A stretch of 64,000 nucleotides of DNA from Flavobacterium sp. 1. GTDB taxonomy: Bacteria; Bacteroidota; Bacteroidia; Flavobacteriales; Flavobacteriaceae. A program made the translations under genes and the position numbers. The DNA lies in assembly GCF_002797935.1 (NCBI RefSeq), contig NZ_PGER01000001.1:2666001-2730000 (forward strand), written 5' to 3'. The notes beneath the pieces are model-generated. The model saw only the letters and a list, made by a program, of their open reading frames with translations, was not told where the DNA came from and did no database searches. This document shows, in pieces, positions 1 to 64,000 of the stretch; position 1 is the first letter of the stretch, and the number at the start of each line of letters is the position of its first letter.

Positions 1-919
1 CAACATCAAAGACTTCGATAAATGCGTTACCAATGGCTTTTCTTTTTAATTCTGGATCACTAACTCCGGCTAAGGCATCATAAAAACGCTGAGAAGCATC
101 TACTCCTTTTACGTTCAGTCCCATTCCTTCGTATTGATCTAAAACGCTTTGGAATTCATTTTTGCGAAGCAATCCGTTATTTACGAAAATACAATACAAG
201 TTTTTTCCAATCGCTTTATGCAATAAAACAGCAGCTACTGTTGAATCTACACCTCCTGAGAGACCCAAAACAACTTTGTCGTTTCCGATTTTTTCTTTCA
301 TTTCAGCCACGATTTCTTCAACGAAAGCATTTGGCGTGAAATTTTGAGGAACCTCAGCAATTTTTACTAAAAAGTTCTCCAACATTTTTGAACCATCAGT
401 AGAGTGAAAAACTTCTGGATGGTATTGAATAGCATAAGTAGTTTCTCCTTCTATTTTGTAAGCAGCATATTCCACATCATGTGTGCTTGCCAATTTTACT
501 CCGTTAGCAGGCAATGCTTTAATACTATCGCTATGGCTCATCCAAACCTGGCTGTTTTCAGAAACACCCTCAAAGAACGTTTCGTCTTCCTTAATATAGG
601 ACAAATTCGCTCTACCATATTCTCTGGTGTTTGAAGCCGCAACTTCACCACCACTAAAATGGGCTAGGTATTGCGCTCCGTAACAAACGGCAAGCATTGG
701 TAGTTTACCTCTAATTTGTGATAAATCCGGATGTGGTGCATCATCTCCTCTAACAGAAAATGGGCTTCCTCCAAGAATTACGGCTTTATAACTTGATAAA
801 TCACTCGGAAAATGATTGTAAGGAAAAATTTCGCAGAATATATTTAATTCGCGAACTCTACGCGCAATAAGCTGTGTATATTGCGATCCGAAATCTAAAA
901 TAAGTACGTTGTGTTGCAT
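1..919 (-). CDS. guaA: GMP synthase (glutamine-hydrolysing), 3' end cut by window edge
   Basis: Converts XMP to GMP with ATP and glutamine, the last step of guanine nucleotide synthesis in the cytoplasm. The reverse strand reads open from an ATG at 919 to the window edge, giving about 306 residues. The N-terminal class I glutamine amidotransferase domain shows the nucleophile motif AVCYGAQ and the catalytic His/Glu motif YHPEVF. It is followed by the ATP-pyrophosphatase P-loop GLSGGVDS and the motif FVNNGLLRK. The C-terminal dimerisation domain lies outside the window. The family is about 510 residues, so roughly 60% is present. There are no close upstream neighbours on this strand. Identification is firm; only the missing 3' end is unknown. 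Confidence 0.96.
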
Positions 920-1239
920 GCGCAAAAATACTTTATATATTCGGAATTGAAAAATGGTATTTTGAAAAATTTCTATTTTATTTTTATCCAATAACTTTCA
1001 TTCATTTTAGCCCAATGAATTAAATAAATTCAAAAAAATCAGTCAAAAAAACAATAATTATCAAGGTTAAAAGGGTCTTGAAACAAACAGATAATATTCT
1101 GTCTTATAATTCTAAAATAAATCGCCGTTTACATTCAGTCGCTTTTTATTTAATACTAATTCTAACATTAGCCCGTTAAAGTAAGTAACAGAACCTCTAT
1201 GGATGCTGTTAAAAAAGCTCAAATCTTAATTTTTTAAAA
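920..1239. other. Intergenic region between guaA and a lipoprotein gene
   Basis: About 320 bases of AT-rich sequence between divergent genes. It must hold both promoters, but I could not identify a clear TAnnTTTG box for either. No RNA structure or repeat was recognised. Confidence 0.5.
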
Positions 1240-1773
1240 ATGAAAACAAAAAAAATCACAATTTTAACAATGGCAATTTTATGCCTATTTGCTGTTTCAT
1301 GCAGTGAAGTGGATAAATTACTGACTTTCACAATTTCTAATGAAACCACATTCAAAATTAATAACGGACTATCAATAAACACACCGTTCGATGTAGCAAC
1401 TCCAGATGTTACGACCAATTCGTCAGCCGAATTCAAGAATAATAATACTGATGCAGATTTGGTTAAAGATGTAACACTGAAAGAAATAAAACTGAGCATT
1501 ACAAGCCCTGCAGATAAAACATTCAGTTTTCTAAAATCAGTTCACATGTATATTTCTACAACTGCAGATGACGAAATTGAATTAGCGTTTCTCGATAATA
1601 TCAATTCATCCGCAAATACAATCAGCCTAACCTGCACATCTCAAAAACTAGATAAATACATTAAAGCTTCCAGTTATAAAATACGAACCAAAGTAATAAC
1701 AAAAGAAACTGTTACCCAAGATATAGAGGTAAAAGCAAATATGAAATTCAAAGTAACAGCAGATCCTTTTTAA
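1240..1773 (+). CDS. Hypothetical lipoprotein
   Basis: A 177-residue protein of unknown function. It begins with a short basic segment, a hydrophobic stretch and a lipobox ending in AVSC (Cys about residue 21), so it should be lipid-anchored at the envelope. The mature part is Thr/Ser/Asn rich with alternating hydrophobic residues, which suggests a beta-sandwich; no catalytic motif is visible. It stands alone, convergent with the secreted-protein gene at 1788, with only 14 bases between the stops. The reading frame and signal are convincing; the function is not known. Confidence 0.8.
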   Translation: MKTKKITILTMAILCLFAVSCSEVDKLLTFTISNETTFKINNGLSINTPFDVATPDVTTNSSAEFKNNNTDADLVKDVTLKEIKLSITSPADKTFSFLKSVHMYISTTADDEIELAFLDNINSSANTISLTCTSQKLDKYIKASSYKIRTKVITKETVTQDIEVKANMKFKVTADPF

Positions 1774-1787
1774 GTAAAAACAGCCAG

Positions 1788-2468
1788 TTATTCTTTAACA
1801 ATAATAATAGTAGCTTTAAATCCGGTTCCTAAATTCCATTCACTAGCCGAAATTAAATTCTTTTTATCATCATAAACTTTGAATTCGGCTGTGTTGGGAC
1901 CTGAATCCCCCTGATTTAATGCTTCAAAATCAATCTTGTTAAATCCTTTTTTCAGCGTGATTTCAAAACCTTTAAAATTACTGTCCAAATACACTTGAGA
2001 TTGTATAATTACTCCGTTTAGATACACCCGAATCAAATCACCGTCGACATATTGGGCATCCCTGTACATAACTGTGGCTGCATTGGCAGTGGATTTAAAA
2101 GTTCCTAAATTTTGATTACGGCGATAAGCCAATCCTTCTTGCCGGTCAGTTCTTTTATTCAGTCTGTCTTTCACTTCATCTCCAGGATTGATAAACTCAT
2201 TCTTGGGAATCATTGACATTTCACTTTTGGTTTTTACCTTATAATCGTCAACTGGATTCGGAGGCGATTGAATTATATTTGGGCTTTTATAAACATTTGG
2301 AGGAATAATTACAGGAACATTTGGATTCGTTGGCGGTATGTCCATCTTTTCTGGTTTGGGTTTGATATTTGCAGGGGGAATCCCTTTAAACTTACCCCCA
2401 AACTCTACTTGAGCCTGCGAACAAGTTATAAAACCTATTAGAAAAATAAATAAATATATCTGCCTCAT
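1788..2468 (-). CDS. Secreted hypothetical protein with Pro-rich linker
   Basis: The ATG at 2468 gives a 226-residue protein starting with a clean signal peptide (MRQIYLFIFLIGF, cleavage near SQAQ). A further 14 codons upstream are open but would precede the signal with non-signal sequence, so the internal start is preferred. The first 60 mature residues are rich in Pro, Lys and Asn (PPTNPNVPVIIPP), typical of an extended linker. The last 110 residues (from about LGTFKSTANA) look like a beta-rich domain with a conserved-looking MYRDAQYVDGD segment. No enzyme motif is seen. Probably periplasmic or surface exposed. Confidence 0.8.
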   Translation of the reverse strand: MRQIYLFIFLIGFITCSQAQVEFGGKFKGIPPANIKPKPEKMDIPPTNPNVPVIIPPNVYKSPNIIQSPPNPVDDYKVKTKSEMSMIPKNEFINPGDEVKDRLNKRTDRQEGLAYRRNQNLGTFKSTANAATVMYRDAQYVDGDLIRVYLNGVIIQSQVYLDSNFKGFEITLKKGFNKIDFEALNQGDSGPNTAEFKVYDDKKNLISASEWNLGTGFKATIIIVKE

Positions 2469-2644
2469 AATATTAAAAAAGTAGGTTTTTTGCCTTAAAA
2501 CATATTCCAAAAATAAAAAAACAATACTTATAGAATCACAAAACTAACATAATTTATTTTTGCAGAGCTGTTAAGAAATTCTAAATCCTTAAGTTCTGTC
2601 ATTATTTTTTGAAGCAGAAACACTAGCCATTTTTGGTTATATGG

Positions 2645-2716
2645 TTCCTGCTCTTCGCTAAATCTTTTTATTTTTAAAGGAAAAATAAAAAGGATATCGC
2701 TTCGATCAGGGCTAAA
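2645..2716. repeat. Hairpin-forming dispersed element, copy 1
   Basis: An inverted repeat with arms CTTTTTATTTTT and AAAAATAAAAAG, flanked on one side by TTCCTGCTCTTCGCTAA and on the other by GATATCGCTTCGATCAGG. The same layout recurs at 53889-53972. It lies in the gap between the secreted protein and the RidA-like gene. A weak 70-codon reverse-strand ORF crosses it and is considered spurious. Confidence 0.6.
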
Positions 2717-2740
2717 GGGAAACATGATGCTTTTTTGCAA

Positions 2741-3031
2741 TTAATTATACAATTTGATTTTTTTTTACCACTAAGGCATTAAGATTCATTAAGCATTATG
2801 TCTAAACAAACTTCATACAAGCTTAGGTTTTTATGTAAGTAATCCGAATAAATTAAAAATATCTCTACGATTTTGTGATAAAAAGCCCAATTCAATCACA
2901 ATAATACAACTGTCCCAAAAGTGACTCTTTTTTTAATTCTAATTTTTATAAATTCGCGCTTTAATCGAAATTCATCTATAATTTAGAATAACGCATTAAA
3001 CAGCAATTAACAAACTTAAAAAAACTAAATA
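2741..3031. other. Intergenic region upstream of the RidA-like gene
   Basis: About 290 AT-rich bases with no ORF. A partial -7-like box (TATAATTTAG, about 2980) precedes the downstream gene. Nothing else was recognised. Confidence 0.4.
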
Positions 3032-3418
3032 ATGAAAAGAGAAAACATCTTAACCGGATCGCCTTGGGAAGACAAAATGGGATATTGTCGCGCAGTACGC
3101 ATCGGAAATATCATCGAAGTATCCGGAACTGTTGCCATAGTAGATGGTGAAAAAGTAAAAGCAGATGATGCTCACGCACAAACTTTAAACATTCTTGAAA
3201 GAGTCGAAAAAGTATTGGAAGATCTTAATGTGGGAATGAAAGATGTAATCCGCACTCGAATTTTTACAACAGATGTATCAACATTTGAAGCGGTTGCAAC
3301 TGCACATGCTACTTTCTTTAAAGACATCAAGCCAACAACAGGATTTTACGGCATTAACCAATTGGTTGCTCCAGAATATTTAGTTGAAATTGAATTTACT
3401 GCAATTGCATCGGAATAA
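3032..3418 (+). CDS. RidA/YjgF-family protein lacking the usual arginine
   Basis: A 128-residue protein of the YjgF/YER057c/UK114 fold, the standard family length. The N-terminal half has the typical VRIGNIIEVSGTVA strand pattern, and the C-terminal signature region ends with VEIEFTAIA. Canonical RidA enzymes hydrolyse reactive enamine/imine intermediates from PLP enzymes using an Arg in a P-x-R-x-C segment. Here the equivalent segment reads KPTTGFYG, so Arg is replaced by Thr. It may therefore be a non-deaminase member of the family. It ends 55 bases before the CLC gene, same strand, and could be co-transcribed. Confidence 0.88.
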   Translation: MKRENILTGSPWEDKMGYCRAVRIGNIIEVSGTVAIVDGEKVKADDAHAQTLNILERVEKVLEDLNVGMKDVIRTRIFTTDVSTFEAVATAHATFFKDIKPTTGFYGINQLVAPEYLVEIEFTAIASE

Positions 3419-3473
3419 TTCTAAAAAATACTATAAATTGCAACACTTATTAGCTTAAAAAGTATTGCAGTTA

Positions 3474-4730
3474 ATGGATTTTCAAAAAATAAAACAAATA
3501 ATGCTTATCACACTCAAATGGTTTTTCATTTGCTGTCTGATAGGCATTTTTTCTGGATCAGCATCAGCCTTGTTTTTAGTCTCATTAGAATTTGTAACCC
3601 AAATCAGAATTCAAAATACTTGGATTATTTGGCTCCTGCCCTTTGGAGGATTACTTATTGGATATCTTTACTTTATATCAGATTCCAAAATTACAAAAGG
3701 GAACAATCTCCTTTTAGAAGAATACAACAAACCCGAAAAAAGGATTCCTTTTATGATGGCTCCGTTGGTTCTTTTGGGTACATTAATCACTCATCTGTTT
3801 GGAGGATCGGCAGGAAGAGAAGGAACAGCAGTACAGATGGGAGGTGCAATCGCTGATGTCTGCTCCTCAATTTTCAAACTCAATCATTCAGAAAAGAGAA
3901 TCCTAATCATTCTGGGAATCAGTGCTGGTTTTGCATCCGTTTTTGGAACTCCATTAGCTGGAGCAATTTTTGCCTTGGAAATTGTCTTTTTCAGCAGAAT
4001 TAATTTCAAAAGTGCTGTATTGTCTTTTGCTGTAGCCTACATCGCATATTTTACGGTTGAATTCTGGAAAATAAAGCACACTCATTACAATATTCCTGCA
4101 GTTCCCGACATGAATTTTACTGCTTTCTTTTGGATAATTATCGTGAGCATTTTATTTGGATTTACTGCGTTGCTTTTTTCCCGAAGCACCCATTTTTGGG
4201 GAAAATTATTTTCGAAAAACATAAAATACCCTCCATTAAGACCTTTCATTGGTGGAACCATTTTGGCAGTTGCTATTTATTTTATTGGCACCACAAAATA
4301 TATAGGACTGGGAGTTCCCATGATTGTTGAAGCTTTTACTGTTCCTAATGCACCGTTTGATTTTCTTTTAAAAATACTTTTTACAGGTTTTACACTTGGA
4401 GCCGGATTTAAAGGTGGTGAAGTTACCCCGCTTTTTTTTGTGGGCGCAACCTTGGGAAGTGCTCTATCCGTTTGTGTTCCTCTGCCAATAGCTTTATTGG
4501 CCGGAATGGGATTTGTGGCTGTTTTTTCGGGGGCAACCCACACTCCTATTGCCTGCACTATTATGGGGATGGAGCTTTTTGGAATTAATTGTGGCGTTTA
4601 TATTGGAATTGCCTGCATCATCGCTTACTTTTTTTCGGGAAATGTCGGGATTTACAAATCGCAAATTGTGAAAGGTCCTAAATCTATTTTGTACCAAAAC
4701 ATTAGAAAAAAAGGATTGAAATACCTCTAA
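3474..4730 (+). CDS. CLC-family antiporter, probably fluoride-type (CLC-F)
   Basis: A 418-residue polytopic membrane protein of the CLC chloride channel/antiporter family, with about ten hydrophobic segments. The classical Ser motif GSGIP is replaced by KGNN, the GREGP motif reads GSAGREGT (external gating Glu retained), and the GIFAP motif reads GGEVTPLFF. As I recall the family, these substitutions mark the CLC-F branch, which exchanges fluoride for protons and protects against fluoride toxicity. A TTG nine bases upstream is open, but the ATG at 3474 is the more likely start. I saw no fluoride riboswitch in the 55-base gap upstream. Family assignment is strong; ion specificity is inferred from motifs. 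Confidence 0.85.
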   Translation: MDFQKIKQIMLITLKWFFICCLIGIFSGSASALFLVSLEFVTQIRIQNTWIIWLLPFGGLLIGYLYFISDSKITKGNNLLLEEYNKPEKRIPFMMAPLVLLGTLITHLFGGSAGREGTAVQMGGAIADVCSSIFKLNHSEKRILIILGISAGFASVFGTPLAGAIFALEIVFFSRINFKSAVLSFAVAYIAYFTVEFWKIKHTHYNIPAVPDMNFTAFFWIIIVSILFGFTALLFSRSTHFWGKLFSKNIKYPPLRPFIGGTILAVAIYFIGTTKYIGLGVPMIVEAFTVPNAPFDFLLKILFTGFTLGAGFKGGEVTPLFFVGATLGSALSVCVPLPIALLAGMGFVAVFSGATHTPIACTIMGMELFGINCGVYIGIACIIAYFFSGNVGIYKSQIVKGPKSILYQNIRKKGLKYL

Positions 4731-4796
4731 CCTATATTTCTTTATAATTTCTTAAAAGTTTTCAACTATTACTTAAAAAATGTAATTTCGCAGACT

Positions 4797-5801
4797 ATGA
4801 ATATACAAGACATACAAGCGATACAGTTGTTATTATCAACGCCAAAAAAGATTGCCATAATTCCGCATAGAGGTCCAGACGGAGACGCCATGGGTTCAAC
4901 ATTAGCATTATATCATTTTTTGCTAAAAAATAGTCACTATCCAACAGTGATTTCTCCAAATGATTTTCCAGATTTTCTAGCTTGGATGCCAGGCTCTGAA
5001 ACAGTTAAAATATATGAAAAAGACAAAGAAAACTGCACCAAAATCCTAGAGAATGCAGAACTTATTTTTACTTTAGATTTTAATGCGCTTCACAGAGTGG
5101 GCGAAATGGAGCAGGTTTTAGAAAAACTTTCTGCACCGTTTATCATGATCGATCATCATCAAAAACCGGATAATTATGCAGCTTATACCTATTCGGATGT
5201 TGCTTTTGGGTCAACCTGTGAAATGATTTATAACTTCATTTCTTTTTTGGATAAAAAACAAGATTTAGACAAAACGATTGCAACCTGCATCTACACTGGA
5301 ATATTAACAGATTCCGGTTCGTTCCGCTTTCCAAAAACCACAGGAACAACACACAGAATCGTAGCAGAATTAATTGACCTTGGAGTCGAAAACACATTAA
5401 TTCCTGCTTTATTGTTTGATAATAGTTCTTATAACCGCCTGCAGCTGTTAGGTCGCGCTTTGCAGAATATGAAAGTTATGATGAATCATAAAACGTCATA
5501 CACTGCATTAACACAAGAGGAATTAAACAGTTTTGATTATATAAAAGGAGATACCGAAGGTATTGTTAATTATGGTTTAAGCATAAAAGGCATTGTATTC
5601 ACAGCCATTTTTATCGAAAACAAAGAAGAAGGAATTATCAAAATTTCTTTCCGCTCTCAAGGGGATTTCGATGTAAATCAATTTGCCAGAGATCATTTTC
5701 AAGGAGGCGGACACAGTAACGCAGCTGGAGGAAAATCGGAAGTTTCTATGGAAGAAACCATCAATAAATTTGAAAGTTTAGTACAAAATTTAAAAATATA
5801 G
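4797..5801 (+). CDS. nrnA: DHH-family oligoribonuclease / pAp phosphatase (NrnA-like)
   Basis: A 334-residue cytoplasmic DHH/DHHA1 phosphoesterase. The family degrades short oligoribonucleotides and, in many members, 3'-phosphoadenosine 5'-phosphate. Visible metal-binding motifs are HRGPDGDAMGS (His24, Asp28, Asp30), LDFNALHR (Asp94) and IDHHQKP (DHH at 119-121). The C-terminal DHHA1 signature is GGGHSNAAGG (about 307-316). Length matches the family. Only 5 bases separate its stop from gldI, so they form an operon. A -7-like TAATTTCG sits about 15 bases before the ATG. Confidence 0.93.
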   Translation: MNIQDIQAIQLLLSTPKKIAIIPHRGPDGDAMGSTLALYHFLLKNSHYPTVISPNDFPDFLAWMPGSETVKIYEKDKENCTKILENAELIFTLDFNALHRVGEMEQVLEKLSAPFIMIDHHQKPDNYAAYTYSDVAFGSTCEMIYNFISFLDKKQDLDKTIATCIYTGILTDSGSFRFPKTTGTTHRIVAELIDLGVENTLIPALLFDNSSYNRLQLLGRALQNMKVMMNHKTSYTALTQEELNSFDYIKGDTEGIVNYGLSIKGIVFTAIFIENKEEGIIKISFRSQGDFDVNQFARDHFQGGGHSNAAGGKSEVSMEETINKFESLVQNLKI

Positions 5802-5806
5802 CCCCT

Positions 5807-6448
5807 ATGAATTATTTTAAAGTATTATTAATTGTGTTTTTCTCTGCATTTTTGGCATCAAGCTGCAAACAGCCTCAAGAAGCGAGAAAACCTATTTCGC
5901 ATTCATCAGGAAGCTTCATGAAACAATCAATTGCTAGAAATAAAAAAATGATAGCAAATGAGGAAGACCAAATTGAAGCTGTGATTAAGAATGACCCGAC
6001 CAAACAGTACATTGCGTCCAAAAAAGGATATTGGTATTATTATGAGACTAGAAATCTTAATGACACCCTTAATCCAAAGAAAGGAGATATTGCATTATTT
6101 GATTATGAAATAAAAGATTTGAATGGAAATATTATTTATTCACAAGAAGAGTTAGAGCCTCAAATCTACAAAGTCGACAAACAGGAAATCATGATGGGAT
6201 TGAGAGACGGAATCAAATTAATGCGAAAAAAAGAAAAAGTACACTTTCTTTTCACTTCACACATGGGATATGGATATCATGGAGACAATAACAAAATAGG
6301 AACTAACCAGCCTTTATTCTGTACTGTAACCCTCAATGATTTCATGCCCGAAGCAGAATATAACAAACAAATACAGCCAATAACAGCAACTGTCCCAAAA
6401 GTAAATGCACCCGTAAAATCTAACATAAAAGATACCTTAACAAATTAA
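5807..6448 (+). CDS. gldI: Gliding motility lipoprotein GldI, FKBP-like
   Basis: A 213-residue lipoprotein with lipobox ending in ASSC (Cys about residue 20) and an FKBP-type peptidyl-prolyl isomerase fold in the C-terminal half (KKGDIALFDYEIKDLNG, then RKKEKVHFLFTSHMGYGYHG). In flavobacteria GldI is needed for gliding and the associated type IX secretion machinery, probably as a periplasmic or outer-membrane chaperone. It sits between nrnA and two further FKBP-containing isomerases, all on the same strand with very short gaps, so the four genes likely form a folding/secretion operon. Assignment rests on sequence and locus and is strong. Confidence 0.9.
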   Translation: MNYFKVLLIVFFSAFLASSCKQPQEARKPISHSSGSFMKQSIARNKKMIANEEDQIEAVIKNDPTKQYIASKKGYWYYYETRNLNDTLNPKKGDIALFDYEIKDLNGNIIYSQEELEPQIYKVDKQEIMMGLRDGIKLMRKKEKVHFLFTSHMGYGYHGDNNKIGTNQPLFCTVTLNDFMPEAEYNKQIQPITATVPKVNAPVKSNIKDTLTN

Positions 6449-6460
6449 AAAGAATTCAGA

Positions 6461-7585
6461 ATGAAAAGAAATGTTTTATTTGTGCTGTTGCTTATTACAG
6501 CTTTGATTTCCTGCAACAAAGAACACAACAATTTACCAGATGGTTTATATGCCGAAATTGAGACCAACAAAGGCAGCATCATACTAGAATTAGATTATAA
6601 AAAAGCGCCAGTAACTGTTGCTAATTTTATCACATTGGCAGAAGGTGAAAACGAGTTTGTTGTAAATGACACTCTAAAAGGAAAACCATTTTTTAATGGA
6701 TTAAAATTTCACAGGGTAATTAAAGATTTTATGATACAAACCGGTGATCCTTTAAGAACAGGGTCTGGAGATACTGGCTATAAATTCAAAGATGAGTTTT
6801 CTGATTTGAGATTTGATAAAGGAGGAATTTTGGCAATGGCAAATAACGGTCCTGGAACAAACAGCAGTCAATTTTTTATCACCCATTTAGAGACTCCTTG
6901 GCTTGATGGAAAGCATACTATTTTTGGACATGTCGTAGATTATAACCTAGAAGTTGTCAATAAAATAGAGCAGGATGATTTTATAAAAAGCATAACCATT
7001 ATCAGAAATGGTGAAGATGCCAAAAAATTTGATGCCAAAAAAACTTTCTACGATTATTTCAAAATAGAATCAGAAATTCAAAAACAAAAAGTAGCGGCTG
7101 AGGCGGCTGCAAAAAAAGAATACGAAATCAAATATAAAGCAGTTTGCGATCAAAAATCAGCTTCATTTACAGCATTAAAAAACAAGGCTGTGAAAACTGC
7201 CACAGGACTTCAATATACAATTACTAGAAAAGGCAATGGTAAAAAGCCTGCTGTAGGATCTACCGTTTATATCCATTATGCCGGATTTTTAGAAAACGGT
7301 ACTTTATTTGATTCCAGTATTGAAAGTGTTTCTCAAACATTTGGTAAATTCGATCCGGCAAGAGCTGCGGCGAAACAATACATTCCAATTCCTTTTCAAA
7401 TAGGAAAAAAAGACGGTTTAATTCCAGGTTTTATAGAAGGTATCGAAAAAATGGCAATTGGAGACAAAGCTGTAATCTTCATTCCTTCACATCTTGCTTA
7501 TGGAGAAGCCGGAGCTGGGGATGTAATTCCGCCAAACACCAATATTATTTTCGAAATAGAATTAATGGATAAAATGCCTAATTAA
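6461..7585 (+). CDS. Cyclophilin-FKBP fusion peptidyl-prolyl isomerase, lipoprotein
   Basis: A 374-residue envelope isomerase carrying two unrelated PPIase folds. An SPII signal ends in LISC (Cys about 18). A cyclophilin domain (about 28-185) has FHRVIKDFMIQTGDP, MANNGPGTNSSQFFI and WLDGKHTIFG. A Lys/Ala-rich helical linker (about 195-240) follows, then an FKBP domain (about 245-374) with VYIHYAGFLENGTLFDSS and LAYGEAGAGDVIPPN. It starts 12 bases after gldI. It probably assists folding of exported proteins in the periplasm. The next gene is a paralogue of the same architecture. Confidence 0.92.
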   Translation: MKRNVLFVLLLITALISCNKEHNNLPDGLYAEIETNKGSIILELDYKKAPVTVANFITLAEGENEFVVNDTLKGKPFFNGLKFHRVIKDFMIQTGDPLRTGSGDTGYKFKDEFSDLRFDKGGILAMANNGPGTNSSQFFITHLETPWLDGKHTIFGHVVDYNLEVVNKIEQDDFIKSITIIRNGEDAKKFDAKKTFYDYFKIESEIQKQKVAAEAAAKKEYEIKYKAVCDQKSASFTALKNKAVKTATGLQYTITRKGNGKKPAVGSTVYIHYAGFLENGTLFDSSIESVSQTFGKFDPARAAAKQYIPIPFQIGKKDGLIPGFIEGIEKMAIGDKAVIFIPSHLAYGEAGAGDVIPPNTNIIFEIELMDKMPN

Positions 7586-7647
7586 AAAAGATATTGAACT
7601 ACTAAGAATCTAAGCAACTATTTTTCAACCTATAAATATTCTAAAAA

Positions 7648-8844
7648 ATGAAATCTAAAATCATATTATTACTCTTTTTAGGAGTATTCAATTTACATGC
7701 ACAAAATACTAAGAATAAAGCTGTATCAAAAAAACCTGTAGCCACAGCAGCAAAACCAGCCGTAGCTGCTGAAGGTATTTTTGCTACAATTGCAACCAAT
7801 AAAGGAAACATAACTGTTCAGTTATTTTATCAAAAAACACCTGTTACTGCAGCAAACTTTATAAGTCTGGCCGAAGGGAAAAACCCATTCGTAACTGTTG
7901 AAAGATTAAAAGGGAAACCTTTTTTTGATGGTTTAAAATTCCATAGGGTAATAAACGATTTCATGATACAGGGAGGAGATCCTGAAGGCAACGGTTCTGG
8001 CGGACCTGGTTATGATTTCAAAGATGAGTTTAATGATTCCAAATTTGACAAAGCAGGAATATTAGCTATGGCAAATTCTGGACCGGCAACTAATGGAAGC
8101 CAATTTTTCATTACGCATAAAGACACGCCTTGGCTTACAGGAAAACATACTATTTTTGGTCAGGTAACACAAGGAATGGGTATTGTTAACTCCATTGTTC
8201 AAGATGATGTTATCACAAAAATTACCATAACCAGAAAAGGAGATTTGGCTAAAAAATTTGATGCTGTAAAAGTATTCTCTGATTATTTTAACAATAAATC
8301 AGAAGATCAAAAAAAACAGGCAGCAATAGATGCCGAAAACAAGAAAAAACAAGCAGCTATTGATGCAGAAACCAAAAGAGTATATTTAGAAAAATATGCT
8401 CCTGTTATTAAAGCAAAAGTGGCTTATTTTGCAGCTGAAAAAGCCAAAGCTACCACTACTCCATCCGGATTAGCTTATACTGTAGTAACAAAAGGAAACG
8501 GCATTAAACCTGCTGACGGATCTACTTTCTACTTCCACTATGCCGGTTATTTTGAAGACGGAACACTTTTTGACAGCAGTTATGAAGAGGTAAGCAAAGC
8601 TTATGGAAAGTTTGATGAAAACAGAGCTGCTCAAAACGGCTACAAATCATTTCCATTTACAGCTGGAAAAAAAGAGGGCTTAATCCCGGGATTTTTAGAA
8701 GGAATTGCCACCATGTCTTATGGCGAAAAAACTATTCTGTTTATACCCTCCAATCTCGCTTATGGGGAGAGAGGTGCCGGAGGTGTGATTCCGCCAAATG
8801 CCTCTTTAATTTTCGAATTGGAAATGTTTGAAAAACAGCAATAA
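7648..8844 (+). CDS. Cyclophilin-FKBP fusion peptidyl-prolyl isomerase, secreted paralogue
   Basis: A 398-residue paralogue of the preceding gene with the same cyclophilin (FHRVINDFMIQGGDP, MANSGPATNGSQFFI) then FKBP (FYFHYAGYFEDGTLFDSS, LAYGERGAGGVIPPN) order. It differs at the N terminus: a type I signal peptide ending near LHAQ replaces the lipobox, so this copy should be soluble in the periplasm. The linker contains a short internal duplication (KKKQAAIDAE occurs in tandem). The gene follows by 62 bases and ends at a strong hairpin terminator. A tandem gene duplication with diverged localisation is the simplest explanation. Confidence 0.92.
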   Translation: MKSKIILLLFLGVFNLHAQNTKNKAVSKKPVATAAKPAVAAEGIFATIATNKGNITVQLFYQKTPVTAANFISLAEGKNPFVTVERLKGKPFFDGLKFHRVINDFMIQGGDPEGNGSGGPGYDFKDEFNDSKFDKAGILAMANSGPATNGSQFFITHKDTPWLTGKHTIFGQVTQGMGIVNSIVQDDVITKITITRKGDLAKKFDAVKVFSDYFNNKSEDQKKQAAIDAENKKKQAAIDAETKRVYLEKYAPVIKAKVAYFAAEKAKATTTPSGLAYTVVTKGNGIKPADGSTFYFHYAGYFEDGTLFDSSYEEVSKAYGKFDENRAAQNGYKSFPFTAGKKEGLIPGFLEGIATMSYGEKTILFIPSNLAYGERGAGGVIPPNASLIFELEMFEKQQ

Positions 8845-8862
8845 ATTTTAACTTCAGCATAA

Positions 8863-8899
8863 AAAAGCCACGATAAATATCTAATATATCGTGGCTTTT
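8863..8899. terminator. Bidirectional intrinsic terminator
   Basis: A 13-bp perfect stem (AAAAGCCACGATA with TATCGTGGCTTTT), A-rich on the left and T-rich on the right. It ends the nrnA-gldI-PPIase operon and could also end the convergent gene at 8923. Confidence 0.88.
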
Positions 8900-8922
8900 A
8901 TCTTTTTGAAAAAATCTGAAAA

Positions 8923-9359
8923 TTATTTTTTAAACTTCCATTCAAATTCATCTTTGCTGTTGATTATTGCTCCTATTTCAAATTTGACAACCTCATCAAA
9001 TTCGGTTTGAAAAATAATCCAATTCTCCTCATTAAAATAATTTTCGAAAGTATCAAACTCTTCTTGAGTAAATTTGGTAATTCCTTTTTGTGCCAGATCT
9101 TTTTGACATCACTTATTTTTTTGGCTATTATTTTGTTTCCGAATAATTCTAAATTAGGACTGGAAGCCACTAGATATCCTAATTTCAACTCTTCATCTTT
9201 GTAAAAAGTCATACGGATTTTAAGATTATTATAAACAAAAATCACATTATCGTCTTCGTCATTATAATTTTTATTTGGCTTACCATAAATGGCAATAACG
9301 TCATTTTGCTTCATTCCGAAAATGAGTTTATCAATACCGCTTTTAAGATTTATTTTCAT
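8923..9359 (-). pseudogene. Hypothetical protein gene with a one-base frameshift
   Basis: An intended product of about 145 residues of unknown function. From the ATG at 9359 the frame reads MKINLKSGIDKLIFGM and continues to KKISDVK. It then leaves the coding-like frame in a run of five T (plus strand, 9100-9104). Adding one base restores a sensible continuation (KDLAQKGITKFTQEEF, later DEFEWKFKK) ending at a stop at 8923. As given, the frame continues with unlikely sequence to 8973. The N-terminal part resembles small cytosolic proteins with a GKP loop, but I do not recognise the family. Could be a sequencing error. Confidence 0.72.
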
Positions 9360-9945
9360 GCTTTTCTTTTTTTCTTTTGACTGCAAAGGTATCCATTTTT
9401 GAGTCAATTCTATTTTTTGCATAAAACAAAATACATTCAAAAAATCATCCTCATTTTATAAAAAAAATCAAAATTGATCGATTTAAGCATAAACACTCGA
9501 TTGATAGTTAAAAAATATTTTTATTCAAAAACGATAAACTTTACCAACACCGATTTTATTATAATTACTTAATAAAACACACTATAAGAACAAGTATTAA
9601 TACTACAAATGATGTTGAAAACACACTTTTTACCAATTAAATTATATATTTAATCGATTATTAAGTAGCTTTGGCATAATTACATCTGGATATATATTTT
9701 AAAGAAACCTCATAAATAAGTTATTAAAAAATAAGATACTTGAAAACATTTTCCAGATCAAAGTAAAAAACAACAGAAGAAGAACTGACAGCAAGCCCAA
9801 TTTTGGATTAGAATTTTTCTGTGTAAAGATTTTATAAAAAACATGAAGAAAATTTGGATTGTGAATAAAATGTATAAAGGTTTTTATTTCTCTTTTACAC
9901 ATGTTATTGTTTGAATTAACGTATTTTAAAAAAATTTCATTATTA
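9360..9945. other. Long AT-rich intergenic region before the TPR kinase
   Basis: About 590 bases between divergent genes. A TAGCTTTG at 9666-9673 fits the -7 consensus TAnnTTTG but lies about 270 bases before the kinase start, so a long leader or an unseen small RNA is possible. A 67-codon reverse ORF here (9699-9902) has no supporting features. Confidence 0.4.
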
Positions 9946-11160
9946 ATGTTTCGAAAGAGTATCTTTTATTTATTTCTTTTTTTAACTATTTGCATCTGTA
10001 AAATTCATGCACAAAATGATAGCAATAAAATTATTGATTCATTAAAAACAGTATTAAAACAAGTAAAAAGCAAATCTCAAAAAACGGCTGTATTAATAAA
10101 ACTTTCCTCCTATTCAGAATATATCGGTCCTGATAAAGCAATCAAATATGCGAAGCAGGGATTAACTTATGCTCAAAAAATAAATGACACCGAAGAGATT
10201 GGTTTAGCCTACACCAATTTAGGCATCGCTTATGAAATAAAATCTGATTATCCCCATGCTTTAGAGAATCTTTATAAAGCTCTTGAAATCAGCGAAAAAA
10301 CGAATGACCTCAAAACACTCACTGCTTTATATAATAATATCGGATTAATTTATATAGACCTTAAAAATTACAAACAAGGTCTTGTTTTTTACAACAAAGC
10401 ATTAAAATTAAGCTATCAAACAAAAAAAGACAGAAATATTTCTCTTCTTTTAAATAATATAGGAGATGTTTATCTGCAACAAAAAGAATACAAAAAAGCA
10501 CTGATTTATTTTTACAAAGCCCTTATAATCAACAAAAAAAATGACGAAACCGCAGGCATTGGCATAAATCTTACCAATATTGGCATTTGCTATATCAACA
10601 TAAAAAATTATGAAAAAGGAATCGAAATGCTGTATAAGTCTATAAACGCTTATAACGACAATTCAAATCTGTATAATACATATAATAATTATGAACTTGG
10701 CCGTGCCTATTACTTAATGTCTCAAGATGAAAAGTATGCAAGCAATAAAAATAAATATCTTGAAAAATCCGTTAACCTCCTTGAGAATGTTTTAGAAAAA
10801 TTCATAAAATACAACTCTTTAAAAGACATCCAAGACACCTATTTTTATCTGTCAAAAGGATATAAAATTAGAGGTAATATTAAATTGGCTTTAGACAGTT
10901 TTGAAAAATATTCAACAATAAAAGATTCAATATTTTCAAAAGACAGCGAAAAAAAATTGGCTAATCTTGAATTTCAAAGAGAAATTGATTTAAGAGACAA
11001 ACAAATAGAGATACAGACTCTTAAAATAAATAGTGATACCCGAAAAGTCTATCTGTTAATTACAACATCTATTTCTGTTGCCATATTATTAGTACTGTTT
11101 TTGTATTTATACATTTCCAAAAGAAAAAACAACGAACTGCTTAAAGAAAAAACACAATAA
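9946..11160 (+). CDS. TPR sensor histidine kinase, N-terminal part (frameshifted)
   Basis: The N-terminal 404 residues of a hybrid TPR/histidine kinase. The ATG at 9946 gives a signal sequence (MFRKSIFYLFLFLTI, cleavage near HAQ); an upstream ATG at 9901 would put 15 non-signal residues first. About six tetratricopeptide repeats (for example IGLAYTNLGIAYEIK and YNNIGLIYIDLKNY) form the periplasmic sensor, followed by one transmembrane helix (VYLLITTSISVAILLVLF) and a short coiled coil. The frame then hits TAA at 11158. One missing A near 11157 separates it from the kinase half in the next frame, so the two are one gene. Confidence 0.85.
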   Translation: MFRKSIFYLFLFLTICICKIHAQNDSNKIIDSLKTVLKQVKSKSQKTAVLIKLSSYSEYIGPDKAIKYAKQGLTYAQKINDTEEIGLAYTNLGIAYEIKSDYPHALENLYKALEISEKTNDLKTLTALYNNIGLIYIDLKNYKQGLVFYNKALKLSYQTKKDRNISLLLNNIGDVYLQQKEYKKALIYFYKALIINKKNDETAGIGINLTNIGICYINIKNYEKGIEMLYKSINAYNDNSNLYNTYNNYELGRAYYLMSQDEKYASNKNKYLEKSVNLLENVLEKFIKYNSLKDIQDTYFYLSKGYKIRGNIKLALDSFEKYSTIKDSIFSKDSEKKLANLEFQREIDLRDKQIEIQTLKINSDTRKVYLLITTSISVAILLVLFLYLYISKRKNNELLKEKTQ

Positions 11161-11864
11161 TTTCTAATATCAATTTACAAAAAGATAAATTTTATTCCAT
11201 TATAGCACATGATCTAAGAGGTCCTTTCAGTGGCTTTCTCGGACTGACAGAATTAATGGCCGAGGATATTGATGACATGAGCAATGAAGAAATAAAATTT
11301 GCCGCATCTAATATGAGAAGCTCAGCAAAAAATCTTTTCAATCTTTTAGAAAATTTATTAGAGTGGACTCGTATGGAACAAAACTCAGTCCCATTTGAAC
11401 CAAAGGAATATCCATTGAAATCTGCTGTTTTAGACAGTATCATCACATTCCACAGTATTACCGAGCAAAAAGAAATAACCATTCATACTGAAATCCCAAG
11501 CAATCTTGTAATATTTTCAGATAAAAATATGTTCCAGGCTGTAATTCGGAACATTGTTTTGAATGCAATAAAGTTTACGCCAAAGAAAGGAACAATCCAC
11601 ATACATGCATTAGAAAATCCTGAGAATATAACCATCACAATTAAAGATTCAGGAATTGGAATGCACCAGGATTTGATTGATGACTTGTTTAAAATAGACA
11701 CAAAAAACAACCGAGTTGGAACCGAAAACGAACCAAGCACAGGTTTAGGCCTAATTTTATGCAAAGAGTTTGTTGAAAAACACAAAGGCCAAATTTGGGC
11801 CGAAAGCGAGGAAGGAAAAGGAAGTACATTCCATATTAGTTTCCCAAAAAAACAAGATGCATAA
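11157..11864 (+). CDS. TPR sensor histidine kinase, C-terminal kinase part (frameshifted)
   Basis: The catalytic half of the preceding gene, in the +1-shifted frame. The open frame starts at the break and runs IISNINLQKDKF into the HisKA phosphoacceptor motif YSIIAHDLRGPF, then the N box (IRNIVLNAIKFTP), G1 box (IKDSGIGM) and G2 box (STGLGLILC), all expected for a functional HATPase_c domain. A downstream in-frame ATG at 11256 would miss the phosphoacceptor His, so independent translation would give a broken enzyme. No adjacent response regulator is present; such kinases often signal to a regulator encoded elsewhere. Confidence 0.85.
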   Translation: MISNINLQKDKFYSIIAHDLRGPFSGFLGLTELMAEDIDDMSNEEIKFAASNMRSSAKNLFNLLENLLEWTRMEQNSVPFEPKEYPLKSAVLDSIITFHSITEQKEITIHTEIPSNLVIFSDKNMFQAVIRNIVLNAIKFTPKKGTIHIHALENPENITITIKDSGIGMHQDLIDDLFKIDTKNNRVGTENEPSTGLGLILCKEFVEKHKGQIWAESEEGKGSTFHISFPKKQDA

Positions 11865-11895
11865 GAATATCTATAAAAAACAGCAGTTCAAAATT

Positions 11896-12495
11896 CTAAA
11901 GCTTTTTGATCAAATTTTCTTTAACCCCGCCAAACCATTCCTCTTTTAGAATACTCAATATAATACTGTCACGGCGTACGTCGCTTTGATACGTTGGCAT
12001 GTTACTGCGCAAAACGCCTTCCACTTTGCATCCAATGCTTTTCATCGCTGCAATACTTCGTTCGTTATTATTATCGGCACGAAATTCCACGCGCTCCATT
12101 CCAAGCGTTTCAAAGGCAAAACACAGTAAAAGATATTTGCAGTGCTTATTAAGTCCTGTTCCTCTAAAATCTTTTCCATACCAAGTATAACCCAGCTGCA
12201 ATGTTTTGAAAGCCAAATTGATATCATAAAAACGAGTGCTGCCGGCATATTTACCTGATTTTTTATCAAATACGATAAAAGGGAATTCCGTTTTATTTTC
12301 TCTGGCTTTTATAGCTATCTGAATATAGTTGATGAGGTTTTCTTTTCCATTCGCGGGAACTAAGGAATAGTACCAAGTTTCGGGTTCATTGAGGGAAATA
12401 TCCAAAAGATTATCAACATCTGTCAAGTCTAAAGGGCGCAGTAAAACGAATTCGTCTTCGAGAATTGTATTTTGGGGAAATTGCGGAGCAGTCAT
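11896..12495 (-). CDS. GNAT-family N-acetyltransferase (RimJ/RimL-like)
   Basis: A 199-residue acetyl-CoA-dependent acetyltransferase. It starts with the typical RimJ/RimL N terminus (LEDEFVLLRPLDLTDVDNLL). The acetyl-CoA loop region reads GKDFRGTGLNKHCKYLLL, and the following strand MERVEFRADNNNERSIAAMKSIG is characteristic of this subgroup. The substrate is not predictable from sequence. It is convergent with the kinase gene (31 bases between stops) and is followed upstream by a shared hairpin terminator region. Confidence 0.88.
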   Translation of the reverse strand: MTAPQFPQNTILEDEFVLLRPLDLTDVDNLLDISLNEPETWYYSLVPANGKENLINYIQIAIKARENKTEFPFIVFDKKSGKYAGSTRFYDINLAFKTLQLGYTWYGKDFRGTGLNKHCKYLLLCFAFETLGMERVEFRADNNNERSIAAMKSIGCKVEGVLRSNMPTYQSDVRRDSIILSILKEEWFGGVKENLIKKL

Positions 12496-12613
12496 TACTT
12501 TTTTAAGCTAATTTATAAAAATGATAAAAAATACAAAAACTTTTCTTTCAAAATATCATTGATGCATTAGCCCGTATTGCTACACCAATTCGCTATCGCT
12601 CAGATGAAATAAA

Positions 12614-12652
12614 AAACCCACAATACAAAATACTATTTTATATTGTGGGTTT
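12614..12652. terminator. Hairpin terminator in gap before the GNAT gene
   Basis: A 12-bp perfect stem (AAACCCACAATA with TATTGTGGGTTT). On the reverse strand it follows the gene at 12685 by about 32 bases, so it most likely terminates that gene and separates it from the GNAT gene. Confidence 0.8.
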
Positions 12653-12684
12653 GAAACATATAGTTGAATTAGTTTCTAAAAAAA

Positions 12685-13041
12685 CTATTCGTTCATTTCA
12701 TCATAACGCACTGGAACTTGAGGATCATACAGCGGACATTTGAATTCTTCCAAAGTATCAGCGAGAAGATTCATCGTTTTACCTTCGGTTCCGTAGCAAT
12801 CAATTTGTATGCTTTGCGGAGTTGTTTTAACGTGAAAAGCACCTTTCCCTTTGGTGTTTTTCCAGCTGTTTTCATCTATTTTTTCCCAACTCGAAAACAC
12901 ACTGTTGATTCTGTTTAAAATAACATCAACAGGAAGTATTTCAAGACCTTCTACTTCTTGTTGCTCTGCCAAAGCTTCATAAACCAAATGATGATTAAGA
13001 TAGATTCCGTCCTGATATTGCCAAAAGAGTAGTTCGTACAT
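12685..13041 (-). CDS. Conserved-looking small hypothetical protein
   Basis: A 118-residue acidic cytoplasmic protein with no signal or membrane segment. It starts MYELLFWQYQDGIYLNHHLVYEAL and contains SWKNTKGKGAFHVKTTPQSIQIDCYG. I cannot name a domain. It lies 86 bases downstream of purM on the same strand, with an AT-rich hairpin-prone gap between them, so co-transcription is possible. Confidence 0.75.
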   Translation of the reverse strand: MYELLFWQYQDGIYLNHHLVYEALAEQQEVEGLEILPVDVILNRINSVFSSWEKIDENSWKNTKGKGAFHVKTTPQSIQIDCYGTEGKTMNLLADTLEEFKCPLYDPQVPVRYDEMNE

Positions 13042-13127
13042 TTTGAAAAAGTTTAATTGTTTAAATCATTTAATCGTATAAATGATTAAACCTTTAAACG
13101 ATTCAACCAAAAACGATTCAACAACCT

Positions 13128-14306
13128 TTAATATTCGAAAGTACCGTATTCGCTGGTGATTGTTAATTTCTTAGCATCAGAAGCTTCTACCCTGCCGACA
13201 ATCTGTGCATTGACATTGAAAGATTTTGAAATATCAATAATATCTTGAGCAATAGCTTCCGGCACATATATTTCCATTCTGTGTCCGCAGTTGAATACTT
13301 GATACATTTCTTTCCAATCCGTTTTTGACTGCTCTTGAATCAATTGAAACAAAGGTGGCACTGGAAATAAATTATCTTTTATAATATGCAGATTTTGAAC
13401 AAAATGCAAAATTTTTGTCTGAGCTCCTCCGCTGCAGTGCACCATTCCGTGCACCTCCTGTGAAGTATATTTATCTAAAATTTTCTTGATGATTGGTGCA
13501 TACGTTCTTGTTGGAGAAAGCACTAATTGTCCGGCATCGATCGGTGAATTTTCAACAGCATCCGTCAATTGCACCTGCCCTGAATAGATAAGTTCACTTG
13601 GAACAGCTGCATCAAAGCTTTCCGGATACTTAGCTGCCAAATATTTTCCGAAAACGTCATGACGTGCCGATGTCAATCCGTTGCTTCCCATTCCGCCATT
13701 ATAGCTTTTTTCGTAAGTCGCTTGGCCAAAAGAAGCCAACCCAACAATAACATCTCCCGCTTTTATATTGGCATTATCAATTACTTTGGAACGCTTCATC
13801 CTTGCCGTTACGGTAGAATCTACGATGATGGTTCTTACAAGATCACCAACATCGGCAGTTTCGCCTCCTGTTGAGTGAATCGTTACACCAAAAGAATCCA
13901 ATTCTTTTATCAGTTCTTCGGTTCCATTTATAATAGCCGATAAAACTTCGCCTGGAATAACATTTTTGTTTCTGCCAATGGTTGAAGAAAGCAAAATATT
14001 ATCGGTAGCGCCTACACACAATAAATCATCTATGTTCATGATTAAAGCATCTTGAGCAATACCTTTCCAAACCGAAATATCTCCAGTTTCTTTCCAATAC
14101 ATATAAGCCAACGAGGATTTTGTCCCTGCTCCATCAGCATGCATTATCAGGCAATAATCTTCGTCCTGTGTCAAATAATCAGGAACAATTTTACAAAATG
14201 CCTGTGGAAATAAACCTTTGTCAATATTTTTAATAGCGTTATGCACATCTTCTTTGGATGCCGAAACACCACGCTGTGCATATCTTTTTGAAGTATCTGA
14301 ACTCAT
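13128..14306 (-). CDS. purM: Phosphoribosylformylglycinamidine cyclo-ligase (AIR synthase)
   Basis: A 392-residue PurM-family enzyme; AIR synthase closes the imidazole ring in step five of purine synthesis using ATP. Visible are the N-terminal segment RYAQRGVSASKEDV, the ATP-binding region LIMHADGAGTKS and MNIDDLLCVGA, and the HSTGGETADVGDLV motif. The chain is somewhat longer than the E. coli enzyme (about 345), as in the Bacteroidota form. The C-terminal domain includes FNCGHRMEIYVPE. Together with guaA, pyrF and purU it adds to the nucleotide genes scattered through the window, but it is not in an operon with them. Confidence 0.9.
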   Translation of the reverse strand: MSSDTSKRYAQRGVSASKEDVHNAIKNIDKGLFPQAFCKIVPDYLTQDEDYCLIMHADGAGTKSSLAYMYWKETGDISVWKGIAQDALIMNIDDLLCVGATDNILLSSTIGRNKNVIPGEVLSAIINGTEELIKELDSFGVTIHSTGGETADVGDLVRTIIVDSTVTARMKRSKVIDNANIKAGDVIVGLASFGQATYEKSYNGGMGSNGLTSARHDVFGKYLAAKYPESFDAAVPSELIYSGQVQLTDAVENSPIDAGQLVLSPTRTYAPIIKKILDKYTSQEVHGMVHCSGGAQTKILHFVQNLHIIKDNLFPVPPLFQLIQEQSKTDWKEMYQVFNCGHRMEIYVPEAIAQDIIDISKSFNVNAQIVGRVEASDAKKLTITSEYGTFEY

Positions 14307-14434
14307 TTTCTAGTTGTGTGTATGTGGGCAAAGATAATTTTAATGTGACAATTATACAATTAAATTTCAATGGCAAAAATCAATAGCAATGGAAATATCA
14401 ATGAAAAAATTAATGGCAATGTCAATTTTGTAAA

Positions 14435-14498
14435 ATCTCAATTCTGAATCTCAATTCTGAATCTTAATTCTTAATTCTCAAATCTTAATTCTTTAATT
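14435..14498. repeat. Degenerate tandem repeat, about 13-bp unit
   Basis: Tandem copies of a unit close to ATCTCAATTCTGA that decay into TCTTAATTCTTAA. It lies in the purM-OmpA gap together with a second degenerate series of AATGGCAA/ATCAATG words at 14370-14425. It looks like slippage-generated intergenic sequence. Confidence 0.65.
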
Positions 14499-14502
14499 AC
14501 TC

Positions 14503-15387
14503 CTAATTTGCAATAATTTCAATTTCAACGCGGCGGTTTGCTTCTCTTTCGGCTTCGTTTTTTTCAGGCAAAGGATACAATGGTTTTGTACTGGCGAAAC
14601 CAACAAAAGTCATTCGGCTTTTTTCAATTCCATTAAACTCTAAAAATTTATAAATGGCTTTAGCTCTTTGGGTACTCAAGTCCCGAAAATCTTTTTGCAC
14701 ACAGCAAATATGTCCTTGTATTTGTATTTTTAAATCTGGGACATTTTTCATCACCGTCAGCAATTCATACATTACTGATCTGGATTGGGGCATAATGGCA
14801 AAAGTATCAACAAAAAAATTCATATTTTCTAACTTGAGCTTTTCACCAACATTAGCCACACTCACTTTTTTCATAAAAACGGTATCCACTTTTATATTAA
14901 CCGTTGAACCGTCCGGATTTTCATAAACATAAGTATCCGAGAATTTAATATTTGGTTTTTTCTTCTCTACGACAGCTTCTTTCTTCTCTGCTATTATTTT
15001 CTCTTCATTTACAAAATCTTTTGGCTGAATATAATACAAAGTAACTTTTCTGTTTTCAGCTTTAATGGGAGATAAAGAATGTAATTTCCCAAAACTTCTT
15101 GTTTTAAAATCCTCCCTGATTTTTACTTTATTTTTAATGATATTGAATACATAATCGATTCTTTTTTTTGCCAAAGTATCATTATACCCAACAGTTCCTT
15201 CTTCATCGCAAAAACCGTACGCTCCAACCACTTTAACTTCTGTGTTCGAAAACAGCCATTGGTTTAACTTCAATAATTCTGTCTTTTTCAATACAAATTT
15301 ATTGCTGTCAAAAAAAAAGGAAACTTGTTCTTGAGCAATGGCAGAAGAAGCTACAAAATACAATAGCAGTGAGATATAAAATTTCAT
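14503..15387 (-). CDS. OmpA-family envelope protein
   Basis: A 294-residue exported protein with a signal peptide (MKFYISLLLYFVASSAIA, cleavage before QEQ). Two OmpA-like regions are visible. A degenerate N-terminal one (about 22-125) has FFFDSNKFVLKKTELLKL. A better C-terminal one (about 185-294) has MNFFVDTFAIMPQSRSVM, IQGHICCVQ and STQRAKAIYKFL, ending RRVEIEI. The C-terminal OmpA fold normally binds peptidoglycan. The cysteine pair in the GHICC segment is unusual. It stands between purM and the reductase gene on the same strand. Confidence 0.86.
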   Translation of the reverse strand: MKFYISLLLYFVASSAIAQEQVSFFFDSNKFVLKKTELLKLNQWLFSNTEVKVVGAYGFCDEEGTVGYNDTLAKKRIDYVFNIIKNKVKIREDFKTRSFGKLHSLSPIKAENRKVTLYYIQPKDFVNEEKIIAEKKEAVVEKKKPNIKFSDTYVYENPDGSTVNIKVDTVFMKKVSVANVGEKLKLENMNFFVDTFAIMPQSRSVMYELLTVMKNVPDLKIQIQGHICCVQKDFRDLSTQRAKAIYKFLEFNGIEKSRMTFVGFASTKPLYPLPEKNEAEREANRRVEIEIIAN

Positions 15388-15467
15388 GGTTTGGGGAATT
15401 TATTTCCTCAAATTTACGATAAAACTTAATCTGTTTACGGCAACTGAAAATTAAAATAAGAACTAAA

Positions 15468-16592
15468 TTAAACATTCACATCCTTAAAATTGTGCAATTT
15501 AGCATATCGAATCAATTGGGTAAAGATTTCATCATTAAATAATGGAATTTCAAGAATAGAATTCAACAGCTTAGTATTAAACTGTTTGGCACTAGACACA
15601 AGATAAGGTTTGAGATGTTTACCAATACTCTCGTAATACAATTTCTCAGTAGTGTTTTGATATTCAAACTCTGGAGAATCTGGAATTATTGTATAATTAG
15701 AATAACCAACTTCTTTCATAATCAATTTCAATCCCTTCACTAAATTTAAACTATTGTGGCTGACAATATTAAGCTGCTGAATATCATCTCTTCTAAAAAC
15801 AGATACTATCACTTTGGCTACATAATCGACTGGAATGATATTTAAACCTGACATTTGACCAATTGTAAAACGTACATTTTCCTGCTCGGTTTTTCTTTGA
15901 GCCGCAAAATAAAAAAATTTAGCCAACAGATAGAAAACCATATATTTGGAAATAAAATATTTATTCTCGTCTCCCAGCATTTTTCCGCAAATAACACTTG
16001 GCCGCAGTATTTGATAAGGTAATCCTAAAGCTTCACATCTTTTGGCAACAAATTTCTCCGAATGAAACTTGGCATTTTCATACGCATTGCGGTGTTTTGG
16101 AACAAAATCAAGATTATGAAAATCATTATCCACAATTCCTGAACGCTCACCTGAAGAAAAAGCTGTCCCTATGTAAATGAATTTTTTTATGAAATGATGA
16201 AAATTTTCCAAAATGCTTTTGGTAATCTTGGTGTTTTCTTCAAATATTTTTTCTCGATGTTCCTCATCAGTCGATAAATTAACATATCCAGCCGAATGAA
16301 TAAAATAAGTCCCTTCAAGATTATCTGAAAAAGTTTCCTGCACCAAATCTAAATCGGAATCGACAATCTCAATGTATTCATCTAACTTTTTAAGTCCAAT
16401 GTCTCTTAAAAATTTAGGTGTATAACTGCTCGAAAGCAATTCATTTATCCTGTCCAAAGCTGTTCTTTTTTTCCTGCTTCTGGAAATCAAGATGAGCTTA
16501 CCTTCAATTGACTCTTTTATGAACAGCTCAAGAATTTCATACATAATGTAAGACCCCAATACGCCAGTTGCGCCTGTAAGTATTATTTTCAT
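15468..16592 (-). CDS. NAD(P)-dependent reductase, extended SDR / fatty acyl-CoA reductase-like
   Basis: A 374-residue Rossmann-fold protein. The ATG at 16592 places the dinucleotide-binding motif at the start (MKIILTGATGVLGSY); an upstream ATG at 16655 adds 21 atypical residues and is disfavoured. Later motifs are YFIHSAGYVNLS, the catalytic-type YENAKFHSEKFV (Tyr and Lys of the SDR YxxxK motif) and LPYQILRPSVICG. The overall pattern is that of the NAD_binding_4 / thioester-reductase group, which reduces acyl thioesters or modifies lipids. The actual substrate is unknown. No acyl-carrier or adenylation domain is fused. Confidence 0.82.
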   Translation of the reverse strand: MKIILTGATGVLGSYIMYEILELFIKESIEGKLILISRSRKKRTALDRINELLSSSYTPKFLRDIGLKKLDEYIEIVDSDLDLVQETFSDNLEGTYFIHSAGYVNLSTDEEHREKIFEENTKITKSILENFHHFIKKFIYIGTAFSSGERSGIVDNDFHNLDFVPKHRNAYENAKFHSEKFVAKRCEALGLPYQILRPSVICGKMLGDENKYFISKYMVFYLLAKFFYFAAQRKTEQENVRFTIGQMSGLNIIPVDYVAKVIVSVFRRDDIQQLNIVSHNSLNLVKGLKLIMKEVGYSNYTIIPDSPEFEYQNTTEKLYYESIGKHLKPYLVSSAKQFNTKLLNSILEIPLFNDEIFTQLIRYAKLHNFKDVNV

Positions 16593-17600
16593 CGTAAGTG
16601 TTATTTTTAAGTGATAACAAAAGCCGATTAATTGACTACGATAAAAAAGGGGCAATGGAAATAAAAATTACTGATGATCAATTAATAAAAACAATCTCAC
16701 ATCTAAAAGTTTAGTAAAGTTAAGTCTTTTTTTTCCTCTTAACTATCACTTTTGCCAAAATTTCAACCCAAACATCAATCCTTTATGATATAAAAACCTT
16801 TAAAATATTTTGTTTTTAATCAACGCTTTCTGAGATAATTTCAGTTGCATTTTTACCCTTTTAAAAAGTCGTTTTTAAGACAAATCGTTGCTTATTTTTA
16901 GCAGAAATATTATTTTCATTAATTATACCTAAAAATATTGATTTTTTTATACTTTTTATAAAAAAAATTAATACGTATTTAGTTGACAATTAGTAAGTTA
17001 TGTTAATTTTTTAATTTAAAATGCATCTCATAATCGTGTACGCTTATTCGTATTTAGGATGTATTTTATCGATTTTTCTTTAACTTACATCGTTCTTTTT
17101 ACTATTTATAAGGCATCGTTTTTAAAATTAATTAATTTTACACAGTCACTTTTAAGGTGATTTAGCTGTCCTGAGTAATGGCTAAAATTAAAATAAGCGA
17201 ATTTGGTTTTACACTTCAGTATTTTATTTTGAAGTTTGTCATTGAGCTGAATATTGTATTTTCTCTAAAGGTACATTTTCAATTTTTTAATCTATTCTAA
17301 GCATTTCTTTTTTTATGTTTTTTTTGGAATTAAAAGTTCCCTTTTTTAAACTTATTTTTCTAGTAAAAGAATCTAATTATTGTTCCCCGCAATAAGATGT
17401 CTTTTGACTGCCCGACTGTACACTTCATATATGAAGCCGTATTTATTTCCCTAATTAAAAGTTACTGCCTGACAGGTCCGTTTCTTTTACATTTTCCTAA
17501 CCAAAAATCTTCACTATGAAACAACATTCATTGGTTTCCCGCAAACCCTATTTCTACTGAGTCTTTTCTTATTGATACTATGGTCTAAAACCGTATTGAT
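16593..17600. other. One-kilobase leader region of the giant adhesin gene
   Basis: About 1 kb of very AT-rich DNA without an ORF, between two divergent genes. Short recurring words such as CGTTTTTAA (about 16870 and 17115) are visible, but there is no clear -7 box near the adhesin start. A long untranslated leader or an unseen small RNA could lie here. Confidence 0.45.
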
Positions 17601-20600
17601 ATGAAAAAAATTATTTTTTTTACGATAAAAAGCATGCAAAAATTTTGCATTTCTTTTTCCTGTTTCCTCAAAACAGGCATTTCAAAATTTAGCTTCACAA
17701 TTCCTTTAAATCAGCCATTAAAACTATGGCCTATCCATTGGCGTCAAAGCCTTTCCCTGCCTATAGTTTTTTTAGTAATTCTCATGAACAGTTACACTGC
17801 TGTACATGCACAAAACATTAAAGGAATTATCCCAGTCGTATCACCTGCTGCAGGAGATGCAATTGATGGAGATTTTTGGGCTCATCAGCCCATAGGAACT
17901 AATTTTGAAAAAGTTGGTGATTTGTTTGACGATCGATATAATCCTGGCAGTCCAGCTTATGATCCCAATAATCCAACTAATATGCACAACATCAATCATG
18001 GATTGATTGATCCTGTTACAGGTAATGTCGTATACAAACCAAATCCTGTTACAGACCCTCCTACTCCTCAGAGTATTCCCGTGACCTATCAAATAAAAGA
18101 TCGTTATACAGATGATCTTACGATATTCACGCTTTCCAATAAAATAAACGACAATCCTAACACCTATACATGGGGTCCTGGATCATCTCCAAACAAAAAT
18201 GAAATCCAAAATTGCGGGGCTCATTTTAGTTATGGTGATCCAGCTATAAAAGGCGGTGTAACAAATGCAACTGGTAACTTTATCAGTCCTTCACCCCCTG
18301 GAGGAGTTTCGGGATCAGCAACTGATTTATGGTGTATGTTTGCAGGTGACCGTCAGGTAACCAATGGTAGCAGTTACATCGATTTTGAATTTCTGCAAGC
18401 TCCCTTAACTATGACAGGCGCTACTTATGGCCCTCCTGATCCCTTTACAGGTGTAGCTCCAATCACTGGAGGCAGCGGTGTATTTCATACCGCAGCGCCT
18501 GATGCAACTGGTGGCCGTACCCCTGGCGACATATTGATTACCATTGAGTTTACCCAAGGTGGTGGTGATGCAAATGTTGTAATTCGACAATGGAAACTAG
18601 TTGGTTCAGCTTACGAATATGTTGTTATTCCCAACACAGTTTTTCCTGGATTAATTTTTTGTACCAATAATAATGTAACCACTACAGTTCCATTTGATGC
18701 TTTTGGAGTTAATCCTGGTGTATATGCACCAAATCAATGGGCTGAAGGAGCCATAAATCTTACTCAGGTATTGACATACTTAAATAATCCGTGTACTTCA
18801 ATCAGCACGCTGTTTATTCGAACCAGATCCTCTGGAAGCTCATCTCAATCTGAATTAAAAGATTTCCCTGGAGCACCTATTCAATTGAATTTGGATTTCA
18901 GACCAAGCCCACCAACTACAACTGGCGCAACAGTTTGCGGTCCAGGCCCAGTGCAAGTAAATCTTTCAGCCAGTGGCTGTCCTGGAGGAACACTAAAATG
19001 GTATGATGCAGCTACAGCTGGCACAAAAGTAAATGAGGGACTCACCTATAGCCCAACCATTTCTGCAACTACCAGTTATTGGGTAAGCTGTACCAGTGCT
19101 TCAGGTTGCGAAGGCCCGAGAACTCAAGTTACAGCAACTGTAAATACTGTAAATCCAGGCGTAATAGCTGGAAATCAAACACTCTGTACTCCATTTGACC
19201 CTGCAGCATTTACCAATACTACACCGGGAAGCGGTAGCGCAGGAGGCGAGATTACTTATCAATGGCAAATTAGCACAACAGGCTGTGATGGCACTTGGGC
19301 AAACATCCAAGGAGCCACATCTGCAACTTATGATGCGGGTGCAGTAGCTGTGATAACTAATTTCCGAAGAGTAGCAACTGCAACACTCAATGGCGTTACT
19401 TGTTCTGCAAACAGCAACTGTTTGATAGTAACTCCAAACCCTATAACTCCTGGAGCAATTGCTGGAGACCAAATCGGATGTTCACCATTTGATGCGGCTG
19501 CATTTACCAGCACTACACCGGGAAGCTCTACAGGAGCTGGAGTAATCTCTTACCAATGGCAAATTAGCACAACAGGCTGTGACGGCACTTGGGCAAATAT
19601 CCAAGGAGCGACATCTGCAACTTATGATGCGCCATCGGTAACTGCCATAACTAATTTCCGAAGAGTCGCTACTTCAACGCTCAACGGTGTTGCCTGTTCT
19701 GCAAACAGTAATTGTTTGACAGTGACTCCAACCGGAATAGTTCCGGGTGAAATTGCCGGAAGCCAAACTCTTTGTTCTCCTTTTGATCCTGCAGCATTTA
19801 CCAGTGTTACACCTGGTTCTGACCATGGTACAATTACTTACCAATGGCAAAGCAGTACTAATGGAACAACTTTCACTAACATACTTGGTGCGACATCACC
19901 AACTTATGATGCACCTGCCGTGGCCGTTAAAACTTGGTTCCGAAGAGTCGCTTCTTCTGATGTGGGCTGTTCTGGAAACAGTAATGTTTTGGCAGTAACG
20001 CCAAACGATATTGCTCCGGGAGCAATCGCTGGTGACCAAACTCTCTGTACTCCTTTTGACCCTGCAGCATTTACCAATACTACACCGGGAAGCACTGCAA
20101 ACGGAGGCGTAATCTCTTATCAATGGCAATGGAGCACAACTGGATGTGACGGTACTTGGGCAAATATCCAAGGTGCAACATCTGCAACTTATGATGCGGG
20201 TGCAGTAGCTATGATTACCAATTTCCGAAGAGTAGCAACTTCAACGCTCAATGGCGTTGCCTGTTCTGCAAACAGCAACTGTTTGACAGTAACTCCAAAT
20301 GCTATAAGTCCAGGAGCAATCGCTGGAGACCAAATCGGATGTTCCCCATTTGATGCGGCAGCATTTACCAGCACTACACCAGGAAGCTCTACAGGAGCAG
20401 GAGTAATCTCTTACCAATGGCAATGGAGTACCAATGGCTGTGACGGCACTTGGGCAAATATCCAAGGAGCAACATCTGCCACTTATGATGCGCCATCGGT
20501 ATCTGTTACAACTAATTTCCGAAGAGTCGCTACTTCAACGCTCAACGGTGTTGCCTGTTCTGCAAACAGCAATTGTTTGACAGTGACTCCAACCGGAATA

Positions 20601-23336
20601 GTTCCGGGTGAAATTGCAGGAAGCCAAACTCTTTGTTCTCCTTTTGATCCTGCGGCATTTACCAGTGTTACACCTGGTTCTGACCATGGTACAATTACCT
20701 ACCAATGGCAAAGCAGCATTGTAAGCGGAGCTACAGGTTTTGCAAACATTAATGGTGCAACATCAGAAACTTATGATGCGCCTGCAGTAGCAGTTAAAAC
20801 TTGGTTCCGAAGAGTTGCTTCTTCTGATGTGAATTGTGCAGGAAACAGTAATGTTTTGGTAGTAACTCCAAATGACATTGCTCCGGGAGCAATCGCTGGT
20901 GACCAAACTCTCTGTACTCCTTTTGATCCTGCAGCATTTACCAATACTACACCGGGAAGCACTGTAAACGGAGGAGTAATCTCTTACCAATGGCAAATGA
21001 GCACAACAGGTTGTGACGGCACTTGGGCAAATATCCAAGGCGCGACATCTGCAACTTATGATGCGGGTGCAGTATCCGTGATTACCAATTTCCGAAGAGT
21101 AGCAACTTCAACGCTCAATGGCGTTGCCTGTTCTGCAAACAGCAATTGTTTGACAGTGACTCCAAATGCTATAAGTCCGGGAGCAATTGCTGGAGACCAA
21201 ATCGGATGTTCACCATTTGATGCGGCGGCATTTACCAGCACTACACCGGGAAGCTCTACAGGAGCAGGAGTAATCTCTTACCAATGGCAAATTAGTACAA
21301 CAGGCTGTGACGGCACTTGGGCAAATATCCAAGGAGCTACATCTGCAACTTATGATGCGCCATCGGTAACTGCCATAACTAATTTCCGCAGAGTCGCTAC
21401 TTCAACACTCAACGGTGTTGCCTGTTCTGCAAACAGCAATTGTTTGACAGTGACTCCAACTGGAATAGTTCCGGGTGAAATTGCCGGAAGCCAAACTCTT
21501 TGTTCTCCTTTCAATCCTGCAGCATTTACCAGTGTTACACCTGGTTCTGACCATGGTACAATTACATACCAATGGCAAAGCAGCATTGTAAGCGGGGCAA
21601 CAGGTTTTGCGAACATTAATGGTGCAACATCAGAAACTTATGATGCGCCTGCGGTAGCCGTTAAAACTTGGTTCCGAAGAGTCGCTTCTTCTGATGTGAA
21701 TTGTGCAGGAAACAGTAATGTTTTGGTAGTAACTCCAAACGATATTGCTCCGGGAGCAATCGCTGGTGACCAAACTCTCTGTACTCCTTTTGATCCTGCA
21801 GCATTTACCAATACCACACCAGGAAGCACTGCAAATGGAGGAGTAATCTCTTATCAATGGCAATGGAGCACAACTGGCTGTGACGGCACTTGGGCAAATA
21901 TCCAAGGCGCGACATCTGAAACTTATGATGCAGGTGCAGTAGCTGTGATTACCAATTTCCGAAGAGTAGCAACTTCAACTCTCAATGGCGTTGCCTGTTC
22001 TGCAAACAGCAACTGTTTGACAGTGACTCCAAATGCTATAAGTCCAGGAGCAATTGCTGGAGAACAAACTGGTTGTGCACCATTTGATGCTGCAGCCTTT
22101 ACCAGCACTACACCGGGAAGCTCTACAGGAGCTGGAGTAATCTCTTATCAATGGCAATGGAGTACTAATGGCTGTGATGGAACTTGGGCAAATATCCAAG
22201 ATGCGACATCTGCAACTTATGATGCGCCAGCAGTATCCGTACCTACTTATTACCGAAGAGTGGCTACTTCAACGCTCAACGGTGTTGCCTGTTCTGCTAA
22301 CAGTAATTGTTTAACAGTAACTCCAACTGTTTGTTCTAAAGCCCTATGTACCTATACTCAAGGATATTACGGTAACCTTGGAGGTATGTCATGTGCAGGA
22401 GGACAACAATACACAACAATAGGACTAATTACAAAAGCCTTAGCTTCTTATGGCGGTACGATGACTATTGGTTTGCCTGGACATTCTGTTTACATTATGA
22501 ATAATTCTACAGATATAAATGCTCTTATATCCGTAATGCCTGGAGGAGGTGGCAGTAAAGTATTGGCACCATTCAATTATGAAATAAATTCATTACCTCC
22601 TAGTTACTTGAAAAATGGAAGAATCAATAATTCATTATTGGCACAAACCATTGCTTTAGGTCTTAACATAGGCATCAACAGTCCACTTGGTGATTTAGAA
22701 TTGAAAACAGGAACTTTTGCCGTTGCTGAAGCCCAAGGAGGATGTGGTTCTGACATTCCTAAAGCCAGATCATGCTCACCTGGAGGATTCACACCAGTAA
22801 TCAACGAGTATAAATATTATTCAATTCCAACAAATGTCATAAATGCAATTTCACCTAAAACAGTGCAAGGATTGTTTGCTTTGGCAAATCAAGCTTTGGG
22901 TGGCGGAAGCACAAATGGCTTGACATTGAGTCAAATTGCAAGTGCTGTTGATTTAATCAACAATGCTTTTGATGGATGTAGAATATTTGTAGGTTACGGT
23001 ATTGAACCGCTAGTTTGTGCGGCTCCAATTGATACCTTTATCAGTTCTAGCACAACACAAACTGCCAGAGTAAGTGACACTACTACTTTTACAGCATCTC
23101 CGGTTCCTTTCAGAGACCAGATCACAGTAAGCTATAATTTTGATTTTGTTACCGATGTAAAAATTGAGGTATTCAACATATCAGGCGTTGTGGTAGCACA
23201 AAACTACGACACTAATGGTTACTTGAGCACATCAGTTCTACTAAACATTCCGTATACAGGTCAAGAGGAAGTTTATATAGTCAAAGTAACTACCAACAGA
23301 GGAAGCAGTACTCAAAAAGTAATTTCTTCCAGATAA
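17601..23336 (+). CDS. Giant repeat-containing T9SS-secreted surface protein
   Basis: A 1911-residue exported protein. A long N-terminal extension leads to a hydrophobic signal core ending near VHAQ (residue 71). Residues about 85-430 form a unique Pro/Gly/Asn-rich region. An Ig-like domain of the CHU_C-associated type follows (about 438-515, TVCGPGPVQVNLSA, LKWYDAAT). Next come 11 tandem domains of 93-98 residues (519-1576), each starting PGxIAGxQ and containing YQWQ, TYDA, FRRVA and SANSNCL. Residues 1590-1820 are another unique domain. The C terminus (about 1832-1911, SPVPFRDQITV, VEVFNISG-like, YIVKVTT) is a type A T9SS sorting domain. Likely a cell-surface adhesin or matrix protein. A strong terminator follows. 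Confidence 0.93.
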   Translation: MKKIIFFTIKSMQKFCISFSCFLKTGISKFSFTIPLNQPLKLWPIHWRQSLSLPIVFLVILMNSYTAVHAQNIKGIIPVVSPAAGDAIDGDFWAHQPIGTNFEKVGDLFDDRYNPGSPAYDPNNPTNMHNINHGLIDPVTGNVVYKPNPVTDPPTPQSIPVTYQIKDRYTDDLTIFTLSNKINDNPNTYTWGPGSSPNKNEIQNCGAHFSYGDPAIKGGVTNATGNFISPSPPGGVSGSATDLWCMFAGDRQVTNGSSYIDFEFLQAPLTMTGATYGPPDPFTGVAPITGGSGVFHTAAPDATGGRTPGDILITIEFTQGGGDANVVIRQWKLVGSAYEYVVIPNTVFPGLIFCTNNNVTTTVPFDAFGVNPGVYAPNQWAEGAINLTQVLTYLNNPCTSISTLFIRTRSSGSSSQSELKDFPGAPIQLNLDFRPSPPTTTGATVCGPGPVQVNLSASGCPGGTLKWYDAATAGTKVNEGLTYSPTISATTSYWVSCTSASGCEGPRTQVTATVNTVNPGVIAGNQTLCTPFDPAAFTNTTPGSGSAGGEITYQWQISTTGCDGTWANIQGATSATYDAGAVAVITNFRRVATATLNGVTCSANSNCLIVTPNPITPGAIAGDQIGCSPFDAAAFTSTTPGSSTGAGVISYQWQISTTGCDGTWANIQGATSATYDAPSVTAITNFRRVATSTLNGVACSANSNCLTVTPTGIVPGEIAGSQTLCSPFDPAAFTSVTPGSDHGTITYQWQSSTNGTTFTNILGATSPTYDAPAVAVKTWFRRVASSDVGCSGNSNVLAVTPNDIAPGAIAGDQTLCTPFDPAAFTNTTPGSTANGGVISYQWQWSTTGCDGTWANIQGATSATYDAGAVAMITNFRRVATSTLNGVACSANSNCLTVTPNAISPGAIAGDQIGCSPFDAAAFTSTTPGSSTGAGVISYQWQWSTNGCDGTWANIQGATSATYDAPSVSVTTNFRRVATSTLNGVACSANSNCLTVTPTGIVPGEIAGSQTLCSPFDPAAFTSVTPGSDHGTITYQWQSSIVSGATGFANINGATSETYDAPAVAVKTWFRRVASSDVNCAGNSNVLVVTPNDIAPGAIAGDQTLCTPFDPAAFTNTTPGSTVNGGVISYQWQMSTTGCDGTWANIQGATSATYDAGAVSVITNFRRVATSTLNGVACSANSNCLTVTPNAISPGAIAGDQIGCSPFDAAAFTSTTPGSSTGAGVISYQWQISTTGCDGTWANIQGATSATYDAPSVTAITNFRRVATSTLNGVACSANSNCLTVTPTGIVPGEIAGSQTLCSPFNPAAFTSVTPGSDHGTITYQWQSSIVSGATGFANINGATSETYDAPAVAVKTWFRRVASSDVNCAGNSNVLVVTPNDIAPGAIAGDQTLCTPFDPAAFTNTTPGSTANGGVISYQWQWSTTGCDGTWANIQGATSETYDAGAVAVITNFRRVATSTLNGVACSANSNCLTVTPNAISPGAIAGEQTGCAPFDAAAFTSTTPGSSTGAGVISYQWQWSTNGCDGTWANIQDATSATYDAPAVSVPTYYRRVATSTLNGVACSANSNCLTVTPTVCSKALCTYTQGYYGNLGGMSCAGGQQYTTIGLITKALASYGGTMTIGLPGHSVYIMNNSTDINALISVMPGGGGSKVLAPFNYEINSLPPSYLKNGRINNSLLAQTIALGLNIGINSPLGDLELKTGTFAVAEAQGGCGSDIPKARSCSPGGFTPVINEYKYYSIPTNVINAISPKTVQGLFALANQALGGGSTNGLTLSQIASAVDLINNAFDGCRIFVGYGIEPLVCAAPIDTFISSSTTQTARVSDTTTFTASPVPFRDQITVSYNFDFVTDVKIEVFNISGVVVAQNYDTNGYLSTSVLLNIPYTGQEEVYIVKVTTNRGSSTQKVISSR
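19155..22329 (+). repeat. Higher-order tandem repeat inside the adhesin
   Basis: Eleven repeat domains fall into three types in the order A-B-C, A-B-C, A-B-C, A-B. Type A starts with TLCTPFDPAAFTNTT, B with IGCSPFDAAAFTSTT and C with TLCSPFDPAAFTSVT plus a short DHGT loop. The second, third and fourth super-units start at 20016, 20883 and 21750, giving an exact 867-bp (289-codon) period. The first super-unit is 861 bp. Many stretches are identical between super-units. Confidence 0.95.
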
Positions 23337-23354
23337 TTTAACCAATTTTATTCT

Positions 23355-23386
23355 AAAAAGCATCCGCCAAAAACGGGTGCTTTTTT
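23355..23386 (+). terminator. Terminator of the adhesin gene
   Basis: Stem AAAAAGCATCCG with CGGGTGCTTTTT (one G-T wobble), loop CCAAAAA, followed by a T run. It lies 19 bases after the adhesin stop. Confidence 0.9.
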
Positions 23387-23460
23387 GTGCCTTAAATATT
23401 TTTTTTACTTTCAAATAAAAAAGCATCATTTAAAAAAATATTTCAAACACAACAAAAAAC

Positions 23461-23489
23461 AAAAAAGGCTTTCCTAAAAAAGCCTTTTA
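23461..23489 (-). terminator. Terminator of the class III glutamine synthetase gene
   Basis: On the reverse strand AAAAGGCT pairs with AGCCTTTT across a short loop and is followed by T residues, 20 bases after the stop of the gene at 23509. Confidence 0.82.
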
Positions 23490-23508
23490 ATTTTATAAAC
23501 AACAAAAA

Positions 23509-25698
23509 CTACTTAGTTAAAAGTAATTCTCGGTATTTAGTCAAAGTCCATAATTCATTATCAACTAATAACTCCAGTTTATCACAGTGATTTCTAATAA
23601 TTTCAAAATAAGGCTTTACATTGTTGCAATACATTTCAGCCATTGCTTGTGCATCTGTCAAAGTGTTTGCTTTCTTTCTTTCTTCGGTCATCTCTTCTAC
23701 TTTAGAATTAATTCCTTCGATATGTCCAGAAATCTCTTTGATCAAAATAATTTGTTCCTTTGCGATTGACTCAAATTCAGAACCAAAAATATCTTTCAAG
23801 CCTTTCACATTTTCTATCAGAGTATTTTGATATCTAATGGCAGTAGGAATTACGTGATTTTTAGAAATATCTCCTAATACCCTGCCTTCAATCTGTATTT
23901 TTTTGGTGTATTCTTCCAATTCAATTTCATAACGGGCATGCAGTTCAACTTGATTCATAATCCCCATTTCTCCAAATAAATCAACAGCTTGTTTAGAAGC
24001 TCTTGCTTTCAAAGCATCGGGAGTAGTTTTAAAATTGCTCAATCCTCTTTTTGCTGCCTCTTTTTGCCAAGCTTCACTATAACCATCTCCTTCAAAAAGT
24101 ATTTTTTTAGACTGTTTGATATATTCTCTCAATACATTAAAAATAGCATCATCTTTCTTCATGTCTTTAGATTCTATCAAAACATCTACTGCTATTTTAA
24201 AATCTTTAAGCTGTTTAGCAACAATAGTATTTAATGTTGTCATTGCATTGGAACAGTTTGCAGACGAACCTACAGCTCTAAATTCAAATTTATTACCTGT
24301 AAAAGCAAATGGAGAAGTTCTGTTTCTATCCGTATTATCCAAAAGAACATCTGGGATTTTGCCCACAACATTCAGCTTTAAATCTGTTTTTTCTTCTGGA
24401 GATAATTTCCCCGTAGACACGCCTTCTAATTCAGCTAAAACTTTGGTCAGCTGTTCTCCAATAAAGACTGAGATAATTGCCGGAGGCGCTTCATTGGCAC
24501 CTAATCTATGATCATTGCTGGCAGTAGCGATAGACGCTCTCAATAAAGCTTCATAATCATTTACTGCTTTGATTGTATTGATAAAGAATGTCAAAAACTG
24601 CAGATTAGTCATAGGGGTTTTACTTGGACTCAACAAGTTTACTCCAGTATCAGTAGACAATGACCAGTTATTATGTTTTCCTGATCCATTGACACCTTTA
24701 AATGGTTTTTCATGAAGCAATACTTTCAAATCATGGCGTTCTGCTACTTTTTGCATAACATCCATCAATAAACAGTTGTGATCTACCGCCAGATTTGCTT
24801 CTTCAAAAATAGGAGCAAATTCAAATTGGTTGGGAGCCACTTCGTTATGACGTGTTTTTACAGGTATTCCAAGCAGCATGCATTCCTGTTCCAAATCCCT
24901 CATATACGTTAAAGCACGAGTAGGAATAGAACCAAAATAGTGATCATCCAACTGCTGTCCTTTGGCAGAAGTATGTCCTAATAAAGTCCTTCCAGTCATG
25001 ATAAGATCGGGACGGGAATTAGCCAATGATTTGTCAATCAAAAAATATTCTTGTTCCCAGCCTAATGTTGCTGTTACTTTCTTTACATTTTTGTCAAAAT
25101 ATTTACAAATCTCAGTAGCCGCTTCATCCATAGCCGATAAAGCTCTTAATAATGGGATTTTATTATCTAAAGCTTCGCCTGTATACGAAATAAAAATAGT
25201 TGGAATACATAAAGTGGTACCAAATATAAAAGCAGGCGATGTAGGATCCCAGGCAGTATATCCTCGTGCCTCAAATGTATTTCGGATACCGCCATTTGGA
25301 AAACTGGATGCATCTGGCTCTTGCTGTACCAATTGGGCACCGCCAAATTTTTCTAATGGATCGCTTCCGTCATACGAAGTTTCAAAAAAAGCATCATGCT
25401 TCTCTGCGGTAGTTCCTGTAAGAGGCTGAAACCAGTGAGTATAATGTGTAACTCCTTTGGCCAAAGCCCATTCCTTCATCCCCATAGCAATATAATCAGC
25501 CAGCTTTCTATCTATTTTAGTTCCATATTGAACCGCACCTTGCACTGCTTTAAAAGCATCCGAAGTCAAATATTGCTTCATTGCTTTATCATTAAATACA
25601 TTTGACCCAAAAAGTTCCGATTTTCTTCCAGATTCCTGAAAATCTATTAACTTTCTATTTGAAGCTTCTCTTAAAGCCTGAAAACGAATTGATGACAT
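23509..25698 (-). CDS. glnN: Glutamine synthetase type III
   Basis: A 729-residue GSIII enzyme that makes glutamine from glutamate, ammonia and ATP in the cytoplasm. GSIII is the long form typical of Bacteroidota and cyanobacteria. It shows the GSIII N terminus (MSSIRFQALREASNRK), LGWEQEYFLIDK (the Glu-rich metal site), TRHNEVAPNQFEFAPIFEEAN, the ATP-site VNGSGKHNNWSLST, and the Glu/Arg region NRTSPFAFTGNKFEFRAVGSSANC. Length is standard. It is divergent from the beta-grasp glutamine synthetase gene at 26085 across a 386-base region with shared promoter elements, implying coordinated nitrogen control. Confidence 0.96.
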   Translation of the reverse strand: MSSIRFQALREASNRKLIDFQESGRKSELFGSNVFNDKAMKQYLTSDAFKAVQGAVQYGTKIDRKLADYIAMGMKEWALAKGVTHYTHWFQPLTGTTAEKHDAFFETSYDGSDPLEKFGGAQLVQQEPDASSFPNGGIRNTFEARGYTAWDPTSPAFIFGTTLCIPTIFISYTGEALDNKIPLLRALSAMDEAATEICKYFDKNVKKVTATLGWEQEYFLIDKSLANSRPDLIMTGRTLLGHTSAKGQQLDDHYFGSIPTRALTYMRDLEQECMLLGIPVKTRHNEVAPNQFEFAPIFEEANLAVDHNCLLMDVMQKVAERHDLKVLLHEKPFKGVNGSGKHNNWSLSTDTGVNLLSPSKTPMTNLQFLTFFINTIKAVNDYEALLRASIATASNDHRLGANEAPPAIISVFIGEQLTKVLAELEGVSTGKLSPEEKTDLKLNVVGKIPDVLLDNTDRNRTSPFAFTGNKFEFRAVGSSANCSNAMTTLNTIVAKQLKDFKIAVDVLIESKDMKKDDAIFNVLREYIKQSKKILFEGDGYSEAWQKEAAKRGLSNFKTTPDALKARASKQAVDLFGEMGIMNQVELHARYEIELEEYTKKIQIEGRVLGDISKNHVIPTAIRYQNTLIENVKGLKDIFGSEFESIAKEQIILIKEISGHIEGINSKVEEMTEERKKANTLTDAQAMAEMYCNNVKPYFEIIRNHCDKLELLVDNELWTLTKYRELLLTK

Positions 25699-25744
25699 AT
25701 CCTATATCTTAAAAATTAATATCCATTTGAATTAAAAACATATA

Positions 25745-25766
25745 CAAATATAAATTATTCTGCTCA
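25745..25766 (-). promoter_or_regulatory. Promoter of glnN with TGAGCA-N8-TATATTTG
   Basis: Read on the reverse strand, TGAGCA (25766-25761), eight bases, then TATATTTG (25752-25745), a perfect match to the -7 consensus TAnnTTTG. The start codon is 46 bases downstream. The same element with identical spacing precedes the other glutamine synthetase gene. Confidence 0.7.
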
Positions 25767-25885
25767 ACAAATAATTACAGCATTAGCTAATAAATTGAAA
25801 CCTAAATTTGATCAGATATAATACAAAAAAATTGTTACAACAGCTTAAATTTCAAATTAGAGTAATAAAATTCTTAATTAAAATT

Positions 25886-25908
25886 TAATGTCAAAAAAAC
25901 AGACATTA
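25886..25908. promoter_or_regulatory. Inverted repeat, candidate operator between the two GS genes
   Basis: TAATGTC-N9-GACATTA, perfect 7-bp arms, near the middle of the divergent intergenic region. A dimeric regulator site is possible; the cognate protein is unknown. Confidence 0.5.
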
Positions 25909-25920
25909 CGAATTTAATCA

Positions 25921-25969
25921 TTATACCCCTCTAAAATTACAATTTTCCAATTATACCCCTCCTAAAATG
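25921..25969. promoter_or_regulatory. Direct repeat TTATACCCCTC, candidate activator site
   Basis: Two copies of TTATACCCCTC followed by (C)TAAAAT begin at 25921 and 25951, exactly 30 bp apart (about three helical turns). They lie 70-120 bases upstream of the glnA -7 box, a suitable position for an activator bound on one DNA face. Confidence 0.55.
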
Positions 25970-26026
25970 CAGTAATATCAAAAATTAAAAACACCTATAT
26001 AAAAACCACCCCCCAATTTTATGACA

Positions 26027-26048
26027 TGAGCAATTTATTTTATATTTG
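26027..26048 (+). promoter_or_regulatory. Promoter of glnA with TGAGCA-N8-TATATTTG
   Basis: TGAGCA at 26027-26032, eight bases, then TATATTTG at 26041-26048 (perfect -7 box). The ATG of the gene is 36 bases downstream. It is the mirror of the glnN element. Confidence 0.75.
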
Positions 26049-26084
26049 CATCAGAAAAAACAAAAAAAAATAAATTATATTATT

Positions 26085-27098
26085 ATGGCTAAAATTAAAT
26101 TAGAATACCTTTGGTTAGACGGATACGAGCCAACACAAAATTTAAGAAGTAAAACTAAAGTTGAAGAACACGAAAACTTCCAAGGAACTTTAGCAGAAAT
26201 CGGAAACTGGTCATTTGACGGTTCATCAACTAGACAAGCTGAAGGCGGTTCATCTGACTGTTTATTAGTACCTGTTGCTATCTACCCAGATCCAACTCGT
26301 ATCAACGGTTACCTAGTAATGACTGAAGTTATGTTTGCTGATGGTACAGCTCACCCATCAAATGGTAGAGCAACTATTGATGATGATGGTGATTTCTGGT
26401 TTGGTTTCGAACAAGAATATTTCATCATGGATACTAAAACTTTATTGCCTTTAGGATTCCCTATTGGTGGTTACCCTGCTCCACAAGGAATGTACTACTG
26501 TTCTGTAGGTGGAAAAAACACACACGGAAGAAAATTAGTTGAAGAGCATGCCGATTTATGTATTGCTGCTGGACTTAATTTTGAAGGAATCAATCAAGAA
26601 GTTGCTTGTGGACAATGGGAATTCCAATTGTTTGCAAAAGGAGCTAAAAAAGCGGGTGACGAAATCTGGGTTGCTAGATACTTATTAGATCGTTTGACTG
26701 AAAAATACGGTTACTATATTGAATACCACCCTAAACCACTAGGAGATACTGACTGGAATGGTTCTGGAATGCATGCTAACTTCTCTAACGAAGTTTTAAG
26801 AACTTGTGGAGACAAAGCAATTTATGACAAAATATGTGAAGCTTTCCGTCCAGTAGTTGAAGAACATATCGCGGTTTACGGAGCTTATAACGAACAACGT
26901 TTGACAGGAAAACACGAAACTGCTTCTATCCATGATTTCTCTTATGGAGTATCCGACAGAGGAGCTTCAATTAGAATTCCATTATATACCGTTCAACATG
27001 GTTGGAAAGGATATTTAGAAGACAGAAGACCAGCTTCTAATGGTGATCCATACAAAATTGCTGCAAGAATTATCAAAACTGTTAAATCAGCTTTGTAG
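26085..27098 (+). CDS. glnA: Glutamine synthetase, beta-grasp / eukaryotic-type
   Basis: A 337-residue glutamine synthetase of the short GSII-like class. The ATG at 26085 gives MAKIKLEYLWLDGYEPTQNL, the usual start; 13 more codons upstream are open but overlap the leader. Motifs include NWSFDGSSTRQAEGGSSDC, FWFGFEQEYFIMD (metal-binding Glu), GINQEVACGQWEFQLF, WNGSGMHANFS (ATP/glutamate site) and GVSDRGASIRIP. It is divergent from glnN, so the cell has two structurally unrelated-length enzymes for ammonia assimilation under what looks like linked control. A strong terminator follows by 18 bases. Confidence 0.95.
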   Translation: MAKIKLEYLWLDGYEPTQNLRSKTKVEEHENFQGTLAEIGNWSFDGSSTRQAEGGSSDCLLVPVAIYPDPTRINGYLVMTEVMFADGTAHPSNGRATIDDDGDFWFGFEQEYFIMDTKTLLPLGFPIGGYPAPQGMYYCSVGGKNTHGRKLVEEHADLCIAAGLNFEGINQEVACGQWEFQLFAKGAKKAGDEIWVARYLLDRLTEKYGYYIEYHPKPLGDTDWNGSGMHANFSNEVLRTCGDKAIYDKICEAFRPVVEEHIAVYGAYNEQRLTGKHETASIHDFSYGVSDRGASIRIPLYTVQHGWKGYLEDRRPASNGDPYKIAARIIKTVKSAL

Positions 27099-27116
27099 TC
27101 AAAACCAAAATAAACC

Positions 27117-27150
27117 AAAAAGTGCCTTTCTAACCGAAGGCACTTTTTTT
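27117..27150 (+). terminator. Terminator of glnA
   Basis: Stem AAAAGTGCCTT with AAGGCACTTTT, loop of eight to nine bases, then a T run. Confidence 0.92.
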
Positions 27151-27180
27151 ATATCACTTTTATTCCTACTAATATTTAGC

Positions 27181-27206
27181 TTGTACAATCCAAAAAAGTA
27201 TCTTTG
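27181..27206 (+). promoter_or_regulatory. Promoter of the terC gene
   Basis: TTG at 27181-27183 and TATCTTTG at 27199-27206, a perfect -7 box; the 15-base spacing is a little short for the Bacteroidota consensus. The start codon is 22 bases further on. Confidence 0.55.
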
Positions 27207-27228
27207 CCTAAATATAAACTATCACCTT

Positions 27229-28176
27229 ATGATTGTCTGGATTGTATTTTTATCCGCTATTGTACTATTTCTTGCGCTGGATTTAGGCATATTCAACAAA
27301 AAACCACACGTTATAGGTGCTAAAGAAGCCAGTAAATGGACTGCCGCATTTGTAACAATATCTTTCCTTTTTTCGGGAGTGATTTATTGGCTGTACAGCA
27401 ATAGTTACATCGAAAACCCGGACGGATTAAAACCAATGACTGCTTCAATAAAATACCTTACAGGGTATTTAATTGAATTATCATTAAGCGTGGATAATAT
27501 ATTTATCATTGCCATCATTTTTTCCTCTTTCAAAATACCAAAAAAATACCAGCATCGAGTACTATTTTGGGGGATATTGGGTGCAATTGTTTTTAGAGGT
27601 TTAATGATTTATTTTGGTGTAATAATCATCAATAAATTCACTTGGACAACCTATTTATTTGGAGCATTCCTGATTTTCACTGCTGTAAAAATGTTATTTA
27701 CCAAAGAAGATGAAGAATTCAAACCTAAAAACTCCTTAATTTACAAGTTATTAGGAAAAATAATTCCAATTACCAATCACACGGAAAAAGAAAATTTCTT
27801 TCTAAAAATAGACAGCAAAATATTTGCCACGCCTTTGTTTGTAGCACTAATAGTCATCGAAGTAATGGATGTTGTTTTTGCTATGGACAGTGTTCCAGCA
27901 ATTTTAGCCATTACCTCAGATCCATTTTTAGTATTTAGTTCCAATATTTTTGCAATCCTGGGACTGCGTTCAATGTATTTCTTTTTAGCACACATGCTGG
28001 AAAAATTCAGCTATTTAGAATATAGCCTGATTGCTATTTTAACTTTTGTCGGACTAAAAATGCTGCTTAAAGATTTTATAGAAGTTCCAGAATGGGCTTC
28101 ACTTGGGTTTATTGCTTTATCACTTATTATTGGAGTTATTGTTTCCTTACAAATCAGCAAAAAAGAGAAAGAATAA
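27229..28176 (+). CDS. TerC-family integral membrane protein
   Basis: A 315-residue polytopic inner-membrane protein of the TerC family (tellurite-resistance-associated / metal ion export, including manganese exporters of the Alx type). The ATG at 27229 follows a promoter and a terminator; the longer open frame back to 27040 overlaps glnA and is not genuine. About eight or nine hydrophobic segments are present. The two family motifs containing membrane Asp residues are visible: ELSLSVDNIFIIAI and EVMDVVFAMDSVPAIL. The substrate is inferred only from the family; manganese or other divalent metal is most likely. Confidence 0.9.
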   Translation: MIVWIVFLSAIVLFLALDLGIFNKKPHVIGAKEASKWTAAFVTISFLFSGVIYWLYSNSYIENPDGLKPMTASIKYLTGYLIELSLSVDNIFIIAIIFSSFKIPKKYQHRVLFWGILGAIVFRGLMIYFGVIIINKFTWTTYLFGAFLIFTAVKMLFTKEDEEFKPKNSLIYKLLGKIIPITNHTEKENFFLKIDSKIFATPLFVALIVIEVMDVVFAMDSVPAILAITSDPFLVFSSNIFAILGLRSMYFFLAHMLEKFSYLEYSLIAILTFVGLKMLLKDFIEVPEWASLGFIALSLIIGVIVSLQISKKEKE

Positions 28177-28190
28177 ATTAGTCAATTGAT

Positions 28191-28361
28191 ATAATAAAAA
28201 ATATGACTGTCCGTAACTAATACCAAACAGATAAAATTAGCCACAGATTAAAAAGATTTACACAGATTTTTTCAAAAAGTGTAATGAAATCTGTGAGAAT
28301 CAGTGTAATCAGTGGCAAAAAAATATACATGCTACTCTTTTCGGACAGTCATAATAAAAAA
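28191..28361. mobile_element. MITE-like palindromic insertion
   Basis: A roughly 150-bp element whose ends are perfect inverted repeats (ATGACTGTCCG at 28203-28213, CGGACAGTCAT at 28342-28352). Its interior is an imperfect hairpin (GCCACAGATTA at the left, TAATCAGTGGC at the right). It is flanked by an 11-bp direct repeat ATAATAAAAAA (28191-28201 and 28351-28361) that looks like a target duplication. It carries no gene, so it would need a transposase from elsewhere. Confidence 0.6.
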
Positions 28362-28393
28362 GGGAAATCGAAATGATTTCCCTTTTTTATTAT
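28351..28393. terminator. Strong bidirectional terminator after the terC gene
   Basis: A perfect 19-bp stem (ATAATAAAAAAGGGAAATC and its complement) with a five-base loop GAAAT. The MITE-like insertion now separates it from the terC gene by about 175 bases. Confidence 0.9.
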
Positions 28394-28520
28394 AATAGGC
28401 TTTGAATTTAACATAAAAATCTTATGTTAAATTAGATAATTTTTAGTACAAAACAAAAATATTGTAATATTTTTATTATTTTTACACTATTGATTAATTC
28501 ATCAAAAAAAAGCAAACATT

Positions 28521-30344
28521 ATGAAAAAAAATTATCTTTATTTAATTCTTTTATTACTTACCAATTTATTAGCAGTAGGACAAAAAGTTACACTAACGCC
28601 GACAACGGTAAATGGGGCAAATGTAAGTACCGGACCAATCAATTTGGGCTCTGTTAATAGCTCAACCGTTACATTATCCGTTAAAGTAGCATTAAAAACT
28701 GCACCAAGTGATAGCAATCCTGGCTCTATTGATATTTATTATCAAAAAAGCGCCTCATCTCCTGCTATTACACCCACGGGAGGCAACGGTGGAGGGCTAC
28801 TTTTTTTAGGAAGCACAACAGCAGAAAGAAGTTTTAACATTTCATTAGAATTTTCAAATTTCGATCCTAGTGGTGGTATTATTTATGCAGAGTATAAAAC
28901 TTATTCTGGTACAATATATAAAAGCGACCCCATTTCTGTTATAAGACAATCAAGCAGTACTGGAGGAGGTGGAATACCTGCCGATGCGCCAAACCCAGCA
29001 AACATAGCAAATACTTTATGCTGTAACCAAACAGTAAGACTTGGTGACAAACCAGCTCCAATAGTTGGTTCACAATATGCAAATCCATATGAAAATTATG
29101 GTTATGGTATAAACAGCTCATTCAGCATCAACAGTAGCCTACAATTTGATATAGATCATATTAATAAAACCTTAAATTTCGATTATACAACTGAACTTAA
29201 AAACATCACAATTACAAGAAGCTTAGGATACAACTCTAGTACTAACTTACCCAATAAAAGCAATACTGTAACAATTACTGTTGTACCGACACCAATACTA
29301 AATAACACAATTTACACCAATGAACCAGTAAATTCTAATGGCTTTATTGAATTATCAAATGTGAAAAAATTGAATATTTATGGGAGTAGATCAACAACGG
29401 TAAACTTAAAAATTTTAGAAAACCCTTTTTATACTCCCCAACCTAGAGACCCTGGTGCAAACGTAGAGAGCTACAAATGGGAATATACTAAAACAAATAC
29501 AAATCTCTCTGGTTTTAGAACGTGGAATACTCTAATTAATGAAAATTCTTCAGAATTAAATTTTGAAAATCCTTCTGAAAAATCAAATTCAGAAGACACT
29601 TATTATTTAATAAGAAGAATTGCAATCTATAAAAATATAACTAATGCAAGTGAACCAATAAAAGTTTTGATAAGAGGATTACGTAATAACAATACTATTT
29701 GCTGTGACCAAACCTTAAAAATAACATCCCTTACTGAATTTGACAGTCCACAAACAATTATTGGCTCTACTCCAATCATTCAAGATTCTAATATTACAGG
29801 AACAAATCTCCAAATAACATCTATTTCCTATCAATGGCAAAGTCAGTCAATTGGTCGAAGCACAGCATCTTGGTTAGATATTTCTGGAGCCGTATCAAAA
29901 GATTACTTACCAAATTCTATAAAAGTAGTTGAGAATAGTGGGGGACGAAGAGGTCAGGCTAGCTTCTCTCTTGAATCAAATTATAATTATAGAAGAATTA
30001 CTAAAATCAACTATACAGTTTTCGATAATAAATGGATTAATGGATCACTATCTAGTTACAGTAATGAAGTCTCTCTAACTGGAAGCTCAAATCCAGAAAG
30101 CACAAAAATCTATCCAAATCCAACAACTTCAATCCTCAATATTGAGGATAACACCTTAGATATTTCACAAGCTAAAATAAGTATTATTAATATTATGGGC
30201 ATGGTGGTAAATTCAAATAATTTCTCCATTATAAATCCAAATTTAATAAGCATTAATGTTTCAAATTTAATAACAGGAACTTACATTATCAAAATTGAAT
30301 ATAATGGCATCAATATTGCTCAGAAAACATTTATAAAAAATTAA
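28521..30344 (+). CDS. T9SS-secreted hypothetical protein
   Basis: A 607-residue secreted protein. The signal peptide is MKKNYLYLILLLLTNLL with cleavage near VGQ. The body is Ser/Thr/Asn-rich and beta-like, with no catalytic motif. Two similar segments (TLCCNQTVRLGDKPAPIVGS at about 170 and TICCDQTLKITSL near 393) suggest an internal duplication. A YQWQSQSIG segment near 437 resembles the Ig-like repeats of the adhesin at 17601. The last 75 residues (IYPNPTTSILNIED, IINIMGMVV, GTYIIKIEYNG) form a type A T9SS sorting domain. Likely surface-attached. It is a single gene ending at a strong terminator. Confidence 0.9.
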   Translation: MKKNYLYLILLLLTNLLAVGQKVTLTPTTVNGANVSTGPINLGSVNSSTVTLSVKVALKTAPSDSNPGSIDIYYQKSASSPAITPTGGNGGGLLFLGSTTAERSFNISLEFSNFDPSGGIIYAEYKTYSGTIYKSDPISVIRQSSSTGGGGIPADAPNPANIANTLCCNQTVRLGDKPAPIVGSQYANPYENYGYGINSSFSINSSLQFDIDHINKTLNFDYTTELKNITITRSLGYNSSTNLPNKSNTVTITVVPTPILNNTIYTNEPVNSNGFIELSNVKKLNIYGSRSTTVNLKILENPFYTPQPRDPGANVESYKWEYTKTNTNLSGFRTWNTLINENSSELNFENPSEKSNSEDTYYLIRRIAIYKNITNASEPIKVLIRGLRNNNTICCDQTLKITSLTEFDSPQTIIGSTPIIQDSNITGTNLQITSISYQWQSQSIGRSTASWLDISGAVSKDYLPNSIKVVENSGGRRGQASFSLESNYNYRRITKINYTVFDNKWINGSLSSYSNEVSLTGSSNPESTKIYPNPTTSILNIEDNTLDISQAKISIINIMGMVVNSNNFSIINPNLISINVSNLITGTYIIKIEYNGINIAQKTFIKN

Positions 30345-30360
30345 TATTAAATTAGGTATA

Positions 30361-30392
30361 AAAAAAGGAAATCTCTCGATTTCCTTTTTTTT
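30361..30392. terminator. Bidirectional terminator
   Basis: Perfect 13-bp stem AAAAAAGGAAATC with GATTTCCTTTTTT around loop TCTC. It lies between the convergent genes ending at 30344 and 30406 and can serve both. Confidence 0.92.
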
Positions 30393-30405
30393 CATGCCTT
30401 CAAAA

Positions 30406-30927
30406 TTATAATTTAATTTCTTGTATTTGACTTTCCTTAATATTCAACTTATTCACAACATCTAAATAATTAGTTTTATTAACAGAAGAAGCAAAATCAG
30501 CTGGTAACACAACAATTCTAAAAATTTGATTCAATCGATATTCATCAGGAACAGGATTACTTACATTATAACCCTCAAGAAAGATCTTAACGTAATTTCT
30601 TGTAAAATTATAGTTAAAAGTAAAATCTCTAATCCCTGCATCATCATCAAAATAATGTGTCTCTGGTAAAAATTCCCAAAGTGGCACACCATTTACAACA
30701 GCATTTAAACGATAGACCAAAACAACATCAGAATCTATTAATTGTTGAGGAAAATTAAAAGTAACACTATAATTAGGACCTATAAAATTATAATAATTAT
30801 TGGATGTATTTTGATAGACAGTTCCAACACCATTATATCCATCTTGTCCCGGAGGTCCTTCTGGTCCAGTACATCCCTGAAATCCAAACATTCCTATAAT
30901 CGCCAAAAGTGTAATTATTTTTTTCAT
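30406..30927 (-). CDS. Lipoprotein with a short collagen-like segment
   Basis: A 173-residue lipoprotein (lipobox FQGC, Cys about residue 19). Immediately after the anchor comes a short collagen-type Gly-X-Y run (GPEGPPGQDGYNG), followed by a beta-rich domain with many aromatic residues (NNYYNFIGPNYSVTFNF, HYFDDDAGIRDFTFNYNF). The collagen-like piece is only about four triplets, too short for a triple helix by itself, and probably acts as a linker. The role is unknown; it may be an outer-membrane or surface lipoprotein. Confidence 0.82.
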   Translation of the reverse strand: MKKIITLLAIIGMFGFQGCTGPEGPPGQDGYNGVGTVYQNTSNNYYNFIGPNYSVTFNFPQQLIDSDVVLVYRLNAVVNGVPLWEFLPETHYFDDDAGIRDFTFNYNFTRNYVKIFLEGYNVSNPVPDEYRLNQIFRIVVLPADFASSVNKTNYLDVVNKLNIKESQIQEIKL

Positions 30928-31090
30928 CTTATTTATATTTAAAGTTCGTTAAAGGTATTTCAAAAATCAAGCCAAAAAAAACTATTTGTTGAAATTTCAT
31001 TCAAAAAAATCAATTATACATGCATTAACAATAACTCAAAAAAAGCTTAGAAATTATGCATCGATCAATAAAGTTAGGTTGGGGACATAT

Positions 31091-31957
31091 TTAATTAATC
31101 AACACACCATTACTTTTAAAAACTTTACTAAAAAACAATACCTGATACGGCAATGCATTTTCCCAATATTCCCAAGTATGAGCTCCCGGACGCTCCGTGT
31201 AATCATGAGGAACTTTACTGTACACTAACCTCCTATGCAGTTCTCTATTAGGCTCTATAAGAAAATCATCAACACCACAATCGATAGTCAGCGCCAGTTT
31301 ATTGGCTTTAATTTTATCAACCATACCAAGCACTGCATTTTGTGTATATAAATCTTGATTCGTGCTTTGATCGCCAAAAACAGGCTGCATTAATTTTATA
31401 ACCTGGTCATTTGGTTCCCGACCTAACATTATTCCCATGTCCACAGCGCCGCTCATGCTTCCTGCAGCGCAAAATAATTCGGGATGTTTTGCCGAAAGCG
31501 ACAAAGCGCCATGACCTCCCATAGAAAGTCCTGCTATGACACGTCCTTTTTTGTCATTAACAGTTCGATAGGTCTTGTCAATCTTTTGGATTACTTCCTG
31601 GGTGATATAGGTTTCGAACTGACTCTCTTTATTCACAGGACTGTCAAGATAAAAACTGAATGTTTCCCCTTCCGGCATTACAATTATAATATTATACTGG
31701 TCGGCTAAATTTTTGACTGTAGTCTTATTGGGTGTGCTGGATAACCAATCCGAGAAATGTCCGTAAGCTCCATGCAAAAGATACAGTACAGGATAAACAG
31801 CTTTTCCTTTGGCATACGAATTTGGCAATACTACTGCAGCCTTATAGGTTTTATTCATTACCACACTAGGAATCTGCAAAGTATCGACTGTTGATGCAAA
31901 AGATAAAATGGTATTGCCAAATAAAAACGCAATACACACTATAAGTAACTTTTTCAT
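31091..31957 (-). CDS. Secreted esterase of the alpha/beta hydrolase (esterase D-like) family
   Basis: A 288-residue exported hydrolase. A signal peptide (MKKLLIVCIAFLFG, cleavage near FAS) is followed by the family pattern YPVLYLLHGAYGHFSDW, the nucleophile elbow GLSMGGHGAL (catalytic Ser) and DCGVDDFLIEPNRELH near the acid residue. A His in RPGAHTWEYW completes the triad. This family includes feruloyl and acetyl-xylan esterases and mycolyltransferase-like enzymes, so a periplasmic or secreted carbohydrate esterase is plausible. It lies 113 bases from an AraC regulator on the same strand that might control it. Confidence 0.9.
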   Translation of the reverse strand: MKKLLIVCIAFLFGNTILSFASTVDTLQIPSVVMNKTYKAAVVLPNSYAKGKAVYPVLYLLHGAYGHFSDWLSSTPNKTTVKNLADQYNIIIVMPEGETFSFYLDSPVNKESQFETYITQEVIQKIDKTYRTVNDKKGRVIAGLSMGGHGALSLSAKHPELFCAAGSMSGAVDMGIMLGREPNDQVIKLMQPVFGDQSTNQDLYTQNAVLGMVDKIKANKLALTIDCGVDDFLIEPNRELHRRLVYSKVPHDYTERPGAHTWEYWENALPYQVLFFSKVFKSNGVLIN

Positions 31958-32070
31958 ATTATAATTTTATACTGGTGAATTGTAAATATACAATTTCCAA
32001 AAATAAAAACAGAATACTTAACAACATGATAATAAATATGAAACTTGCTCCCTTTGGGCAAAAAATAAAA

Positions 32071-32943
32071 TCACTCCATAAAAGACTTTAATTCCTGCCT
32101 GTATTGAGAAGCACTTTTCCCAGTAAAAGCTTTGAAGGATTTATTAAAGTGGCTAAAATTATTAAATCCGCTTTCATAACTGATTTCTGTAATGCTCTTG
32201 GTGTTTTCAGATAGGAGTTTTGATGCATGAACCAAACGATAGTCATTTACAAAATTGGTAAATGTTTTATTGGTAATCTTTTTGAAATACCTGCAGAATG
32301 ATGGAGTTGTCATGCTTACCATATTGGAAACCGTATCGAGCTGAATGGGCTCCTGAAAATGATCTTTCACATAGTTGAAAACAATATTAATTCGGTCATT
32401 GTCCTGAACCTGCATTTCCAATGCAAACCCTTCGGCATTCAAAATAGTATATTCATCACTTAGCCCTAGGTCATTCAAAATCCGAATCATTCTTAATAAT
32501 CGATCAAAATAAGACCGATTTCCCATCTCATCAATAATAGGTGCAATCCTTTTTATGGTTTCTTTACCAAATGCAATTCCTGCCTTTGCTCTCTTAAAAA
32601 GCTGTTGAATGTTTTTTAGTTCCGGAACTTTCAAAAAATCGCTTCCTAGAAAATCAGCAGGCAATTGGATAACAATTTCATTTTTATTACCCGTTTGTTC
32701 GTTTGTAAATCCACAATGGGGCAAATTACTGCCTATTAGTACCAAATCACCATCTGAATAATATGAAATATGACTTCCTATCTGTCTCTTTCCGGAACCT
32801 CCGTTTACAAAAACAAGTTCCATTTCGGGATGATAGTGCCAGAGATCCGCTTTGCAATTCTCATTCTCAACATATTTTGCGAAAGTAAACGAACTGCCAA
32901 AAGTAGGGGTAATAATTTCTAATGCCGGGCTTATTTTTTTCAT
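32071..32943 (-). CDS. AraC-family transcriptional regulator
   Basis: A 290-residue regulator. The ATG at 32943 is preferred over a TTG nine bases upstream. The N-terminal cupin domain (about 20-120) has LWHYHPEMELVFVNGGSG and GDLVLIGSNLPHCG, typical of sugar-sensing AraC proteins. The C-terminal double HTH (about 195-290) has VSMTTPSFCRYFKKITNKTF and ITEISYESGFNNFSHFNKSFK. It probably senses a sugar or related effector. It is transcribed in the same direction as the esterase gene downstream. Confidence 0.92.
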   Translation of the reverse strand: MKKISPALEIITPTFGSSFTFAKYVENENCKADLWHYHPEMELVFVNGGSGKRQIGSHISYYSDGDLVLIGSNLPHCGFTNEQTGNKNEIVIQLPADFLGSDFLKVPELKNIQQLFKRAKAGIAFGKETIKRIAPIIDEMGNRSYFDRLLRMIRILNDLGLSDEYTILNAEGFALEMQVQDNDRINIVFNYVKDHFQEPIQLDTVSNMVSMTTPSFCRYFKKITNKTFTNFVNDYRLVHASKLLSENTKSITEISYESGFNNFSHFNKSFKAFTGKSASQYRQELKSFME

Positions 32944-33062
32944 GAGCTGCAATTTTTAAAAAGTACTCAAATTTACCAAAAAACAGTTCTATATTGTCTA
33001 AAATTAACATACAACGTTTTCGTAAAGTTAAAATAACATACAAATCAGAAAATCCTGTTGTG

Positions 33063-33091
33063 TTGTGCAATCGATTATCCTGCTACATTTG
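33063..33091 (+). promoter_or_regulatory. Canonical Bacteroidota promoter
   Basis: TTG at 33063-33065, an 18-base spacer and TACATTTG at 33084-33091, matching the -33/-7 consensus well. The start codon of the next gene is 42 bases downstream. Confidence 0.75.
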
Positions 33092-33133
33092 TAATAGAAA
33101 TTTAAACCAATAAATTTTAAAAACAATACAACT

Positions 33134-33505
33134 ATGAAAACAATCTTAAAACTTAGTTTAGCAGTACTAGTTGCAATGACAACAATGAGTACTTATGCAA
33201 TCAACGGTGATATTTTACTAAACGTAAAAAAAGGCAACGGAAAAGAAATCAGCTTTGCTATAAATCAGCTTCAAAGAGCGAATGTGACTATTACAGACAG
33301 ATTTCATAACATTATCTATTCTGAAACAGTTACTGGAAAAAACGGTATTTTGAAAACATACAGCTTAGAAGAATTTCCAGAAGGAACATACTTTTTAGAA
33401 GTGATAACTAACTCTAAAAAAGTAACTCATGAAATTGTTGTTACAAAAGAAGTATCAACTTTATCAAGAAAATCAATTGAAGACCAAAATATCGTTGCTA
33501 ACTAA
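33134..33505 (+). CDS. Small secreted protein, beta-sandwich-like (DUF3244-type)
   Basis: A 123-residue secreted protein. The signal peptide is MKTILKLSLAVLVAMTTMS with cleavage near TYA. The mature part has FAINQLQRANVTITD, then NIIYSETVTGKNG and FPEGTYFLEVITNSKKVTHEIVV, the pattern of a small Ig-like domain resembling the C-terminal part of T9SS cargo and DUF3244 proteins. No enzyme residues are seen. It has its own good promoter and terminator, so it is expressed alone. Confidence 0.85.
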   Translation: MKTILKLSLAVLVAMTTMSTYAINGDILLNVKKGNGKEISFAINQLQRANVTITDRFHNIIYSETVTGKNGILKTYSLEEFPEGTYFLEVITNSKKVTHEIVVTKEVSTLSRKSIEDQNIVAN

Positions 33506-33540
33506 GCAGTTCATTTTTAGTCTTACTGATTCAAAAAACA

Positions 33541-33570
33541 AAAACAGCTCCAAAATGGAGCTGTTTTTTT
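33541..33570. terminator. Intrinsic terminator
   Basis: Stem AAAACAGCTCC with GGAGCTGTTTT, loop AAAAT, followed by T residues. It ends the gene at 33134 and can also serve the convergent mutase gene. Confidence 0.92.
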
Positions 33571-33603
33571 GGTTTTAATTTGTTGCAGAAGAATTAATAA
33601 CAT

Positions 33604-36467
33604 CTACATATTTCTTCTATACTGTCCTCCTACTTCAAACAAAGCTTCAGTTATTTGACCTAAAGAGCAAACTTTTGTAGCCTCCATCAAGTGTTCAAAT
33701 AAATTATCTCCTTTAATTGCAGCCTCCTGAAGTGTGCCTAAATGTTCTTTTACCAAATCGGCATGACATTGATGCAGATTATCCAGCATTGTAATTTGGT
33801 ATTGTTTTTCTTCTTCAGTTGCACGAATTACTTCTGCAGGAATTACTGTTGGAGAGCCTTTGGAACTCAAGAACGTATTTACGCCCACAATCGGGAATTC
33901 ACCAGTATGTTTCAATGTTTCATAATACAGACTTTCCTCCTGGATTTTTGAACGCTGATACATGGTTTCCATTGCGCCAAGCACTCCTCCTCGTTCGGTA
34001 ATTCGATCAAATTCCTGTAAAACGGCATCTTCAACTAAGTCGGTCAATTCTTCAATTATGAATGAACCCTGAATAGGATTTTCATTTTTGGCAAGACCTA
34101 ACTCTTTATTGATAATCAACTGAATTGCCATTGCTCTACGCACCGATTCCTCTGTTGGTGTCGTAATCGCTTCGTCATAAGCATTGGTATGCAATGAATT
34201 ACAGTTGTCATATATTGCATATAAAGCCTGCAGCGTTGTACGAATATCATTGAAATCTATTTCCTGAGCGTGCAATGAACGTCCCGAAGTTTGAATATGG
34301 TATTTCAGCATCTGGGCTCTTTCATTGGCGCCGTATTTATTTTTCATGGCTTTCGCCCAAATTTTTCTAGCTACACGGCCTATTACAGCATATTCCGGAT
34401 CGACACCATTTGAGAAAAAGAATGATAAATTAGGTCCAAAATCGTTGATATCCATTCCACGGCTCAAATAATATTCTACATAAGTGAAACCGTTTGAAAG
34501 CGTGAAAGCTAATTGCGTGATTGGATTAGCTCCAGCCTCGGCAATATGATAACCAGAAATTGATACCGAATAAAAGTTTCTGACATTTTGAGCAATAAAA
34601 TATTCCTGAACGTCTCCCATCAAGCGCAATGCAAATTCAGTTGAGAAAATACAAGTGTTTTGTGCTTGGTCTTCTTTTAGAATATCGGCTTGAACTGTTC
34701 CTCTGACTTTTTTGAGTGTTTTGGCTTTTATTTTATCATATACATCCAAAGGCAATACCTGATCTCCCGTAACTCCTAAAAGAAACAATCCTAAACCATT
34801 ATTTCCTTCAGGCAGATCGCCCTGATAATGCGGGCGTTCTACTCCTTTTTCTTTGTAAATTTTGTTGATTATATCAGTAACCTCATCTTCAAGGTTATTT
34901 TCTTGAATATAATGTTCACACTGCTGATCGATAGCCGCATTCATAAAGAATCCAAGCAGCATAGGTGCAGGGCCATTAATGGTCATACTCACAGATGTCA
35001 TTGCATGAACTAAATCGAATCCTGAATATAGTTTTTTAGCATCATCCAAACAGCAGATTGAAACCCCAGCATTTCCAATTTTACCATAAATATCGGGGCG
35101 AATGTGCGGATCATTTCCATACAAAGTTACACTGTCAAAAGCAGTAGAAAGTCTCTTGGCAGGCAATCCTGCACTTACATAATGAAAACGTTTGTTCGTT
35201 CTTTCGGGTCCGCCTTCGCCAGCAAACATACGGGACGGATCTTCTCCATCACGCTTAAAAGGATACAAACCAGAAGCAAAAGGAAATTCTCCAGGAACAT
35301 TTTCCTGTAAACACCAGCGCAAAATATCTCCCCAAGCTTTGTACTTAGGCATCGATACTTTTGGAATTTGAGAATGCGACAGCGACTCTGTATGCGTTGC
35401 CATTTTTATTTCTTTGTCTCGAACTTTAAACGTATATACTGGATTTTTATATTGGCTTACTTTTTCATCCCAATTCAAAATCATTTCCCAATTGTAGGGA
35501 TCCAAATCCATTTTTACTTTATCAAATTGATTTAGCAAAAGATTTAAAAAGATTTTATTATCAGCACCACTTGGTTTTTCAGATTCTAAAGCGCTTGGCA
35601 ATACCGAAACTTCATCAATTCCAGCTTTGTTAATCACGGGAACTTTTCCGGAAACACTTTCCAATGTTTTAAAAATCCCGTATAATTTTTGAGCTACTTG
35701 TTCTTGGTTCAAAGCTGTGGTGTCGTATTTTCTGTTATTTTCTGCAATTTCAGATAAGTAACGCGTTCTATGAGGCGGAATCACATAGATTTTCTCGCTC
35801 ATTTCACGGGTAATTTCAAAAGTTGATTTCAAATCAGAATCGGTTTTCTCCACTATTTTATCCATGATGGATTTATACAGCGTATTCATCCCCGGATCAT
35901 TGAATTGGGAAGCAATAGTTCCATAAACCGGCATTTGGTCTGGATTTACATCCCAAAGATTATGATTGCGCTGGTATTGTTTTTTCACATCGCGAATGGC
36001 ATCCAAAGCCCCACGTTTGTCGAATTTATTCAAGGCAACTAAATCGGCAAAATCGAGCATGTCTATTTTTTCCAATTGGGTTGCTGCACCAAATTCTGGT
36101 GTCATTACATATAAAGAAACATCGGAATGATCCATAATTTCCGTATCAGATTGCCCGATACCCGAAGTTTCTAGAATTATAATATCATATTTCGCCGCTT
36201 TCAAAACTTCTATAGCTTCGGCTACATATTTTGACAAGGCCAAATTAGATTGGCGTGTTGCCAATGAACGCATATACACTCTAGGATTATTTATCGCATT
36301 CATACGAATTCTGTCTCCTAGTAATGCACCTCCAGTTTTTCTTTTAGAAGGATCTACAGAAACTAACCCAATAGTTTTCTCTGGAAAATCGATTAAAAAA
36401 CGACGCACCAATTCGTCTACCAATGATGATTTTCCTGCACCGCCAGTTCCTGTGATTCCAAGAACAG
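33604..36467 (-). CDS. icmF: IcmF-type mutase, GTPase plus mutase part (frameshifted)
   Basis: The larger part of a fused coenzyme-B12 acyl-CoA mutase. Upstream of a TTG at 36423 the same frame carries the P-loop [12 protein letters not shown], so the real open frame reaches the break near 36470. A MeaB-like G-protein domain follows ([34 protein letters not shown]). Then comes a linker and the TIM-barrel mutase domain with [33 protein letters not shown] and [11 protein letters not shown]. IcmF isomerises isobutyryl- and n-butyryl-CoA (some members pivalyl-CoA) and has a built-in chaperone GTPase. As sequenced, it is separated from its B12-binding domain by a one-base frame change. Confidence 0.87.
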
Positions 36468-37070
36468 GAGCCCCCCCGCCCCCGAAGGGGGAGTTGCAGA
36501 TAATGGCGTGAATACTTTATGAAAATCTTGTGGATTGTTTTCTGCCAATGAAATTAATCGCGCAATGGTGTTTACATCTTTACTTAGTAAATTATTTGCA
36601 ATCTCAGAAACTCCCCCTTCGGGGGCTGGGGGGCTGAAATCAGAACGTTCAACTAAATCATTGATCATTCCCTGCAGTCCCATCGCACGGCCATCATCTG
36701 GAGCATAAATTCTGGTGATTCCGTAGGCTTGCAATTCGGCTATTTCCGATGGCAGGATTACGCCTCCTCCTCCTCCAAAAATCTTGATATGACCTGCTCC
36801 TTTTTCTTGAAGCAAATCATACATGTATTTAAAATATTCGTTGTGTCCTCCCTGATAGGAAGTCATGGCAATGGCATTAGCATCTTCCTGAATCGCGGTG
36901 TTTACCACTTCCTCAACACTTCTGTCATGACCCAGATGAATTACTTCAACTCCTGTGGACTGAATAATCCTTCTCATTATATTAATTGCTGCATCGTGAC
37001 CATCAAAGAGAGATGCGGCAGTTACGATTCGGACTTTATTTACGGGTACGTACGGCTTAATTAATTCCAT
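36417..37070 (-). CDS. icmF: IcmF-type mutase, B12-binding N-terminal part (frameshifted)
   Basis: The first 217 residues of the same gene, with the true ATG at 37070. The cobalamin-binding domain shows [16 protein letters not shown] (axial His25), [29 protein letters not shown] and [10 protein letters not shown]. After about residue 140 the linker contains [10 protein letters not shown], encoded by a GC-rich palindrome, and the frame ends shortly after a second palindrome (TPPSGAGG) in non-native sequence. Neighbouring genes are unrelated, so a complete fused enzyme was presumably intended. Confidence 0.87.
36468..36495. repeat. GC-rich palindromic element inside icmF, copy 1
   Basis: A 28-bp GC-rich block with core CCCCCGAAGGGGG, in strong contrast to the AT-rich gene. 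It includes the C7 run (36471-36477) at which the reading frame changes. 26 of 28 bases match copy 2 in inverted orientation. Confidence 0.85.
36609..36636. repeat. GC-rich palindromic element inside icmF, copy 2
   Basis: The same 28-bp element, inverted relative to copy 1, read in frame as part of the linker ([10 protein letters not shown]). It lies in the linker between the B12-binding and GTPase domains. Confidence 0.85.
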
Positions 37071-37397
37071 TTTATGAATATGATAATTTAATAGTGCAAT
37101 TTACATAAATTTTAAAATAAAAATCATTAAAAACAATATAAAACATAAAATATGACAACAATGTTTTTTCCTAAGAAAACAAGGCTGTTTTGATAAAAAA
37201 TTGGTATTTTCGAGGTCTAGCCCCGATAAAAATGATTTAAGATTTTTGATTAACAATATTTGATTTTTGAAGTTTTAAAACTCGTAAAACCAAAAATATT
37301 TAAGTTTAACAGCACAAAATCTAATATCAGAAATCGTTAATCATTATTCAAAAATCCATAGGAATTGCTCCTAATTATTTTAGAAAATTTAAAACAA
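37071..37397. other. Intergenic region between icmF and purU
   Basis: About 330 AT-rich bases between divergent genes. TCTAGCCCCGATA at about 37215 resembles the outer arm of the hairpin element at 53889 and may be a remnant. The rest is low-complexity TTTTTGA/AAATATT words. Confidence 0.4.
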
Positions 37398-38252
37398 ATG
37401 CAAAGAATTACCATACTTATCCATTGTGAAGATAAAAAAGCGATTGTTGCCTCAGTAACAAATTATATAGCTTCGATTGATGGAAATATTATTTACTTAG
37501 ACCAACATGTTGACGCCGATGAAAATGTGTTTTTTATGCGATTGGAATGTGAATTTAGTAAACTCAATTGGAATATTGAATCTATTAAAAGTCACTTTCA
37601 AGACAATCTTGCCACTCCTTTCAATATGACCTGGGCGATGTATCCTCAGGATCAAAAACCAAAAATGGCGCTGTTTATATCAAAATACGATCACTGTCTG
37701 TATGACATTTTAGGACGTTACTGCGCTGGTGAACTGCCTCTTGAAATTCCTTTAATCATAAGCAATCACGAAGATTTAAAACCAGTTGCCGAGCGTTTTG
37801 ACATTCCTTTTTATCATGTCCCTTTTACAAAAGACAGCAAAGAGGAGGGTGAAAAAGCCCAGATTGAATTATTAAAAAAGTTTGATATTGATTTTATAGT
37901 TTTGGCCCGCTATATGCAGATTATCACTCCAAATTTAATATCCCTTTACAAAAACAGAATCATCAACATCCATCACTCTTTCCTGCCGGCATTCCCAGGA
38001 GCAAAACCGTATCACTCAGCTTTCAAGCGCGGCGTAAAAATTATAGGTGCCACAAGCCATTATGTTACCGAAGAGTTAGACGAAGGACCAATTATCGAGC
38101 AAGACATTTCGAGAGTTTCCCACAGCCATTCCATAGAAGATTTTATCATGAAAGGACGCGACTTGGAACGTATCGTACTCGCTAGAGCCATAAAATTACA
38201 TGCCGAAAGAAAAACGATGGTGTACAATAATAAAACGGTCGTATTTTCTTAA
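37398..38252 (+). CDS. purU: Formyltetrahydrofolate deformylase
   Basis: A 284-residue cytoplasmic enzyme that hydrolyses 10-formyl-THF to formate and THF, balancing one-carbon pools and feeding formate to purine synthesis. The ATG at 37398 gives MQRITILIHCEDKKAIV, the start of the N-terminal ACT domain (about 1-85). The C-terminal formyltransferase-fold domain shows the catalytic region INIHHSFLPAFPGAKPYH (Asn190, His192) and SHYVTEELDEGPIIEQD (catalytic Asp). Length is standard. It is monocistronic, divergent from icmF. Confidence 0.93.
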   Translation: MQRITILIHCEDKKAIVASVTNYIASIDGNIIYLDQHVDADENVFFMRLECEFSKLNWNIESIKSHFQDNLATPFNMTWAMYPQDQKPKMALFISKYDHCLYDILGRYCAGELPLEIPLIISNHEDLKPVAERFDIPFYHVPFTKDSKEEGEKAQIELLKKFDIDFIVLARYMQIITPNLISLYKNRIINIHHSFLPAFPGAKPYHSAFKRGVKIIGATSHYVTEELDEGPIIEQDISRVSHSHSIEDFIMKGRDLERIVLARAIKLHAERKTMVYNNKTVVFS

Positions 38253-38355
38253 TCCTTTTTACAAATAATTTTCGGCAGGAAAACTGCACTCAATAATTAA
38301 TATTTCAAAGCTAACAGCTGTCTCTATATCAACTGACAGCTAAATTAAAACAAAA

Positions 38356-39084
38356 ATGAAAAAAGCCCTACTCCTACTCTTGATCCTACCAGCAATCAGC
38401 AACGCACAATTCAAAGACATTTTAAAAAAAGCGACAGATAAAGTAAATGCTGTTACAAACTCGAACAGCGGTTTAGATATTGCCGCTGGATTAAAAGAAG
38501 CGCTGAACAAAGGAGTTACTGAACAAGTTTCCAAACTAACTGCAATGGATGGTTTTTATAAAAATGAAGCGGTAAAAATTCTAATGCCGGAAGAATTAGC
38601 AAAACTGGACAAAACTTTGCGAAAAATGGGTATGTCAAAATTGGCCGATGAAGGAATTCTGTCCATGAACAGAGCTGCCGAAGATGCCGTAAAAGAAGCA
38701 ACGCCAATATTTGTATCAGCTATCAAAAACATGACCATAACCGATGCTAAAGGTATTTTGCTTGGAAATGAAAATGCTGCAACTGTTTATCTGCAGTCGG
38801 CTACTACAACTTCATTATATTCCAAATTCAATCCTGTCGTTCAGCAGTCTATTGGTAAAGTTGGTGCTGATGTGATTTGGGCAAAAATTATAAAGCAATA
38901 CAATACCATACCGTTTGTAACCAAAGTAAACCCTGACCTTACCGATTATGTAACTAAAAAAGCTCTCGATGGTGTTTTTAAAATGATCACTGTTGAAGAA
39001 AAAAACATTAGAACTGACATCAATGCCAGAACATCGAATATTTTAAAGAAAGTATTTTCGCTTCAGGATAAAAAGCAGCAATAG
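38356..39084 (+). CDS. Exported DUF4197-domain protein
   Basis: A 242-residue exported protein. The signal peptide (MKKALLLLLILPAIS, cleavage near NAQ) is followed by the DUF4197 pattern: GLKEALNKGVTEQVSKL, GFYKNEAVKILMPEEL, MNRAAEDAVKEATPIF, MTITDAKGILLGNENAATVYL and YVTKKALDGVFKMI. It is predicted to be largely alpha-helical. The family is widespread in Bacteroidota and Proteobacteria, and its biochemical role is unknown to me. It stands alone. Confidence 0.9.
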   Translation: MKKALLLLLILPAISNAQFKDILKKATDKVNAVTNSNSGLDIAAGLKEALNKGVTEQVSKLTAMDGFYKNEAVKILMPEELAKLDKTLRKMGMSKLADEGILSMNRAAEDAVKEATPIFVSAIKNMTITDAKGILLGNENAATVYLQSATTTSLYSKFNPVVQQSIGKVGADVIWAKIIKQYNTIPFVTKVNPDLTDYVTKKALDGVFKMITVEEKNIRTDINARTSNILKKVFSLQDKKQQ

Positions 39085-39268
39085 AAATCAAGCAGTTAAG
39101 AATCGATAAAAAAATAAGAAAATTAATATGTTAAAATTAAATTTGAAAACTTAACTTTTCAGCAATAACTAATAACAGTTCCTTAACAGCAACACATAAA
39201 CATTATACTGATCTTTGCAATGTAATAAACTGGTTATTTATTATTTTGGTTTTGGTTAGTTATAAAAT

Positions 39269-39299
39269 TGCCTGCATCTATATGGTGCAGGCATTTTTT
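39269..39299 (+). terminator. Orphan intrinsic terminator, possible small RNA end
   Basis: Stem TGCCTGCA with TGCAGGCA followed by six T. It lies 185 bases after the preceding gene, which is far for a simple terminator. A -7-like GATCTTTG at about 39210 would allow a transcript of about 80 bases ending here. Confidence 0.6.
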
Positions 39300-39318
39300 A
39301 TTTAGGTTATTTCTTAAT

Positions 39319-40104
39319 TTACTTAGCTGTATGTATAAAAGACAAAACTGCTGTATTGAAAGCATTAGGCTGCTCTACGTTCACCACATGCCCGCAATTT
39401 TCGATTACAAATAATTGTGAAGATCTATAATGGCTTTCCACTACTTTGCGCACAGCTGGCAGGAACATATAATCTTCTTCACCCATAACATATAGCGTAG
39501 GGATATTTAATTCTACCTGTCGGAACCACTTTAGTACAGGATTTATCTCAGCCGTTAGCTTAAACCATTTTATAAATTCCTTTTGATACAGCTTCTTAGC
39601 TTCTGTAATAAAAAGAGACCGGGATTGCTTATGGCTTTTTTTAGGCATTATCACAAAAGCAAAAAACTTATATAAAACCAAATAAGGCAATACATACTTA
39701 AAAGCATTTCCCAAACGCATTAAAATTTGAGATCTAAAATTCATTTTTAAAATAGCTCCTCCAAGAATCATGCTCTGTACTCTATCGGGATACATTTCTG
39801 CTAATTGCCTAATCAAAATTGTTCCTAATGATATTCCGACAAAATGTGATTTTCCAATTTTCAGATGATCCAAAACTTCAAGTATATCATGGGCTAAAGC
39901 CGAAAAAGTATATTTTTGCTTGAATGCCGTTTTCAAAGTTGTTTTGGATTCTCCATGACCTCTCAAATCCAACAGCAAAATGTTATAGCTTTTTTTGAAA
40001 TCCCTTATTTGTTTAAACCAAATAGACGAGCTTCCTCCGGCACCATGCACAAATGTCACCCATTGCTCGCTATTCTCGTTCTTATATACTGTGTAATTAA
40101 TCAC
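39319..40104 (-). CDS. Alpha/beta hydrolase
   Basis: A 261-residue cytoplasmic hydrolase without signal peptide. The oxyanion-hole motif is FVHGAGGSSSIWFKQI. DLRGHGESKT follows the second strand. The nucleophile elbow reads FVGISLGTILIRQL (catalytic Ser), the acid region is VMGEEDYMFLP and the terminal His lies in IENCGHVVNVEQP. The pattern is that of general esterase/lactonase/haloperoxidase-like enzymes; the substrate is unknown. It is followed on the same strand by the BtuF-like gene upstream, separated by a low-complexity gap. Confidence 0.9.
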   Translation of the reverse strand: MINYTVYKNENSEQWVTFVHGAGGSSSIWFKQIRDFKKSYNILLLDLRGHGESKTTLKTAFKQKYTFSALAHDILEVLDHLKIGKSHFVGISLGTILIRQLAEMYPDRVQSMILGGAILKMNFRSQILMRLGNAFKYVLPYLVLYKFFAFVIMPKKSHKQSRSLFITEAKKLYQKEFIKWFKLTAEINPVLKWFRQVELNIPTLYVMGEEDYMFLPAVRKVVESHYRSSQLFVIENCGHVVNVEQPNAFNTAVLSFIHTAK

Positions 40105-40139
40105 TTATGTTTTTTTTGTTGGGCAAATATAGTTCTTTT

Positions 40140-40212
40140 TTAGACTTTTGGATTGCTGTATTTTTAGATTATTAGATTGTTAGGCTATTGATTTGTTAGA
40201 TTTTTAGACTTT
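40140..40212. repeat. Low-complexity tandem TTAGATT repeats
   Basis: Degenerate copies of TTTTTAGATT/GTTAGG between the hydrolase and BtuF-like genes, similar in style to the repeats at 14435. No ORF. Confidence 0.6.
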
Positions 40213-41007
40213 TTAAATACTATTATGCAAATATTTAAAGTAATCCAAAGCCTTTATTAATCGGCTTCCATACCAAGAAAACATTTCTCCGTCAACCAAA
40301 ATAACTTTAACATTAACGGTGTCTTTCATCATTTCAAATCCATCCTCAGCTTTAAACGGAAACGGTTCTGAAGAGAGCAAAACCAAATCTAAACTTCCAT
40401 TAATATCCATCTTTTCGAGTTCTATTTCGGGATATCTTTCTTGAGAAGCATACTGATTCTGAAAATGATTCAGTTTTAATAACTCATCTATAAAAGTTCC
40501 TGAACCCGCAACCATATAGGGCTTTTTCCAAATAAAATAAGCAGCTTTTTTAACTGGAATATCTTTGATGAAAATTTTAAAATCGCTCAAGGCAAAAGCC
40601 AATTTGTCGTTCCATTTTCGGGCTTCGGTTCTTTTATCAAAAAGCTGACCAAAGTCGGTTATCATTTGAAAATTATCCTCTAAAGTTAAAATATCGGTTA
40701 CCCAAACTGGACAAATCTTCCACAGCTCATCCACTATTTCCTTAGTATTCTCTTCTTTATTACAAATGATAATATCAGGATTCAGTGAACGGATTTTATC
40801 GCAATTCACTTTTTTAGTTCCGCCTACTATTTTCTTGGTAGATTTTAGATGATAAGGATGTACGCAAAATTTGGTAATCCCAACTAGACTTTTTTCCAAA
40901 CCTAAATCATACAGCAATTCGGTTTGGGAAGGTACGAGAGAAACGATTCGCTTAGGAGAAGAATCAAAAGTGTGGATAGTTCCGAGTTGATCTGTAAATT
41001 GTTTCAT
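40213..41007 (-). CDS. BtuF-like substrate-binding-fold protein without signal peptide
   Basis: A 264-residue protein of the helical-backbone metal/cobalamin-binding fold (periplasmic binding protein class III). The ATG at 41007 gives MKQFTDQLGTIHTFDSSPKRIVSLVPSQTELLYDLG, the typical BtuF/FecB start. Later come SLNPDIIICNKEENT, KPYMVAGSGTFIDELLKL and LDVVLLSSEP-like strands. No signal peptide or lipobox is present, and no transporter genes are adjacent. It may therefore act in the cytoplasm or have lost transport function. B12 or a related corrinoid is a possible ligand only by homology. Confidence 0.85.
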   Translation of the reverse strand: MKQFTDQLGTIHTFDSSPKRIVSLVPSQTELLYDLGLEKSLVGITKFCVHPYHLKSTKKIVGGTKKVNCDKIRSLNPDIIICNKEENTKEIVDELWKICPVWVTDILTLEDNFQMITDFGQLFDKRTEARKWNDKLAFALSDFKIFIKDIPVKKAAYFIWKKPYMVAGSGTFIDELLKLNHFQNQYASQERYPEIELEKMDINGSLDLVLLSSEPFPFKAEDGFEMMKDTVNVKVILVDGEMFSWYGSRLIKALDYFKYLHNSI

Positions 41008-41060
41008 TTTGTTTAAAAAATTAAATTGTTTAACACTCAAAGCGGAACAACTTTAAACTT

Positions 41061-41918
41061 TTAAACCTTAAACTTTAAACTAACTATTTCCTCCATTTCC
41101 TGCTGCATTTTCAAAGCCTCAGCTCTTGCAGCATCAGCAAAATCTGTTCCGTTGGAAGCATAAATAATAGCGCGGGAAGAATTAATCAGTAATCCAACAT
41201 TGTCATTCATTCCGTATTTGCACACTTCAGAAAGACTTCCGCCTTGAGCGCCAACACCTGGCACCAGCAAGAAACTATCAGGAACAATTTTTCGAACTTC
41301 GGTAAAATATTCGGCTTTGGTAGCGCCAATCACATACATTAGATTTTCAGAATTCTTCCAAGTTTTGGATGTTTCCAATACCTGTTTGTACAACTCTTTA
41401 GCTCCGCTCCGTTCGGCTTCGCCTCGGGTGCCATTTACCTGCAAAGTCTGGAAATCAAAAGCACCTTCATTAGATGTCAAGGCCAGCATTATGGTATGCT
41501 TGTTTTCGAATGCAAGAAAAGGCTCTACTGAATCTTTTCCCATATAAGGAGCAACAGTAACACTGTCAAAATTTAAATCCTCAAAAAAAGCTTTAGCATA
41601 CATTGATGAAGTATTCCCAATATCTCCTCTTTTGGCATCGGCGATAGTGAAAATTTCCGGATGCTTCTCATTGATGTAATTAATGGTCTTTTGCAATGAA
41701 ATCCACCCTTTGATTCCGTAAGCTTCAAAGAATGCAATATTAGGCTTATAAGCAATCGCAAGATCATGAGTCGCATCAATGATTGCCTTATTAAACTCAA
41801 AAATTGGGTCTTCGGATTCTAATAAATGTTGTGGAATTTTATTCAAATCTACATCTAAACCTACGCATAGAAATGATTTTTTAATTTTAATCTGCTCGCA
41901 AAGCTGTTGTGTTGTCAT
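41061..41918 (-). CDS. pyrF: Orotidine 5'-phosphate decarboxylase, type 2
   Basis: A 285-residue cytoplasmic enzyme that decarboxylates OMP to UMP. The start [24 protein letters not shown] is typical. The catalytic Lys/Asp motif is [14 protein letters not shown], followed by [11 protein letters not shown] and the phosphate-binding [19 protein letters not shown] ends the barrel. Residues about 161-172 ([14 protein letters not shown]) look like an 11-residue insertion encoded by a GC-rich block not expected in the family; it sits in a surface loop and keeps the frame. A -7 box lies just upstream. Confidence 0.93.
41401..41432. repeat. GC-rich insert inside pyrF
   Basis: A 32-base GC-rich island (GGCGAAGCC and CCGAACGG palindromic words on the coding strand) in an otherwise AT-rich gene. 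It encodes [11 protein letters not shown] in frame. It resembles, but does not match, the elements in icmF. Confidence 0.65.
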
Positions 41919-41937
41919 GTCAAATTTAGTTCTGGGG

Positions 41938-41945
41938 CAAATTTA
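41938..41945 (-). promoter_or_regulatory. -7 box of pyrF
   Basis: TAAATTTG on the reverse strand, 19 bases before the ATG, a perfect TAnnTTTG. A second TAAATTTG at 41928-41921 is closer to the start and is less plausible. Confidence 0.55.
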
Positions 41946-42022
41946 CAAAGTTGAATCTAAAAAACTTGAAATTTTACAACATTCATAAGCAATTGTGTAA
42001 GAAGCTTAAAGTTAAACTGACA

Positions 42023-42030
42023 TAAATTTG
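42023..42030 (+). promoter_or_regulatory. -7 box upstream of the CsbD-like gene
   Basis: TAAATTTG, perfect TAnnTTTG, 68 bases before the start codon. No good -33 box at standard spacing was found. Confidence 0.5.
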
Positions 42031-42098
42031 TAATCAACATCATGGGGATGATTCTATAAACTAATAAAAATAGATTATCAATTTTAAAAGAAAACATT

Positions 42099-42284
42099 AT
42101 GAACACTACAGAAATCAAGGGAAATTGGAATGAAATAAAAGGAAAACTAAAGCAAAAGTATGCTGATCTAACCGATGACGATTTATTGTATGAAGAAGGA
42201 AAAGAAGATGAACTGTATGGTAAAATTCAAAAAAGAATTGGCAAATCAAAGGATGAAATTACAAAATGGATTGCAGATTTGTAA
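42099..42284 (+). CDS. CsbD-family stress protein
   Basis: A 61-residue acidic, helical protein of the CsbD family ([19 protein letters not shown], then [18 protein letters not shown]). In other bacteria members are induced by general stress, but no biochemical function is established. It heads the cluster of stress and envelope genes running to 50268, with 116 bases before the permease gene. Confidence 0.92.
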
Positions 42285-42400
42285 TTAACCCATACTGCTA
42301 ACAAAACTGAACTGTCTATATTTTTTTACTAATTTCTATTTTTTTAGGGGTTATTAATTTTCTATAGGCAGTTCTTTATGCTAAAAAAACACTTATTATT

Positions 42401-43525
42401 ATGAGCGAAACAACTAAAAAAAATCATATTGCATTGGATTTATTGGCCTTCGTTTTACTTTCATTTATAGCTTATATACTACAGGATTTCTTAATACCCT
42501 TGCTTTTCGCCATCATTCTCAGTGTTTTAATTTATCCGATAGTACACTATTTTGAATCCAAATTATACTTTAACCGTATAGTTTCGATTACTATTGCCAT
42601 AACCTTTTTTGTTATTATGGCATTTGCTGTTTTTACCTTGATGGGTTTTCAGTTTCAGGAAATAGTGGGTAAAAGTGATACCTATTACGAACAGATTGAA
42701 AAAAAAATAAATCCTATTCTGGTACAAACCGAAAAATCAACTGGGATTGACCGAAAAGACGTTTTAAATGATGAGCAGTTAGAAATTAAGGAAATAGCAA
42801 AACAAAATTCAACTGGAATTATGGATTTCATTGCTACATCGGGAAGCATTTTGGGTGATTTTATTTTAACGCCTTTGTATATGTTTCTGTTTTTGTTATA
42901 TCGGAATTTTTTGGTCAGTTTTATATACAAAGCCACTGCAAAATCGTGCAGCAGAACAAAAATAAGAAACATTCTAAGTGACTTTTATAAAGTACAGCAA
43001 AATTATCTCTTAGGGTTATTGATTGTCATGAGTATCGTAGGAGTTCTTAACAGCTTGGGATTGCTTCTTTTAGGGATTGAACATGCTTTTTTCTTTGGAT
43101 TCTTAGCTTCTTTACTGCTTCTTATACCTTATATTGGTATCTTAATTGGTTCACTTCTGCCAGCGCTAATCGCTTTGGCAACAAAAGATTCTTATTGGTA
43201 TTCTATTGGAGTAATAGGTATATTTGGTTTTATACAATTTTTAGAAGGAAATTTTATAACTCCAAAAATTACAGGTTCTAAAGTTTCATTAAATGTTTTT
43301 GCTTCAATTTTGTCCCTTATTTTATTCTCGATGTTATGGGGAATTCCAGGAATGATTTTGGCTTTGCCTCTTACGGCTTCACTAAAAGTAATCTTTGACA
43401 ACTCTGAAAAACTGAAACCAATAGGTTTTTTATTAGGTGGTGTTCAAGAAAAATATTTTAGTAACAAAGCAAAAAACAGGCTGAAAATCTGGAAAAAAAT
43501 CAGAGCCAAAAACCTCAAAAAATAA
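42401..43525 (+). CDS. AI-2E-family transporter (PerM/YhhT-like permease)
   Basis: A 374-residue polytopic membrane protein of the AI-2E exporter family, with about eight hydrophobic segments: a pair at residues 10-55, one at 60-85, one at 150-170 and the remainder after 205. The typical region after residue 205 reads FFFGFLASLLLLIPYIGILIG in two parts, then GIFGFIQFLEGNFITPKI and LWGIPGMILALP, which are family signatures. Substrate unknown; despite the name, most members do not carry AI-2. The C terminus is basic. Confidence 0.9.
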   Translation: MSETTKKNHIALDLLAFVLLSFIAYILQDFLIPLLFAIILSVLIYPIVHYFESKLYFNRIVSITIAITFFVIMAFAVFTLMGFQFQEIVGKSDTYYEQIEKKINPILVQTEKSTGIDRKDVLNDEQLEIKEIAKQNSTGIMDFIATSGSILGDFILTPLYMFLFLLYRNFLVSFIYKATAKSCSRTKIRNILSDFYKVQQNYLLGLLIVMSIVGVLNSLGLLLLGIEHAFFFGFLASLLLLIPYIGILIGSLLPALIALATKDSYWYSIGVIGIFGFIQFLEGNFITPKITGSKVSLNVFASILSLILFSMLWGIPGMILALPLTASLKVIFDNSEKLKPIGFLLGGVQEKYFSNKAKNRLKIWKKIRAKNLKK

Positions 43526-43648
43526 CTTTTTCAGTACCTTTTTATAATTTCAAAAACCAATTTGCGTTTAAGAATAAAAAAAGTAATCAATAAACAAATA
43601 CTATTTGGTAATATTTTTACTTACTTTAGTAACTAAATAATTTTGAAT

Positions 43649-44215
43649 ATGAGAATTTTTATTAAATTTGATTTCAACAATACCTGTAAAAAAATTCTTG
43701 AAGAAAAATTGGATGAATGCCAAATTAAATATAGAATTTTGGGTTTTGGCGAAGTTGAATTTCTGGAAAAAATATCAAGCGAAAAAATGGATCTGTTCAG
43801 CAGATCACTGGACAGATATGGCATAGAGATAGTTGAAAATCAAAAAACAATTTTAATACAAAAAATTAAAGACGCAATAGTTGATATGGTTTTTAATGAA
43901 GACACTAGCGTAAATGTAAAAAGTTCAGTGTATTTATCAGAGAAACTAAATCATTCTTATGGTTATTTATCCAATATTTTTTCTGAAGTAACCTATACTT
44001 CTATTGAAAATTTTATCATTATTCAAAAGATAGAATATACAAAACAATTAATAATCAACAGTCAGCTTTCACTTACCGAAATAGCTTTTAAACTAAATTA
44101 TTCCAGTGTTGCACATTTAAGTTCACAGTTTAAAAACACAACTGGTATAACTCCTTCAGCCTTTCAAAGAATTATAAATAAACGAAGGGAAATTGCCTCT
44201 AAAAATAAAAACTAA
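43649..44215 (+). CDS. Short AraC-type transcriptional regulator
   Basis: A 188-residue regulator. The ATG at 43649 is chosen over a TTG six bases upstream. The N-terminal 75 residues are a small alpha/beta domain (FGEVEFLEKISSEKMDLF); the C-terminal 100 residues are an AraC HTH (VYLSEKLNHSYGYLSNIF, then LTEIAFKLNYSSVAHLSSQF). It lacks the usual cupin sensor, so it probably responds to a partner. It lies 5 bases before the response-regulator gene, in an operon with it and the sensor kinase. Confidence 0.88.
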   Translation: MRIFIKFDFNNTCKKILEEKLDECQIKYRILGFGEVEFLEKISSEKMDLFSRSLDRYGIEIVENQKTILIQKIKDAIVDMVFNEDTSVNVKSSVYLSEKLNHSYGYLSNIFSEVTYTSIENFIIIQKIEYTKQLIINSQLSLTEIAFKLNYSSVAHLSSQFKNTTGITPSAFQRIINKRREIASKNKN

Positions 44216-44220
44216 AAAAC

Positions 44221-44667
44221 ATGCAGCACGATTCTATACTTATAACACTAGCGGATGATGATGAAGACGATAGATTATTTTTTATCGATGCTTTTGAAGA
44301 ATTAAAAATCAATACCATTGTCAATACAGTAAACAACGGAAGAGAATTATTGATTTTTTTAAATCATCCTGACACAATTTTGCCAAGCATCATATTTTTA
44401 GATTTAAATATGCCTATTTTAAATGGAATTGAATGTTTGAAGGAAATAAAATTAAATGACCAATTTAAAGAAATTGTTGTAGCCATATATTCTACTTCAT
44501 CATCCGATCAGGATATTGAAGATACATTTGTTTTGGGCGCAAATATTTATATTAAAAAACCGAGCAATTTTGACAGTTTGAAAAAAATATTGGCAGAAAT
44601 TGTTACTATTAATTGGCAATATCACACTAGTGGCTTAAATAAAGATAACTTTTTGCTTAAATTATAA
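44221..44667 (+). CDS. Single-domain response regulator
   Basis: A 148-residue CheY-like receiver of the Rcp1 type with no output domain. Acidic pocket ADDDEDDRLF, phosphoacceptor Asp in IIFLDLNMPILNG, Ser/Thr in AIYSTSSSDQD and Lys in IYIKKPSNF are all visible. It is the probable partner of the PAS kinase whose gene begins 14 bases downstream. Confidence 0.93.
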   Translation: MQHDSILITLADDDEDDRLFFIDAFEELKINTIVNTVNNGRELLIFLNHPDTILPSIIFLDLNMPILNGIECLKEIKLNDQFKEIVVAIYSTSSSDQDIEDTFVLGANIYIKKPSNFDSLKKILAEIVTINWQYHTSGLNKDNFLLKL

Positions 44668-44681
44668 TCCACTTATAATTT

Positions 44682-46883
44682 ATGAAATATTATAAACATC
44701 AATCATCGATTTATCATAAAATTATTTTTACGGTCAGTTTGTTTATATTGTTTTTCATAAGTGTAATTACTATAAAACATATAAACAACATTTCCAATTC
44801 CACAAAACTGCTCATGCACACGTATGAAGTAAATTTAGAATTGGAGCATTTATTTTCCAGTATAAAAGATTCTGAAAACAGCATAAGAGGTTATATAATC
44901 TCAAAAGACAATCTTTATCTCGTACTTTACCGAAACGATATAAAGAACATAAACAATTCATTTTCGATTCTTAAAAAACTAACCAAAAACAACACAGAAC
45001 AGCAAAAAAATTTAGAATCATTATATAGAATAATCAACAAAAGATATGAATATATAGCCCATTCTAATCTAAACAAGAATGTTGATTTCTCAAAAAACTA
45101 TGATTTTAAAAAAATTTTTAGAGAAAGCAGCAAGCTTTTAATAGACATCCGAATCAAATTGAACGATATGGTTCATAATGAGAAATCTAATCTAAGCCTG
45201 CAGAATTCGATATATGACAAGCAAATCTATTTTACACCGATTATAACATTAGGCATATTATTTATAACACTTTTACTGGTGATTTTTACCTATTATCAAT
45301 CTACAAAAGATATTCACAAACTTCAATCTGCAAATCTCAAATTAAGCAAATCCCAGTTTTTAAGCTATCAGGCAGAAATTTTGTCTGAATTTGGCACTTG
45401 GGAGTGGAATTTAAATAATAATAAAATAATTTATTCGGATAATTTATATCGAATATTAGGCTATGAACCTCAGTCTTTTGAAACTAACCAACAGAACATC
45501 CTGAAATTTGTACATCCTGAAGATGTTCTAATTGTAAATGATTTGTTTGAAAGAATTGTAAAAGAAGAAGATTTGCCTCATGTTACCTACAGAATTATTA
45601 AACCTGATGGGGAAACCCGCATTGTTAGAACCGTTGGGAAATTATTTGAAGATAATCTGGGCAGTAAAACAGTTCTAGGCGTAACAGGAGATGTTACTGA
45701 TGAGCATAATAAAAATGAATTATTGATAAGCAATTATGAAGATTTAATCAAAGTAAACAGTCAGTTAAAAATATTTGAAGAGTCAAGCAAACAAGCTGAA
45801 ATTATTGGAAAATACGGCAGCTGGATTCTAAATTTGAACACGTCAGAAATCACCTATTCAGACAACAGATACAGACTGTTAGGACATGAACCCCAAGAGT
45901 TTAAAGCAACTATGGAAAATTTATTTGGACATGTCCATCCAGAAGACAAAATGGATGTTGACAAAGCATTTAAAAAAGCTTTAACCACAAAAGAACTGCC
46001 ATCCATAAACTACCGAGTAATCACTAAAAGCGGGAAAATCAGGCATTTTAGAACTATTGCAAAATCGTTTACTGATTTGAGAGGCATACAAAGCATGATG
46101 GGAACCACTCAGGATGTTACCGAAGATTACAATAAAAGCCTGCAGTTAAAGCAGCGTAACAAAGAACTAGAAAAACATGTCAAAGAACTGGATGAATTTA
46201 ATCAGGTAGCCAGTCACGATTTACAAGAGCCTTTACGAAAAATTCAAACCTTTATTTCGCGTATTAACGAAAAAGAAAACCTGACTGATATTGGTAAAGA
46301 ATATTTATCAAGAATGGATATAGCTTCCAATAGGATGCGCGTATTAATTGACGATCTGCTGCAATATTCTAAAGCCAACAGATCTGAAAAAAACTTTGTA
46401 AAAACGGATTTAAACGAAACATTAACCGACAGTTTAGCTGAATTATCCCAAATCATTGAAGATAAAAAAGCAACAATCAATTATGCGGAACTGCCTACAA
46501 TTAACGCTATTCCTTTTCAAATGCAGCAGCTTTTCTCCAATCTGTTAAGTAACTCATTGAAATATTCAAAGACTTATGTAACACCAATAATTACTATTGA
46601 CTGCACTGAAATTACTGCAAAAAAGGAAGAAATTTTAAACGATAACAGTTCAAAAAAATATTATAAAATAAACTTCACTGACAACGGAATAGGTTTTGAA
46701 CAAGAACAGTCAAAAAAAATATTCCTGCTTTTTAACCGTCTTCACGGCAAGGCTGAATATCATGGAACTGGTGTAGGACTGGCTATTTGCGAAAAAATAG
46801 CAGAAAACCACAAAGGTTATATTTTTGCCAGCAGTAAGCTTAATGAAGGTGCTGCATTTACTGTTTACTTTCCTGTTCCATAA
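44682..46883 (+). CDS. PAS-domain sensor histidine kinase
   Basis: A 733-residue membrane-bound kinase. A transmembrane helix (about 12-32) is followed by an extracytoplasmic CHASE3-like domain (about 35-175, SIRGYIIS), a second transmembrane helix (about 185-207), then two PAS/PAC domains (about 235-345 and 370-480; FGTWEWNLNNNKIIYSDN and YGSWILNLNTSEITYSDN). A HisKA domain has VASHDLQEPLRKIQ (His about 512) and the HATPase domain has N box FSNLLSNSLKYS, G1 DNGIGF (about 667) and G2 GTGVGLAIC. It probably phosphorylates the adjacent receiver protein. Confidence 0.95.
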   Translation: MKYYKHQSSIYHKIIFTVSLFILFFISVITIKHINNISNSTKLLMHTYEVNLELEHLFSSIKDSENSIRGYIISKDNLYLVLYRNDIKNINNSFSILKKLTKNNTEQQKNLESLYRIINKRYEYIAHSNLNKNVDFSKNYDFKKIFRESSKLLIDIRIKLNDMVHNEKSNLSLQNSIYDKQIYFTPIITLGILFITLLLVIFTYYQSTKDIHKLQSANLKLSKSQFLSYQAEILSEFGTWEWNLNNNKIIYSDNLYRILGYEPQSFETNQQNILKFVHPEDVLIVNDLFERIVKEEDLPHVTYRIIKPDGETRIVRTVGKLFEDNLGSKTVLGVTGDVTDEHNKNELLISNYEDLIKVNSQLKIFEESSKQAEIIGKYGSWILNLNTSEITYSDNRYRLLGHEPQEFKATMENLFGHVHPEDKMDVDKAFKKALTTKELPSINYRVITKSGKIRHFRTIAKSFTDLRGIQSMMGTTQDVTEDYNKSLQLKQRNKELEKHVKELDEFNQVASHDLQEPLRKIQTFISRINEKENLTDIGKEYLSRMDIASNRMRVLIDDLLQYSKANRSEKNFVKTDLNETLTDSLAELSQIIEDKKATINYAELPTINAIPFQMQQLFSNLLSNSLKYSKTYVTPIITIDCTEITAKKEEILNDNSSKKYYKINFTDNGIGFEQEQSKKIFLLFNRLHGKAEYHGTGVGLAICEKIAENHKGYIFASSKLNEGAAFTVYFPVP

Positions 46884-46977
46884 GCAGTTTTTTTATATGG
46901 AAATAATATAAAGCTGAATATAAATTATATAATTTTTTTAACCCGTTCATCCAGAACTTTGTAACAAAACAAGGGCG

Positions 46978-47529
46978 ATGAATAAGCTGCTTAATCCACC
47001 ACACCTACTCTACTCTCTATACTTTCCTCTTACAGTCATTTGTACACTGTCCTGCACCCAGCAAGAAAAAGAATATACCGATTCTTTTTATAAAATGGAA
47101 TATACCAAAGAAGATTCTACAATCGATTTTAATACAGTTGACTGCTTAAATGAATCAAATCAAAAAGCAATAGAACTTTCCAGCATTTCATTAAGATTAA
47201 CCAAAGATTTAAAAACACTTCATCTGCTTTTGAAAATAAAGAGAGATAACAAAATGATTAATTCTGACTTTAATAAACTGACCAAAAAGAATTTAATAAT
47301 TATTCCAAAACTTATTTATCATCTAGGTATAAATGATGATTCTATAGTTAAGGAAAAACCCGAGCTGTATGTTCTAAAAAAATTAGAAACTGAAATCATT
47401 AATCAAATCTCATCATTAGACAGTATCGAAAAAAACACCCAAAATACAGATTTTAAATTATTTGCAATACACTCAAGGGAAATATTAAAAGACAATAATG
47501 ATGCATTAAAAACACTTTTAAGCAAATAA
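46978..47529 (+). CDS. Hypothetical lipoprotein, helical
   Basis: A 183-residue protein with an N-terminal hydrophobic segment ending in LSC (Cys about residue 26), a plausible lipobox. The mature part is Lys/Asp/Asn-rich and helical (SSISLRLTKDLKTLHLLLKIKR), with no catalytic motif. It is separated from the YihY/BrkB gene by 2 bases, so they are co-transcribed. The function is unknown. Confidence 0.75.
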   Translation: MNKLLNPPHLLYSLYFPLTVICTLSCTQQEKEYTDSFYKMEYTKEDSTIDFNTVDCLNESNQKAIELSSISLRLTKDLKTLHLLLKIKRDNKMINSDFNKLTKKNLIIIPKLIYHLGINDDSIVKEKPELYVLKKLETEIINQISSLDSIEKNTQNTDFKLFAIHSREILKDNNDALKTLLSK

Positions 47530-47531
47530 AA

Positions 47532-48509
47532 ATGAACCATTATAAACAATATATTACTTCATTGCTAAAAGTTATCAAAAATGCTGTAAACAGTTTTTCG
47601 GAACATAAAGTTTTAAAAATGAGTGCCGCATTATCATATACCACTATGTTTTCGATGGGACCGTTACTGCTGGTGATTTTATTTTTATCCGACTTATTTT
47701 GGGGAAGAGAAGCAACTGAAGGAACAATTTACAATCAGATCAAAAGCTTTGTAGGACCATCAAGCGCCTTTCAGATTCAGACAATAATTGAAAATTTAAG
47801 CCTTTCGGACAAAGGGAATTTGGCGGGATTAATTGGATTTATAACTTTATTGATCGGCGCAACATCTGTTTTTGCCGAAATTCAGGATTCTATCAATACT
47901 ATTTGGGGAATCAAACCCAAAAAGCAGTCAGGATTTTGGCTGTACATTAAAGCACGGTTGCTTTCCTTTGGCGTTATAGGAAGCTTTGGATTTATATTAT
48001 TAGTTTCTTTAGGAATTTCGACTATAATGGATACTTTAAGCGACCGGTTTTTATCCCGATTTTCAGACTCGTTGTTCTATCTGATTTATATCATCAATAC
48101 CTTAATGACATTTATCGTTATTTCACTTTTATTTGGAGCCATTTTTACCATTTTGCCCGATGCCGAAATAAAATGGAAACAAGTCCGTTTAGCCTCTTTT
48201 ACAACTGCGGTATTATTCATGGCAGGAAAATTTCTGATTTCATTTTATATAGCCAGCTCAAATATTCAAAACATATATGGAACGGCAGGTTCATTTGTTG
48301 TCTTAATGATTTGGGTTTACTATTCTTCGGTGATACTTTATTTTGGAGCAGAGTTTGCCAAAAGTTACGCTATACAGTTCTCAAGCGCCATACTTCCGTC
48401 AAAATTTTCCGAATTAATTAATACCGTAGATATCGTTGCCGAAGAGCAGACTCTCCAAAAAGCAGACAAAGAACTCAAGCAAATCAAACTGCAAAATACT
48501 CAAAATTAA
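47532..48509 (+). CDS. YihY/BrkB-family inner membrane protein
   Basis: A 325-residue polytopic membrane protein of the UPF0761 (YihY/virulence factor BrkB) family, about six transmembrane segments. Typical features are the N-terminal AALSYTTMFSMGPLLLV segment, FVGPSSAFQIQTII, the FAEIQDSINTIWGI motif and IYGTAGSFVVLMIWVYYSS near the C terminus. The C-terminal 50 residues are polar and helical. Despite old annotations as ribonuclease BN, the family is not an RNase; its role in the membrane is unclear. Confidence 0.92.
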   Translation: MNHYKQYITSLLKVIKNAVNSFSEHKVLKMSAALSYTTMFSMGPLLLVILFLSDLFWGREATEGTIYNQIKSFVGPSSAFQIQTIIENLSLSDKGNLAGLIGFITLLIGATSVFAEIQDSINTIWGIKPKKQSGFWLYIKARLLSFGVIGSFGFILLVSLGISTIMDTLSDRFLSRFSDSLFYLIYIINTLMTFIVISLLFGAIFTILPDAEIKWKQVRLASFTTAVLFMAGKFLISFYIASSNIQNIYGTAGSFVVLMIWVYYSSVILYFGAEFAKSYAIQFSSAILPSKFSELINTVDIVAEEQTLQKADKELKQIKLQNTQN

Positions 48510-48684
48510 ATACTTCCTTATTAATAAATAACACAAATTTTCTTAAATATGAAAGTTTTTTTATTTTATTTGTATGTTATTTTACCTGAATGGAAATTAT
48601 ATAAAACAACAAAAATATAATATAACATAAAATCTTTTATCTAACGCAACTTTGTAATATAGAAATTAATAAAAACTAAAACTT

Positions 48685-49332
48685 ATGAAAAACCAAATTA
48701 ATTTTTTAGCCACTATTACTTTTATTGGATTATCATTAATCAGTGTTCAGGCACAGACAAATTCTAATGAGCCGCAATTTGGAATGAAAGGAGGAGTAAA
48801 TTTTTCTAACATTTATAATACCAAAGTCGATGACAACAATATCTTAACAAGCTTTAATGCTGGTATTTACGGTGCATTTCCAATTGCTGATATTATCTCT
48901 ATTCAACCCGAAATTTTATACAGCCGAAAAGGAGGGGAATTAACATATAACAATGCATTTATCACAGGAAAAACCCAATTTAAATTAAATTATATCGAAG
49001 TCCCTGTCCTGCTAAAAGTAAATATAACAAACAATCTGAGTGTTCATGCAGGTCCTTATTTTGCTTACTTAATAGATGCCGAAATAAATAACGATGCAAA
49101 CGGTAGTGCTATAGACTTTGAAAACGATTATAACAATGATGATTTCAACAAATTTGATGTTGGTATTTCTGCTGGCATCGGATTCGGTTTTGATGCATTC
49201 GGAGCTGGTGCCCGTTACAATTATGGTCTTTCAACAATAGGCAAAGAAAGAGACTTTGCTGGTACTTCTTATACCATACCAGACGGAAAAAACAGCAGTT
49301 TAAGCTTATATCTGACCTATAAATTAAATTAA
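48685..49332 (+). CDS. Outer membrane beta-barrel (porin-like) protein
   Basis: A 215-residue protein with signal peptide (NFLATITFIGLSLISV, cleavage near QAQ) and the alternating pattern of an eight-stranded outer-membrane barrel. PQFGMKGGVNFSNIY, IADIISIQPEILYSRKG and LNYIEVPVLLKVN are characteristic of the small Bacteroidota barrel family, ending in LSLYLTYKLN with a polar/aromatic alternation. The function is structural or a small channel; not predictable further. Confidence 0.9.
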   Translation: MKNQINFLATITFIGLSLISVQAQTNSNEPQFGMKGGVNFSNIYNTKVDDNNILTSFNAGIYGAFPIADIISIQPEILYSRKGGELTYNNAFITGKTQFKLNYIEVPVLLKVNITNNLSVHAGPYFAYLIDAEINNDANGSAIDFENDYNNDDFNKFDVGISAGIGFGFDAFGAGARYNYGLSTIGKERDFAGTSYTIPDGKNSSLSLYLTYKLN

Positions 49333-49360
49333 CAGCCAATCTTAAAAAATAAAAATCACA

Positions 49361-49525
49361 TCTAATTTATTATATGTAATAGCTGTCATTTTTATAATAT
49401 TCATTTTTATAATATAATGGGTACTGAGGGGCTTTTTTTATAGTAATAGGATAATAATACATCTTTCACTGATAATAGCTATTATCGCTATTTTACTAAG
49501 ATTAATAAACGGAGGAGGAGTTTAA
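49361..49525 (+). pseudogene. Relic of a small lmo0937-type membrane protein gene
   Basis: The frame reads NLLYVIAVIFIIF, a stop (TAA), then WVLRGFFYSN and HLSLIIAIIAILLRLINGGGV to TAA at 49525. Small lmo0937-family membrane proteins have a very similar layout (a first helix, a Trp-Gly-Phe turn, His, a second helix, Arg-Leu-Ile), and they often neighbour CsbD and stress genes, as here. No ATG is found at the expected place, and a perfect 15-bp tandem duplication (49386-49415) and an in-frame stop disrupt it. Confidence 0.45.
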
Positions 49526-49587
49526 AATAATTCTCTAATACCAAAAATAGATTCCAAAATTAATTTAATCATTAAAAAATTTATAAA

Positions 49588-50268
49588 ATGAAAAATTTAA
49601 AATTAACATTCGCAATAGTAGCAACTGTAATAGCTTTTGCATCATGTAAAGATGAAAAACAGGAAAAAGCACAAAAATCATTGGATGCTTACAGCAGTTA
49701 TGTCGATTCCTTAAACAATGTCCAACAAGAAAAAGCCATAGATAACTGGGCTATAATAGAAAGTGATTATGCAAGATTGAAATCGGAGGCCGAAATTTCA
49801 TTGGAAGCTGCAACTGATAAAACAAAACTGCAGGACAGCTTAAAAACTGCATCGCTCAGATATGAAGAATTCAAAACCAATATTTTATCTGAAAAAGAAA
49901 AATTAGATAAAAACAACTCAGAAGATGAAAACAACACAAAAACTGTGATTTATAAAACCTTATTCGGTCCTAATTATGTTAATGATGACATGAAATTCAA
50001 TTGGGTCAACAAAGACAATATACTAAGTGTATATGACAACTTCGTAAGTACAGTGAAAAAAAACAAAGATTCTTATTCTCGTGAAGATTGGGATGAAATC
50101 AAAATTGTTTATGAAGCATTAGATTCACGAAAAAACACCGTTGAAAAAGAAGGTTTAACCAGTCATGACAATAATAAAATTGCCGGCCTGAAACTTAAGT
50201 TTGCTCCAATGTATACGCTTAATAGAATGGGAGCAAAATCAGATGAAAATGCTGAGGCAAAAAAATAA
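49588..50268 (+). CDS. Hypothetical helical lipoprotein (DUF6565-like)
   Basis: A 226-residue lipoprotein with lipobox FASC (Cys about residue 20). The mature part is highly charged and helical (KAQKSLDAYSSYVDSLNN, ATDKTKLQDSLKTASLRYEEF), consistent with coiled coil. A second part contains FGPNYVNDDMKFNWVNKDN and EDWDEIKIVYEALDSRK, reminiscent of the DUF6565 family. It lies at the end of the stress/envelope cluster, before a strong terminator. Confidence 0.85.
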   Translation: MKNLKLTFAIVATVIAFASCKDEKQEKAQKSLDAYSSYVDSLNNVQQEKAIDNWAIIESDYARLKSEAEISLEAATDKTKLQDSLKTASLRYEEFKTNILSEKEKLDKNNSEDENNTKTVIYKTLFGPNYVNDDMKFNWVNKDNILSVYDNFVSTVKKNKDSYSREDWDEIKIVYEALDSRKNTVEKEGLTSHDNNKIAGLKLKFAPMYTLNRMGAKSDENAEAKK

Positions 50269-50336
50269 TTTAGAACACACATCATAAAGCTGCAGTCCTA
50301 TTTTCTACCTGCACTCTTTTGAGAATAGTATCAAAA

Positions 50337-50366
50337 AAAAATGAGGCCTTCGCAGGCCTCATTTTT
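50337..50366. terminator. Bidirectional terminator
   Basis: Perfect stem AAAAATGAGGCCT with AGGCCTCATTTTT, loop TCGC. It separates the convergent genes ending at 50268 and 50386. Confidence 0.93.
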
Positions 50367-50385
50367 ATTAATGTATATAACAAAA

Positions 50386-52312
50386 TTATAATTTTCCTTC
50401 GTAGACAGTTCCTACGTGAATTACTTCAGTTCTTCTGTTTTGGGCTCTTCCCGCAGCTGTTTTATTGCTGGCAACTGGTTTGGCCGCTCCAAATCCTTTA
50501 TACGTTAAATTTTCAGGATTAACGCCTTTAGCAACTAATGCATCCATAACTGCTTTGGCTCTCGCTTCAGAAAGTTTTTGATTAGCTATTGCATTTCCTA
50601 CGTTATCAGTATGCCCTTCAATAGAGAATTTAGCATTTGGATAATTCTTGATAATTTCTTTAATAGCATCCAATCTTCCGTCAGTCTGACCTTTATCGGC
50701 TGTTTGCAAAACTGCTTTTCCAGTAACAAAGAACACAGCACTCGCTTGAACTTTAAGTTCTTTTAATGCTTCTTTAGTCACTTCTGGACAGCCTTTATTA
50801 CTAGCAGGTCCAGCAACAGCAGGACACTCATCTTCTTTATCAAGAACACCGTCTTTATCTGCATCAAGTTCAGGACAGCCGGCATTAGCAACCAATCCTT
50901 TCTCAGTAGGGCATTTATCATCTTTATCCAGCACTGAATCGCCATCAGTATCTGGCCAAGGACAACCTTTATTTTCAACCGGCCCTGCAGTGCTTGGACA
51001 GGCATCAGCATTATCAAGAACAGTATCTTTATCAGCATCACCCCATGGGCATCCTTTATTTTCAGCAGGCCCTGCAACAGTAGGACATGCATCTTCATTA
51101 TCTGTAACAGTGTCAGCATCAGTATCAGGCCAAGGACAGCCTTTGTTTTCAATTGGTCCTGCAAGCTTTGGACAAGAATCGTTATTATCTAAAATACCGT
51201 CTCCATCCGTATCTTTAAATTTCTTTTGATAAACTGGGATTTTGAAACCAAAATAAACATCTGCCGCTTTTGATTCTTTTGAAAGCACATTGGTAATCAA
51301 AGAGCTGGAACCAACAAAAAGCGGTCCAAAACGCAATCCAGTCCCTACCTGCATGCCGCTGTATTCCATATAATTTATTGGCAGTGAGAATGTAAACCAT
51401 CTCGTTTCATATCGGGGAGTTAAAACCCAAATATTTGCAGTGCTTGATGTATTTAAATTAGATTTATTCGCTAAACTAAGATTCCCATTTAAGTTCAAAT
51501 AGAATTTCTTGTGCATATTCCAATCAATATCCAAATGCGCTACAGCAGGCAAATTAACATTCTCGTCTTTATAAGTCGTAACCGGATTATTATAAAGATT
51601 TAAAAAGTCTTCGATATTGTCAGCATTTTCAACATTCGCTTGGCTGATTGTTTTGTTTAAATCATAAACTTCTCTTTTTACATTTTTATATTTAATGGAT
51701 CCTAAATCAGTTACAGAGAAGCCAAAACGCAATTTATATTTATTTAAGTCTCTAAAATTATTATCAACTGCTTTAGCATTTTTTAAATCATACGATTCAT
51801 AATCTGGTCTCCATTCATATATCAAACCAAAATCTGCTCCATACCCCTTTGATTCAGAGTCAAATTTTACATCCTCATCTCCGGTAATATAATCCTGACT
51901 GGTTCCTAAAACAAATTCACCCTTAGTGGTAAGTGTGCTGGTCAAAGGATTATTTGTTTTATTAAATTTTGCATTTACATTACTTCCTTTTGCATAAGAA
52001 TTAACACCTCCAACTAAATATTTAGCAGTAAGACCTCCTTTTAGAAAATGCTGTTTGCTTTGCCATAAAACAGCGGCATAAGACAATCCAACTTCACCCC
52101 ACGCATGTCCTACAAAATTTGGACTTCCCACAGGAATATCAAAACTAGAAGCGTCATCAATACCGTCTTTCACCTTGTCATATAATTCTCCGTTTATATC
52201 AACTAAATTCACAACAGCTCTTGCTCTGGTATAAAGAGCAATAGAATGTTTTGGAGCTATATTAAACATAAATGAAGGTCCCATCACATCAGAAAAAACA
52301 AATCCCCCATTA
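50386..52312 (-). CDS. OmpA-family outer membrane protein, main part (frameshifted)
   Basis: The main part of an outer-membrane protein linking a barrel-like domain to peptidoglycan. The frame opens after the break near 52313 with NNGG/SDVMGPSFMFNIAPKHSI and continues through a DUF5723-like beta-rich region (about 350 residues). Five thrombospondin type 3 calcium-binding repeats follow (DTDGDGILDNNDSCP, KGCPWPDTDADTVTDNEDACP in parts). The C terminus is an OmpA domain (ASAVFFVTGKAVLQT, IEGHTDNVGNAIANQKLSEARA, GRAQNRRTEV). The signal peptide is in the other reading frame upstream, so the two pieces are one gene with a lost base. Confidence 0.88.
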
Positions 52313-52583
52313 TTTTTTTAGGGATTCTGGCTCCGTCTCTATTAACCTCATAAGAATCTTTAGATAAATCGAATAAGCTTAGACCATAAAAATCATTGGT
52401 CAAAGTTCCGCTGGCAGAAAACAGATTAATATCCGTTTTAAAACGGGAATCAACAATAGAAGCCGGATTAAAAAGAACTCCTTGAACTCCAGCATAATTA
52501 TCCGGAATGTACCCCATATAGGATTGGGCATTTGCTTTTACAATTGAAAACAAAACAATTAAAAACAGTAATGATTTTTTCAT
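52284..52583 (-). CDS. OmpA-family outer membrane protein, N-terminal part (frameshifted)
   Basis: The first 90 residues of the same protein: signal peptide (MKKSLLFLIVLFSIVKA, cleavage near NAQ) then GYIPDNYAGVQGVLFNPASIVDSRFKTD, typical of these barrels. It continues to DGARIPKK and then runs into nine off-frame residues. A run of seven A (T7 on the plus strand, 52313-52319) should have eight to keep the frame into NNGGFVFSDVMGPSF of the downstream piece. Confidence 0.88.
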   Translation of the reverse strand: MKKSLLFLIVLFSIVKANAQSYMGYIPDNYAGVQGVLFNPASIVDSRFKTDINLFSASGTLTNDFYGLSLFDLSKDSYEVNRDGARIPKKIMGDLFFLM

Positions 52584-52644
52584 CTAATAGATTTTAGTTA
52601 TTATTAATACAATTTTTATTATAAAATTTTATTCAGGCATAAAA

Positions 52645-52680
52645 AAACACTTAATCGGTTTTATAACCAACTAAGTGTTT
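52645..52680 (-). terminator. Terminator of prfA
   Basis: On the reverse strand AAACACTTA pairs with TAAGTGTTT around an inner GGTT/AACC stem and is followed by seven T, 22 bases after the prfA stop. Confidence 0.87.
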
Positions 52681-52701
52681 GAAATTTAGCGTATTATTTT
52701 T

Positions 52702-53778
52702 TTAGAAAACTTCACTAGCTTCTTTTAATTTCTCCATATTGTTAACTAACTGCAATTCGTCAACAATTTTTTGGATATCACCGTTCATGATATTTCCTAA
52801 ATCATATAAAGTCAAACCAACTCTATGATCTGTTACACGTCCTTGAGCATAATTGTAAGTTCTAATCTTAGCCGAACGGTCACCTGAACTTACCTGCGAA
52901 GTACGTTTGGTAGCATCTTCAGCTTGTTTTTTGGCCAATTCCATTTCGTATAAACGAGAACGCAAAACCGTCAAAGCTTTGTCTTTATTCTTGTGCTGTG
53001 ATTTTTGATCCTGACACTGCGCCACCAATCCTGTTGGAATGTGCGTCAAACGTACAGCCGATTTCGTAGTATTTACCGATTGTCCTCCAGGTCCTGATGA
53101 ACAGAAGAAATCCACACGAACATCGTTCATATCAATCTGCACATCAAATTCCTCCGCTTCCGGAAGCACCATAACAGTCGCAGCCGATGTATGCACACGA
53201 CCTTGCGTTTCCGTTTGCGGTACACGCTGTACACGGTGAACACCTGCTTCAAACTTCAAAGTTCCATAAACATCCTCCCCTGTAACTTCAAAAATAACCT
53301 CTTTGAAACCTCCCGAAGTTCCTTCGTTCATATCCACAACCGAAGTTCTCCAACCTTGATTCTCACAATATTTAGTGTACATTCTGAACAAATCACCTGC
53401 AAAAATACTCGCTTCATCCCCACCCGTTCCGGCACGAATCTCGACCATCACGTTTTTGGCATCTTCAGGATCTTTTGGGATCAGCATAAACTTGATTTCG
53501 TCCTCAAGTTCCGGCAATCTTTCCTTTGCTTCATCCAGCTGCATTTTGGCCATTTCGGTCATATCGGCATCACTGCCGTCAGCAATAATTTCGTTTGCCT
53601 CATCTATATTAGCCATCAAAAGCACATACTCATCACGCTTTTCAGCCAAAGCTTTTAAATTTTTATACTCTTGATTCAATTGCACATAACGCTTCTGATC
53701 TGAGATTACATCCGGCTGAATGATCAAATCCGAGATCTCATCGAAACGTTGTTTTACTATTTGAAGTCTATCTAACAT
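52702..53778 (-). CDS. prfA: Peptide chain release factor 1
   Basis: A 358-residue RF1 that reads UAA/UAG stop codons and triggers peptide release. The ATG at 53778 gives [15 protein letters not shown]; a start nine codons earlier is unlikely. The decoding tripeptide is PQT (residues 187-189, in [14 protein letters not shown]), the Bacteroidota form of the PxT motif. The catalytic GGQ is at 231-233 ([18 protein letters not shown]). Length and domain order are standard. Confidence 0.96.
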
Positions 53779-54199
53779 TTTCTTATTCCTTTTATTGGAG
53801 TGCAAAAGTACAAAAAAACTATTCAGTTTACAATTTACCGTAACCAGAGAATAGGATTAAGATAATTTAGGTGAAATTTTAATTTTTTTAGGAGCTGTTT
53901 CCTGCTATCCGCTATATCTTTTTATTCGCAAAAAAAGCGAATAAAAAGGATGTCGCTTCTATCAGGGCTAGGGCTTTTTCGGTAAAAAAGAGCATTTACG
54001 GCTTTCCGCAAAGTTATTGAAGATAAAAGAGTTAGTTTTGAGAAATAGATTTATCAGTTTATCAATGTTAATTTATATATTTGAGAACAGCAATACTGCT
54101 AAAAAGTATGAGTCAAACAAAATTCATATTATACTGCATAGTTAGCCCACCATTTTCTGAAAATACAACAAAAATTGTTTAAATGAAAAATTTAATATT
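53779..54199. other. Intergenic region with a hairpin repeat
   Basis: About 420 bases between divergent genes. It contains the second copy of the hairpin element (53889-53972). The remainder up to the AlbA_2 gene is AT-rich with no ORF longer than a dozen codons. Confidence 0.5.
53889..53972. repeat. Hairpin-forming dispersed element, copy 2
   Basis: Core CTTTTTATTCGC-A7-GCGAATAAAAAG (perfect 12-bp stem), with outer arms GGAGCTGTTTCCTGCTAT and TTCTATCAGGGCTAGGGC. It has the same architecture as 2645-2716, showing conserved flanks around a variable stem. Confidence 0.75.
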
Positions 54200-55378
54200 A
54201 TGAACTTAATTGAATTAAAATCGAAAGTTGAAAATATAATTTCAGAAATTAAAAATAATGGAGTTTTTCCAAAAGAAAATAATTTAATTGATTATAAACT
54301 TAAATTAAATATTACTTCTTCAAAATCAAACATTGAGCTTTTTTTAATGAATTTTGCAAAAGACATTCTCTCATTTTCAAATGCTGACGGTGGAATTATA
54401 TTAATTGGCATAAATGAAGATAGTAGTGGTAATTATTCTGACACAGGTCTTGACAAACCAAATGTTGACCTTTTAACAAATATCGATTTAAATGACGTAA
54501 CCCAACAATTTGTAAAAATTACGAACGTTGGAGTTTCCTTAGATTTACAAATGTTTCAAGTTGGAGCTAGAAAATTCTTTTACATCATTATAGAAAAAAA
54601 CAATAACATTCTTGTACCTAGAGATAATTTTCCTGAATACAAAATATTGAATGGTGCAATTTATTACAGAGCTTCCAGTAAAAATGAACACGCTAATATT
54701 TCAACTGCAAGTTTCAACCGTTTTATTCAAATGAAAGCAAATGAAAAAAGCAAAGAATTTATGGAAATATGGTCAAAACTTTTACCTGAAATGGTAGATA
54801 TAAATCCTAGAGAAGTTCTTATTTTGAATCCTATGCAAAATAAAGTTTACGGTTTTAATAGCAAAGATAATGTTCTATCAGGTAGTGACATTGAAATTGA
54901 TAAAACTCACAATGGAGTGTTTAATATTATTTTAAATGCTATTACTGCAGGAGAAATAGGTAAAATAACAACTAACGAGGGGAAACCTCTTTATAAAATC
55001 GTTGGTGAATTTCAAAACAATAGAGATCATATAATTTTAAGTAATCTTGCAAAAGCAGTACAAAATAAAGCAATTTATAAAATAACAACTGCTCAATTGA
55101 AAATATTAATAGCGCATTTGAAGTGGGCAAATAGTTCAGAATTTAAAGTTGATGATCCTGATGAAAATTCGATAAATCAAGATTTCAAACAATTTATTTG
55201 GATTGAAACTACAGACAGCTTTTCAAAAAAATCTAAAGTTTATTTTTCATCAGAAGCTATTCAAGAATTAGTTAAATCAATAAATAATACTGGATTACAC
55301 CAAGAAATATTTGGTAAAGAACTAACGATAAAGGAAATCCAAAAAAAGCAGAAAACTGAAAATCTACATATTGCATAA
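54200..55378 (+). CDS. AlbA_2 (Schlafen-like) domain protein
   Basis: A 392-residue cytoplasmic protein. The N-terminal domain (about 20-175) fits the AlbA_2 / Schlafen fold: NLIDYKLKL, then FAKDILSFSNADGGIILIGINED, and IYYRASSKNEHA. Such domains occur in nucleic-acid-binding proteins and some phage-defence proteins. The C-terminal 200 residues have segments such as GEIGKITTNEGKPLYKIVGEF and TAQLKILIAHLKWANSSEFKV that suggest a winged-helix-like module, without a recognised nuclease motif. It is followed by a small DNA-binding-like gene 93 bases downstream on the same strand. Function is inferred only from the domain. Confidence 0.8.
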   Translation: MNLIELKSKVENIISEIKNNGVFPKENNLIDYKLKLNITSSKSNIELFLMNFAKDILSFSNADGGIILIGINEDSSGNYSDTGLDKPNVDLLTNIDLNDVTQQFVKITNVGVSLDLQMFQVGARKFFYIIIEKNNNILVPRDNFPEYKILNGAIYYRASSKNEHANISTASFNRFIQMKANEKSKEFMEIWSKLLPEMVDINPREVLILNPMQNKVYGFNSKDNVLSGSDIEIDKTHNGVFNIILNAITAGEIGKITTNEGKPLYKIVGEFQNNRDHIILSNLAKAVQNKAIYKITTAQLKILIAHLKWANSSEFKVDDPDENSINQDFKQFIWIETTDSFSKKSKVYFSSEAIQELVKSINNTGLHQEIFGKELTIKEIQKKQKTENLHIA

Positions 55379-55471
55379 AAAAATAATAGCCCAGATTTTC
55401 AAAGCTCCAAAACAAATAAGAAAGGACGTAGCAAAAAACATTAATAAAATATAAACTGACCATAAAAAGAT

Positions 55472-55864
55472 ATGCCAAACACAGGAAATTATTACTTAGC
55501 AACTCTAAAGAAAACTCATTTAGGTTGGGGTACTCATAGAAAAACTAATTCAAGACCTCAAATTAATAATGAAAGTTATCTCCCAATTCCTTCAAAATAT
55601 GCCTTATCATTTAATATAACTAATCTTCATTTTACAAAGCAAAGCAACATTTATAAATTTAGCACAAGTGATAACTTTTTAAAGAATGAAGAACTAAAAG
55701 CTTCTGGAAACAGAAAAAAAGGGGATATATATGCTAAAAATTTACATGGTTATGGAGATTTAAAACTTCTAGGTAAATGGTTTAAACATATTCAGGCGCA
55801 AATTGGCGATCAGATTAAAGTAGAATTTATAAGCCCTACAGAAATTCTTTTAACAAAAATATAA
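55472..55864 (+). CDS. Small protein, possibly a lone B3-like DNA-binding domain
   Basis: A 130-residue basic cytoplasmic protein. The segment GWGTHRKTNSRPQINNESYLPIP followed by ALSFNITNLHF, and later IGDQIKVEFISPTEILL, resembles the B3-like DNA-recognition domain found at the C terminus of restriction enzymes of the NgoFVII type (whose motif has WGQR...PNQAYIPIP). No nuclease domain is attached. It might be the recognition part of a restriction or regulatory system working with the AlbA_2 protein. This is a pattern-based suggestion, not a firm assignment. Confidence 0.6.
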   Translation: MPNTGNYYLATLKKTHLGWGTHRKTNSRPQINNESYLPIPSKYALSFNITNLHFTKQSNIYKFSTSDNFLKNEELKASGNRKKGDIYAKNLHGYGDLKLLGKWFKHIQAQIGDQIKVEFISPTEILLTKI

Positions 55865-55876
55865 TTCTTCAGATTA

Positions 55877-56075
55877 CGAAGTCTCCAGACTTCCAGCTGG
55901 CGAAGTCTCCCGACTTCGTCACACACACAAAGCAAACAATACAATTCCACAATCAAAGTCCTTGCGAGGAACGAAGCAATCTCACTATCAAAAGCAAACC
56001 CAACAAATCATTGGAACGGATGTAGCAAGTGAGATTGCTTCGTTCCGATAATTATCGGAACGAAGCAAAGACTCA
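55877..56075. repeat. Dispersed repeat family, copy A
   Basis: Two hairpins GAAGTCTCC(A/C)GACTTC, then AATACAATTCCACAATCAAA, GAGGAACGAAGCAATCTC and a perfect 34-bp palindrome (56035-56068). It is the longest copy of a family also found at 57665, 60283 and 61990. The DNA up to the lipase gene (about 56340) is noncoding. Confidence 0.8.
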
Positions 56076-56340
56076 GCGAACGTAGATCCCCACCCCACTT
56101 ACCCCAACTCCGCAAAGTACTCTTTGAATACGGAGATACTCCGCAAATTCTTATGACTTTTCGCTTTTTTAAAGCTCTAAAAAGCCCTGAACATGATAAA
56201 ATACTTTTTCTTTGCATGAAGTCTTATCGAGCTCATTAACTTATTTGTGACAACGTTTTAACATCCTGTGTCATCTTTTTAATGATTTTAGATTCTTTGT
56301 TATAAACTTGTTTAGAATTACCTCAACACCCAACAAAAAA

Positions 56341-57477
56341 ATGGAAGACACAAAAGAAATGGATGTTCCACAAGTTGCGAATATCCCAAAAAAACAACAA
56401 GTTATTGCGGTACTATCTTCATTGTCTAATTGCAATCAGAATAGTTATGAAATTTCAGAAACCGCTTTGCAAGAAAAAGCAACGTCAAGAATAACTACGG
56501 CGTTAAAAGATTCAACACTAACCGATTTTATTGGCAAGTGGGAACTGGTTTGGGGACCTTGCTTAAAGAATTCTGTTGTTAGCGATAAAAAAAATAATCC
56601 CAAACATGTTGGACAATATGTTACGGACAACACCATGTATGTTGTAAAATCTCAAGATCCAGAAGACCCTACCAAAACCTTATATGTAGTTGCAGTGGCA
56701 GGTACTAATGCCATTTCAGATTTTGGATGGGTGGATGAGGATGCAAAAGTAGGAGTAATGGTAGATTGGAATGGTGTCCCAAAGGCTAAAATTTCTAAGG
56801 GTAGTTCAGATGGTTTGGGTATATTATTAAAAATGAAAGATAATAAAAACGATTTACTACAATTTTTTAGTACGCTCAACTTGAATGAAAATGTAGAAAT
56901 AGCAACTTGTGGTCACAGTTTGGGTGGTGCATTGTCTCCGCTATTGGCTTTGAAATTGATTGAGATGAAAGAAATAAATACAATTAATAATCTTACTGTT
57001 TCTTGTTATCCTAGTGCAGGGCCTACCTCAGGAAATGCTGCATTGGCTAGATTTGCCGAAAAAAAATTGGCTAACAACTACCATTCTGTAATCAATAATT
57101 ACGACATAGTTCCTCACGCATGGGAAGTAGCAATGCTTGATAAAATACCAACCATCTATAATAGTGATGCCTATGGAAGATTAGCATTGACAGGAAAGTC
57201 ACTAGATCTTTTAAGATTCAAAGAAAGTCAAGTGAAATTAATTTTGGCCAACTATACTCGTATTTATGGAAGAACCACACACGAATATACTTTTGATGGA
57301 AAACCTAAAGGAGCAAGCGAAGCACCAATGAGTTTGAATATATCCGCTTTATCAGAAGGAAATGATCATTTTTTTTGTCAAGCATCTTATCAACATACAA
57401 CAGTTTACAATCAGTCTAATGCCCTTGATTTCCCCAAGGAAGTGACTTTGGAAATACAAAAATACATACAACCGTAA
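56341..57477 (+). CDS. Lipase-like protein (class 3 lipase fold)
   Basis: A 378-residue protein with the class 3 lipase fold: a strand YVVAVAGTNAISDFGW with oxyanion-like Gly-Thr, then the nucleophile elbow ATCGHSLGGALSPLLAL (catalytic Ser), VSCYPSAGPTSGN and NNYDIVPHAWE (Asp and His region). The upstream ATG at 56308 gives 11 extra residues, but the ATG at 56341 follows an A-rich spacer and is preferred. There is no signal peptide, so it is cytoplasmic or exported by another route. Its isolated position, framed by dispersed repeats, suggests horizontal gain. Confidence 0.85.
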   Translation: MEDTKEMDVPQVANIPKKQQVIAVLSSLSNCNQNSYEISETALQEKATSRITTALKDSTLTDFIGKWELVWGPCLKNSVVSDKKNNPKHVGQYVTDNTMYVVKSQDPEDPTKTLYVVAVAGTNAISDFGWVDEDAKVGVMVDWNGVPKAKISKGSSDGLGILLKMKDNKNDLLQFFSTLNLNENVEIATCGHSLGGALSPLLALKLIEMKEINTINNLTVSCYPSAGPTSGNAALARFAEKKLANNYHSVINNYDIVPHAWEVAMLDKIPTIYNSDAYGRLALTGKSLDLLRFKESQVKLILANYTRIYGRTTHEYTFDGKPKGASEAPMSLNISALSEGNDHFFCQASYQHTTVYNQSNALDFPKEVTLEIQKYIQP

Positions 57478-57523
57478 TTGATTTTGTTCAATGAAAGTTG
57501 AAAATTTATTTTGAACTTAAAAT

Positions 57524-57567
57524 AAAAAACCACGAAATAACAGTTATGTTATTTCGTGGTTTTTTTT
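57524..57567 (+). terminator. Terminator of the lipase-like gene
   Basis: Long perfect stem AAAAAACCACGAAATAAC with GTTATTTCGTGGTTTTTT, loop AGTTAT. Confidence 0.93.
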
Positions 57568-57664
57568 ATTTCCAATAGAGGACAACACAAAATAACTGGG
57601 CTATTGAACGATTTTTTAACGAAGAAAAAGGGAGAAAGATCCAGACAAAACAAAGTTCATTTAA

Positions 57665-57765
57665 CTCCAGCTCGGCGAAGTCTTCCGACTTCGCCACACA
57701 TGGTGAGCAGGCAATACAACTCCGCAATCAAAATCCTTAGGAGAAGAAGAGCCCCACTATCAACA
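57665..57765. repeat. Dispersed repeat family, copy B
   Basis: Hairpin GGCGAAGTCTTCCGACTTCGCC in two parts (GGCGAAGTC, GACTTCGCC) at 57674-57695, then GCAATACAACTCCGCAATCAA and decayed sequence. It sits just before the fabF-type gene. Confidence 0.8.
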
Positions 57766-57785
57766 GCACTTAACAAAAAACAAAC

Positions 57786-59024
57786 CTATACTTCCTGAAA
57801 AATCAAAGTAGAATTATGTCCGCCAAAGCCAAAAGCATTGCTCATTGCTGTTTGTATATTTTTTTGCAAAGGTTCATTCCTTACGATTTGAATATTTTCA
57901 GGAATTTCGGGATCAATATTTTCTATGTTGATGGTGGGCGGAATTGTATTTTCATTGATTGATTTTATAGCCAGAATAGCTTCAATTGCTCCTGCTGCTC
58001 CCAATAAATGTCCTGTCATCGATTTGCTGGAGCTTACCCACAAATTTTTCGAACCTTTAAACGTTTTGTTTACGGCTTTCAATTCGGCAATATCTCCAAC
58101 AGGCGTCGAAGTCGCATGTAAATTCAAATAATCCAATTGCGATATATCCAGTTTTGCTTCTTCCAGAGCCAGCTGCATTGCTTTGGCAGCGCCTAAACCT
58201 TCAGGATGAGGTGATGTCATGTGATACGCATCTGCAGTCATTGAAGCGCCGGCTAATTCGGCATAAATTTTGGCTCCGCGTTTTTTGGCGTGTTCATACT
58301 CTTCCAAAATCAATGCTCCTGCTCCTTCCCCCATCACAAAACCATCACGGTCTTTATCAAAAGGACGACTGGCTGTGAGCGGATCGTTATTTCTGGCAGA
58401 CATTGCTTTCATGGCACAAAAACCACCAACCGAAGCCGCAGTAATAGGCGCTTCTGAGCCACCGCTTACAAATATTTTGGCCTTGCCAAGACGGATGTAA
58501 TTAAAGGCATCCATAATGGCAGTATTAGAAGTCGCACAGGCAGAAACCGTGGTGTAATTAATCCCCTGCAGACCAAATTTCATAGAAATCATTCCAGAAG
58601 CCATATTCACAATTAATCGGGGTACAAAAAACGGACTAAACCTTGGAACATAATTGCCCGTTACATAATTTTCAACTTCAGATTCAAAAGTTTCCATTCC
58701 GCCTTGCCCGACTCCCCAAATTACACCAATATCGAAAGGATCGATTTTAGAAATATCCAGTCCAGAATCTTCCAATGCCTGTGATGCACTGTACAACGCA
58801 TATTGCGTAAACAAATCGCTGCGTTTTATTTCGTTTCGATCCAGATATTTTTGGGGTTCAAAATCCTTTATTTCAGCAGCAATTTGTGTACGGAATTTTG
58901 AAGCATCAAAACGGGTGATAATCCCCGTACTGCTTTTCCCTTCAAGACTGTTTTTCCAAAAAGATGCCACATCATTTCCCAACGGATTTATGGTTCCTAA
59001 TCCTGTAATTACAACTCGTTTCAT
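57786..59024 (-). CDS. fabF: Beta-ketoacyl-ACP synthase II
   Basis: A 412-residue condensing enzyme of fatty-acid synthesis. The thiolase fold is complete with Cys163 (TTVSACATSNTA), His303 (HATSTPVGD) and His339 (SSSKSMTGHLLGAAGA), the KAS I/II triad. The overall length fits FabF. It is not in the usual fab cluster: the start overlaps the stop of a DUF2798 gene by 4 bases (ATGA), and it sits in accessory DNA. It may be a second copy serving a special lipid or a polyketide-like product rather than the housekeeping enzyme. Confidence 0.93.
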   Translation of the reverse strand: MKRVVITGLGTINPLGNDVASFWKNSLEGKSSTGIITRFDASKFRTQIAAEIKDFEPQKYLDRNEIKRSDLFTQYALYSASQALEDSGLDISKIDPFDIGVIWGVGQGGMETFESEVENYVTGNYVPRFSPFFVPRLIVNMASGMISMKFGLQGINYTTVSACATSNTAIMDAFNYIRLGKAKIFVSGGSEAPITAASVGGFCAMKAMSARNNDPLTASRPFDKDRDGFVMGEGAGALILEEYEHAKKRGAKIYAELAGASMTADAYHMTSPHPEGLGAAKAMQLALEEAKLDISQLDYLNLHATSTPVGDIAELKAVNKTFKGSKNLWVSSSKSMTGHLLGAAGAIEAILAIKSINENTIPPTINIENIDPEIPENIQIVRNEPLQKNIQTAMSNAFGFGGHNSTLIFQEV

Positions 59025-59245
59025 TTCATTATTTTTTTTGGAATTATAAAACTTACCATTTTTTCAACAAATGGCGAAATAATTAAGATGGCAGGAATCA
59101 CTATTAAATATGCTACTAGCCAAGATTTTAGCCAAACGGCTAAATGTAAATGTGCCCAACCAAGGTTTATCGTTATCAATGTAAAGGAAATAATTCCCGT
59201 TGTGACGATTCCCATTATCAATGCAAATGCGATTTTCTCTTTCAT
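59021..59245 (-). CDS. DUF2798 small membrane protein
   Basis: A 74-residue membrane protein with two predicted helices (IAFALIMGIVTTGIISFTLI and WLVAYLIVIPAILIISPF), matching the DUF2798 family (GxxTTGxxSF, then AYLxxxP). It overlaps the fabF start by 4 bases and is translationally coupled to it. DUF2798 genes often sit beside TetR regulators and oxidoreductases, as here. Function unknown. Confidence 0.88.
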   Translation of the reverse strand: MKEKIAFALIMGIVTTGIISFTLITINLGWAHLHLAVWLKSWLVAYLIVIPAILIISPFVEKMVSFIIPKKIMK

Positions 59246-59305
59246 GGATTCTATTTTTTAAAATATCTGAATATTATATTACGAAGTCATTTCCTGAACT
59301 CTTGT

Positions 59306-59491
59306 CTAGTTCATTAGTTGAAGTGCTTCTTCTGAAGAGGACAGGTACAAACGATACATATCTTCAGTTTGTCCAATTCTAATTTCAAATTCATTCTGTT
59401 CTAGTCCTGCAACAAACTGTTCCGCTGCTACAGCGGGTGAAATACCTGCACTTCCGCCTGAGATTAAAACGGTGTTATTTGTTGTTTTAAT
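59306..59491 (-). pseudogene. Internally deleted short-chain dehydrogenase gene
   Basis: A 62-codon reading frame encodes the N-terminal dinucleotide-binding start of an SDR enzyme (KTTNNTVLISGGSAGI) joined directly to the C-terminal tail (SPAVAAEQFVAGLEQNEFEIRIGQ, ending LQLMN). The middle, roughly 180-200 residues including the YxxxK active site, is missing, and the expected ATG reads ATT. It lies beside tetR with an operator just upstream, so it was probably the regulator's former target. Confidence 0.75.
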
Positions 59492-59513
59492 TTTTATTGT
59501 TTTTTTTTTAAAT

Positions 59514-59527
59514 ATACCAATCGGTAT
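59514..59527. promoter_or_regulatory. TetR operator, copy 1
   Basis: Inverted repeat ATACCAATCGGTAT immediately upstream of the deleted SDR gene and downstream of the tetR stop. It is nearly identical to the site at 60186. Confidence 0.75.
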
Positions 59528-59545
59528 GTTTTTGATTAAATTTTT

Positions 59546-60139
59546 TTATTCTACTATTTCTTCATTAATAATTTTAACGACTCTGTTTAAAGCTAGGTAT
59601 AAATTATCCGGTTTATTTGCCAATTTGGAAAGCAAAATACCGCCTTCAATTAGCATTATAAATGTATTAGCATAATCCTTTGGATTAATTTCTTTGTTAA
59701 ACTCTTTTTTTTCAATGCCTAATTCAATAATTTTTGCCACTCTCTCAGCCCAATTCACAAACGAATGCTGTACTGTGGTTTTCATAAAAGGCATTGCATC
59801 ATCCGCTTCTATCGCTGAATTTAGTAATGGGCATCCCCCTTTTTCAAAAATTGGAGACCAATTATTTCGATAAAAATCAGTAAATGCAATAAGTTGATTG
59901 TAAGCCTTATTCTCCGTTGCAATAGCCTCCCCCATTTTCTTTGATAATTCTCCTGAACTGTGCTTGAATACTGCAACAACAACCTCTTCTTTGTTTTTAA
60001 AATTCCCATATATACTTCCTTTTGTAAGTCCGGTTGCAGCTGTAATATCAGACAAAGATGTTCCAGCATATCCATTTTTATTAAAAAGGGAGGCTGTTTT
60101 TTCTATAATCAGTTGACGTGTTTGTTCTGCTTTTGACAT
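59546..60139 (-). CDS. TetR/AcrR-family repressor
   Basis: A 197-residue repressor. The N-terminal HTH (about 10-55) reads LIIEKTASLFNKNGYAGTSLSD, ITAATGLTKGSIYGNFKNKEEVV; the C-terminal ligand-binding domain has GGCPLLNSAIEADDAMPF and AERVAKIIELGIEK, similar to the QacR/ArpR-like group. It lies between the SDR relic and its own operator (60186-60199), which overlaps its promoter, so autorepression is likely. The effector is unknown. Confidence 0.92.
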   Translation of the reverse strand: MSKAEQTRQLIIEKTASLFNKNGYAGTSLSDITAATGLTKGSIYGNFKNKEEVVVAVFKHSSGELSKKMGEAIATENKAYNQLIAFTDFYRNNWSPIFEKGGCPLLNSAIEADDAMPFMKTTVQHSFVNWAERVAKIIELGIEKKEFNKEINPKDYANTFIMLIEGGILLSKLANKPDNLYLALNRVVKIINEEIVE

Positions 60140-60185
60140 TTTAAAAAGATAATATTATAAATTTATTGGACAAAGATATAAAATA

Positions 60186-60199
60186 ATACCGAACGGTAT
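60186..60199. promoter_or_regulatory. TetR operator, copy 2 (tetR promoter)
   Basis: Perfect inverted repeat ATACCGAACGGTAT, 46 bases upstream of the tetR start codon. It matches the site at 59514 in both arms (ATACC and GGTAT). Confidence 0.8.
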
Positions 60200-60282
60200 A
60201 TTTTTTTTATGAAAAAAAAATATACAACAATCGTACCATGACGATAATGATATCTGCTCAACAGATAAAATACCTCAGCTCT

Positions 60283-60430
60283 ACGAAGTCTCCCGACTTC
60301 GTTACACACGCTTAGCAAGGAATACAATTCCACAATTCAATTCCACAATCAAAGTTCCTCACTCTAAAGAAGCGAACAAGACGTTAGCGTGCCTCTTTAT
60401 CAAAAGTAAATCCAACAAATCCTTGAGTAA
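60283..60430. repeat. Dispersed repeat family, copy C
   Basis: Hairpin ACGAAGTCTCCCGACTTCGT, then AATACAATTCCACAATTCAA and TTCCACAATCAAAG, with a partial internal duplication, ending in AAATCCAACAAATCC. Confidence 0.78.
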
Positions 60431-60963
60431 ATTTTCTAATTGATACAACTTTATTGAGAATTATATTAAAATAAATAGTAATTAACTTTCAAAAAACAAT
60501 AAAAAATGTATTTTATCGATTATTTATGTATTTTTGTTAATACTCAATACTACTCCAAAAAAAGTTTATTCAAACAAAAAATAGTAATCATTTGATTATC
60601 AGACACTTTTTTAAAAAACATTTATTTTGCCTTAATTATGTCAAAAAGTAAAAAACAAAAAGCAATGAATTGATTAAAAACTTAAAAAAACATGCTGTAG
60701 GAATTTAAAAACATTGATGCGGTAAAACACTATATAAAATAAAGTTTTTTCTGCATTAATTATAACTCTAAGTTATATTCTACAATTTAAATCACACGAA
60801 AACAAAACTATACTCTGTAATATTGCTGGAAGAAGCAGTCTCATAAAATGCATATTATAATATGCTTTAAGGTGCTTTTATATCTTTTTGCATTGTTTTT
60901 AGTGTAGTTTCTTTTTACATTTTTTACAATAGGAAATTCTATTTTAAATAAATATTGATTTAT
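60431..60963. other. AT-rich intergenic region
   Basis: About 530 very AT-rich bases with no convincing ORF. A TATTTTGCC at about 60620 may be a promoter, but no transcript can be assigned. Confidence 0.4.
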
Positions 60964-61368
60964 ATGTTTCTCACATTTGTACACAATAAAGTTCTATTTC
61001 ACTATGGAACAAAAAAATGGCAGTATTCTTTTAATGAAATTAGCTGCCTGGGTTTAATCAGAAAAAAGACGACTTTTTATCTTGAAGATGGTTCTTTTAT
61101 TGCGGTTACGGCTTTAGCTTATTATTGCATGCTTTTTTCAGATATAATAGATTTATACTATTTAGTTCCTACAATACTATGTTATACTGTGATTACTATT
61201 CTGCGATTTAACAATATAGCTGAATTCGAATACTATGTACTAGTCCAAGATATTTACGGCAAGGAAACCAAAATTAAAATTAAGGCAATTGATAGACAGA
61301 CAATAAGAAAACAAATAGATATATACTTGAATCAAAAGTTTGAACAATTAGTGCAAAAAAGCATTTAA
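60964..61368 (+). CDS. Small hypothetical protein with two membrane segments
   Basis: A 134-residue protein. The ATG at 60964 is chosen over a TTG nine bases upstream. Hydrophobic stretches at about 45-60 (AVTALAYYCMLFSDII) and 62-80 (LYYLVPTILCYTVITIL) predict two membrane helices; the N- and C-terminal thirds are polar and would be cytoplasmic. I cannot assign a family. It is 18 bases from a further tiny ORF on the same strand. Confidence 0.6.
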   Translation: MFLTFVHNKVLFHYGTKKWQYSFNEISCLGLIRKKTTFYLEDGSFIAVTALAYYCMLFSDIIDLYYLVPTILCYTVITILRFNNIAEFEYYVLVQDIYGKETKIKIKAIDRQTIRKQIDIYLNQKFEQLVQKSI

Positions 61369-61386
61369 ATAATTAAAATTAGTAAA

Positions 61387-61479
61387 ATGCAGTTTATAAA
61401 AATCTCAAACTACGATTTAGCTTTAATAGGTATAGCCATAATATATGGCTTTATCATTACTATCAGAAAAAGTGAATAA
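61387..61479 (+). CDS. Tiny membrane protein
   Basis: A 30-codon ORF MQFIKISNYDLALIGIAIIY, then GFIITIRKSE, with one membrane helix and a positively charged end, 18 bases downstream of the previous gene. Such small one-helix ORFs are easily missed. It might be a membrane peptide or toxin-like product, but there is no direct support beyond composition and position. Confidence 0.4.
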   Translation: MQFIKISNYDLALIGIAIIYGFIITIRKSE

Positions 61480-61598
61480 CATCTTTTATATTTCTTAACT
61501 CTAAAAAGAGTTTAACATTGTAAATTAAAACCTATGATAACTATACAACCATTTGGTAATCTGTTACTTTAATTACGCAAGATTCCCTCAAATTAATT

Positions 61599-61988
61599 AT
61601 GAAAACTTTTTCTATAAAAAAAAATATTAAAAGCCTAAGAGAGTTGAAAAATTATACTCAAGAATACATGGCAGAACAGCTGGGAATTACACAAGCAGGC
61701 TATAGTAAAATAGAAAAAGGAAAAACAGATTTGAGTTACAAGAAATTAGAAGAGATTGCTCGTATTTTAGGAGTTAGCGTCGAAGCAATCATTACATTTG
61801 ATACACAAAAATATTTCAATAGTTTCAATAATATAAATGGAGATTATAACGGCAGTATCCTTATCAATTCAGATGTCTGCCCAATGATAACAAAACTATA
61901 TGAAGATAAAATTGAGCTTTTAGAAAAACTCCTCATAAAAACCGATTCAGAATTAGAACAGTATAGAAAAAAATATGGTCCATTATAG
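61599..61988 (+). CDS. XRE-family transcriptional regulator
   Basis: A 129-residue regulator. The N-terminal HTH_3 domain (about 8-65) is classical: IKSLRELKNYTQEYMAEQLG, ITQAGYSKIEKGKTDLSYKK, LEEIARILGVSVEAI. The C-terminal half has a Leu-rich helix (YEDKIELLEKLLIKTDSELEQY) predicted to form a coiled coil for dimerisation. It follows the small membrane ORFs by 119 bases and may regulate them. Confidence 0.9.
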   Translation: MKTFSIKKNIKSLRELKNYTQEYMAEQLGITQAGYSKIEKGKTDLSYKKLEEIARILGVSVEAIITFDTQKYFNSFNNINGDYNGSILINSDVCPMITKLYEDKIELLEKLLIKTDSELEQYRKKYGPL

Positions 61989-61989
61989 C

Positions 61990-62140
61990 CACCAGCTCAG
62001 CAAAGTCTTTCGAGTTCGCCATACACGTTGAGTAAGCAATACAATTCCTCAATCAAAGTCCTTGAGAGGAACGAAGCAGCCTCTCTATCAAAAATAAATC
62101 CAACAAAATCATCGAAACGGATATCCCCATATTTCCAACT
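61990..62140. repeat. Dispersed repeat family, copy D
   Basis: A decayed hairpin CAAAGTCTTTCGAGTTCG, then GCAATACAATTCCTCAATCA and GAGAGGAACGAAGCAGCCTC. It fills the gap before the ArsR gene. Confidence 0.75.
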
Positions 62141-62213
62141 TCTACAAAATAATTCTCAAAAAATTTGCGTAGCTACTTAACTACACTTATATTTGTAGTC
62201 AAATAACTTCACG

Positions 62214-62537
62214 ATGAATTTAAGAAGAGACGTTTTTCAGGCAATTGCCGATCCCACACGCAGAGCAATACTGATGCTGGTAACTACACAATCGATGACA
62301 GCGGGAACAATTGCATCCAATTTTGACACGGCAAGACCAACGGTTTCAAAACATCTACAAATTTTAACCGAATGTGACCTGCTCACTGCCGAACAAAGCG
62401 GAAGGGAAATCTACTACCATCTGAATGCAAAAAAAATGAAAGAGATAGCCGATTTTATAGAACCTTTCCGAAAAATGTGGGATGACCGATTTAATAAACT
62501 GGAAGACATTATGAAAAATTACAAACCAAAAGAATAA
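62214..62537 (+). CDS. ArsR-family winged-helix regulator
   Basis: A 107-residue regulator of the ArsR type with HTH ([19 protein letters not shown], then [17 protein letters not shown]) and the winged region ([17 protein letters not shown]). It lacks Cys metal sites, so it is the non-metal subgroup that typically pairs with SRPBCC proteins, as here: 5 bases separate it from the next gene, in one operon. Confidence 0.93.
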
Positions 62538-62542
62538 ACGCC

Positions 62543-63007
62543 ATGGAACTAAAAACAAAAATCAATGCCGTTGACGGCAAGCAGGAATTAGTGATCACAA
62601 GAGCATTTGATCTGCCTTTGGAATTACTGTTCAAAGCCTATGCAGAACCCGAAATTGTCGCGCAGTGGATGGGAACAAAAGTGCTGAAACTTGAAAACAA
62701 AAATCACGGCAGTTATCAATTTGAAACTACTGATCCTAAAGGAAACAAACATAGCTTTAACGGAACAATCCATGAGTTTATCCTTAACGAAAAAATCACA
62801 AGAACATTTGAAATGAGCAATACCCCCTTTGGCGTTCAGCTGGAATTTTTAGAATTTGAAAAAGTGACTGACAGCACCAGCAAACTCACCATGCACGTGG
62901 TTTATAAATCAGTCGAAATCAGAGACCAGATTCTAAAACTTCCATTCGCACAAGGAATAAATATGGCGCATAACCGCCTGCAGGAAATCGTAAACCAATT
63001 AAAATAA
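62543..63007 (+). CDS. SRPBCC-domain (AHSA1-like) protein
   Basis: A 154-residue START/SRPBCC-fold protein: FDLPLELLFKAYAEPEIVAQW and YQFETTDPKGNKHSFNGTIHE are typical of the Aha1-like subgroup, which forms a hydrophobic ligand cavity. The ligand is unknown. It is in an operon with the upstream ArsR regulator and the downstream DoxX gene, a common arrangement. Confidence 0.93.
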   Translation: MELKTKINAVDGKQELVITRAFDLPLELLFKAYAEPEIVAQWMGTKVLKLENKNHGSYQFETTDPKGNKHSFNGTIHEFILNEKITRTFEMSNTPFGVQLEFLEFEKVTDSTSKLTMHVVYKSVEIRDQILKLPFAQGINMAHNRLQEIVNQLK

Positions 63008-63013
63008 TATATC

Positions 63014-63394
63014 ATGACAAAGAAAAACAGAATAATTTATTGGACAGCCACAGCACTTTTGTCTGTTGGCATGTTAGGAAGCGGTATATCACAGTTGCTG
63101 CACACCAAAGAAATGAATGAACTTATTGCCCACACTGGCTATCCAATGTACTTTATGAACATTATCGGCGTTTGGAAAATCCTTGGAGTTATCGCTATTT
63201 TAATCCCAAAAAACAAACTCTTAAAAGAATGGGCATACGCAGGATTCTTTTTCCTGATGACGGGCGCATTATTTTCGCATTTGGCAATGGGCGATGCCGG
63301 GAAAGCTATTTTTGGACCGCTTTTTCAAACCATTTTTATAATTCTGTCTTGGTATTTCAGACCAACTGACAGAAAGTTAACTGCAGTAAATTAA
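63014..63394 (+). CDS. DoxX-like membrane protein
   Basis: A 126-residue protein with four predicted helices (IIYWTATALLSVGMLGSG, YFMNIIGVWKILGVIAIL, AYAGFFFLMTGALFSHLA, IFGPLFQTIFIILSW), matching the DoxX family of small quinone-associated membrane proteins. It completes the ArsR-SRPBCC-DoxX operon, 6 bases after the previous gene. Confidence 0.9.
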   Translation: MTKKNRIIYWTATALLSVGMLGSGISQLLHTKEMNELIAHTGYPMYFMNIIGVWKILGVIAILIPKNKLLKEWAYAGFFFLMTGALFSHLAMGDAGKAIFGPLFQTIFIILSWYFRPTDRKLTAVN

Positions 63395-63410
63395 CTAAGG
63401 AATTCCAAAC

Positions 63411-63451
63411 AAAACCCGCTCCGTATTCTCACGACTTTGCAGAGCGGGTTT
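63411..63451. terminator. Bidirectional terminator
   Basis: Stem AAACCCGCTC with GAGCGGGTTT around a 20-base loop, 17 bases after the DoxX stop. Confidence 0.82.
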
Positions 63452-63497
63452 ATTTAAACTCCCTAAAAAAACTTCTTTAAAGCGGAAATCCAAAAAT

Positions 63498-63701
63498 TTA
63501 AATAATCTTATTGTCTATGGCAAAAGAAAGGGCTTCTGCGAAATTTTTAACCTCAAAAATTTCGAAAATTTTTCTTCTGTAATATTTTATGGTATCAGGA
63601 GAAACAAACATTTTTTCTGTAATCTGATTTATCGTTGACCCTTGAGTAGTTCCCTCAATCGTGTGCAAAAACACAATCTCTATTGCTATTCTATAATTAT
63701 T
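63498..63701 (-). pseudogene. Fragment of a LuxR-type DNA-binding domain gene
   Basis: On the reverse strand an open frame of about 67 codons without ATG start encodes IEIVFLHTIEGTTQGS, ITEKMFVSPDTIKYYRRKIF and EIFEVKNFAEALSF, ending at 63498. The middle segment is a LuxR/GerE helix-turn-helix. A stop (TAA) just upstream (63702-63704) cuts off the N-terminal part, so it is a 5'-truncated relic. Confidence 0.65.
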
Positions 63702-64000
63702 TTAGTTAATGTGATTAGCTAACGCTTGAGCGCTTTGTTCCTCTCAATAAAGCACTGATGGGAATATTCCAGCTAAGTCAAAACCCTTTTATCATGCACC
63801 TCCTCAGCAAACAAAGATTTCACTAGTTTTTGATATTTAAAAACAACATTCCAACTTAAAATTTATTTTACAAAATTATCGGCAATTATTATAATAAAAA
63901 CCCTATACATATATAAAAATCAAAGAATATATTAACAAAAACTACTCATTAACACTAAACAATCGATTACAATTTGTCATTTTTTATGATAAATAAAAAA
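63702..64000. other. Non-coding right edge of the window
   Basis: About 300 bases without a gene. GCGCTTTGTTCCTCTCAA near 63730 resembles, in reverse orientation, the GAGAGGAACGAAGC word of the dispersed repeat family. The last 170 bases are AT-rich with no feature recognised. Confidence 0.45.

Follow-up and report, generated by a model that had tools for sequence, protein, structure and literature searches.

The icmF gene of Flavobacterium sp. 1 lies in the window (the whole stretch of DNA analysed here, 64 kb) in two pieces whose frames do not join, and its interdomain linker carries two GC-rich palindromes facing each other, one of them at the point where the frame is lost. The locus poses three questions: what the palindromes are, how they came to lie within the coding sequence of a conserved enzyme, and whether the gene is really broken. 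Loci and genomes are referred to below by our L and G numbers where they need to be told apart.

The palindrome pair in the icmF linker

On re-alignment, the two inverted 28-bp copies were identical at 26 of 28 nt, the same figure as in the initial annotation of this DNA, and inverted arms of 37 nt (36469-36505 and 36599-36635) show 86% complementarity. Their placement in the linker was also confirmed, since the Pfam matches to the B12-binding domain (PF02310) and to the MeaB/mutase part (PF03308, PF01642) flank the pair. The translations bear out that one copy is read in frame and that the other holds a run of seven C, at which the frames of the two icmF pieces part (Table 1).

With at most two mismatches allowed, two matches to the core CCCCCGAAGGGGG lie in the window where 0.15 would be expected, and none of 100 shuffled windows contained two cores; a chance origin was therefore rejected. 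When the 64 kb were scanned for GC-rich hairpins having CCC or GGG in an arm, the icmF pair and one weaker match, at 17877-17892, came up. Folded as RNA, a 173-nt stretch forms a single long hairpin (-72.1 kcal/mol, z -6.9). A known RNA was rejected as the identity of the palindromes, because no Rfam family reached its gathering score in 35000-38500.

Table 1. Features of the icmF locus, in coordinates of the window.
Feature	Position	Strand	Basis
icmF, first piece: B12-binding domain and linker, up to the frame break	36417..37070	-	PF02310, E 5.4e-14
icmF, second piece: MeaB-like GTPase and mutase domains	33604..36423	-	PF03308, PF01642
REP copy, linker site A, with an in-frame 10-residue reading	36609..36636	-	translation, core match, 26/28 identity
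REP copy, linker site B (inverted), with the C7 run 36471-36477 at the frame break	36468..36495	+	
Cassette interior: native IcmF helix	36496..36608	-	comparison with relatives and solved IcmF
Whole REP-helix-REP cassette, replacing the plain linker of REP-free relatives	36468..36636	none	

A repeat family of the genome and the genus

The genome search that had been proposed as a check on the pair found the exact core 10 times in the host genome (5.35 Mb, one contig, rated 100% complete), so the possibility that there are no other copies is false; a reversed control pattern gave no match in the same genome. Half of the 10 cores are coding (two in icmF and one each in metH, leuS and the gene of a UvrD-like helicase), and the other five lie outside frames of at least 100 aa, namely in a gap between trpE-like and trpG-like genes, in the hisG/hisD gap, in L003 and twice in L005. 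The core is also present in 69 of 199 genomes of the genus, a sample which was drawn from a larger group and includes some MAG-like genomes.

The matches listed in the genus contain 150 copies, and neighbouring cores at most 500 bp apart form 26 pairs, 25 of which are oriented + then - and one - -. The spacing of the inverted pairs is 38-134 bp in 22 cases and 404-416 bp in three. Because 25 of the 26 close neighbours are inverted pairs, we conclude that the CCCCCGAAGGGGG repeats, and with them the icmF-type palindromes, are REP dimers. No exact core lies within 500 bp of 98 of the 150 copies, and partners with variant cores exist. The repeat unit reads about AGCCCCC-spacer-CCCCCGAAGGGGG-A, and no GTAG or CGTC tetranucleotide tag was seen by eye in the family copies inspected.

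Two further observations concern biosynthetic and tRNA synthetase genes. A REP pair lies between IGPD (hisB-like) and GATase (hisH-like) genes in L014, L016 and L018 (G174, G150 and G112; about 1990-2140), these genes being assigned by Pfam on L016; through one copy the GATase has SPPSGAGG, or a variant of it, close to its N-terminus, and the other copy lies upstream of the GATase gene. The host genome also contains a second palindrome family, CCCCTCCGAAGGAGGGG: one copy adjoins the start of a trpG-like gene (L001, 1937-1953), and another, within leuS (L004, 1245-1261), is translated in frame as SPPSEGLGE.

Apparent exchange of the linker between icmF genes

The view that icmF tolerates the palindromes in frame holds good in G102, whose gene (L008) has the same pair in the same places within an intact frame of 1151 aa. 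More widely, palindrome-coded peptides were recognized by eye at both linker sites in 9 of 80 IcmF loci, which are named records sampled with a REP-bearing query, so that frequencies are biased. As such loops recur in scattered species at both sites and come from several palindrome families, a strain-specific insert is not supported. The two copies look like the ends of one block that is exchanged between species, and not like two unrelated strain-specific inserts, a possibility that the initial annotation had put forward for checking. A linker conserved in distant Bacteroidota, which that annotation named as a refutation, does not describe what was seen: loops coded by palindromes do recur in scattered species, but by eye they belong to several different palindrome families.

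The hairpins are associated with one form of the linker helix. Exact stems of any GC-rich family were sought in the distinct IcmF linkers of the sample drawn with the REP-bearing query (two loci gave no linker), and hairpins were found at one or both sites in 14 of 40 linkers of the NTIAR type, 0 of 71 of the TAIAR type and 0 of 8 unclassed ones, two of the 14 (L249 and L251) not looking like REPs. In a sample of this kind, then, palindromes are not unusual in this linker, which modifies the initial annotation's view of them as rare. In the solved IcmF structure 4xc6, the helix can be aligned by sequence and the palindromic loops are absent. A conserved feature of IcmF is not supported by these hairpin counts or by 4xc6.

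We built a quick tree, without bootstrap, of the IcmF protein from which the linker had been removed. REP-bearing rows (11 of 82) require 8 changes of label, gain and loss not being told apart, and at least 6 of the changes are forced by starred branches. Shuffled labels gave a mean of 10.5 changes, and 7 of 500 shuffles were as low as the observed value; since the label is somewhat clustered, part of the REP distribution may be inherited.

The edges of the exchanged part are sharp. In the gene pairs L022/L072, L023/L091, L021/L066 and L024/L094, and in L008 with three relatives, DNA identity in 30-nt bins is 16-71% over the cassette and recovers within about one bin; the bins beside the cassette, like most others, are at 80-100% for the most part, the lowest of the others being 60%. 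The window shows a drop of the same shape against L056 and L063, with lower identity in the flanks, and the REP-free control pairs L039/L043 and L066/L072 show no drop at the linker in such bins. The window's domains around the cassette are 94-98% identical to the REP-free Flavobacterium-type IcmFs compared, whereas the interior of its cassette is 50-66% identical to REP-bearing IcmFs and 34-37% at best to the plain Flavobacterium type; against L082, which has no clear REP, the interior is 53% identical. The gene is thus a mosaic, and we infer that an act of transfer, directed into a Flavobacterium-type icmF, produced it. Taken together, the tree, bin, identity, hairpin and 4xc6 comparisons show the helix to be native to IcmF and the palindromes not to be, and all three appear to move together.

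The same mosaic might have arisen if the palindromes were passive REP inserts and transferred icmF DNA had replaced linkers through homologous recombination of the ordinary short-tract kind. The linker would then stand out as the most variable part of the gene, and palindromes and nuclease (see below) would have no role. Recombination of this kind is suited by the highly conserved IcmF flanks, and further variable stretches do occur downstream in icmF, one of them about 1.4 kb into the gene in three pairs (L021/L066, L022/L072 and the window/L056); however, in the pairs compared, both edges of the swap lie no more than about one 30-nt bin away from the linker, the two REP-free control pairs show no linker swap, and the GC hairpins are tied to a single helix type. 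Nuclease-free intragenic REPs are already known (PMC3733652), which also favours this explanation, as does the result that no nuclease-bearing IcmF was found among the matches listed (342 of 397 family genomes match, some weakly; longest frame, 1239 aa). Ten genomes re-examined for a nuclease in icmF gave nine frames of 1111-1211 aa and one cut by the contig end. We regard short-tract recombination as rather unlikely, with the sharp edges and the helix type weighing against it.

Nuclease-type cassettes in other genes

A DUF559 domain lies beside CCCCCGAAGGGGG-family REPs in the metH and leuS genes of the host genome; leuS with the domain forms one open frame, and metH is broken at a C7 run. 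The domain (PF04480) was matched in 105 of 199 genomes of the genus, at least 51 of which carry it within a frame of 300 aa or longer, and in 170 of 296 genomes of a phylum sample, both in long frames and as a stand-alone protein. Among the matches listed, embedded DUF559 occurs in 42 of the 69 REP genomes versus 9 of the 130 others, where embedding means a hand-picked match of at least 60 bits in a frame of at least 300 aa, kinship is ignored, and the nuclease cassette itself brings REPs.

Seventy-two distinct DUF559 domains, from loci retrieved best matches first, were assigned to hosts by flanking motif: LeuRS (20), MetH site i (19), UvrD-like helicase (10), RecG (9, three of them first labelled "other"), MetH site ii (7), a second LeuRS site (1), Type ISP enzymes (3) and stand-alone copies (3). 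Pfam searches covered a single host each for MetH, LeuRS, UvrD-like helicase and RecG, together with the three Type ISP hosts. Of 66 embedded copies (three edge rows dropped), 60 have an exact-stem GC hairpin, of whichever GC-rich family, no further than 150 nt away on one side or both, and 38 have one on both sides, compared with 12 of 217 control windows that contain one; one of the three stand-alone copies has a hairpin, on one side. The domains cluster by host site: 11 label changes are needed, where the minimum would be 6 and shuffling gives 44.1 on average, a pattern that fits allelic homing. Some proteins carry more than one insert: two DUF559 inserts occur within one LeuRS frame in L165 (G016) and within one MetH frame each in L190 (G130) and L191 (G137). 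The domain also lies within Type ISP restriction-modification proteins in L189, L188 and L174, accompanied by palindrome-like peptides such as PPSEGCPQ and PPKEGN.

MetH site i allowed filled and empty alleles to be compared. Across 121 genomes the site is contiguous in 98 and split by the nuclease in 11, the others giving a partial match (1), weak matches (7) or none (4); in G101 the site is split and a partial contiguous piece lies on another contig. Thirty empty loci, the best matches to the host's own sequence, share one 18-residue pattern, LP[FY]IEA[AS]K[QR][AV]GDK[SQR]GNGK. The inserted stretch comprises 149-169 residues with Pro/Gly-rich ends, and between one filled and one empty allele, L115 and L194, identity per 30-nt bin is 80-100% as far as the insert. 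Searched as a protein, the DUF559 stretch of one MetH host gave 1427 matches of 0.55-1.75 times the query length; the 120 of them that were listed, several from named isolates, all contain PF04480, two with tRNA-synthetase families and the others with MetH families.

In the gene of the UvrD-like helicase, L006 of the host genome and L013, the latter with an intact frame, have a short pair lacking the nuclease at the place where other species (L128 and L153) have the nuclease; nuclease-free pairs can therefore occupy nuclease sites. We link the nuclease to the icmF cassette by analogy, because no nuclease form of icmF was found among the matches listed.

Six columns are conserved across 69 copies of the DUF559 domain (E15 in 69; D44, E55, D57 and D70 in 68 each; H61 in 66) and may represent the active site. 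With medians of dN/dS by site of 0.085-0.121 (72 pairs, 75-97% identical; range, 0.022-0.366; three Type ISP rows left out), the domain is under purifying selection. The closest solved structures by sequence are 3hrl ("Endonuclease-Like Protein", 1.5e-29) and 3r3p ("Mobile intron protein", 1.2e-6), the latter of which we take to be I-Bth0305I. EDxHD homology and conserved putative active-site residues are thus features of the DUF559 cassettes; icmF has no nuclease. At the nuclease sites the cassette is mostly less alike than its flanks, which weighs against the reading proposed below; it is the more alike in 36 of 386 within-site pairs (MetH site ii counts one place twice), and the Spearman correlation between cassette and flank identity is 0.09-0.42, except for 0.95 at MetH site ii (six pairs). 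Both results are compatible with movement apart from the host gene but do not prove it.

Proposed mechanism

We give somewhat better than even credence to the following combined reading: the inverted REP dimer forms the ends of a swapped icmF linker cassette, nuclease-type cassettes home in other genes, and the frame break is a homopolymer error. The two palindromes would be the two halves of one dimer bounding the cassette, and the GC-rich REPs, read as Pro/Gly-rich loops (PPAPEGG ... PPSGAGG), would be tolerated by the interdomain linker. The REP-helix-REP block would have passed several times from one icmF gene to another, each time taking the place of the linker and helix that stood between the conserved flanks. 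Similar palindromic ends in other genes would carry an in-frame EDxHD/Vsr-like putative nuclease domain (DUF559), which most likely drives its own cassettes by homing, in that the empty allele would be cut and the break repaired from the filled allele. The icmF cassette would belong to the nuclease-free kind, like the one in the gene of the UvrD-like helicase. Gene conversion, assisted in trans or through the long hairpin, is its probable way of moving; this is the weakest step. Both icmF and DUF559 cassettes would be mobile, judging from sequence comparison.

A broader generalization is offered tentatively, as one that we doubt somewhat more than we believe. Bacteroidota may harbour splice-less in-frame homing elements, in which an EDxHD/Vsr-like nuclease, bounded by inverted palindromes compatible with coding, invades loops and linkers of essential enzymes and stays in the mature protein; pairs like that of icmF would be nuclease-free derivatives that enclose a piece of host gene and owe their spread to the same process.

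The frame break at the C7 run

The break in icmF is very probably a homopolymer assembly error, and the gene in the organism is probably intact. Copies with seven C followed by G number four, all in the host genome and in three genes (icmF, metH and the helicase gene), and the frames part at them. In 29 other loci, 37 copies could be compared (some places being represented twice); their run lengths are different, and those inspected lie in open frames. A run of seven C also occurs in L021, where the spacer is another one and the frame is open. The host assembly (5.35 Mb) contains no C-run longer than seven, and 31 of 40 genomes have one, which is a weak point alone because 7 of 24 other genomes of the same genus likewise lack eight-C runs. 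Long G/C runs can slip, and the assembly is a single contig rated 100% complete, so that a real break, with icmF, metH and the helicase gene either being pseudogenes or rescued by slippage at the C-run, deserves consideration; however, the same run recurs four times, spread over three genes, in this single genome and at no other locus compared, and with no longer C-run in the assembly, we consider a real break quite improbable.

Relation to known systems

Intragenic REP dimers, suggested to lie in linkers and found in UvrD and recB as well, are already known (PMC3733652). In the open literature, judged mostly from search listings, we found no report of in-frame DUF559 cassettes with palindromic ends or of REP-bounded segment exchange. 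What the cassettes present is an EDxHD-related domain, with no sign of splicing, in LeuRS, MetH, RecG and UvrD-like helicase, flanked by REP-like palindromes. Through this association, REPs would have a possible mover other than RAYTs. The icmF locus suggests in addition that a pair of REPs can delimit a protein segment that is exchanged, and REP homopolymers may produce false frameshifts in assemblies.

A review lists EDxHD as a homing family and describes homing nucleases as usually occupying conserved genes within introns or inteins, which spares the host product (PMC3943268). DUF559 resembles EDxHD homing endonucleases such as I-Bth0305I in sequence and in being present or absent at one conserved site. 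It differs from them in staying in frame in the host protein, in being flanked by palindromes, and in having no intron or intein in the loci tested: no intron RNA family reached the gathering score in seven loci (five intact-frame nuclease hosts, L008 and L110). The sole Rfam match in these loci was a Flavo-1 RNA (RF01705; L153, 1387-1484, - strand), which lies just upstream of and opposite to the DUF559-bearing UvrD-like helicase gene. Like inteins, the cassettes insert a nuclease in frame into conserved enzymes; unlike inteins, they have no splicing (Hint) domain, no such Pfam family being matched at E <= 1e-4 in one MetH, LeuRS, UvrD-like and RecG host each, and at MetH site i they measure only the length given above.

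Known intragenic REPs and REP dimers, including RPE-4 and RPE-6 of Rickettsia, are described as short palindromes, often dimers, within ORFs; they are suggested to be tolerated in flexible linkers and loops, their targets include UvrD/Rep helicase and recBCD, and two Xanthomonas species have different REPs at about the same recB site (PMC3733652). The likeness to intragenic Rickettsia repeats noted in the initial annotation is borne out to this extent, in that our family likewise consists of short palindromes, often dimers, inside ORFs, with UvrD/Rep helicase among the targets. Compared with that description, the icmF family is without the GTAG/CGTC tag (by eye) and has native coding sequence between its copies, the whole block apparently being exchanged here, and at other genes a nuclease domain lies between the copies.

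REPINs mobilized by RAYTs are similar to the icmF pair in being inverted doublets, tens of bp apart, that fold into hairpins (PMC3116915). Insertion of the icmF pair by a RAYT (Y1 tyrosine transposase) as a classical REPIN would accord with this architecture of inverted pairs and short spacers and with the eight PF01797 matches in the host genome, but it is very improbable and RAYT mobilization was rejected for this genome, since a CCCCCGAAGGGGG-type hairpin is absent from all eight loci (each 3.2-3.4 kb long; two have other palindromes), the spacers of family copies differ among themselves (by eye), and that of icmF is native icmF sequence. A Y1-transposase (RAYT-like) gene does lie between two palindromes in L103, and these, GGGCTAAAGCCC at 1293-1306 and 2006-2019, are of a family different from the icmF repeat. 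A REPIN spacer would be expected to move as part of the element; in icmF the spacer is a native helix of the host protein, yet appears to move with its ends, so that this point tells neither for nor against a REPIN. The icmF family does differ from REPINs in that half of the host's cores are coding and that its spacer is variable and, in icmF, native.
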